Source: a virus
IMG/VR virus record: IMGVR_UViG_3300046167_000147
Coordinates: 1 to 29,060 of that record
Strand: one strand, 5' to 3'
DNA: 29,060 bases
The translations under genes were made by a program, and so were the position numbers. The notes below the pieces were generated by a model. That model was not told where the DNA came from. It ran no database searches and saw only the letters and a list, made by a program, of their open reading frames with translations. Shown piece after piece: positions 1-29,060 of the stretch. Positions within the stretch are counted from its first letter, which is position 1, and every line of letters starts with the position of its first letter.

Positions 1-2
1 GA

Positions 3-572
3 CTGTTAAGTACAGCTGGAAGTCTGAATCCATTAGATCTTGACGGCTTAAATCTTACGTTAGACATAAATCAAATAGGTAATACGAACACTTTCCTTGG
101 TGATATCTATGGCGACAGCGTAACTGGATTCTTTGAGTTTGATGGAGATAGCAATACCTTTACTATACAAGGCGACCCAGATAACACTTATGGTATAGAT
201 AATTCAAATTACAATGTAGATGTAACTGGTAGTTCTAATACATTTACACTAGACACAGGAACAACAGCTCTAGCATCTGGTCTTGACCTAGACTGGATTA
301 TTAACGGAGACAACAACACTTTTGATTTTGATATAAACTATGATGGTGCTACTAACTATGTTGATGTAGATGGGGATAGCAACAACGTAAACTTTACAGG
401 AAGTGGCTATGCAGGAGGATATTTCTACCTTGACCAAACAGGAAACAGCAGAACATTCAATATCATCCAGTCGTCAACTCTCGCTGCTGATTGGTTACAG
501 ATTAATTCTACTGGGTCTAACGGCACTGTTTGTGTCGTTCAAAACGATGGCGGAGTCTCAACCAGCTGTTGA
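3..572 (+). CDS. Repeat-rich secreted-type protein, 5' end missing
   Basis: The frame is open from the left edge to the TGA at 570-572, so at least 189 C-terminal residues are present and the start lies outside the window. The protein is rich in Asp, Asn, Gly and Thr. It has irregular repeats of the form G-(D/S)-(S/N)-N-T-F-x-(I/L/F), for example GDSNTFTIQGD, GSSNTFTLDTG and GDNNTFDFDI, followed by QTGNSRTFNIIQSS. Alternating hydrophobic and polar residues with Asn and Gln at turns resemble beta-solenoid or curlin-like repeat proteins. Two cysteines sit near the C-terminus. No enzymatic motif is visible. It overlaps the start of the FecR gene in another frame and is the first visible member of the signalling cassette. 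An extracellular or structural role is inference. It could also be a virion fibre or adhesin. Confidence 0.7.
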   Translation: MLSTAGSLNPLDLDGLNLTLDINQIGNTNTFLGDIYGDSVTGFFEFDGDSNTFTIQGDPDNTYGIDNSNYNVDVTGSSNTFTLDTGTTALASGLDLDWIINGDNNTFDFDINYDGATNYVDVDGDSNNVNFTGSGYAGGYFYLDQTGNSRTFNIIQSSTLAADWLQINSTGSNGTVCVVQNDGGVSTSC

Positions 573-1602
573 CGTAGGAAACATATCTGAATTAACAGGT
601 TCTGCTAGTGTTTTTAGGGAAAAGCCTTATAATGCCGAGCTAGAATTTGACATCCAACAGAACGATGAAGCTATAACTACCAATGGTCGTATGGCTATTA
701 CGTTCTTAGATGATTCAAAAGTTAAATTAACAGAAAACTCGCAGCTTACCATTGATGAATATATTTTTGACCCCAATCCCAGTAAATCTAAAATGGCTAT
801 TACCTTTGGTCTTGGTACGGCTAGATTTATTACTGGCAATCTAAATAAGATAGATAAAAACAATATAGATCTTAAAACACCTACAGCAAACATAGCAATT
901 CGTGGGACTGACTTTACAGTTACAGTAGACGAGACTGGAAGATCATTGCTAATACTTTTACCAGATGAGTTCGGTATATCTAGTGGCGAGATACTAGTGA
1001 CTACAGCCATGGGTACAGTAACCCTTAACAAACCCTACCAGGCAACAACTGTAGATGTCTTTGAGAAACCACCTAGCTCGCCAGTAATCTTAGACCTATC
1101 ACTAGAACTTATAGACAATATGCTTATTGTTAATCCACCTAAAGAAGAAGCGGTTATAGAAGAGTCTATACAAACCAAAAAGAAAAACATACTAGACTTT
1201 GATGGGTTAGATGAGGACTTCTTGGAAGAGGACTTTTTAGACGCAACAAAAGAACTAGAGTTTACAGAGTTAGATATAAACTACCTTGATGTAAACTTCC
1301 TAGAGGACTTGCTAGATGTCATAGACGCGCTGCAAGAAATACAACAAGAGGATCAGTTAGCACAAGATGCCACGTCTACCAATATAGTTGGTACACAGTT
1401 AGGACAAGACTTATCCACACAAATAACATCTTTTATAACAGGACAAACCCTAACGCTTATGCGTAGTGTTAGTGATACAGCTAGATTAGATATAGACTCT
1501 GCTGGTAGCTATACTGTTATCTTTATACAAGACGGAACATCTAATATTATTAAAGTTAATGGTGGTAACGGAAGCACTATTAAGATAACTCAAAGCAACT
1601 AA
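409..1602 (+). CDS. FecR-domain envelope protein
   Basis: The protein is about 397 residues. A hydrophobic stretch at roughly residues 24-45 (LSLLIGYRLILLGLTALFVS) ending near TMAES looks like a signal peptide or anchor. A FecR domain follows at about residues 58-200: VGNISELTGSASV, then TNGRMAITFLDDSKVKLTEN and SQLTIDEYIFDP, and a later IAIRGTDF segment typical of FecR folds. Residues 255-320 are strongly acidic. The tail (YTVIFIQDGTSNIIKVNGG) is curlin-like. The start is uncertain. ATG 409 keeps the signal peptide but lies inside the upstream gene; GTG 403 is two codons earlier; ATG 547 would remove the signal. FecR domains act in periplasmic or surface signalling and are found beside CHASE2 cyclases in bacteria. 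The stop overlaps the next start (TAATG). Partnership with the cyclase is inference. Confidence 0.85.
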   Translation: MQEDISTLTKQETAEHSISSSRQLSLLIGYRLILLGLTALFVSFKTMAESQPAVDVGNISELTGSASVFREKPYNAELEFDIQQNDEAITTNGRMAITFLDDSKVKLTENSQLTIDEYIFDPNPSKSKMAITFGLGTARFITGNLNKIDKNNIDLKTPTANIAIRGTDFTVTVDETGRSLLILLPDEFGISSGEILVTTAMGTVTLNKPYQATTVDVFEKPPSSPVILDLSLELIDNMLIVNPPKEEAVIEESIQTKKKNILDFDGLDEDFLEEDFLDATKELEFTELDINYLDVNFLEDLLDVIDALQEIQQEDQLAQDATSTNIVGTQLGQDLSTQITSFITGQTLTLMRSVSDTARLDIDSAGSYTVIFIQDGTSNIIKVNGGNGSTIKITQSN

Positions 1603-1985
1603 TGAAGTATTTATTATTAATAATATCAATAACTTTAAAAGCTGAACTAGATTTAACAATACCTGAACAACCTGCTGCAGATATACCTGATAAAAAATTT
1701 CTTTTAAAGTGGGGAGACTACAACGAACCTCCAACAAAAAATCAAATAATATTTTTTTGGACTATTAATGCTTTAGATGTTTATACAACTTATGAAGGTT
1801 TAAAAAATCCAAACATTTTTGAAGTAAATCCTTTACTAGGAAATAAACCAAACTTAGATAATCTTTTAATACAAAAAGCAATAGTAGCTGGATTTATTTC
1901 TAAAAATTCTAATAAACATTATATAACTTTTTTAAATGTAGGTTTAACACTTGTTGTTATAAATAATTATAATATTGTTAAATGA
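1602..1985 (+). CDS. Small membrane protein, DUF5658-like
   Basis: This is a 127-residue, very AT-rich gene. Residues 1-14 (MKYLLLIISITLKA) look like a signal peptide. The core contains NALDVYTTYEGLK, then EVNPLLG and a Lys-containing hydrophobic segment. This is the pattern N-x-x-D-x-x-T...E-x-N-P-L...K seen in small membrane proteins of the DUF5658 type. A last hydrophobic helix lies at about residues 108-123. The gene is joined to FecR by a TAATG overlap and to the cyclase gene by an ATGA overlap, so the three are probably translated together. Its biochemical role is unknown. The family assignment is from motif memory and is moderately certain. Confidence 0.75.
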   Translation: MKYLLLIISITLKAELDLTIPEQPAADIPDKKFLLKWGDYNEPPTKNQIIFFWTINALDVYTTYEGLKNPNIFEVNPLLGNKPNLDNLLIQKAIVAGFISKNSNKHYITFLNVGLTLVVINNYNIVK

Positions 1986-3730
1986 AGCGACTACTATTCA
2001 CGATACTTATAATACTAGTGTTGCCTTTGTTATATCAGTCAACACCAACAGAGATACTAAAGCTAAAAGTATTTGACTATCTTGTACCTAAGCAAGATCC
2101 TTCTGGTTACTTCACAATACTAAACATAACTGAAGAAGATATAGATACAGAGGGTGGTTGGCCTATACCTAGAGAAAGGCTAGGAGAAATACATAAAGAA
2201 ATTATGGATGCTGGTGCTATAGGCGTGGGTTGGGTAGTTAGCTTTCCGCATCCAGATAGATTTGGTGGAGATAAGATTTTTAGAGAATCCTTCTTACATG
2301 GTACATCTATTTTGGCTTCGTTTGAATACCCAAATCAAATATACCCAAAAACAGTTGGTACTGTCATCAAAGGTCCTGATGTTAGTGGTATGCTTTCCGA
2401 GGGTGTAGTACAGAATACTCACAACCTTAGAACTAACTATATACAAGAAGGTATATCTGCTGCACCCACCGATCTTGATAATCTTGTCAGGAGAATACCT
2501 CTACTACTAAAAACACCAGATGGTTATGTTTCTTCTTTTGGTACAGAAGTGTTAAAAGTATTAACAGGAGCTAAAACTTACATTATCACTACGAATGATA
2601 ATGGTATACAGGAAATATTAGTTAGAGGAATACCACCAGTCAAAACAGATAACCTTGGTCGTAAATGGATTAGTTGGGTAGATACTCAACAAACTGATTT
2701 ACAAGAAATGAATGTTGCAGGTAAGTTTGTATTTCTTGGAATTACAGCACCAGGAATCATGCCACAAATCGCAACTCCAGTTGGATTATTAGAACCACAC
2801 AAAATTCAAGCAGCATTATCTGAGTCAATTCTTATAGAAAACTCTCCAAGGATTCCAGAATGGTCCTTAGCTGCTGAAATTGTGATTTTCGGAATTTTTG
2901 TGTCGTTGACGTGGCTTGTAATCCATTATCTCAACATAGTTAAGGGCGTAAGCTTAGTTATAATTTTGCTCTTCACCACGAGCTTCCTAGAAGCTTACAG
3001 CGTTTCTAAAGGTGTTTTATTGGATTTTACATGGACTTTTGTATGTCAGGTCCTAGTTTCTACGATTGCCTTCTATTTAAGTTACAAAAAACAACATAAA
3101 TTGCGCCAACAAATTAAAAAACAGTTTGAGCATTATCTTGATCCAAGACAAGTTAAAGAATTACAAGATAATCCAGACTTGCTAAAACTTGGTGGGGAGA
3201 AAAGATACTGCACATTCTTGTTTACAGATGTTCGTGGCTTTACAAGTTTGTCAGAAACTTTAGAACCAGAAGAAGTAACAGAGATTATGAACAAAGCTTT
3301 AACAGTTCAAGTCAATGCTGTACAAAAATTAGGCGGTATGACAGACAAGTTTATTGGAGATGCTGGTATGTTTATATTCAACGCGCCACTAGATTTAGAT
3401 AACCATGAAGAGAAAGCTGTGCAAGCTGCAATAGATATAAGAAAAGGTATGGCAGAAGCTAACTTAGGTATAGAGATAGGTATAGGTGTAAATACTGGTT
3501 ATGCGGTTATAGGTAATATGGGTTCTGATACAAGGTTTGACTACTCTGCTATAGGCGATGCGGTCAATACAGCAGCACGTTTAGAGTCAGCAACTAAGGA
3601 AGCAGGAGTTGACATACTTATTGGCGAGGCTACAATTAAGAAAACACAGAATGGTGTTTTTCACAAGAAAATATACGTCAAAGGAAAAAAGAAACCATTG
3701 AAGGTATATACAACAAAAGAGGAACTATAA
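1982..3730 (+). CDS. CHASE2-domain class III adenylate cyclase
   Basis: The protein is 582 residues with the full layout of a bacterial membrane cyclase. It has an N-terminal membrane segment (about 4-19), an extracytoplasmic CHASE2 sensor (about 25-290, with GWPIPRERLGEIHKEI and KFVFLGITAPG), three membrane helices (about 294-316, 321-340, 345-368) and a cyclase domain (about 405-582). The metal-binding aspartates are D416 (FTDVRGF) and D460 (DKFIGDAG). The purine-binding Lys is K456, with S522 at the partner position (DYSAIGDAVN). The transition-state residues are N529 and R533 (AARLE). Every residue needed for cAMP formation is therefore present, and K456/S522 favours ATP over GTP. It is coupled upstream by ATGA and downstream by TAATG. 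CHASE2 domains sense unknown extracellular signals. Finding this gene among phage lysis genes is unusual. Confidence 0.95.
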   Translation: MKRLLFTILIILVLPLLYQSTPTEILKLKVFDYLVPKQDPSGYFTILNITEEDIDTEGGWPIPRERLGEIHKEIMDAGAIGVGWVVSFPHPDRFGGDKIFRESFLHGTSILASFEYPNQIYPKTVGTVIKGPDVSGMLSEGVVQNTHNLRTNYIQEGISAAPTDLDNLVRRIPLLLKTPDGYVSSFGTEVLKVLTGAKTYIITTNDNGIQEILVRGIPPVKTDNLGRKWISWVDTQQTDLQEMNVAGKFVFLGITAPGIMPQIATPVGLLEPHKIQAALSESILIENSPRIPEWSLAAEIVIFGIFVSLTWLVIHYLNIVKGVSLVIILLFTTSFLEAYSVSKGVLLDFTWTFVCQVLVSTIAFYLSYKKQHKLRQQIKKQFEHYLDPRQVKELQDNPDLLKLGGEKRYCTFLFTDVRGFTSLSETLEPEEVTEIMNKALTVQVNAVQKLGGMTDKFIGDAGMFIFNAPLDLDNHEEKAVQAAIDIRKGMAEANLGIEIGIGVNTGYAVIGNMGSDTRFDYSAIGDAVNTAARLESATKEAGVDILIGEATIKKTQNGVFHKKIYVKGKKKPLKVYTTKEEL

Positions 3731-3807
3731 TGCCAAAAGGAAAAGGAACATACGGATCTAAAGTAGGTAGACCGCCAAAGAAAAAAGCTAAAAAAAATAA
3801 AAAATGA
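3730..3807 (+). CDS. 25-aa basic peptide, MPKGKGTYGS type
   Basis: A 25-codon ORF begins with the ATG that overlaps the cyclase stop (TAATG) and ends in a TGA overlapping the holin start (ATGA). The sequence begins MPKGKGTYGSKVGRPPKKK and continues with more lysines. Double translational coupling supports expression. Similar tiny peptides with this opening recur in marine phage genomes by my recollection. Function is unknown. The Gly/Lys-rich, AT-hook-like GRPPKK segment could bind nucleic acid, but this is a guess. Confidence 0.75.
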   Translation: MPKGKGTYGSKVGRPPKKKAKKNKK

Positions 3808-4184
3808 TTGATAAATTAATAGGTCCAGTAAGCGACATAGTTAATAAGTTAATACCTGACAAGGATTTACAAGCCAAGCTAAACCATGAACTTAAAACTG
3901 AATTACATAAAGCGAATATGGCTCAAGTTGAAATTAATAAAATTGAAGCTGGTCATAAGTCTTTATTCGTGGCTGGATGGCGGCCATTTGTCGGCTGGAC
4001 TTGTGGTATTGCTCTTATGTACCATTTTCTATTACAGCCTATTATTATCTTTGGACTCTCAGCAGCTGGAATCACTTTTATACTACCATCCTTTGACATG
4101 GGATCGTTGATGACTGTATTGATGGGTATGTTAGGACTTGGCGGATTAAGAACTTTTGAAAAAACTAAAGGAGTTGCAAAATGA
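3804..4184 (+). CDS. Holin, 3TM family (GTA_holin_3TM type)
   Basis: The protein is 126 residues. An amphipathic N-terminal half (DIVNKLIPDKDLQAKLNHEL...EINKIEAGHKSLF) leads to the conserved segment AGWRPFVGWTCGIALMYHF. Three hydrophobic helices follow at about residues 62-80, 80-95 and 96-116. The conserved RPFVGW motif and the 3TM layout fit the holin family first described in gene-transfer-agent and alphaproteobacterial phage clusters. Holins open the inner membrane so the endolysin can reach the cell wall. The next gene is that endolysin, overlapping by ATGA, which supports a lysis cassette. A holin function is inferred from family and context. Confidence 0.85.
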   Translation: MIDKLIGPVSDIVNKLIPDKDLQAKLNHELKTELHKANMAQVEINKIEAGHKSLFVAGWRPFVGWTCGIALMYHFLLQPIIIFGLSAAGITFILPSFDMGSLMTVLMGMLGLGGLRTFEKTKGVAK

Positions 4185-4552
4185 GTTGGGATAATTTCAC
4201 ATTAGAAGAGTTTGCTTGTAAGCATTGTGGAGAAAACAAAATAGAACATGAGCTTATAGATGAGTTGCAAAAACTTAGAACTGATTGTGGTTTCCCTTTT
4301 AAGATTACAAGTGGTTACAGGTGTGGCGATCACCCTGTAGAAGTAAAGAAATCTAAACCAGGTACACACGCACTTGGATTAGCAGCAGACATAGGTGTAA
4401 GAGGTAAGCAAGCTTTAGAGATATTATCAAAAGCAAGAAACTATGGTTTTACTGGTGTTGGAGTCAATCAAAAAGGTGGTGCTAGGTTTATACACCTGGA
4501 CATATCTAAAGACTCTGAAGGTAGACCAAGACCACATATCTGGAGTTACTAA
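4181..4552 (+). CDS. Endolysin, peptidase M15 (Peptidase_M15_3 type)
   Basis: The 123-residue protein is one compact M15 domain with no signal peptide. The opening NFTLEEFACKHCGEN and the segment TSGYRCGDHPVEVKKSKPGTHALGLAADI are diagnostic. Predicted zinc ligands are H63 and D70 (H-x6-D in THALGLAAD) and H105 (FIHLD). D107 and the C-terminal PHIWSY complete the fold. Enzymes of this type cleave peptide cross-links in peptidoglycan. Its place directly after the holin, with which it shares an ATGA overlap, fits host lysis. The length is normal for single-domain phage M15 lysins. Confidence 0.93.
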   Translation: MSWDNFTLEEFACKHCGENKIEHELIDELQKLRTDCGFPFKITSGYRCGDHPVEVKKSKPGTHALGLAADIGVRGKQALEILSKARNYGFTGVGVNQKGGARFIHLDISKDSEGRPRPHIWSY

Positions 4553-4791
4553 TGGGACTAGATGGTATGATGTTTTGGAATATAATGATGACATTAGTAT
4601 TCGCTCCAATCATACATGGTATAAGAACCAACGCGACAGAATTAAAAAGAATTGATATACTGCTTAATAAGACTCGTGAAGAAGTTGCAAAAGATTATGT
4701 AACTAAAATGGAACTTACTATAAGTATAGACAGGGTTATAGATCGTTTAGATAAGCTAGACGAAAAAATGGACAAACTAATTACAAGTTAA
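4552..4791 (+). CDS. Membrane-anchored coiled-coil small protein
   Basis: The protein is 79 residues. A hydrophobic N-terminus (about residues 6-24, MMFWNIMMTLVFAPIIHGI) is followed by a charged helix with heptad-like spacing (DRVIDRLDKLDEKMDKLITS). The start overlaps the endolysin stop (TAATG), so it belongs to the lysis operon. An inner-membrane spanin-like component or a lysis regulator would fit the position and topology, but no lipobox partner was found nearby. Function is therefore left open. Confidence 0.7.
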   Translation: MGLDGMMFWNIMMTLVFAPIIHGIRTNATELKRIDILLNKTREEVAKDYVTKMELTISIDRVIDRLDKLDEKMDKLITS

Positions 4792-4792
4792 A

Positions 4793-6059
4793 ATGGCAAT
4801 AACATACAATCCAGAAGAATATATAGCAGCATTAGGCGACCTAACTCCTTTAGTGCGAGATGAAATGGGCGGTATGCAAGGCGTTGATATCTTAAATCAA
4901 TTTGCTGGCGGTGGCGGTAGCTACAATATTCCTAATGGTGGATTTGCTAGACCTGTTGCAACAACAGACCCAACCTTACAGAAGTGGTTATGACTATGCG
5001 CGTTCTATAGCTGGTGGTATGCCAATGTCACAAGTTATTGCACCAGGCGTAAGCTATTCTCCAGAACAACCAGGTGGTTATACACAAGCAGATCTAAATA
5101 TAGCTGCTGGCATAACTCCACCTCCACCTGTATATAAAGAACCTGATGATCCTAGCTTTTTTGGAACTGGTATCGGTGGCGTAACAATACCTGGCGGCAG
5201 AAGAGATAAGATGCCTCCACTAAGAAATATCTTTGGTAATATGCCTGCTACAGTGCCTCCAGTACAAGCACCTTCAGTACAAACACCACCAATACAAGTA
5301 CCACCACAAGAGTTTGATATAGAGCAGATTCGTCAAGATATAGCTAATTCAGGAATAGACTTTACTAACTTGTTTGGGTTGCCACAAGCGCCAGACTTAT
5401 CACAATTTGTAACTAAAGATGATTTACCTAATGTTAGGGATTTTTCTATAGAAAATTTAGATCTTCCTGACTTCAATGAGTTTGCATTAAGAAAAGATTT
5501 GCCTGTTTATCAAGAACCTGATTTATCACAGTTTGTAACCAAACAAGACTTACCATCATTAATACCTGATGTACCTAATGGTAGAGATTTTTCTATAGAT
5601 CAGTTTGATCTTCCAGATTTTAGCGAGTTTGCTCTAAGAAAAGATTTACCAGTATATCAAGAGCCAGACTTATCAGGTTTTGCGAGAATAGAGGATTTAC
5701 CCACATTCAATCCTGATGAGCTTAGAAAAGATATAATGATGTCTTTACCAACTTACGAACAACCAGACTTATCTGGTTTTGCAAAAATAGAAGATTTACC
5801 TACGTTTAATCCAGACGAGCTTAGGCAAGATATATTAATGTCTCTACCTGAACAAAAAATGCAAGACTTATCTGGTTTTGTGACTCAAGCAGATATTAAT
5901 AAAGCTATCTCTGGAATTAATATGCCAACTTATGAACAGCCAGACCTGTCTGCGTATGACACAAGACTTGCTGAATTAGAACAAAGTTTAGCAGCATTAC
6001 AACAACCAACTGGCGGTAGGTTTTCTATAAATCAACCACAAGTAAGGGGATTATTCTAA
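4793..6059 (+). CDS. Repeat-containing virion-type protein split by a +1 frameshift
   Basis: Translation from ATG 4793 (MAITYNPEEYIAALGDLTPL) meets a stop at 4991-4993. The protein-like sequence continues one frame later as SGYDYARSIAGGMPMSQVI and runs to 6059. The switch falls near 4975-4990, and a one-base removal there would join both parts into about 420 residues. The upstream part of the second frame, from TTG 4902, is only a shadow of the first frame. The second part has a proline-rich stretch and then about six copies of a P-D-L-S-x-F-(V/A)-x-(K/I)-x-D-L-P repeat, ending in a short coiled coil and PQVRGLF. A virion role is inferred from its place ahead of the scaffold. No known family was recognised. 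The shift may be an indel error, a real pseudogene or recoding; no clear slippery site is seen. Confidence 0.65.
5389..5960 (+). repeat. Degenerate tandem coding repeat (PDLSxF units)
   Basis: Six protein-level repeats are visible: APDLSQFVTKDDLP, EPDLSQFVTKQDLP, EPDLSGFARIEDLP, QPDLSGFAKIEDLP, MQDLSGFVTQADI and QPDLSAYDT. They are separated by linkers such as RDFSIENLDLPDFNEF and TFNPDELRKDI, which are themselves repeated. The spacing is roughly 34-48 residues. The DNA copies have diverged at synonymous positions, so the array is an old protein repeat, not a recent duplication. Confidence 0.85.
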
Positions 6060-6326
6060 ATGTCAGTAACACACGAAGAAGTAGTTAAGGCTGCACAAGC
6101 CGAGCAAATATTAACATCTGATGTTTTTAAAGAAGCCGTAGAAAATCTAAAACAAGAATATATAACACATTGGTTAAACTCAAGAGAGATAGCTGATGTT
6201 AATGCTAGAGAAGATATCCACAGGTCATTATTACTATTACCAGAGGTCGAAAGGCATCTGCGTATCATTGCCGAGAAAGGTAAACTCACACAAGCCAATA
6301 TTAACAAAATTAGAAATATTGGTTAA
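6060..6326 (+). CDS. Small acidic phage protein of unknown function
   Basis: The 88-residue protein is mostly helical: VVKAAQAEQILTSDVFKEAVENLK, then WLNSREIADVNAREDIHRSL and EVERHLRIIAEKGKLTQ. This resembles small proteins found near portal and scaffold genes in many short-tailed phages, where a W...REDIHRSLLLL...VE.HLR pattern recurs. I do not know an assigned function. It starts directly after the stop of the preceding repeat gene and is followed by a 61-base gap before the scaffold. Confidence 0.7.
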   Translation: MSVTHEEVVKAAQAEQILTSDVFKEAVENLKQEYITHWLNSREIADVNAREDIHRSLLLLPEVERHLRIIAEKGKLTQANINKIRNIG

Positions 6327-6387
6327 ACCTTCCCTTTTTACACATTATTAAGCTAAAATACTCTTAAATACATAAGGAGTATTTATT

Positions 6388-7374
6388 ATGGCAATAACGG
6401 ATAAACCGACTGCTTTACAAACTGATAAGGAAATTACTGCCTCGATGTTTGAAAGTTTTTTAACCCCTGAAGAGGACAAGGTTGAAGAAGCGGTCACAGA
6501 AACAGAAGAAGTAGTAGAAGAAGTTATCGAAGATGATTCTGAATTTGTTGATGAAGAAATTGATCAAGAAATTGCAGATGAGTTAGAAGATGACGATGAA
6601 GAAGAACTGGATGAAGAACAAACCGATGTTGAAGAGGAAGCTCAGCAACCCCAAACATTTACTGTAAAAGTAGATGGTCAAGAAGTGGAGGTGACGCAAG
6701 AGGAACTCGTCAATGGATATTCTCGTCAGCAAGATTATACGCGCAAAACTCAAGAACTCTCTCAACAGCGTAAGACTATTGAGCAGCAGCAAGCAGAGTT
6801 AGCGCAAAGAGATGCGATTTATTCGCAGTTGTTACCGAAGATGGAGGCCCAGTTAAAGGGCGAATTGGCTAACGAACCAGATTGGAACACTTTGTATGAA
6901 GATGATCCTGTTGGTTATGTTCGTGAAAAGCAGCTTTGGGATGAAAAGAAAGAGAAGTTGACTGCGGTTAGTGCTGAACAACAAAGGCTTCAACAAGAAG
7001 CACAAGTAAAACAGCAAGCACAAATTCAGCAAATAGTTGAATATGGTCAACAAAAGCTTTTAGAAATTATCCCAGAATGGCAAAATCAAGAGATTGCGTC
7101 ACAAGAAAAAGCAGCTATTAGCGAATATGCCGTGAATACTTTAGGTTATACACCTCAAGAAATTCAACAGGTTTATGATTATCGTGCATTGCTTGGTTTA
7201 AGAAACGCTTGGTTAAACTCTAAAACAGTTGAAGCCACGAAGAAGAAACCAACACAAAAAGCACCAGCAAGAGTGGCTAGACCTGGGACAACTAACCGAC
7301 CTAAATCGGCAGCACCTGTAAAGAAAGCGCAACAAAGGTTGGCTAAAACTGGCAAGAGTCCAGGATGCAGCTAA
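6388..7374 (+). CDS. Capsid scaffold protein, C-terminus probably shifted
   Basis: The protein is 328 residues as read. Residues about 25-85 are a highly acidic Glu/Asp-rich stretch. Next come VKVDGQEVEVTQEELVNGYSRQ, a typical scaffold segment, and a long Gln-rich coiled coil (about 120-240). A basic tail (KKKPTQKAPARVARPG) is suited to coat binding. It lies directly before the major capsid gene, the normal scaffold position, with a strong AAGGAG site at 6374. The last residues (SPGCS) look wrong. One base further the frame reads VQDAAKVFEQF, the kind of C-terminus expected of this family, which suggests an indel near 7354-7357. Scaffolds guide procapsid assembly and then leave. Confidence 0.85.
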   Translation: MAITDKPTALQTDKEITASMFESFLTPEEDKVEEAVTETEEVVEEVIEDDSEFVDEEIDQEIADELEDDDEEELDEEQTDVEEEAQQPQTFTVKVDGQEVEVTQEELVNGYSRQQDYTRKTQELSQQRKTIEQQQAELAQRDAIYSQLLPKMEAQLKGELANEPDWNTLYEDDPVGYVREKQLWDEKKEKLTAVSAEQQRLQQEAQVKQQAQIQQIVEYGQQKLLEIIPEWQNQEIASQEKAAISEYAVNTLGYTPQEIQQVYDYRALLGLRNAWLNSKTVEATKKKPTQKAPARVARPGTTNRPKSAAPVKKAQQRLAKTGKSPGCS

Positions 7375-7420
7375 AGTTTTTGAACAATTTAAATTAATTT
7401 TATTATACAGGAGTATAAAA

Positions 7421-8357
7421 ATGGCTAAAGGTAACTAACGCATTTGACACATATTCGGCAACAGCTGACAGAGAAGATCTAAGTAATATCATTTACAACA
7501 TCTCTCCAATGCAAACTCCGTTTATGTCATCAATCGGAAAAAGAAATATTAAAAACGTAGTGTTTGATTGGCAGACAGAAGTCTTACCTACTCCAAGTTC
7601 AGCTGGTCAGCTAGAAGGTTTTGAACTATCAAGATCTACTTCTACAGCGACAACTAGAGTAAGTAATGTTGCAATGATCTCATCAAGAGATGCAACTGTA
7701 ACTGGCTCACAAGACGCTTCAGACCCAGCTGGTAAAAGATCAGAAATGGCTCATCAATTAGCTATTATGGCTAAAGCATTGAAAAGAGACATGGAAGAAG
7801 CTTTATGTCAAAACGGTGCTAAAACAACTGGTGACGCTACAACAGCTAGGGTAACTGGTGGTTTTGAATCATGGCTAACATCTAACGTATCCAGAGGTTC
7901 TGGTGGTTCAGGTGCTGGTGGTGGAGCTGCTCCAGTTGACGGAACAGACAGAGACTTAACAGAAGATCTTTTAAAAGGTGTTCTACAAACTATGTTTGGT
8001 AATGGTGCTGAGCCTTCAATGGCTATTTGTGGACCACATAACAAACAAGTTATCTCTGCTTTCACTGGTAGAACTCAAGCTAGACAAATGATTGATGCAA
8101 ATACTGTAGAAGCTTCAGTATCTGTATACTCTTCTGACTTTGGTGAACTAAAAATCGTTCCATCAAACAGATCAAGAGAAGCATCATTACTATTAGTAGA
8201 TCCAGAGTTTGCTAAAGTATCTTACCTAAGAGACTTTAAAACTGTTGATATTGCTACAATAGGCGATGCAGAAACGAAGATGATTGTTACTGAGTTTGGA
8301 TTGGAAGTATCTAACGAAGCCGCTCACGGAATCGTTGCTGACTTAAACGAATCATAA
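7421..8357 (+). CDS. Major capsid protein, SU10-type (DUF5309-like), apparent frameshift at codon 4
   Basis: The body from 7432 to 8357 is a coat protein with NIIYNISPMQTPFMSSIGK, TEVLPTP, RDMEEALCQNGA, a Gly/Ser-rich loop and IVPSNRSREASLLLVDPEFAKVSYLRDF. These features match SU10-type major capsid proteins (DUF5309). The ATG at 7421 has a good CAGGAG site at 7408-7413 but reads MAKGN-stop. Dropping one G at 7430-7431 gives MAKVTNAFDTYSATADREDL joined in frame to the body, which is the expected N-terminus. The true protein is therefore about 311 residues. The first in-frame ATG of the uninterrupted part is 7509, which would cut conserved residues. A strong terminator follows. Confidence 0.9.
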
Positions 8358-8374
8358 GTTTAGTCAATTAGCTT

Positions 8375-8403
8375 AAAGGGATGTTTCGGCATCCCTTTTT
8401 TTT
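8375..8403 (+). terminator. Rho-independent terminator after the capsid gene
   Basis: The stem AAAGGGATG (8375-8383) pairs perfectly with CATCCCTTT (8390-8398) around a TTTCGG loop, and a run of T follows to 8403. This is a textbook intrinsic terminator. It separates the abundant capsid transcript from the tail genes. Confidence 0.93.
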
Positions 8404-8407
8404 GTGC

Positions 8408-8413
8408 TAAAAT
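8408..8413 (+). promoter_or_regulatory. Candidate -10 box for a leaderless transcript
   Basis: TAAAAT lies just after the terminator, and the next ATG (8420) begins six bases after it. No Shine-Dalgarno sequence precedes that ATG. This spacing would start the mRNA at or next to the start codon. No good -35 box is visible, so this is tentative. Confidence 0.35.
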
Positions 8414-8419
8414 CTGTCT

Positions 8420-8677
8420 ATGGCAAAGACAACATTAATAGATCACAAGAAAGGTTATAAGTCTGTATTCGCAACAGAAGATGACAAGGTTGTGTATCAC
8501 ACAAAACAGAACATACAACCAACTTTGGATTATGTAAAAAATCTATCTGAATATACACCTGGTAAAGATTTACGTCATGTAGCAGAAATACCAATGGTGG
8601 TATACCAAAGAGCAGTCCGAGAAGGATGGGCGCAAGGATTCTGCACAATGGAAGAAATGGCTAAACCATTCAGATAA
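8420..8677 (+). CDS. Small head/tail-region protein, unknown function
   Basis: The 85-residue protein begins MAKTTLIDHKKGYKSVFATEDDK and contains VVYQRAVREGWAQGFCTMEEMAKPFR. No domain was recognised. It lies between the capsid terminator and the adaptor gene, so a virion or assembly role is likely by position only. The lack of a ribosome binding site and the TAAAAT box six bases upstream suggest leaderless translation. Confidence 0.7.
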   Translation: MAKTTLIDHKKGYKSVFATEDDKVVYHTKQNIQPTLDYVKNLSEYTPGKDLRHVAEIPMVVYQRAVREGWAQGFCTMEEMAKPFR

Positions 8678-8707
8678 CAAACCATTTAGAACATGGAAAG
8701 GTAAAGT

Positions 8708-9358
8708 ATGACATACGATGAATTAAAAACTAATATCGCAAACTTCTTAAACAGATCTGATTTAACAGACCAGTTAGACTTCTTTATTGATGCAACTGAA
8801 TCAGAGTTTAATAGAAGATTAAGAAACAAAGACATGGTAAAGCGTGCTACTGCTACAGCAGATGGGCAGTACATGAGCCTACCTACTGATTGGTTAGAAG
8901 CAATTAATGTAGAGATAACATCAAACGACTTTAGACCATTATTCCAACAGTCTTTAGAGTCATTAGACGTATACAGAAAGGCTAATAATAATGTTACTGG
9001 TCAACCTATTTACTATGCGATTGTAGATAACTCATTAGAGTTAGCACCTACCCCTGACTCAAGTTATACGCTACAATTAACATACTATGGCACTATAGAT
9101 GCACTAAGCAGTTCTAATACAACGAACTTTATATCCACAGGATATCCAGATGCTTACTTGTATGGTGCTTTAAAACACGCTTCTATCTATCTAATGGAAG
9201 ATGAAAGAGTGCCGTTATTTACAGCACAATTTGAAAAAGCATTAGAAGAGATGAGAATGGAACAAGAGAAAGCAGAGTTTGGCAAAGGATCTCTAATGCA
9301 AAGAAGAAGAACTTATGGCAAGTCTGGTAAAAACATTTATTATTGGAATAATAATTAG
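8708..9358 (+). CDS. Head-tail adaptor protein (SU10 adaptor-like)
   Basis: The 216-residue protein begins MTYDELKTNIANFLNRSDL and continues with DFFIDATESEFNRRLR, LPTDWLEAINVEI, ELAPTPDSSYTLQLTYYG and a helical end with a basic, Tyr-rich tail. This is the usual plan of phage adaptor proteins: helices first, then a small beta domain, then helices (GALKHASIYLMEDERVPLF). These form a ring between portal and tail in SU10-like and P22-like podoviruses. It starts after an AAAGG site and leads the tail module. The assignment rests on family pattern and position. Confidence 0.85.
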   Translation: MTYDELKTNIANFLNRSDLTDQLDFFIDATESEFNRRLRNKDMVKRATATADGQYMSLPTDWLEAINVEITSNDFRPLFQQSLESLDVYRKANNNVTGQPIYYAIVDNSLELAPTPDSSYTLQLTYYGTIDALSSSNTTNFISTGYPDAYLYGALKHASIYLMEDERVPLFTAQFEKALEEMRMEQEKAEFGKGSLMQRRRTYGKSGKNIYYWNNN

Positions 9359-9366
9359 GAGACAAT

Positions 9367-9759
9367 ATGGCTGGATTTAGTGATTACTTAGAAGATAAAG
9401 TATTAGACCATGTATTTGGTGGTAATGCTTATACTGCACCTGGAACATTATATGTTGCTTTATATACTGTAGCACCAACAGACACAGGTGGTGGTACTGA
9501 AGTATCAGGTGGTGCATATGCAAGACAATCAGGAGCATTTACTGTTTCTGGTACAAACCCCACAACAGCTACTAATTCAGCTGCAATAGAATATCCAACA
9601 GCTACAGCTGACTATGGAACTGTAGTTGCAGTTGGTATTTTAGACGCTTCATCAAGCGGCAATCTAATGGCTTATGCAGATTTAACAACATCTAAGACTG
9701 TAAGTTCAGGCGATGTATTTAGATTTGATGCTGGCGATTTAGATATAACATTAGCTTAA
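9367..9759 (+). CDS. Small phage tail/fibre structural protein
   Basis: The 130-residue protein begins MAGFSDYLEDKVLDHVFGG. The segment YTAPGTLYVALYTVAPTDTGGG and the end SGDVFRFDAGDLDITLA are characteristic of a small beta-rich family often labelled phage tail fibre protein. It starts after GGAG at 9358-9361 and precedes two repeat-rich fibre genes. The exact position in the virion cannot be told from the sequence. Confidence 0.78.
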   Translation: MAGFSDYLEDKVLDHVFGGNAYTAPGTLYVALYTVAPTDTGGGTEVSGGAYARQSGAFTVSGTNPTTATNSAAIEYPTATADYGTVVAVGILDASSSGNLMAYADLTTSKTVSSGDVFRFDAGDLDITLA

Positions 9760-9763
9760 CAAC

Positions 9764-10429
9764 ATGGCCTCAGTAGGCTATGGTGAATATACATACGGAA
9801 AGTCCGATTACGGAACTCCTGTATATCATTTTGGCGCATCCACAATAGCACAAACCTCATCTGCAACAGCGGATGGTAGATTTGTTATTGTTGGCGCATC
9901 AACTATAGCCGCAACCTCTAACACTACCGCAACAGGTAGATTCGTAATTACAGGCGCTTCTGTAATAGCTTCAACTTCAGACTTTAACGCAACAGGTGGT
10001 ATTATCCTTGATGGTGTAGCTACTATAACTGCTACATCTGGAGCATCCGCAGTAGGTACACAAATAGACTTAGGGTCTGCAACGATAGCAGCCACATCCA
10101 ATGTAATAGCTACAGGAACACAAATAGATCGTGGTGTAGTCTTTGGACCAGCAGTATCAGGCATGACTGCTACTGGTAGGTTCACTGTAGTCGGAGAGGC
10201 TTTATTTGCACAAACAAGTGGGTTAGATGCAATCGGTGGTATTGTCTATAGAGGTGCTACCACAATTACACAAACAAGTGGATTTAATGCTATTGGTGGT
10301 CTAAAATGGGAAGATATAATTGTTCCTGATGATACTTGGACCGATCAAATAGTAGCAGGCGAAACCTGGACAGATCAATCTAATCCAGATACTTCATGGA
10401 CAACATTAGGCGAACAAGACGCAGCTTAA
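9764..10429 (+). CDS. Repeat-rich fibre or decoration protein
   Basis: The 221-residue protein is mainly about eight tandem repeats of roughly 20 residues (residues about 24-185). The form is G-A-(S/T)-x-I-A-x-T-S-x-x-x-A-T-G-(R/G/T)-F/I-V/I, seen in GASTIAATSNTTATGRFVI and GATTITQTSGFNAIGGL. A Trp-rich end follows (DDTWTDQIVAGETWTDQ, then DTSWTTLG). The pattern suggests a regular beta structure on the virion surface or in a fibre. It starts four bases after the previous stop without a clear ribosome binding site, so translation may be coupled. No named family was recognised. Confidence 0.72.
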   Translation: MASVGYGEYTYGKSDYGTPVYHFGASTIAQTSSATADGRFVIVGASTIAATSNTTATGRFVITGASVIASTSDFNATGGIILDGVATITATSGASAVGTQIDLGSATIAATSNVIATGTQIDRGVVFGPAVSGMTATGRFTVVGEALFAQTSGLDAIGGIVYRGATTITQTSGFNAIGGLKWEDIIVPDDTWTDQIVAGETWTDQSNPDTSWTTLGEQDAA

Positions 10430-10442
10430 AGGATAAAATTTT

Positions 10443-13070
10443 ATGGCAGATACATTTACAACCAATCTTAACTTAACTAAACCAGAAGTAGGAGCATCTA
10501 CAGATACTTGGGGAACAAAGCTAAACGCTGACCTCGATACTGTTGACGGATTATTTAGCTCTACTGGAACTTCAGTAGCTATGAACCTAGACGGAGCAGT
10601 TATAGACAGCTCTGTTATTGGTGGCACTACAGCAGCCGCAGGATCTTTCACAACTCTATCAGCAAGTACATCTATAACAGGTACATTAACAGGTAATGTA
10701 ACTGGTAATTTAACAGGTAATGTAACAGGTAATGTAACAGGAGATGTTACAGGTGACTTAACAGGAACAGTTTTAACAGCAGCTCAACCTAATATTACAA
10801 GTGTTGGTACGCTTACAGGTTTAACCGTAAATGGTAATGTTTCAGTAGACGGTGGAACAATTAAACTTGATGGTAATTATCCAACTGGTACAGCCAACGT
10901 AGCTTTAGGTGATACAGCTTTATCAAGTGGTTCTTTATCAGGTCAAGAAAATACAGCAATAGGTGCAAGAGCCTTAGAAGCAAATACAACTGCAAATGAA
11001 AATACTGGAATAGGTATGAAGGCATTATTAAGTAATACTACTGGTAGTGCTAATACTTCTGTTGGTCAGGGTTCTTTAGCTTCTAACACTACTGCTTCAA
11101 ACAATACCGCAGTTGGTAAATCTGCTTTAGGTGCAAATGCCACAGGTACTCAAAATACCGCAGTTGGTTCAAAAGCTTTAGATGCTAATACCACGGCTTC
11201 TAATAACACTGCTTTCGGTTACGCAGGTTTAGGAGCAAATACAACTGGTGCTGCAAATACAGCAGTAGGAGGAGGTGCTTTATCTAGTAATACAACGGCG
11301 AGTAATAATACTGCTGTAGGAGAAAGTGCTTTACTAGCAAACACTACAGGTCATCAATCTGTAGCAATAGGTTCAGGTGCTTTATCATCTAATACCACAG
11401 CTCATAGTAATACAGCAGTTGGATATCATACTTTAAATGATAATACTACAGGAACATTAAATACAGCAGTTGGTACTTTTACATTAGATGTCAACACCAC
11501 AGGAGATAGCAATACTGGTTTAGGATATGGTGCTTTAAGCGAAAACACTACAGCTTCTAATAACACTGCTGTTGGTCATCTTGCTTTACTATCAAACACT
11601 ACAGGTAATAGTAATGTAGCAGTAGGTGCTTATTCACTAGATGCCAATACAGTTGGAGATAGAAACACAGCAGTTGGATATCAATCTTTATCTGCAATGA
11701 ATCCTAGTAGCAATGCAGATATGTACAATAGTGCATTTGGTTTTCAAGCAGGTTTAACATTAACAACAGGTGTGCAAAATACACTTATAGGTTCACTGGC
11801 AGGATATAACATTACCAATCAATCAAATATTACAGCAGTTGGTAATCAGGCTTTAACAGCAAATACGTCAGGTCAAAGAGGTACTGCTGTAGGTGCTGCA
11901 GCTTTAGCATCAAATACTACTGGTAATTATAATACAGCAGTTGGTTTTACAGCTTTAACATCAAACACTACAGGTTACAACAATGCTGCATTTGGAAATC
12001 AGTCTATGGTGGGAAATACTACAGGCGTTAATAATAATGCATTTGGTGGAAGCACACTACAAAGTAATACAACAGGTTCTTCAAACGTAGCAATGGGACA
12101 TGGTGCTTTAAACTTAAACACCACAGCATCTAACAACACAGCAGTAGGTTATTTTGCTTTATTAGCAAACACTACAGGTTCTGAAAGTGTAGCAGTTGGT
12201 TCAAATGCTTTAGAAAACAATACAACTGGTCAAAATACAGCAGTAGGTTTTTATGCTGGTCGTTTAAATACAACAGGTTCAGATAATACAGCTCTTGGTC
12301 GTTACGCTTTAGCTAGTAACACAACAGGTTCAGCCAATGTCGCTGTCGGTGTATTAGCTTTACAAACTCCAACTACGTCAAACTGCATTGCTATTGGTTA
12401 TCAATCTCAAAGATATGCTGGTGGTACTTCTAATGTTTCAGTGGGTTATTATGCTTTACGAGTGGCTACAGGTGCTGGTAATGTAGCAGTAGGTTCTAAT
12501 GCTGGAGACAGTGTTACCACAGGTACAGGAAATACAATAATAGGAAATTTAGCTGATGCAAGTGCAGTTGGTGGCGTTAATCAAATAGTCATAGGCAATC
12601 AGGGAACTGGTAATGGAAACAATACAGCCACTTTAGCAGCAGGTTCTACTGAAAGTTATATTACATTAGGTGCTACATCTTGGAGTGGAAGTTCTGATGA
12701 AAGATTAAAAGAAAACATAACAAGCTCTACAGCAGGATTAAGTTTTGTAAATGATTTAAGACCTGTTACTTTTAACTGGAAAAAAAGAAAAGATATACCT
12801 AGTGAATTAAGTGGTTATGAAGAAGGTTCAGAAGAAAGATATAATTTAACAGACACAACTAAACATGGTTTTATAGCACAAGAAGTTAAAACAGTTTTAG
12901 ATAATCATTCTGAAGTCAAAGATGGTCAAGAATTTTGGACTACAAAACCTGATGGAACACAGTCTTTAGCAGTAGGTGCTTTAATGCCTATGGCTATAAA
13001 AGCAATTCAAGAACTGTCTACGCAAGTAGACGAATTAAAAGCCGAAATAATAACTTTAAAAGGAGAATAA
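10443..13070 (+). CDS. Tail fibre with NTAVG repeats and S74 self-cleaving chaperone
   Basis: The protein is 875 residues. The N-terminus ([20 protein letters not shown]) is the common start of marine podovirus fibres and likely attaches to the tail. A collagen-like run follows at about residues 80-107 ([19 protein letters not shown]). Residues about 165-720 hold at least 25 repeats of about 22 residues of the form NTAVGxxAL-x-x-NTTG, similar to the head repeats of trimeric adhesins. The last 125 residues, from S751 (SDERLKENI), are a Peptidase_S74 intramolecular chaperone with [10 protein letters not shown]. It trimerises the fibre and is cut off before the Ser-Asp pair. The role is receptor binding. 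RBS AAAGGA precedes ATG. Confidence 0.93.
10940..12600 (+). repeat. Long array of about 66-bp coding repeats in the tail fibre gene
   Basis: At least 25 units encode NTAVG-type repeats with period near 22 codons. Frequent shared words include AATACAGCAGTTGG, AATACTACAGG and GCTTTA. Copies differ mainly at the two or three variable residues after NTAVG and at synonymous sites. Unit gain or loss by recombination is likely over time (inference). Confidence 0.88.
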
Positions 13071-13071
13071 T

Positions 13072-13347
13072 ATGGCACAAACAGTAAGCGAAGTCTTAAC
13101 AGCAGCAACAGATAGCGTAACACTTATCAACGGTGTAAACGGTGGAACTTGGAATGTTGAAGGCATGGAGCAGTCTGACATTAACGATATGGTACAAAGG
13201 AACGTAGACCACATAGAACTAGTCTTAGCCTATGCACCTGTTGATGAAGATGACGATACGCCTGATGTAGCTGGTAGTTCAGATGATAAAACATCTTATA
13301 CAACTGCGATCTCGACTGGTAAAAGCTACATATCATCCAATAGCTAA
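13072..13347 (+). CDS. Small protein between fibre and nozzle genes
   Basis: The 91-residue protein starts MAQTVSEVLTAATDSVTLING and contains NGGTWNVEGMEQSDINDMVQRNVDHIELVLAYAPV, then an acidic loop and a Ser-rich end. A strong AAGGAG site overlaps the end of the fibre gene. Small proteins of this pattern follow fibre genes in related phages by my recollection. It may be a tail assembly or structural factor; function is unknown. Confidence 0.7.
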   Translation: MAQTVSEVLTAATDSVTLINGVNGGTWNVEGMEQSDINDMVQRNVDHIELVLAYAPVDEDDDTPDVAGSSDDKTSYTTAISTGKSYISSNS

Positions 13348-13349
13348 AA

Positions 13350-14858
13350 ATGGCACTATTGCCTGTAACTCCGCCAGCTGGCATAGTCACAAACGGAACT
13401 GACTATGCTAACAAAGGTCGTTGGGTTGACGGCAATCTCGTGCGTTTTGAAAATGGCTATCTAAAGCCTATCGGTGGTTGGTCTAAACTAAAAACTACAG
13501 CACTAGACGGAGAGCCTATAGGTATGTATGCCTATAAGGACAACCTAGGTGCTTCTATTTTAGCTGTTGGTACAAGACAAAAGGTTTATGTTTTATACGA
13601 CAACACTTGGACTGATATAACACCATCTGGTTTTGTAAATGATGCCTCTAATGATCCTCTTGGTTATGGTGCATACCACTATGATGTAGAAGATTATGGC
13701 GATGCTAGAAGTCAATCTGGATTACCTCTTGATACAGGTCATTTCTCCTTTGATAACTGGGGAGAGGATTTAATCTTTTGTTTTTCTGGCGATGGTAAAA
13801 TATACAAATGGCGACCAGTTTCAGGCGGAACAGCTGATACCATAGGTACAGTTGTAACTAACGCACCTACAGGCTGTCAGGCTGTTCTAGTAACCAATGA
13901 AAGGCACTTAGTTGCTATTGGTTCTGGTGGAGATCCCAGGAAGATATCTTGGAGTGATAGAGAAGATAGAAACACTTGGACATCTAAAGCTACCAATACA
14001 GCAGGTGATGTACAAATACCTACAGGCGGTAGAGCATTGCTAGCAGTTAAATACCAAAACGATGTCATTATCTTTAGTGATACTGGTATAGATAGAATGA
14101 GCTATGTAGGCTCTCCTTTTGTTTATGGTATAACCGCAGCAGGCGCAAACTGTAAAGCAGTCAGCAGAAGATCAGTAGTACAAACTGGTAACTTCCTAGC
14201 GTGGATGGGAGAAAACTCCTTCTTTGTTTATGATGGCGTTGTGCGTGAAATACCATGTGATGTGCATGATTATGTATACGACCAACTAAACGTACCAGGA
14301 AGGAAAGCGTGTTGGGGTGGACATAACTCTAACTTCAACGAAATATGGTGGGGTTTCCCAAGTGGCGATGGTGTTTATTTACCAAACAAATATGTAATCT
14401 GGAACTACTTAGAAAACACTTGGTCTATAGGAACAATGGATAGAGGATGCTGGATTGACCAGGGTGCTTTTGATTTCCCTATAGCTGGTGACTCTCTTGG
14501 TTTTATTTACGAACATGAATCAACAACATTATCTAACTCACCAAACCTAAATAGTGATGTACCATTTTGTACAAGTGGTCCAATAGAACTAGGTAATGGT
14601 GATAACTATGTGCAATGTAACCAGATTATTCCAGACGAAGAAGCAAATACATTACCAGGTGTAACAATAAGTTTTAAAGGTAAGTTTACCCCTCTAGGCA
14701 GCGAGACAGACTTTGGTAGTTTTACCTTTGAAAATGATGGATATACTGATGCTAGGTTTACAGCACGACAAGTACAGATGACTGTAACAGGTAGCACAAC
14801 ACAAGATTTCCAAGTTGGTAATATAAGACTTAACTTACGACAAAGAGGTAGAAGATAA
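13350..14858 (+). CDS. Tail nozzle-like protein
   Basis: The 502-residue protein is beta-rich, starting with ALLPVTPPAGIVTNGTDYANKGRW and VDGNLVRFENGYLKPIGGW. Repeated Trp/Gly/Asp blade-like segments follow, including HLVAIGSGGDPRKISWSDRE and ISFKGKFTPLGSETDFG. This layout fits the propeller-bearing nozzle or tail tube proteins that cap the short tail in podoviruses. It follows three bases after the previous stop with no clear RBS and overlaps the next start (TAATG). The specific function is inferred from size, composition and neighbours. Confidence 0.75.
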   Translation: MALLPVTPPAGIVTNGTDYANKGRWVDGNLVRFENGYLKPIGGWSKLKTTALDGEPIGMYAYKDNLGASILAVGTRQKVYVLYDNTWTDITPSGFVNDASNDPLGYGAYHYDVEDYGDARSQSGLPLDTGHFSFDNWGEDLIFCFSGDGKIYKWRPVSGGTADTIGTVVTNAPTGCQAVLVTNERHLVAIGSGGDPRKISWSDREDRNTWTSKATNTAGDVQIPTGGRALLAVKYQNDVIIFSDTGIDRMSYVGSPFVYGITAAGANCKAVSRRSVVQTGNFLAWMGENSFFVYDGVVREIPCDVHDYVYDQLNVPGRKACWGGHNSNFNEIWWGFPSGDGVYLPNKYVIWNYLENTWSIGTMDRGCWIDQGAFDFPIAGDSLGFIYEHESTTLSNSPNLNSDVPFCTSGPIELGNGDNYVQCNQIIPDEEANTLPGVTISFKGKFTPLGSETDFGSFTFENDGYTDARFTARQVQMTVTGSTTQDFQVGNIRLNLRQRGRR

Positions 14859-15220
14859 TGGATCTATCCTCACAAAGACAATATATACAACGTATAGAAG
14901 TAGCACATAGCATACTTACAACTACAGACTTAACAACATTTTACACAGCTCCAAGTGGCGATGACTTTACTTGTGCTGTAATTGAATCTATCTTGGTATG
15001 TGACCATGATAATCAGCAAACTAAGATTACCTTTACAGTAGATAATGCAGGTACTACTTACACTATATTTAAAGAATATAACATTACTGCTTATGATACA
15101 GAGGAGCTTTTAACTAGAAATATGTTCTTACATCAAGGAGATGTTATAAAAATACAAGCAGATCGTGCTGGTAATTTAACTGTTTATGCAAGTATTGTTG
15201 AGTATGGAAAAGGCGACTAA
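14858..15220 (+). CDS. Small beta-rich virion protein
   Basis: The 120-residue protein has strands typical of a small tail or decoration protein: TTFYTAPSGDDFTCAVIESILVCD, KITFTVDNAGTTYTIFKEY and GDVIKIQADRAGNLTVYASIVEY. The alternation, and the GD-x-I-x-(I/V)-Q-A near the end, are like jelly-roll structural proteins of marine phages. It is coupled to the nozzle gene by TAATG. The exact place in the particle is unknown. Confidence 0.7.
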   Translation: MDLSSQRQYIQRIEVAHSILTTTDLTTFYTAPSGDDFTCAVIESILVCDHDNQQTKITFTVDNAGTTYTIFKEYNITAYDTEELLTRNMFLHQGDVIKIQADRAGNLTVYASIVEYGKGD

Positions 15221-15614
15221 TACAGTAGTTGAATTACACCCAGAGGTTGTACAAGAACCTTGGGAAGTTGAATGGGAAAGGTGTAAGCCTTATATAGCAA
15301 AAGCTGTAAAACATCAAGATTCCTATACAATTGATGACATAGAGGATAAAATAAGAGGTGGAATATTCCACTTATGGCCAGGCAAAAAGTCTGCATACAT
15401 AACAGAGTTTGTAATGTTTCCACAGCTAAAAGCGATGAACCTTTTGTTTTGTGGTGGCGATTATAAAGAACTAGAAGAAATGCTACCTCATATAGAGGAG
15501 TTCGCTAAGAAAGCTGGCATACAAAGGCTTTACGGCGGTGGCAGAAAAGGATGGATTAGAAAGATAAAACACTTAGGTTTTAAACACGATTATATAGTTA
15601 AAAAAGATTTATAA
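15204..15614 (+). CDS. GNAT-like phage protein
   Basis: The start is chosen at ATG 15204 (MEKATNTVVEL), 17 bases inside the previous gene. ATG 15186 is an alternative that adds six residues. The protein of about 136 residues contains WERCKPYIAKAVKHQDSYT, HLWPGKKSAYITEFVMFP, NLLFCGGDYKELEEMLP and GWIRKIKHLGFK. This is the plan of a small GNAT-fold family often found among podovirus tail and internal genes. The usual acetyl-CoA loop is not clear, so catalysis is uncertain. It may be a virion-associated or host-modifying protein. Confidence 0.68.
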   Translation: MEKATNTVVELHPEVVQEPWEVEWERCKPYIAKAVKHQDSYTIDDIEDKIRGGIFHLWPGKKSAYITEFVMFPQLKAMNLLFCGGDYKELEEMLPHIEEFAKKAGIQRLYGGGRKGWIRKIKHLGFKHDYIVKKDL

Positions 15615-15625
15615 GAGGAATTAAG

Positions 15626-16912
15626 ATGGCAGCAGGATTAGCAGCGTTAGGAACAGCAGGAAAAGTAGCAGGAGCAGTAGGCGCAGTTAAAAGCTTAACT
15701 GGTGGCGGAGGTTCTGCTGCTGGACAAACAACAACTACACAACAAGTAGATCCACAAACACAAGCCATGCAACAAGACCTATACAGAAGGTCGCAACAAA
15801 TTGCTGAGCAACCCTTTGTACCCTATACAGGACCAATGGTTGCTGGTTTTTCTCCAGATCAATTACGACAATTTCAAGCTACTAGAGGTATGTTTGAATC
15901 TGGTATGGGTTATGACCCAACCAAAGCTTTGCAAGGTATGGCGCAAGAACAGTTTAGACCTACGATTCAACCTGTTACTGGTTTTCAAGCACCAACTATA
16001 GAAGCTACTCAAGCTCCAGGCGCAGCACAAATAGGTCCAGTATCTACTCCACAATTCAGAGGTTTATTAAGTCAAGATATAGGAGCATATCAGTCTCCGT
16101 ATCAGCAACAAGTTATAGACTTAGCAATGGGCGACATACAGCGACAAGCTGATATAGCTCGTGGTAGTGCGCAAGACAGAGCAATTAGAGCAGGTGCTTT
16201 TGGCGGTTCAAGATCTGCTATATTAGAATCTGAATCACAAAGACCTTATGCAGAACAAATGGCTAAAACAGCTGCTGGTTTAAGACAGTCTGGTTTTGAA
16301 CAAGCACAAGCAGCAGCGGAACGTGACCTAGCAAGACAACAACAACTAGGCGTATTTGGTGCTGGCCAAGAGCAACAGCGTGCATTACAACAAGCACAAC
16401 TTGGTCAACAAGCTGGTATTTTTGGTGCGGAGTTAGGACAGCAAAGAAATTTACAACAAGCACAAATGCAACAACAAAGACAGATGGGTGGCCTAGATAT
16501 AGCTGGAAGAGCAGCACTAGCTCAGCCATCATTAGAAATGCAGGCAAGAGGACAGCGTGCTGGTTTACTAGGTGGTTTAGCAGGACAACAATTACAAGGT
16601 CTTGGTTTACTAGGCGGTATTGGACAGCAACAACAAGCACTACAACAAAGAGCAATAGAAGCACAAAGAGGTGAATTCCAAAGAGCGTTAGCTTATCCTG
16701 GACAACAACTTGGTTTACTAGCAACTGGTGTAAGTGGTGTACAACCAACAATTACAAAAACTGGTGGATATGACCCCAGTGGATTAGAAAAGTTCCAAGC
16801 TGGTTTAGGTCTTTTAAACACAGCACAGCCGATATTTAGCAATCTGTTTTCTGCATCGCAAACACCACCAGCAGGCTCTACCAATATAAGTTCTTCAAGA
16901 GGATTATTCTAA
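15626..16912 (+). CDS. Gln-rich internal virion / ejection-type protein
   Basis: The 428-residue protein starts with a small hydrophobic Gly/Ala stretch (AAGLAALGTAGKVAGAVGAV). It contains YTGPMVAGFSPDQLRQF and YQSPYQQQVIDLAMGDIQRQ, then RAIRAGAFGGSRSAILESE. A very long Gln/Ala-rich helical region follows. The AFGGSRSA segment recurs in internal proteins of marine short-tailed phages. The C-terminus is SSSRGLF. Such proteins are carried in the capsid and ejected with DNA to cross the envelope. The AGAGGA site at 15614 supports the start. It ends in TAATG with the next gene. Confidence 0.75.
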   Translation: MAAGLAALGTAGKVAGAVGAVKSLTGGGGSAAGQTTTTQQVDPQTQAMQQDLYRRSQQIAEQPFVPYTGPMVAGFSPDQLRQFQATRGMFESGMGYDPTKALQGMAQEQFRPTIQPVTGFQAPTIEATQAPGAAQIGPVSTPQFRGLLSQDIGAYQSPYQQQVIDLAMGDIQRQADIARGSAQDRAIRAGAFGGSRSAILESESQRPYAEQMAKTAAGLRQSGFEQAQAAAERDLARQQQLGVFGAGQEQQRALQQAQLGQQAGIFGAELGQQRNLQQAQMQQQRQMGGLDIAGRAALAQPSLEMQARGQRAGLLGGLAGQQLQGLGLLGGIGQQQQALQQRAIEAQRGEFQRALAYPGQQLGLLATGVSGVQPTITKTGGYDPSGLEKFQAGLGLLNTAQPIFSNLFSASQTPPAGSTNISSSRGLF

Positions 16913-18015
16913 TGGCAATAGGAGATTTTTTAACAGGTATAGGTCAAAGAGTGGGCAGGGGTCTAACAGAAGTTGGAGGCTATGACCCAATGCAAAAAGT
17001 ATCTCTAGAAGAAGCTGCAAGGCGAAGGCAAGCTGGTTTATCTGCTTTAGAAAGAAGTTTAGGCAAATCTTCTGCTATATTATCTGGAGATCCACAAAGA
17101 TTAGCTTTGGCTCAACAAGAAGAACAACAAGCAAAAAAAGGTAGGCTGTTAGAAGAACTTGGTAAAGATCCAAGATATGCTGATATGATCAAGTTATATG
17201 AAGCTGGTTTAGATCCAAGGGCGTTTGCTCCTAAAATATCTAAAAGACCATCTTCATATGAAGAATATGTATTGACGCTGGCACCAGGTGAAAAACCTTC
17301 TGGTGATGGTTATGAAGCATATATGCTAAACAAACAAAAAGCTGGAGGAACTGTTGTTCAATTAGGAAAAGAAGAAGAAGAATATGTAAAATCTCTAGCT
17401 AAACTTGGAGAAAAAGATATTACAGAGTCTAGAAAAATTGCAACAACAAACAGAGAGCTGATACCAAGACTGCAAACAGCGCAAATATTATTACAAAATC
17501 CAGACTTTGTAACAGGTCCATTAACAGAAAAGTTTTTACCTTTAAAGAAACTTTACAATGATTTGACAGGTCAAGACCGAACAGAAGTAAGTGGACAAGA
17601 GCTATTTCAAGCTTTAGCCAACTATACAGTACCAAGAATGAGGCCTCCTGGATCTGGTGCAACTTCAGACTTTGAAGCTAATTTATTTTCAACAGCAACT
17701 ATAGGATTAGGTAAATCAAAAGAATCTAACGAATTGTTGGTTGCAACCATGATTCAGCAGGCACAAAGAGAACAAAAATTATTAAAAGAAAAAGAAAAAT
17801 ATTTTTTGAAAAACAAAGGAAACACGGTTGGCTTTGAGCAATATCTAGAAGAAAATAATTTAGTACCACCCTTGTACCAACAGATTAATTTACAAAGCCA
17901 AGACATTGGTGAATTTTATGACAAAGGATTAATTAAAAATGGTGAAGCTTATATTGATATGACAGATCCAAATTTTCCAAAACTAACAGTCTTTAGAATA
18001 GCGGACTTTGATTAA
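16912..18015 (+). CDS. Internal virion protein, middle of the ejection gene trio
   Basis: The 367-residue protein starts MAIGDFLTGIGQRVGRGLTEVGGYDPM. It has charged helices with ARRRQAGLSALERSLGKSS and a later segment FQALANYTVPRMRPPGSGAT plus SDFEANLFSTATIGLGKS. The MRPPGSGATSDFE motif is familiar from internal virion proteins of podoviruses. It is coupled on both sides by TAATG overlaps. No catalytic motif was seen. A role in DNA ejection is inferred. Confidence 0.72.
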   Translation: MAIGDFLTGIGQRVGRGLTEVGGYDPMQKVSLEEAARRRQAGLSALERSLGKSSAILSGDPQRLALAQQEEQQAKKGRLLEELGKDPRYADMIKLYEAGLDPRAFAPKISKRPSSYEEYVLTLAPGEKPSGDGYEAYMLNKQKAGGTVVQLGKEEEEYVKSLAKLGEKDITESRKIATTNRELIPRLQTAQILLQNPDFVTGPLTEKFLPLKKLYNDLTGQDRTEVSGQELFQALANYTVPRMRPPGSGATSDFEANLFSTATIGLGKSKESNELLVATMIQQAQREQKLLKEKEKYFLKNKGNTVGFEQYLEENNLVPPLYQQINLQSQDIGEFYDKGLIKNGEAYIDMTDPNFPKLTVFRIADFD

Positions 18016-19523
18016 TGGCAAACTATAAAGGAAAAAAATATACACCAAATAAATCTGTTGTAGATAGATCTAAAATAGGTGGATTCAAAGACATTGTAAG
18101 ATCTGCACTGGGACAAGGTCTAGCTTTTGGTTTTGGTGATGAGGTTGAAGCTTTTACAAGATCGTTAGCCAGCGATAAAGATTACGATGATATAGTTGAA
18201 GAAATCCGTGCAGAAATTGAATTATTTAAAAAAGAAAAACCAGCTTTAGCTTATGGCTCTGAAATAGCTGGCGGTGTTCTTACTGGTGGTTTAGGAGTTG
18301 GAAGAACAGCATTAGGAACAGCAGGAAGAAGTGCTTTAACTGGCGGAGCTTATGGAGTAGGAATGGCAGAAGGTCCAGTTGAAGAAAGGCTAAAATCAGG
18401 TGCAGTAAGTGCAGGTTTATCTGGTATAGCTGGTCCTGTTTTACAAAAAGTATTACCAACAAAAACTCCACAAGCAAAACAATTAATGGATGAAGGTGTT
18501 GAGCTTACTCCAGGTCAGGCTATGGGCGGAGCAGAAGGTAGTGTAATAGGAAAAGGTATTCAAAGATTAGAGGAAACAGCTACATCTATACCAATGTTAG
18601 GAACTGGTGAGGCATTACAAAAATCAAAAGAAACTTTTAACATGGCTGTCTATAATAGAGCGTTAGATAAAATTGGTTATCAAATGCCTAAAAATATAAA
18701 CATAGATGACGCACCAAAAGTTTTTCAAAAAACCATATTGGATAGATTGAATCAAACAGTTTCTACTCTAAAGGTCAAAAATATTCCAGAGTTACAACAA
18801 AATATCTTTAATGTTTTAATAGACAGTCCATTATCAACAGCAGAAAAAAAGACTATAAACAACAAACTAAACAAAATGATTTTTGAAAAAAGCAAAAGAA
18901 AAACCGTTAGTGGTCAACTAGCTGGCAAAGATCTACAAAAAGCAGATTCATATTTAAACAAACAAGCCAGGAATTATTCTACAAGCACGGATGCGGCACA
19001 AAGAGAAATAGGTGATGTATATTCTGATATCTATAGTGTTTTCTCAGACCATTTAATAAAAAATAATCCGCAATCAATAGTAAAGAATTATAAAAATGCA
19101 AAAAATGCTTATGCTGATTTATTAACAATATCAAAAGCTGGCACGGTAGCAGCTGGAGATTCTGTATTTACACCAAAACAATTGTTAAGACAGTCCAGAG
19201 CATTAGACCCAACATCTGCAAAAAGAAAAAGCTTTACTGGTGAAGGAAGATTACAAGATATTGGAAGGCTTGGCGAAGATGTTCTTGGTAGAGAGATACC
19301 AGAATCAGGAACAATACCTAGGTTTTTAACATCTTCAGCCGCACTTGGTGGTCTTGGTGCTGTAGATCCTTTATCTGCTGGCATTTCAGCTCTAACTCTT
19401 GGTAGTTACCAAAGTCCTTTATCGCAAAGATTGTTATTAGAATCATTAAGCACAGGATCACAAGCGGCACAAAGAGCAGCTCCCCTAGCAACTACTGAAT
19501 TTTTGAATCCCTTAACGCAATAA
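18015..19523 (+). CDS. Internal virion protein with Gly/Ala-rich membrane-like region
   Basis: The 502-residue protein has KIGGFKDIVRSALGQGLAFG and GFGDEVEAFTRS near the N-terminus. Glycine-zipper-like segments follow at about residues 80-155 (SEIAGGVLTGGLGVGRTALG, GAVSAGLSGIAGPVLQ) that could insert into membrane. A long helical remainder ends in TTEFLNPLTQ. The ALGQGLAFGFGDE motif recurs in large internal proteins of pelagiphage-like podoviruses, some of which carry lytic domains. None is recognisable here. It closes the structural operon and is coupled to the gene before it. Confidence 0.75.
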   Translation: MANYKGKKYTPNKSVVDRSKIGGFKDIVRSALGQGLAFGFGDEVEAFTRSLASDKDYDDIVEEIRAEIELFKKEKPALAYGSEIAGGVLTGGLGVGRTALGTAGRSALTGGAYGVGMAEGPVEERLKSGAVSAGLSGIAGPVLQKVLPTKTPQAKQLMDEGVELTPGQAMGGAEGSVIGKGIQRLEETATSIPMLGTGEALQKSKETFNMAVYNRALDKIGYQMPKNINIDDAPKVFQKTILDRLNQTVSTLKVKNIPELQQNIFNVLIDSPLSTAEKKTINNKLNKMIFEKSKRKTVSGQLAGKDLQKADSYLNKQARNYSTSTDAAQREIGDVYSDIYSVFSDHLIKNNPQSIVKNYKNAKNAYADLLTISKAGTVAAGDSVFTPKQLLRQSRALDPTSAKRKSFTGEGRLQDIGRLGEDVLGREIPESGTIPRFLTSSAALGGLGAVDPLSAGISALTLGSYQSPLSQRLLLESLSTGSQAAQRAAPLATTEFLNPLTQ

Positions 19524-19527
19524 ACCC

Positions 19528-19941
19528 ATGCCACGCCAATCTGAAAGAGTTGGCCGATCTGGAGAATACTTAGTAGCCTCGTTGCTTTCTTTATACGCTG
19601 ATACTGTAATGATAGTTCCACACAGCGCGGAGGCAGACATCATCTTTGACGTTGACCATACGCTATACAAGTGCCAGGTTAAAACACAATCTAAAATACA
19701 AACACATAGAGTGTCATGGCAGTTTGATTTTAGGCGTGGTGCATTTACCAAAGACAGATACTACGAGGACGAAGCATTAGATGTTTATGCTTTGGTTGCT
19801 TTAAATCCGCAGAAGGTTTTGTTTACTTTTCCAAACGGCAAGAAGCAGATGACTATTACAGACGAAAAGTTACAGGCGATGGACTCGCTGAAAAATACCG
19901 AAGATCTATTTAAAGAGCTTCGATGTCGACAGACACCTTAG
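19528..19941 (+). CDS. PD-(D/E)XK-like nuclease (group I intron endonuclease-like)
   Basis: The 137-residue protein contains VGRSGEYLVASLLSLYADTV with a conserved Glu, then SAEADIIFDVDHTLYKCQVK followed by TQSK. The order Glu, Asp (AD-I-I), then Q-V-K matches the PDDEXK_5-type core, where Gln can replace the acidic residue before the catalytic Lys. A C-terminal region with KDRYYEDEALDVYALVALN fits the same fold. It may resolve DNA junctions or act as a homing-type nuclease; it may also aid packaging. Its last 32 bases overlap the opposing gene. The family call is by motif only. Confidence 0.75.
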   Translation: MPRQSERVGRSGEYLVASLLSLYADTVMIVPHSAEADIIFDVDHTLYKCQVKTQSKIQTHRVSWQFDFRRGAFTKDRYYEDEALDVYALVALNPQKVLFTFPNGKKQMTITDEKLQAMDSLKNTEDLFKELRCRQTP

Positions 19942-20125
19942 GATTATCGTAATGTTTCACAGAGTTCATACCTAAAGATATTAGATACTCAACCACTTTA
20001 GCTGGTTCTTTCTGTTCACTTTTACAAAAGTCCTTAAACTTTTTAGCAAGATGCTTGTTTATATATACAGGTTTCCTACCATTTCTTTCTTTTAAGATAC
20101 GATCATCAAACTCATATAGATTCAT
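19910..20125 (-). CDS. Small RHH-like DNA-binding candidate
   Basis: The 71-residue protein starts MNLYEFDDRILKERNGRKPV. A short strand (KPVYIN) is followed by two helices (KHLAKKFKDFCKSE and KEPAKVVEYLISLGM), the order of a ribbon-helix-helix fold. A good GAGG site sits before ATG. It is the second gene of a two-gene minus-strand unit after DUF3310, and its end overlaps the nuclease gene on the other strand. It may be a repressor. The fold call is moderate and the target is unknown. Confidence 0.7.
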   Translation of the reverse strand: MNLYEFDDRILKERNGRKPVYINKHLAKKFKDFCKSEQKEPAKVVEYLISLGMNSVKHYDNPKVSVDIEAL

Positions 20126-20132
20126 AGTTACC

Positions 20133-20468
20133 TCATTTATCTAGCGAGAACTCTACAGAATATCTACCAATGTCAACACCTTTGGCATCAACGCCATGTA
20201 CCATCTGCAACTCTAAATCTATAAAGTGTTTCGCTTTTAACAAGTCGGTTACTCTATCAGACTTCTCGCCTTTGCTTCTGGTTATATACTTTAAACAACT
20301 ACCTAGATTATAAGATAGTTTGTTTGCATATATATAGTCTATAGGTTGTATCTTGGATTGCTTGTAATGCGTTCCAGCTACTTGGTTGTTGGTAGCAAGC
20401 TTGTCTATAGCCTGATCCCATTCCTCTTCTGTTCCCATATTCGTATGTGCATATATTGTTTTATTCAT
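20133..20468 (-). CDS. DUF3310 protein
   Basis: The 111-residue protein carries the hallmark segment GTHYKQSKIQPIDYIYANKL followed by NLGSCLKYITRSKGEK and DLLKAKHFIDLEL, which is the DUF3310 family. Family members are small phage proteins, some labelled nucleotide kinase-like, with no settled function. The start at 20468 has a GGAGAA site six bases upstream. The gene faces away from the replication operon, with which it shares the intergenic region 20469-20573. Confidence 0.88.
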   Translation of the reverse strand: MNKTIYAHTNMGTEEEWDQAIDKLATNNQVAGTHYKQSKIQPIDYIYANKLSYNLGSCLKYITRSKGEKSDRVTDLLKAKHFIDLELQMVHGVDAKGVDIGRYSVEFSLDK

Positions 20469-20514
20469 AAAAATTCTCCACTTTTTTTATTAGTTTATTT
20501 TTTTATTGTTAATA

Positions 20515-20543
20515 CTTACAATTTAGTATTATTGTGCTATCAT
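20515..20543 (+). promoter_or_regulatory. Candidate promoter of the replication operon
   Basis: CTTACA (20515-20520) and TATCAT (20538-20543) are 17 bases apart, and TGC before TATCAT makes an extended -10. The start would be near 20550, followed by an AAAGGG site and ATG 20574. The weaker pair TTGTTA/TATTAT at 20506/20527 is an alternative. The other bases of the 105-base gap between divergent genes are A/T-rich and may serve the opposite promoter. Confidence 0.5.
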
Positions 20544-20573
20544 ACAACAAATTCACACTAAAGGGAAAAAATT

Positions 20574-20789
20574 ATGGATATATTAGATAAGAATTTTGAC
20601 ATACTAAATACTATAGAAGTTGAAGAATTAGCAAAGCGCTGGGGTGTTAGCAAAAAAACAATTGACAATAGAAGGTATAGGAATCAAGGACCAAATTATT
20701 TCAAGATTGGTGGCAAGATTTTATACGATTTAGAAGATGTGCAAAGAATGGAAAACGATTCTTATATATCTGTACATGGCCCACGCTAA
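20574..20789 (+). CDS. Excisionase-like HTH protein (HTH_17 type)
   Basis: The 71-residue protein has an HTH near residues 15-45: IEVEELAKRWGVSKKTIDNR followed by RYRNQGPNYFKIGGKILY. The motif plus the short beta wing and DLEDVQRM end match the MerR-like HTH_17 family used by excisionases and small phage regulators. It is the first gene of the replication operon, right after the promoter candidate, so it is more likely a regulator than an excisionase. No integrase is seen. Its end overlaps the next gene by 14 bases. Confidence 0.8.
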   Translation: MDILDKNFDILNTIEVEELAKRWGVSKKTIDNRRYRNQGPNYFKIGGKILYDLEDVQRMENDSYISVHGPR

Positions 20790-21510
20790 ACTAAGTCCTT
20801 CAGCAGCGAAGATATGGATGGCTTGTCCAGGTATGCCGCAACTCTTAGCTTCTATGCAAGTAGAATACAAGGTTGGAATACCAGCAGCGACAGGTACATT
20901 GATTCACGAAATGGTAGAGACACTGTTAAAAGGAAGGCTAAACAACCTAACACTAGAAGAATACTATCTTGGTACAACACACCATGTAGAGGACTTTGAT
21001 ATCACAGTTGACCAAGAGATGATTGATTGTGCTAATACCTATGTAGATTACATAGACCAAAGAATGATGGACTTAGATGTAGCAAGACCATTGATTGAAG
21101 AAAAAGTTAATATGCCAGAAATACATACAGACCTATGGGGAACAGCAGATGCGATTCTCATTGGTAAAGATATGATAGAAGTAATAGATCTTAAAACTGG
21201 TAAGTGGGCAGTAGAAGCTGACAACCCACAAATGCGTATCTATGCACTTGGTGCTTTATCCAGATACGGAGATGACTGCACAGTTCAGTTCACAATAGTA
21301 CAACCTAGAGGCTGGCACAAAGACGGCCCTATCAGATCATATTCCATATCAGCCATTAACTTGGTTGAATGGGCCTATGAAACTTTGAAGCCAGCTGCTG
21401 AAGCTTGCTACGAAGAAATACCCACATACAACTATAGCAAAGACGGATGCCGTTGGTGTAATGCTAAAGCTGAATGTGATACTTATAAACTTAACCAAAA
21501 GGGAGAATAA
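20776..21510 (+). CDS. RecB/Cas4-like PD-(D/E)XK nuclease with probable Fe-S cysteines (DUF2800-like)
   Basis: ATG 20776 gives a 244-residue protein (MAHAKLSPSAAKIWMACPG). The order of motifs is standard: GTLIHEMVE (His of motif I), DLWGTADAILIG (Asp), then MIEVIDLKTGK (Asp and Lys of the core) and QMRIYALGA. One N-terminal Cys (ACPG) and three C-terminal Cys (CRWCNAKAEC) form the four-cysteine set of Cas4- and AddB-like Fe-S nucleases. It is likely a 5'-3' exonuclease working with the Sak4-like ATPase and SSB in recombination or replication. Upstream extension to 20737 is only open frame. Confidence 0.88.
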   Translation: MAHAKLSPSAAKIWMACPGMPQLLASMQVEYKVGIPAATGTLIHEMVETLLKGRLNNLTLEEYYLGTTHHVEDFDITVDQEMIDCANTYVDYIDQRMMDLDVARPLIEEKVNMPEIHTDLWGTADAILIGKDMIEVIDLKTGKWAVEADNPQMRIYALGALSRYGDDCTVQFTIVQPRGWHKDGPIRSYSISAINLVEWAYETLKPAAEACYEEIPTYNYSKDGCRWCNAKAECDTYKLNQKGE

Positions 21511-21511
21511 T

Positions 21512-21760
21512 ATGGCAGATCAAGAGCCAATAACATTTAGCATTACAGAAGATGATGTTACTAAAGACTATAACCTAGATGACTTATCAGAAGATGGTCA
21601 GACTGTTTATAGAAAACTAAACCTGTTACAAGCGCAGAAGAATGAACTTGTAGCTAACGCAAACTTTGAAGCAGAGAAGAATGATATCTTACAAGCGCAT
21701 TATCTAAATGAGCTTAAAGGTCATCTGCCAGAAGATAAACCTAAGATTGAGGTGCAATAA
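21512..21760 (+). CDS. Small acidic protein, DUF6447-like
   Basis: ATG 21512 follows GGGAG and gives 82 residues: MADQEPITFSITEDDVTKDY, then NLDDLSEDGQTVYRKLNLLQ and a coiled coil. The order strand, hairpin (DDLS), then long helix with NLLQAQKNELVA resembles small phage proteins of the DUF6447 kind. The function is unknown. It sits between two recombination genes and overlaps the next start by one base (TAATG). Confidence 0.68.
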   Translation: MADQEPITFSITEDDVTKDYNLDDLSEDGQTVYRKLNLLQAQKNELVANANFEAEKNDILQAHYLNELKGHLPEDKPKIEVQ

Positions 21761-22488
21761 TGTCCTTAGCTAATATTAGACAGAAGGCAAAACTAAAGCC
21801 ACCCATCATAGTTCTTTATGGTCCTGGTGGTATTGGTAAAACATCTTTTGGTGCAACTATGAACAAACCAATCATAGTACAAGCAGAAGATGGTATCGGT
21901 AAGATTGAGTGTCCTCACTTTCCTGTAGCTAAAACTTATGTTGAACTACAAGATAATTTAAAGTCATTGATCGAAGAGGATAGCGAATTTAAAACTGTCA
22001 TAGTAGATAGTTTGGATTGGTTAGAGACTTTAATGCACGACTATGTGTGTGAGAAGAATGGATGGCCAGATATATCTTCTCCTGCTTATGGTAAAGGCTA
22101 TGCCGCTTGCCTAGAGGTATGGAAAGAGTATCTTGCTTTACTTAACCAGTTGCGAGACAAAGGCTTTACTGTCTTACAGATTGCACATAATGAAGTAAGA
22201 AGATACGAAGATCCATCTAGCGAACCACATGACAGACACCAAATTAAGTTGCATAGAAAAGCAGCTGACTTGGTTATAGAGCATAGTGACGCTGTATTCT
22301 TTGCTAATTACAAGATTGGAACTATCCAAGTAAAAGGTAAAGGCGGTGGTATGACTACTAAACTTAAGCAAGGAGATAGAACTATCTTTACGCAAGAGAC
22401 ACCTGGCTTCCAAGCTAAAAATCGTTTTGGTCTGGATAATGAGATGCCGTTTGAATGGCAGGCTATTAGAGAGCAGATGTTGAAATGA
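21760..22488 (+). CDS. Sak4-like RecA-fold ATPase (AAA_24 type)
   Basis: The 242-residue protein has Walker A GPGGIGKTS at about residues 22-30 and Walker B TVIVDSLDWLE at about 79-89. LQIAHNEVRRYEDP follows, as in phage nucleotide-binding AAA_24 proteins. These are the Sak4 type of single-strand annealing or RecA-like recombinases. Partners in the same operon are the exonuclease before it and the SSB-like gene after it, an arrangement common for Sak4. The ATGA overlap couples it to the next small gene. Confidence 0.87.
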   Translation: MSLANIRQKAKLKPPIIVLYGPGGIGKTSFGATMNKPIIVQAEDGIGKIECPHFPVAKTYVELQDNLKSLIEEDSEFKTVIVDSLDWLETLMHDYVCEKNGWPDISSPAYGKGYAACLEVWKEYLALLNQLRDKGFTVLQIAHNEVRRYEDPSSEPHDRHQIKLHRKAADLVIEHSDAVFFANYKIGTIQVKGKGGGMTTKLKQGDRTIFTQETPGFQAKNRFGLDNEMPFEWQAIREQMLK

Positions 22489-22610
22489 GTGAAGTAGCTG
22501 AAGTAAACGAACACTTTTGTGATGATAAGCCACAGTATGAGCAAGGACATTGTAATTACTGTGGTGCAAAAGAAGATGAGTGTTCAGAATATAAATGTTG
22601 GATTAAATAA
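22485..22610 (+). CDS. 41-aa cysteine-rich peptide
   Basis: The ORF begins at the ATGA overlap with the ATPase gene and ends at 22610. The peptide has five cysteines, including HCNYCGAKEDECSEYKCWIK, so it likely folds around a zinc ion (C-x2-C plus C-x4-C). The coupling and the cysteine pattern support a real gene although it is short. The function is unknown; an accessory DNA-binding or anti-defence role is possible. Confidence 0.7.
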   Translation: MSEVAEVNEHFCDDKPQYEQGHCNYCGAKEDECSEYKCWIK

Positions 22611-22624
22611 AAAAGGAGAAAGAA

Positions 22625-23122
22625 ATGGATTTAACAAATTTTAATGTAGATGCGTCAAGCGAAGGCAAGACAGCAGTAGAGCCAGGTAGACACGTTCTGC
22701 ATTGGCAGGGCGAGGAAGAGGCGTTAGTAGAAGGTAGAAATGGCTGGCGCGGGTGCAAGATGTATTTTGAGATTGATGGTACGAGCATCAGACTTAATCA
22801 TACTTTTACTGTTGGTCACGACAACCCTAAATATGTAGATAGTGGTATCAAGTCAATGATACTCATGGGTCAAGCAATGGGTATACAAGAGCCACCAAAA
22901 GATACTTCATCAGCCTTTATGGGTAAGAGTGTATCTGCTGAACTAATCAAAGATGACAATGGTTATCTTAAGATTAACGAGGACTGGGGTAAGACTTGGC
23001 AATCTACTAATCAAAAAGCTAAGCCAGTTGTAGAAGATGACAATATCAAAGCTGGTCCTAGTGAAGCAGACTTAGATGCAATGGGTTCTACTGTGGCGAG
23101 TGAGGATGACGCACCATTTTAA
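22625..23122 (+). CDS. SSB-like protein (DUF669-like) with acidic tail
   Basis: The 165-residue protein has a beta-rich first part (AVEPGRHVLHWQGEEEALVE, then WRGCKMYFEIDGTSIRLNHT) and an acidic tail ending SEDDAPF. The terminal D-D-x-P-F matches the tip of single-stranded DNA-binding proteins that recruits partners. The middle segment resembles DUF669 proteins found in Sak4 operons. A strong AAGGAGA precedes ATG. It likely covers ssDNA in replication and recombination. No sequence identity to bacterial SSB was claimed. Confidence 0.82.
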   Translation: MDLTNFNVDASSEGKTAVEPGRHVLHWQGEEEALVEGRNGWRGCKMYFEIDGTSIRLNHTFTVGHDNPKYVDSGIKSMILMGQAMGIQEPPKDTSSAFMGKSVSAELIKDDNGYLKINEDWGKTWQSTNQKAKPVVEDDNIKAGPSEADLDAMGSTVASEDDAPF

Positions 23123-23504
23123 CCCTAAGAACAGGCCAACGCTGTGTGCTTATTGTAAGCGCCCAGCAGGCCCATTTCTAAAAGAAGATGGAGAACACTG
23201 GCTTGGAGCGTGCTGTATGGCTCATTTAAAAAAGATTGGAGAGGGAGAAAGACTACCCAATAAAGCACAATTAAATGATTTAGGGATAGAGTATTCCATA
23301 GCACAAACCAAAGATTTATATACAAAACTAGCGACAGAAGAAGATCAGAAACCATTACATAAATGGGAAAGGGATAAACGAAAAAGGATCTTCACGAATA
23401 TAGTTAGGGAATATCTTAACTGGGCAAACGTGCAAGCCGAGTTAGATGACGAGAGAGCTGCAAATGGATTTAACAAAGTACCTAAAAAAGGACATACTCT
23501 ATAA
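23106..23504 (+). CDS. Small zinc-ribbon protein
   Basis: ATG 23106 gives 132 residues: MTHHFNPKNRPTLCAYCKRP, then GEHWLGACCMAHLKKIGEGE. The first 60 residues have a Cys pattern C-x2-C...C-C-x2-H that could bind zinc. The rest is helical and charged. It overlaps the SSB-like gene by 17 bases, and the primase gene starts 41 bases before its end. The tight nesting suggests shared regulation with replication. It may help the primase, whose usual N-terminal zinc domain is not obvious. That link is inference. Confidence 0.68.
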   Translation: MTHHFNPKNRPTLCAYCKRPAGPFLKEDGEHWLGACCMAHLKKIGEGERLPNKAQLNDLGIEYSIAQTKDLYTKLATEEDQKPLHKWERDKRKRIFTNIVREYLNWANVQAELDDERAANGFNKVPKKGHTL

Positions 23505-25290
23505 CGACTTAGGGTTTAGTACAGGAAAGAGTACACACGATTTAATAAACGAGATGCAAGCACAAGGATTGCTTGTAGACTTCTTAGAAATTACTGGCGA
23601 GATAATCAGAGTGCCAGTCAAAGCAATAGGCAGTAAGCCAGATACAGGCGGTCAAAAGTCTGGTTACTATGCAATCAACCAGGTTGGCGAACATATGTTC
23701 TGCACCTATGGTAATTGGAAAACTGGTTTTGAGGGCAAGTGGTCAAGCATAGATACTAACCAACTTAGTATTGTAGATAGACAAGCACTACAAAAACAAA
23801 TGGAAGAGGCTAGTGCCAAGTCGCGTGCAGAAAGGAAGCAAAGACAAGATGAAGTTGCAGTTGAAATGCAGGAAAAGTTTAAGATTTGCCACGAAGCAAC
23901 TGAACATGAATATCTCACGAATAAAAAAGTTAAAAGTTATGGGTTGAAGCAATTAAATGGTAGGTTAATTGTTCCTGTATATAATACTACAGGACAGATT
24001 CGTTCTCTACAGTACATAGATAAAAAAGGGGACAAAAGATTCGCTTCTGCTTCAGAAATCAAAGGTAATGTATTTTTAATTGGTACTAGCTTACAAGATT
24101 TAAACAATATAGAAAAATTAATTTTAGTTGAAGGCTACTCAACTGCCGCTTCAGTATATGAAGCTACCCAAATTCCTGTAGCTTGTGTATTTAGTGCCAA
24201 CTTCTTGTTGGATGCAGCCTCTAATTTACGCAAGCTAACAGGTGCTAGATTTATTCTTGCACTTGATAATGATGAGAGTGGAGTGGGAGAAAAGAAGGCG
24301 CAAGAGTGCGCGAGTGCTGTGGTTAATAGTGCGGTGCGATTACCTAGTGAAGTTGGAGACTATAACGACCTGTATTTAAAATATGGTTTAGATAAAGTTA
24401 GAGCTGAACTAATAGATCATAAGTTAGGCATACAAAAATATGCGATTCGTAATCTTGTTGGTAAGCCAGAGCCACAAAAGTTTTTAGTTGATGGTCTTAT
24501 TCCTATTGGTAAGCCTGGTATTCTTGCCGCAGTTGGTGGCGTGGGTAAGTCGTTAAGTGTCATACAGTTAGCATTATCTGTGGCGTGCGGAGGCAGGTGG
24601 TGGGGGAAAGATGTAAAAGAGCGTGGCAATACAGTTATATTTTGTGCGGAAGATGATTTAATGGAAATACATAGACGTTTAGACTTGCTCGACCCTAACG
24701 GCAAGCGATTTAACTCCTCCTATGAAGTCTATGTATTTCCTGTCCCAGAACAAAAAGAACCAATGATACTGTTAAGAGAAGAAGGCATAACACCAATAGC
24801 GCAGGAGTTAGTAGAGGAGTTACAAGCAATACCAAATTTAAAGTTAGTTTGTTTTGATCCTTTACAAGCATTTACAACAGGCAATGTTTCTAGCAGTAAC
24901 GAGGCAGGGCAATTGTGGGGTTCTTATTGTGCGAACATTAGTGCCAGACTTGGTTGTTCTACCCTTACTATTCATCATCTTAATAAAGGTGCATTAGCGA
25001 ATGATAGCGATGATGCTATGAGCCATAGAGCCGAGATTCGTGGTGCAAGTAGTATTACCGACAGCGTGCGGTGGGCGATAGCTATGTGGTTGGCGAGCGC
25101 GGAGGATTGCGAGAGGATTTGTGAAGAACAAAGAGTTAAATATGAGCGCATGAACGTAGTAAAAGCTGCTCTTGTTAAATCTAATTCTGGTAATGTAGAT
25201 TACTCTACCAAAACATTATTTAGGAAAAATGGCGTGCTTGAACCATTAGAAGAATTACAAAATCCCATGACACTTTATGACCAATTTTAA
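23464..25290 (+). CDS. TOPRIM primase-helicase (RepA/AAA_25-like)
   Basis: ATG 23464 has GAGAG at a good distance and gives 608 residues; ATG 23446 is the longer choice. The middle holds a TOPRIM fold with E223 (KLILVEGYSTA) and D268/D270 (ALDNDESG). The C-terminal half is a RecA-like helicase with Walker A AAVGGVGKSLS (K362) and Walker B LVCFDPLQAF (D465), then TLTIHHLNKG and a RGASSITDSVRW segment as in AAA_25/RepA helicases. It primes and unwinds DNA at the phage fork. No DNA polymerase gene is in the window. The nearest match is phage primase-helicase fusions, not the full T7 gp4 type. Confidence 0.92.
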   Translation: MDLTKYLKKDILYNDLGFSTGKSTHDLINEMQAQGLLVDFLEITGEIIRVPVKAIGSKPDTGGQKSGYYAINQVGEHMFCTYGNWKTGFEGKWSSIDTNQLSIVDRQALQKQMEEASAKSRAERKQRQDEVAVEMQEKFKICHEATEHEYLTNKKVKSYGLKQLNGRLIVPVYNTTGQIRSLQYIDKKGDKRFASASEIKGNVFLIGTSLQDLNNIEKLILVEGYSTAASVYEATQIPVACVFSANFLLDAASNLRKLTGARFILALDNDESGVGEKKAQECASAVVNSAVRLPSEVGDYNDLYLKYGLDKVRAELIDHKLGIQKYAIRNLVGKPEPQKFLVDGLIPIGKPGILAAVGGVGKSLSVIQLALSVACGGRWWGKDVKERGNTVIFCAEDDLMEIHRRLDLLDPNGKRFNSSYEVYVFPVPEQKEPMILLREEGITPIAQELVEELQAIPNLKLVCFDPLQAFTTGNVSSSNEAGQLWGSYCANISARLGCSTLTIHHLNKGALANDSDDAMSHRAEIRGASSITDSVRWAIAMWLASAEDCERICEEQRVKYERMNVVKAALVKSNSGNVDYSTKTLFRKNGVLEPLEELQNPMTLYDQF

Positions 25291-25302
25291 AAGGAGAAAA
25301 CT

Positions 25303-26704
25303 ATGAACGTATTAAGTTTATTTGACGGAATGAGTTGTGGCAGGATTGCTTTAGAGCGTCTTGGCATACCAGTAGATAATTATTATGCAAGTGAGATAGA
25401 TAAATATGCTATCCAAGTAAGCCAAGCTAATTACCCAGACATTATACAAGTTGGTGATGTAACCGAATTAGATACATCAACACTACCAAAGATTGATTTG
25501 ATTATGGGTGGTAGTCCGTGTCAAGGATTTAGTTTTGCTGGTAAACAATTAGCGTTTGATGACCCAAGATCTGCATTGTTCTTTGAGTTTGTTAGATGTG
25601 TAAAGGAGTCTAAAACCGAAATATTTTTTATTAGAAAACGTAAGAATGAAGAAAGAATATTTAGATGTTATATCTGAATATATGGGTGTTGAGCCAATAA
25701 TGATTAATTCAGCGTTAGTATCAGCACAGAATAGAGTTAGATATTATTGGACTAACATACCTGGAATAAAGCAGCCTGAACAAAGAGGTATAGTTTTAAG
25801 GGATATATTGGAAACTAATGCTTCTAATGAATACCTTGCTGGAGAAAACTTACAAAAGAATTATAAAGGCGGCAATCAATTGAATCCAAACTATAAAAGC
25901 CAAGCTAATACCATACATGATACAGAGGGTAAGTCTGGAACAATTTGTGCTGGTACTCATGGTTATGCAAATGGTTATGTTGCTGATGTTGATCCTAAAT
26001 ATTATTTATCAGAAAAAGCTATTAAATACATGAAAAAAAGTCATGTAAATGAGTGGACAAAAGGTAAAACAAGAGAGGAGATTTATATAAAAAATGAATC
26101 ACAAAAATCAAACACTTTAACAGCAAATATGCATAAAGGTGTTCCTTATAATGTAATTGAAGTTGATAAACCAAAAGTAGTTGCTGGTGCATGGCGTGGT
26201 AGGTATTACAAAGACGGAGTAAGACAAGATCAGTTCGGCTCGGTTGCTGGTAAAACCAAACAGATGCTAGAACTAAGAAAAGATGAAAAGACTAATACAG
26301 TTACTACAGTTCAAAAAGATAATGTAGTTGTAGAAACTATAACTGTAGATAAAGAAAAGAAACAATTAACCATAAAAGAAGCAACGAAAAAAGGTTATAC
26401 CACTATTGAAGACGGAGATTGTTTTGATATGACTTTTCCTAATTCTAAAACCAGGAGAGGGAGAAACATGAAAGATAAGAGTAATTGTCTTACAGCTGCA
26501 AACTATGACTATATGCGATACGAACATTCAGACGAAGATAAAGAAGTTTACTGGCGCAAACTAACTCCTGTTGAGTGTGAACGATTACAAACAGTACCAG
26601 ATAATTATACGAATCATGTAAGCAATACCCAACGATATAAGATGCTTGGGAACGGCTGGACAATTGAAGTTATTGCTCACATTTTAAAGAATATGGAACT
26701 ATGA
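25303..26704 (+). CDS. C5 cytosine DNA methyltransferase, interrupted by a +1 shift
   Basis: A strong AAGGAG site precedes ATG 25303. Motif I is LFDGMSCGRIAL. The catalytic site is GGSPCQGFS with C73. The frame then breaks after VKESK at the AAAA run 25612-25615. Dropping one A gives KPKYFLLENVRMKKEYLDVI, which restores the ENV motif (E111-N112-V113). The rest has SAQNRVRYYW (motif VIII), a long variable target region, and LTPVECERLQTVPDNYT plus KMLGNGWTIEVIAHIL (motifs IX-X). The repaired length is about 466 residues. As written the product is truncated. Such enzymes modify phage DNA against restriction. The target site cannot be read from the sequence. Confidence 0.93.
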
Positions 26705-26871
26705 GCGTTGGGAACTTTAGGGACATACTAGGGAAGCTAAGGGACATACTATACACTCAGATGCCCAACGGACGAGTAAAAGGTTCCCATATATCCATGT
26801 ATATACATATACATAGTAGAGCAATCCCCTTTAGGGGGATTGACTCTACCGAAAAAGAGAGAGAGTTATGA
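26701..26871 (+). CDS. 56-aa coupled ORF
   Basis: ATG 26701 overlaps the methyltransferase stop (ATGA), and the TGA at 26869-26871 overlaps the next ATG (26868). The peptide starts MSVGNFRDILGKLRDILYTQ and continues MPNGRVKGSHISMYIHIHSR. The two FRDIL/LRDIL pieces come from a 21-base direct repeat. A 171-base frame that begins and ends exactly in coupling overlaps is strong evidence for translation. No family was recognised. It also contains a strong hairpin, so it may work partly as a regulatory leader for the HTH gene. Confidence 0.65.
   Translation: MSVGNFRDILGKLRDILYTQMPNGRVKGSHISMYIHIHSRAIPFRGIDSTEKEREL
26719..26751 (+). repeat. Direct repeat AGGGACATACTA, copies 21 bases apart
   Basis: The 12-base word occurs at 26719-26730 and at 26740-26751. 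The offset of 21 bases is seven codons and also two DNA helical turns. It encodes RDIL twice in the 56-aa ORF. It may be a protein repeat, a DNA-binding site, or both. Confidence 0.7.
26816..26849 (+). other. Strong stem-loop before the HTH gene
   Basis: GTAGAGCAATCCCC (26816-26829) pairs with GGGGATTG (26835-26842) plus CTCTAC (26844-26849), giving 14 pairs with one bulged A and a 5-base loop. No T run follows, so it is not a normal terminator. It ends just before the GAGAGAG ribosome site of the gene at 26868 and could modulate coupled translation. Confidence 0.65.
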
Positions 26872-27311
26872 GAAGATTCGGACAAATAGATAAATCCTAT
26901 TGGTGGATTACTGCTCACAGCGAAAGCGAGCGTGGGGAGAAAACAGCATTGATACCCATAGCGCTTGCTAGAAAGGAATCAGACTTCTCGCGCGTGCGCC
27001 AGATCGTTTGGCATTGGTATCGCTCGGAGGTTGCAGGCAATGAGGAGTTATCCATGACAGCTAGATTCGTTGGTTGGGCATTGTGCGAGCGCTGGAGGTA
27101 TGAAACCTGGAGTTCGCATGATGCTATTAGTTATTATGCAAAGATGACAGCAGTAAATCGTAAAAGCGTTGGGAGAGCGCTAGCGGAGTTGAGCGAGCAA
27201 GGATTAATATGGATAGTTTTGGAGGGCGAGCCAAAGCGCTTGCGGAAGTCCCAGAGCGGAGGGAAGAAGCATTTTTTGTTGGTTGGTTTAGCTGAGTTGG
27301 TTCGTGAGTAG
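26868..27311 (+). CDS. HTH DNA-binding protein with unusual GC-rich composition
   Basis: The 147-residue protein begins MRRFGQIDKSYWWITAHSES. A central region, MTARFVGWALCERWRYETWS followed by YYAKMTAVNRKSVGRALAEL and SEQGLIWIV, fits a winged HTH of the HTH_36 kind, with the recognition helix near NRKSVGRAL. The end is basic (RLRKSQSGGKKHF). GAGAGAG precedes ATG. It closes the replication operon, so it may start replication or regulate the opposing small-gene unit. The DNA is rich in GCGAG and AGCGC words, unlike nearby genes, which may indicate recent transfer. Confidence 0.75.
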   Translation: MRRFGQIDKSYWWITAHSESERGEKTALIPIALARKESDFSRVRQIVWHWYRSEVAGNEELSMTARFVGWALCERWRYETWSSHDAISYYAKMTAVNRKSVGRALAELSEQGLIWIVLEGEPKRLRKSQSGGKKHFLLVGLAELVRE

Positions 27312-27338
27312 CGCGAGGAGGTGCGAGGGCGGTGCGAG

Positions 27339-27399
27339 GAATGGGCGCTAGCGTTTCAGGGGGGTTAACTTTGGAGAGTTAAGATACTAACGCCCATTC
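27339..27399. other. Nested inverted repeats between converging units
   Basis: GAATGGGCG (27339-27347) is the exact reverse complement of CGCCCATTC (27391-27399). Inside it, TTAACT (27365-27370) pairs with AGTTAA (27377-27382). The 103-base gap 27312-27414 holds no convincing gene. The structure lies between two converging transcription units and could halt or protect both RNAs, but the T run of a standard terminator is missing. Confidence 0.55.
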
Positions 27400-27414
27400 A
27401 AAAAGGTTATTGTA

Positions 27415-27534
27415 TCATTTCTTTTTTTCTTTGGTTTCTTTTTTCTTTTCGCGCTTGCCGAATATCTTATCCCAATTTTCCGCGAATGTTTTCTTATCTG
27501 GTATTGGTCTTGGTCTGCTTCCTTTTCCTGTCAT
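27415..27534 (-). CDS. 39-aa peptide, MTGKGSRPRPIP type
   Basis: The ORF reads MTGKGSRPRPIPDKKTFAEN, then WDKIFGKREK and a Lys/Glu-rich end. It is coupled by ATGA to the gene before it. Small proteins starting M-(T/S)-G-K-G-S-x-P-R-P and ending W-D-x-I-F-G-K are widespread in phages by my recollection. The function is not known. It is the last gene of the minus-strand small-gene unit. Confidence 0.78.
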   Translation of the reverse strand: MTGKGSRPRPIPDKKTFAENWDKIFGKREKKKETKEKKK

Positions 27535-27731
27535 GATAGTATTAGCTCCTCTTTGTTATAAAATACATTCTCTGCTATGTGTTGCAGTATTTCGTCTCTG
27601 TCATCATCTTGATGCAATCCATAGCAATTAGCTATTGCATTAACCTCTGTATCTAATAGGCCTTTTCTGTCCCATTCAACAACCTGGTAATGTATATTTT
27701 CTAAATGTTCCTCATTGTGTAAGTTGCTCAT
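27531..27731 (-). CDS. 66-aa acidic small protein
   Basis: The protein starts MSNLHNEEHLENIHYQVVEW and has DRKGLLDTEVNAIANCYGLH followed by an acidic helix (DDDRDEILQHIAENVFYNKEE). An AGGGGG site precedes ATG. It overlaps the 29-aa gene before it and the 39-aa gene after it. No family was recognised. Small acidic proteins in phage early clusters sometimes mimic DNA or block host enzymes; this is only a possibility here. Confidence 0.7.
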   Translation of the reverse strand: MSNLHNEEHLENIHYQVVEWDRKGLLDTEVNAIANCYGLHQDDDRDEILQHIAENVFYNKEELILS

Positions 27732-27817
27732 ATTTTCCCCCTAAATAAATAGAATAATGCTTTTAGCTTTTCATCTGTTAAATGTCTTAAATGTTTTGGT
27801 ATGTCCTCTCGCTTCAT
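27728..27817 (-). CDS. 29-aa coupled peptide
   Basis: The ORF encodes MKREDIPKHLRHLTDEKLKA followed by LFYLFRGKI. Both ends are four-base ATGA overlaps with neighbouring genes. One amphipathic helix is expected. The coupling at both ends is the main evidence. The function is unknown. Confidence 0.6.
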   Translation of the reverse strand: MKREDIPKHLRHLTDEKLKALFYLFRGKI

Positions 27818-28020
27818 GTCGTCCTCACTGTGCCATTGGGAGAAACTGTGCCTAGCCTTTCCCCTGTTATTGTTAATAAAAGCCATGTGCCGTCTCTGTC
27901 TTGCTTAGACGCGTCTTTATTTGGGTATATGATCTCGCCAGTGTGTCCTAGTTGATCTCTTAGGTGTCTAGCGTATGCAAATTCTGCCATTGAAAAGCTT
28001 ATTGTCTTATATGGTTTCAT
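27814..28020 (-). CDS. 68-aa small protein
   Basis: The protein starts MKPYKTISFSMAEFAYARHL and has RDQLGHTGEIIYPNKDASKQ, then a strand-turn-strand end (GTWLLLTITGERLGTVSPNG). A GAGGGATAA sequence acts as ribosome site and stop of the gene before it (TAATG). No family was recognised. A small alpha-beta fold is likely. Confidence 0.7.
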   Translation of the reverse strand: MKPYKTISFSMAEFAYARHLRDQLGHTGEIIYPNKDASKQDRDGTWLLLTITGERLGTVSPNGTVRTT

Positions 28021-28193
28021 TATTTATCCCTCGTTGGTTTACCATTAGGAAAGGTAAGTGCTTCGCTAAAGTCTTTCCAATCTTTTGGAGACATTGCTAT
28101 CTCTACCTTATGTATTGGCGTGTTATCTTTTAATCCATACTTCTTTCGTAGCTGACCTATCACGCTTTTATGCGTTCTTGTTTTAATAGTCAT
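28020..28193 (-). CDS. 57-aa basic small protein
   Basis: The protein starts MTIKTRTHKSVIGQLRKKYG and continues LKDNTPIHKVEIAMSPKDWK. A basic helix is followed by a strand and a helix. TAATG overlaps join it to the genes on both sides. The function is unknown. Confidence 0.68.
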   Translation of the reverse strand: MTIKTRTHKSVIGQLRKKYGLKDNTPIHKVEIAMSPKDWKDFSEALTFPNGKPTRDK

Positions 28194-28351
28194 TATGATG
28201 CCTCTACAGTTTTTTTAGCACCCTTGTCATTAGAAGTCATATAATCTTCTCCAAATGCAAAGTTCATAACTTGTGCTTTTTCTTCCTTGGTGCAATTAGA
28301 AATTCTTTTTTCTTGTATAATTGCAATCATTTGTTTTTCAGTTAATGTCAT
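28193..28351 (-). CDS. 52-aa protein, first gene of the minus-strand small-gene unit
   Basis: The protein starts MTLTEKQMIAIIQEKRISNC and has TKEEKAQVMNFAFGEDYMTS. A GGAGAAG site lies six bases before ATG, the best ribosome site of the unit. It is the promoter-proximal gene. It ends in a TAATG overlap with the next. No family was recognised. Confidence 0.68.
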   Translation of the reverse strand: MTLTEKQMIAIIQEKRISNCTKEEKAQVMNFAFGEDYMTSNDKGAKKTVEAS

Positions 28352-28369
28352 GTTTACTTCTCCAAAGTA

Positions 28370-28391
28370 TGTAAGATTTAATTACCTTACA
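28370..28391. promoter_or_regulatory. Inverted repeat TGTAAG/CTTACA at the minus-strand promoter start
   Basis: TGTAAG (28370-28375) and CTTACA (28386-28391) flank ten A/T-rich bases. The dyad covers the predicted RNA start of the small-gene unit and its first 20 bases. It could be a repressor operator or a small leader hairpin. The word TTAATTACCT inside it (28378-28387) recurs at 28450-28459. Confidence 0.5.
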
Positions 28392-28397
28392 ATACTC

Positions 28398-28425
28398 ATT
28401 ATACATATATATACCCAATATACAA
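28398..28425 (-). promoter_or_regulatory. Promoter of the small-gene unit
   Basis: On the minus strand TTGTAT (28425-28420) and a perfect TATAAT (28403-28398) are 16 bases apart. RNA would begin near 28391, with GGAGAAG and ATG 28351 following. The perfect -10 box and the lack of another promoter for six chained genes support it. Confidence 0.6.
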
Positions 28426-28438
28426 CATAATATAGTTA

Positions 28439-28470
28439 AAAATGTGCAATTAATTACCTAAAATGTGCAA
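28439..28470 (+). promoter_or_regulatory. Two direct repeats AAAATGTGCAA, 21 bases apart
   Basis: Copies lie at 28439-28449 and 28460-28470. The offset of two helical turns places both on the same face of the DNA. They sit just before the TAAAAT box of the gene at 28489 and behind the divergent promoter, so they probably bind a regulator or the terminase small subunit. Confidence 0.55.
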
Positions 28471-28477
28471 AATACCC

Positions 28478-28483
28478 TAAAAT
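28478..28483 (+). promoter_or_regulatory. Candidate -10 box for a leaderless terminase transcript
   Basis: TAAAAT ends five bases before ATG 28489. No Shine-Dalgarno sequence is visible (AAAGC only). The arrangement copies that at 8408-8413. No clear -35 box is seen, so an activator at the 28439-28470 repeats may be needed. Confidence 0.4.
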
Positions 28484-28488
28484 AAAGC

Positions 28489-28938
28489 ATGGAAAAGGGA
28501 AAACCAGGTAGAAAAAGAAAGCTATCTAATCTAAGTGAAGAAGAATACAAACAGATCAGTCTATGGTCTGGAGATGGCTTAAATGAAAGCCAAATCGCTA
28601 CATTGCTTAATGTAAACATCTCAACAATAACTAGAGAAAAGAAACGTAACGAGCAATTTGCACACGCTATAAAAAAGGGAAAGTACAAAGCAGTGCAACT
28701 CGTGGCAAACAAAGTATTTCAAAACGCAATGGATGGTAAAGAAACAAGCGCGATATTTTTCCTAAAGAATCGCGACCCAGACAACTGGGCGGATCGCCAG
28801 GAAGTTAATTACAACCTAGATCTTAAGAATGTTCTCACAGACGCACGCGCTAGGATAATAGACCACGCTCCGTCTGGCGCTCTCCCAAAGCGCACGCACA
28901 CGCCGAGAGCAAGCGAGAGCGAGGGCGCGGATGAATAA
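28489..28938 (+). CDS. Terminase small-subunit-like protein
   Basis: The 149-residue protein begins MEKGKPGRKRKLSNLSEEEY. A helix-turn-helix at about residues 31-58 (LNESQIATLLNVNISTITRE) is followed by KKGKYKAVQLVANKVFQNAM, then SAIFFLKNRDPDNWADRQEV and LDLKNVLTDARARI. The order HTH, then helical region with A-x-F-F-L-K-N-R, then W-x-D-R-Q-E-V matches small terminase subunits of many podoviruses. These bind pac or cos DNA and recruit the large subunit. The gene lies at the right end, and the large subunit is not in the window. The last 25 codons become GC-rich and disordered. Confidence 0.82.
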   Translation: MEKGKPGRKRKLSNLSEEEYKQISLWSGDGLNESQIATLLNVNISTITREKKRNEQFAHAIKKGKYKAVQLVANKVFQNAMDGKETSAIFFLKNRDPDNWADRQEVNYNLDLKNVLTDARARIIDHAPSGALPKRTHTPRASESEGADE

Positions 28939-28956
28939 CAAGGGTGGGGCGGATGC

Positions 28957-28981
28957 GAGCATATAGTTTTGCTCCCTTTTT
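28957..28981 (+). terminator. Weak candidate terminator after the terminase gene
   Basis: GAGCA (28957-28961) pairs with TGCTC (28970-28974) around eight bases and is followed by CC and five T. The stem is short, so termination is uncertain. The rest of 28939-29060 has no convincing gene; it holds a C run (29017-29023 area) and could include a packaging site, but nothing in the sequence proves it. Confidence 0.3.
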
Positions 28982-29060
28982 AACTAATGCATAATTCTCT
29001 CGTAATTTCGCATTTAACCCCCCCTTTCTTTGCATGGCGGTGGTGATATATGTATAACTA

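Follow-up and report, generated by a model that had tools for sequence, protein, structure and literature searches.

The sequence analyzed, referred to here as the window, is 29,060 bases long and comprises the whole of an IMG/VR record. It is part of a tailed-phage genome, and genes for a major head protein, an exonuclease, a Sak4-like annealing protein and a small terminase are found elsewhere in it. A block of six small open reading frames (termed o1 to o6) is situated on the minus strand, opposite to nearly all other genes of the window. On one side it is flanked by the divergent gene for the terminase small subunit (positions 28489–28938, plus strand; phrog_309, E-value = 7.5e-24). On the other side is a convergent gene for a helix-turn-helix (HTH) protein (positions 26868–27311, plus strand), which is weakly replication-initiator-like (phrog_270, E-value = 0.0028) and whose match to HTH_36 (E-value = 2.5e-5) is slightly under the Pfam cut-off. 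Relatives were collected from viral_contigs by scans with o3, o5 and the terminase and by subsequent scans with the HTH gene. The first comparison set consists of 110 non-redundant loci, and the gene counts given below include the window's own stretch (L001). A search for the host, with a single genome per species for 84,980 species of bacteria and archaea, showed no relative of the primase-like protein.

The open reading frames, all on the minus strand, are o1 (52 aa, positions 28351–28193), o2 (57 aa, 28193–28020), o3 (68 aa, 28020–27814), o4 (29 aa, 27817–27728, with the pattern IPKHLRHL..LFxLFR), o5 (66 aa, 27731–27531) and o6 (39 aa, 27534–27415, of the MTGKGSRPRP type). The junctions o1/o2 and o2/o3 have the form TAATG, and o3/o4, o4/o5 and o5/o6 have the form ATGA. 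The site, the lengths and these overlaps are as given in the first-pass annotation. The chain was compared with 400 dinucleotide-preserving shuffles of the sequence, counting ATG open reading frames that have at least 25 aa and overlap their neighbors by 1 or 4 bases. The longest chain in the window has six members and the longest in any shuffle has three; thus the six-member chain is beyond chance.

Open reading frames o2 to o6 recur in relatives, and the gene order is mostly unchanged. By tblastn, o2 is present in 58 of the 110 loci, the core genes o3 and o4 in 85 and 77, o5 in 51 and o6 in 75. Median dN/dS values range from 0.17 to 0.40 (o2, 0.165; o3, 0.40; o4, 0.25; o5, 0.29; o6, 0.37). 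Stop codons in these frames in close relatives had been named as one observation that would speak against the genes; no truncated copy is present among the full open reading frames recovered (58 of o2, 82 of o3, 76 of o4, 47 of o5 and 68 of o6). The overlaps are conserved as well. An exact 4-base overlap is found at o3/o4 in 53 of 60 loci and at o4/o5 in 44 of 47, and in a more distant subgroup, where o4 precedes o3, a 4-base overlap is still present. By these substitution patterns, o2 to o6 are genuine coding genes under purifying selection; that is, five of six open reading frames below the usual size for gene calling are real. The first open reading frame is an orphan in a variable slot. 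No relative of o1 was detected in the 110 loci or in viral_contigs, and its coding status is therefore assigned by position alone.

The predicted proteins differ in charge: o5 is acidic (net charge −11), o6 is basic (+9) and o1 is neutral (0). Searches of o1 to o6 against PHROGs and Pfam gave chance-level matches only and no notable family, and o1, o2, o3, o5 and o6 gave no match in PADLOC. Against solved structures, profile searches for o2, o3 and o5 gave only chance-level matches or matches to designed proteins. Among isolate phages, no record encoding o2, o3 or o5 was found, and o6 and o1 gave weak matches only. Structure prediction had been proposed as a check, and AlphaFold2 models were made for o3 and o5. 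Both are fair (pLDDT 83 in each case), with a helix and a small sheet predicted for o3 and three helices for o5, but neither has a significant fold match; the best viral match for o3 is an unnamed one with an E-value of 7.7e-3.

A promoter precedes o1. It has a −35 sequence TTGTAT (positions 28425–28420), a 16-base spacer and a −10 sequence TATAAT (28403–28398), the last being the perfect hexamer pointed out in the first-pass annotation. It looks sigma70-like with a weak −35 (3 of 6 positions), and for this reason it does not appear in a consensus scan. The promoter region is conserved in relatives. Directly behind it is a short stem-loop in the 5′ leader (positions 28391–28370), identified by folding and covariation: in an alignment of 43 sequences, 4 of the 6 consensus pairs display changes on both sides. 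The stem-loop is followed by a Shine-Dalgarno (SD) site, ACTTTGGAGA (positions 28368–28359, with GGAG at 28363–28360), in the context ACUUUGGAGAAG. A covariance model of the leader (R2) matches the window at 28356–28412, is matched in 77 of 100 sources and is matched in 24 of 60 further sources, which are partly repeated contigs. Promoter, stem-loop and SD context are kept across relatives although the first gene varies.

A second structured element is found at the other end of the block, behind o6 and on the same strand (positions 27402–27336). It consists of a 14-bp outer stem, an inner hairpin with an exposed CUCC loop, and a C-rich bulge, and in the window it has a predicted energy of −24.5 kcal/mol and a fold z of −7.35. 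In most relatives of the block an element of 60–70 bases is situated behind the last gene, always on the block strand, and it stays there despite genes inserted before it or toward the HTH gene. In 38 aligned sequences, 8 of 12 pairs of the outer stem have changed on both sides and 99.8% of the cells are paired. The outer stem cells include 42 G-U and no A-C combinations when read on the block strand. This identifies the element as a functional RNA of the block strand, with the reservation that the structure finder behind the strand test permitted G-U and not A-C pairs, a possible bias. A structure on the plus strand at this site was rejected (z −1.0 versus −4.4, in addition to the G-U asymmetry). 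The first-pass annotation had seen the promoter but had missed the RNA elements at both ends of the block.

A covariance model of the 3′ element (R1) scores 78.4 bits in the window. It is matched in 58 of 100 sources, the window included, once in each and always on the block strand (E-value < 1e-4). The model revealed no intact element missed by the structure finder in the 100 sources, only two clipped by contig ends. It is also matched in 27 of 60 further sources, about ten of which are contigs already counted. A scan of the collection with a 15-base leader core gave many chance matches among the matches listed. The matches listed from two pattern scans come from 69 sources, at least 8 of them with a leader recognized by the model and at least 4 with a 3′ element. 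Rfam showed no match above the curated threshold in the window or in eight loci; the sole sub-threshold match is unrelated, on the opposite strand and across o4/o5. No tRNA was found.

Together, the overlaps, the kept gene order, one conserved promoter and leader, and one conserved 3′ structure support the view that o1 to o6 form a single operon. Leader and 3′ element are on the same strand, with a gene chain without a gap between them, and both ends would lie on one transcript. A promoter of its own for the 3′ RNA is not favored: a TACAAT sequence is present ahead of the element in the window and, by eye, is absent in relatives that have a 34-residue peptide gene at this place. The peptide is a single-span membrane-like sequence encoded after o6 (e.g. 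L062, positions 3993–4094, minus strand; cluster c5, 32 members), and it is absent from the window.

The element closes the block and is situated between two genes that converge. This position, together with its strong outer stem and the C-rich, G-poor sequence downstream, would suit a mere 3′ stabilizer or a transcription stop, e.g. a Rho-assisted one, in which CUCC resembles an anti-SD sequence by chance or binds a protein. An intrinsic terminator at 27336–27402 was rejected, as the stem is not followed by a U-run and no minus-strand site appears in the terminator scan; both observations weigh against a stop in general as well. The loop is dispensable for a terminator, yet it is among the most conserved columns of the element. 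CUCC is unpaired in all 48 unique 3′ elements, with a mean probability of 0.998. A stabilizer or stop alone is an unlikely explanation, also in the light of the relationship between loop and leader described next.

The loop of the 3′ element includes the stretch TCTCCAAAGT (positions 27377–27368), a 10-base complement of the leader SD site at 28368–28359. Exact copies of ACTTTGGAGA occur only twice in the window, in the leader and, in antisense orientation, in the 3′ loop. GGAG is common to strong SD sequences. CUCC alone would thus pair with many SD sites, and any specificity comes from the flanks only. The triplets 5′ of GGAG and 3′ of CUCC were compared with each other in 67 loci: 59 are Watson-Crick matches, 2 are G-U matches and 6 do not match. 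The main combinations are TTTGGAG with CUCCAAA and TACGGAG with CUCCGUA, and in L043 TATGGAG occurs with CUCCAUA. A change in the SD flank is thus mostly accompanied by a change in the loop. In 4 of the 6 unmatched loci (L074, L066, L081, L084) a second leader SD fits the loop where the first fails. The counterexamples to the rule are L038 (TAC versus AAA), L180, and L045/L051.

Among 27 unique combinations of leader and loop (the table excludes L017, L087 and L055, which have a hairpin of another kind), the mean complementary run is 10.0, as compared to 7.6 in permuted pairs. The covariation score is 0.37 in the right register and 0.15 or less in shifted registers, and none of 5000 shuffles gave a score as high; this test still counted five loci with a wrong "first leader" due to contig ends or lookup (L050, L008, L015, L168, L042). 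In 16 of the 27 combinations, no site within the locus scores better for the loop than the leader. In the other 11 another site of the locus outscores it, in some cases a second leader. In the window, an unrelated stretch around position 2862 (minus strand) scores slightly above the leader.

The match might be a chance product of shared ancestry alone. When co-changes of leader and loop are placed on trees of the flanking genes, 2–3 independent concordant and no discordant changes are found, which is not significant in itself; relatedness makes the sequences non-independent, and 2–3 pairs cannot reach significance, as a sign test takes 6 such changes. This leaves room for ancestry as an explanation. 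It is weakened by one type of distant relative, represented by L127 and L111. Seven distant relatives negative for R1 were examined. L127 and L111 carry a different hairpin that matches their own leader SD, itself different, perfectly over 10 bases; 9 of 5000 loop shuffles reach this match. L125 and L118, likewise of a single type, show a perfect 10-base match to a further SD inside the block. No strong match of a hairpin with an SD was found in L116, L087 and L017. The matching hairpins of distant relatives, and the co-variation of the loop flanks with the SD flanks, also speak against a mere stabilizer or stop.

The identical 10 bases at both ends of the block, exact nowhere else in the window, could also be inverted copies of one DNA- or RNA-binding site of a phage regulator, perhaps encoded in the block. 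The TTT-type leader SD (positions 28368–28359, minus strand) in fact lies as a loop between the arms of a small inverted repeat (UACUU-UGGAG-AAGUA), which such a regulator might recognize; the repeat is absent in the TAC type. However, the orientation of the two sites is always antisense, the 3′ copy lies within a hairpin that has G-U pairs on the block strand only, G-U compatible partners (TAT with GTA) fit RNA-RNA pairing, and the block has no known regulator. A regulator site is thus quite improbable. With RNA-RNA pairing, the placement of the TTT-type SD in the loop of an inverted repeat makes a loop-loop kiss with the 3′ loop possible, and the contact could take this form.

The leader and the 3′ hairpin suggest a feedback loop. 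Transcription from the one promoter would give an mRNA that starts with the short 5′ hairpin and the SD in its ACUUUGGAGAAG context, and translation of the block genes would be coupled by the overlapping starts and stops. At its other end the mRNA would have a structured 3′ UTR, with CUCC and flanks complementary to the leader SD exposed in the loop. After transcription of the full operon, the 3′ RNA, acting in cis or released as a small RNA, could pair with the leader SD and block ribosome binding, so that expression of the first gene would be reduced and that of the others would follow by coupling. On the evidence of complementarity and covariation, this leftward operon of small genes is probably limited by its own 3′ RNA.

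A comparable arrangement is described for the icaR mRNA of Staphylococcus aureus, in which the 3′ UTR contains a UCCCCUG motif that base-pairs with the mRNA's own SD, prevents initiation and gives an RNase III substrate (PMC3868564). Both have a 3′-UTR motif, C-rich and of the anti-SD kind, that complements the mRNA's own SD, here over 10 bases. The icaR mRNA is bacterial and its motif has 7 bases, whereas the present system is a phage operon with a hairpin loop in a covarying structure, known from its sequence. OppZ and CarZ of Vibrio cholerae are cut from the ends of operons and repress the same operons (PMC7398697; PMC9438474). They are described as small RNAs of bacterial metabolic operons processed by RNase E, and OppZ needs Hfq (PMC9438474). 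The likeness, as far as these accounts go, is that a polycistronic operon has its own repressor RNA at the 3′ end, with feedback that needs full transcription; in the block, too, the RNA is at the 3′ end of its presumed target operon, with which it would share a transcript. A small RNA of the OppZ/CarZ type would be expected to end in an intrinsic terminator with a U-run, the Hfq-type 3′ end. In contrast, no U-run follows the stem of the phage element and no minus-strand terminator is listed; for this reason a stable small RNA with a normal intrinsic-terminator end is not evident, and membership of the OppZ kind is not claimed. By analogy, the block would work like icaR and OppZ/CarZ.

Non-coding RNAs derived from UTRs were found in phage PhiKZ by Grad-seq and Northern blot (PMC8545117). 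Phage transcripts can thus give structured UTR RNAs, and pairing with the SD of the RNA's own operon is not among the properties described in that account (PMC8545117). In the literature compared, feedback between 5′ and 3′ UTRs has so far come from single bacterial mRNAs. No phage case was recognized in the open-licence literature, which is weak evidence of novelty. There is perhaps an even chance that the element represents a new phage RNA family, in which a 3′ UTR hairpin carries a co-evolving antisense to the SD of an interchangeable first slot and, as an integral part of the operon, slows translation of an exchangeable island of small genes that act on the host. If so, this would be a phage example of 5′–3′ UTR feedback, with natural matched and mismatched pairs.

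The block varies in gene content. In the 62 loci that hold both flanking genes, the block open reading frames form 159 clusters, a figure that rests on mechanical calls, some surely false. The common core consists of o3, o4, o6, o2, o5 and the 34-residue membrane-like peptide, and the remainder is variable. The first slot behind the leader is occupied by 28 different families across the 62 loci. By this content the block is a mosaic island of accessory genes, carried by a group of uncultivated tailed phages. One family of the first slot, present in 8 of the 62 loci, has a match to PHROG 2568 ("ocr-like anti-restriction") in each of the five members tested (E-value = 4e-8 to 1.3e-5), with net charges of −15 to −19. 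T7 Ocr and this PHROG are the nearest known counterpart here, as acidic proteins of the PHROG fill the first slot in relatives, but o1 of the window differs, being neutral and having no PHROG 2568 match (0 families). Further cargo in relatives includes an MT-A70 methyltransferase, a deoxyribonucleotidase and HNH-like zinc-finger proteins.

The block had been proposed in the first-pass annotation to be an early host-takeover unit, with inhibitors of host enzymes or defences. The sigma70-like promoter and a strand opposite to most genes fit early expression. Small genes in mosaic combination, some of them of a known anti-host kind, are indeed found, in relatives rather than among the window's own genes. 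The Ocr-like gene in the first slot, the MT-A70 methyltransferase and the deoxyribonucleotidase, the 159 clusters and the acidic o5 all favor such a unit. However, o1 to o6 match no known family, and the window proteins have no informative sequence or fold match, so that support for this reading comes from the cargo of relatives; moreover, the conserved core o3-o4-o6 is more housekeeping-like than arms-race-like. That each small protein inhibits a host enzyme, in an early takeover or anti-defence unit, is a possibility at slightly under even chances. If the feedback operates as proposed, any gene entering behind the leader would fall under the shared control, and the dosage of newly acquired island genes would be controlled immediately. 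A variable gene island would then be governed by a leader that is portable and a 3′ hairpin that matches it, not by a protein repressor, in some relatives with two leaders and one loop, and the two covariance models would give a search handle for anti-host islands in uncultivated phages.

Several relatives show a second hairpin and a like SD context ahead of a downstream gene, after an intrinsic terminator. In L074 (positions 2380–2500), L075 (5540–5660) and L014 (4660–4770), a terminator (AAGCCCGC..GTGGGCTTTTT) is present between the first and the second gene of the block, and the leader hairpin with its SD is repeated immediately downstream of it. The first gene looks as if it belonged to a separately tuned short transcript. 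In L218 the sequence of the second hairpin is wholly different, and the SD context TACTTTGGAGAAGTA is retained.

Three other features of the window were noted. The only other clear minus-strand genes are at positions 19910–20468 and encode a 71-aa protein with no PHROG match and a 111-aa protein that matches phage "nucleotide kinase" families (phrog_236); this pair is divergent from an excisionase/MerR-like regulator at position 20574 on the plus strand. A large plus-strand open reading frame at 10443–13070, adjoining the tail region, encodes an 875-aa adhesin-like protein with NTAVGxxAL..NTTG-type repeats. A cytosine-5 DNA methyltransferase is encoded at 25303–26704 on the plus strand in two overlapping open reading frames of different frames (25303–25677 and 25646–26704). 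Matches to this enzyme cover both parts, and the arrangement may represent a natural split, a frameshift or a sequencing error.
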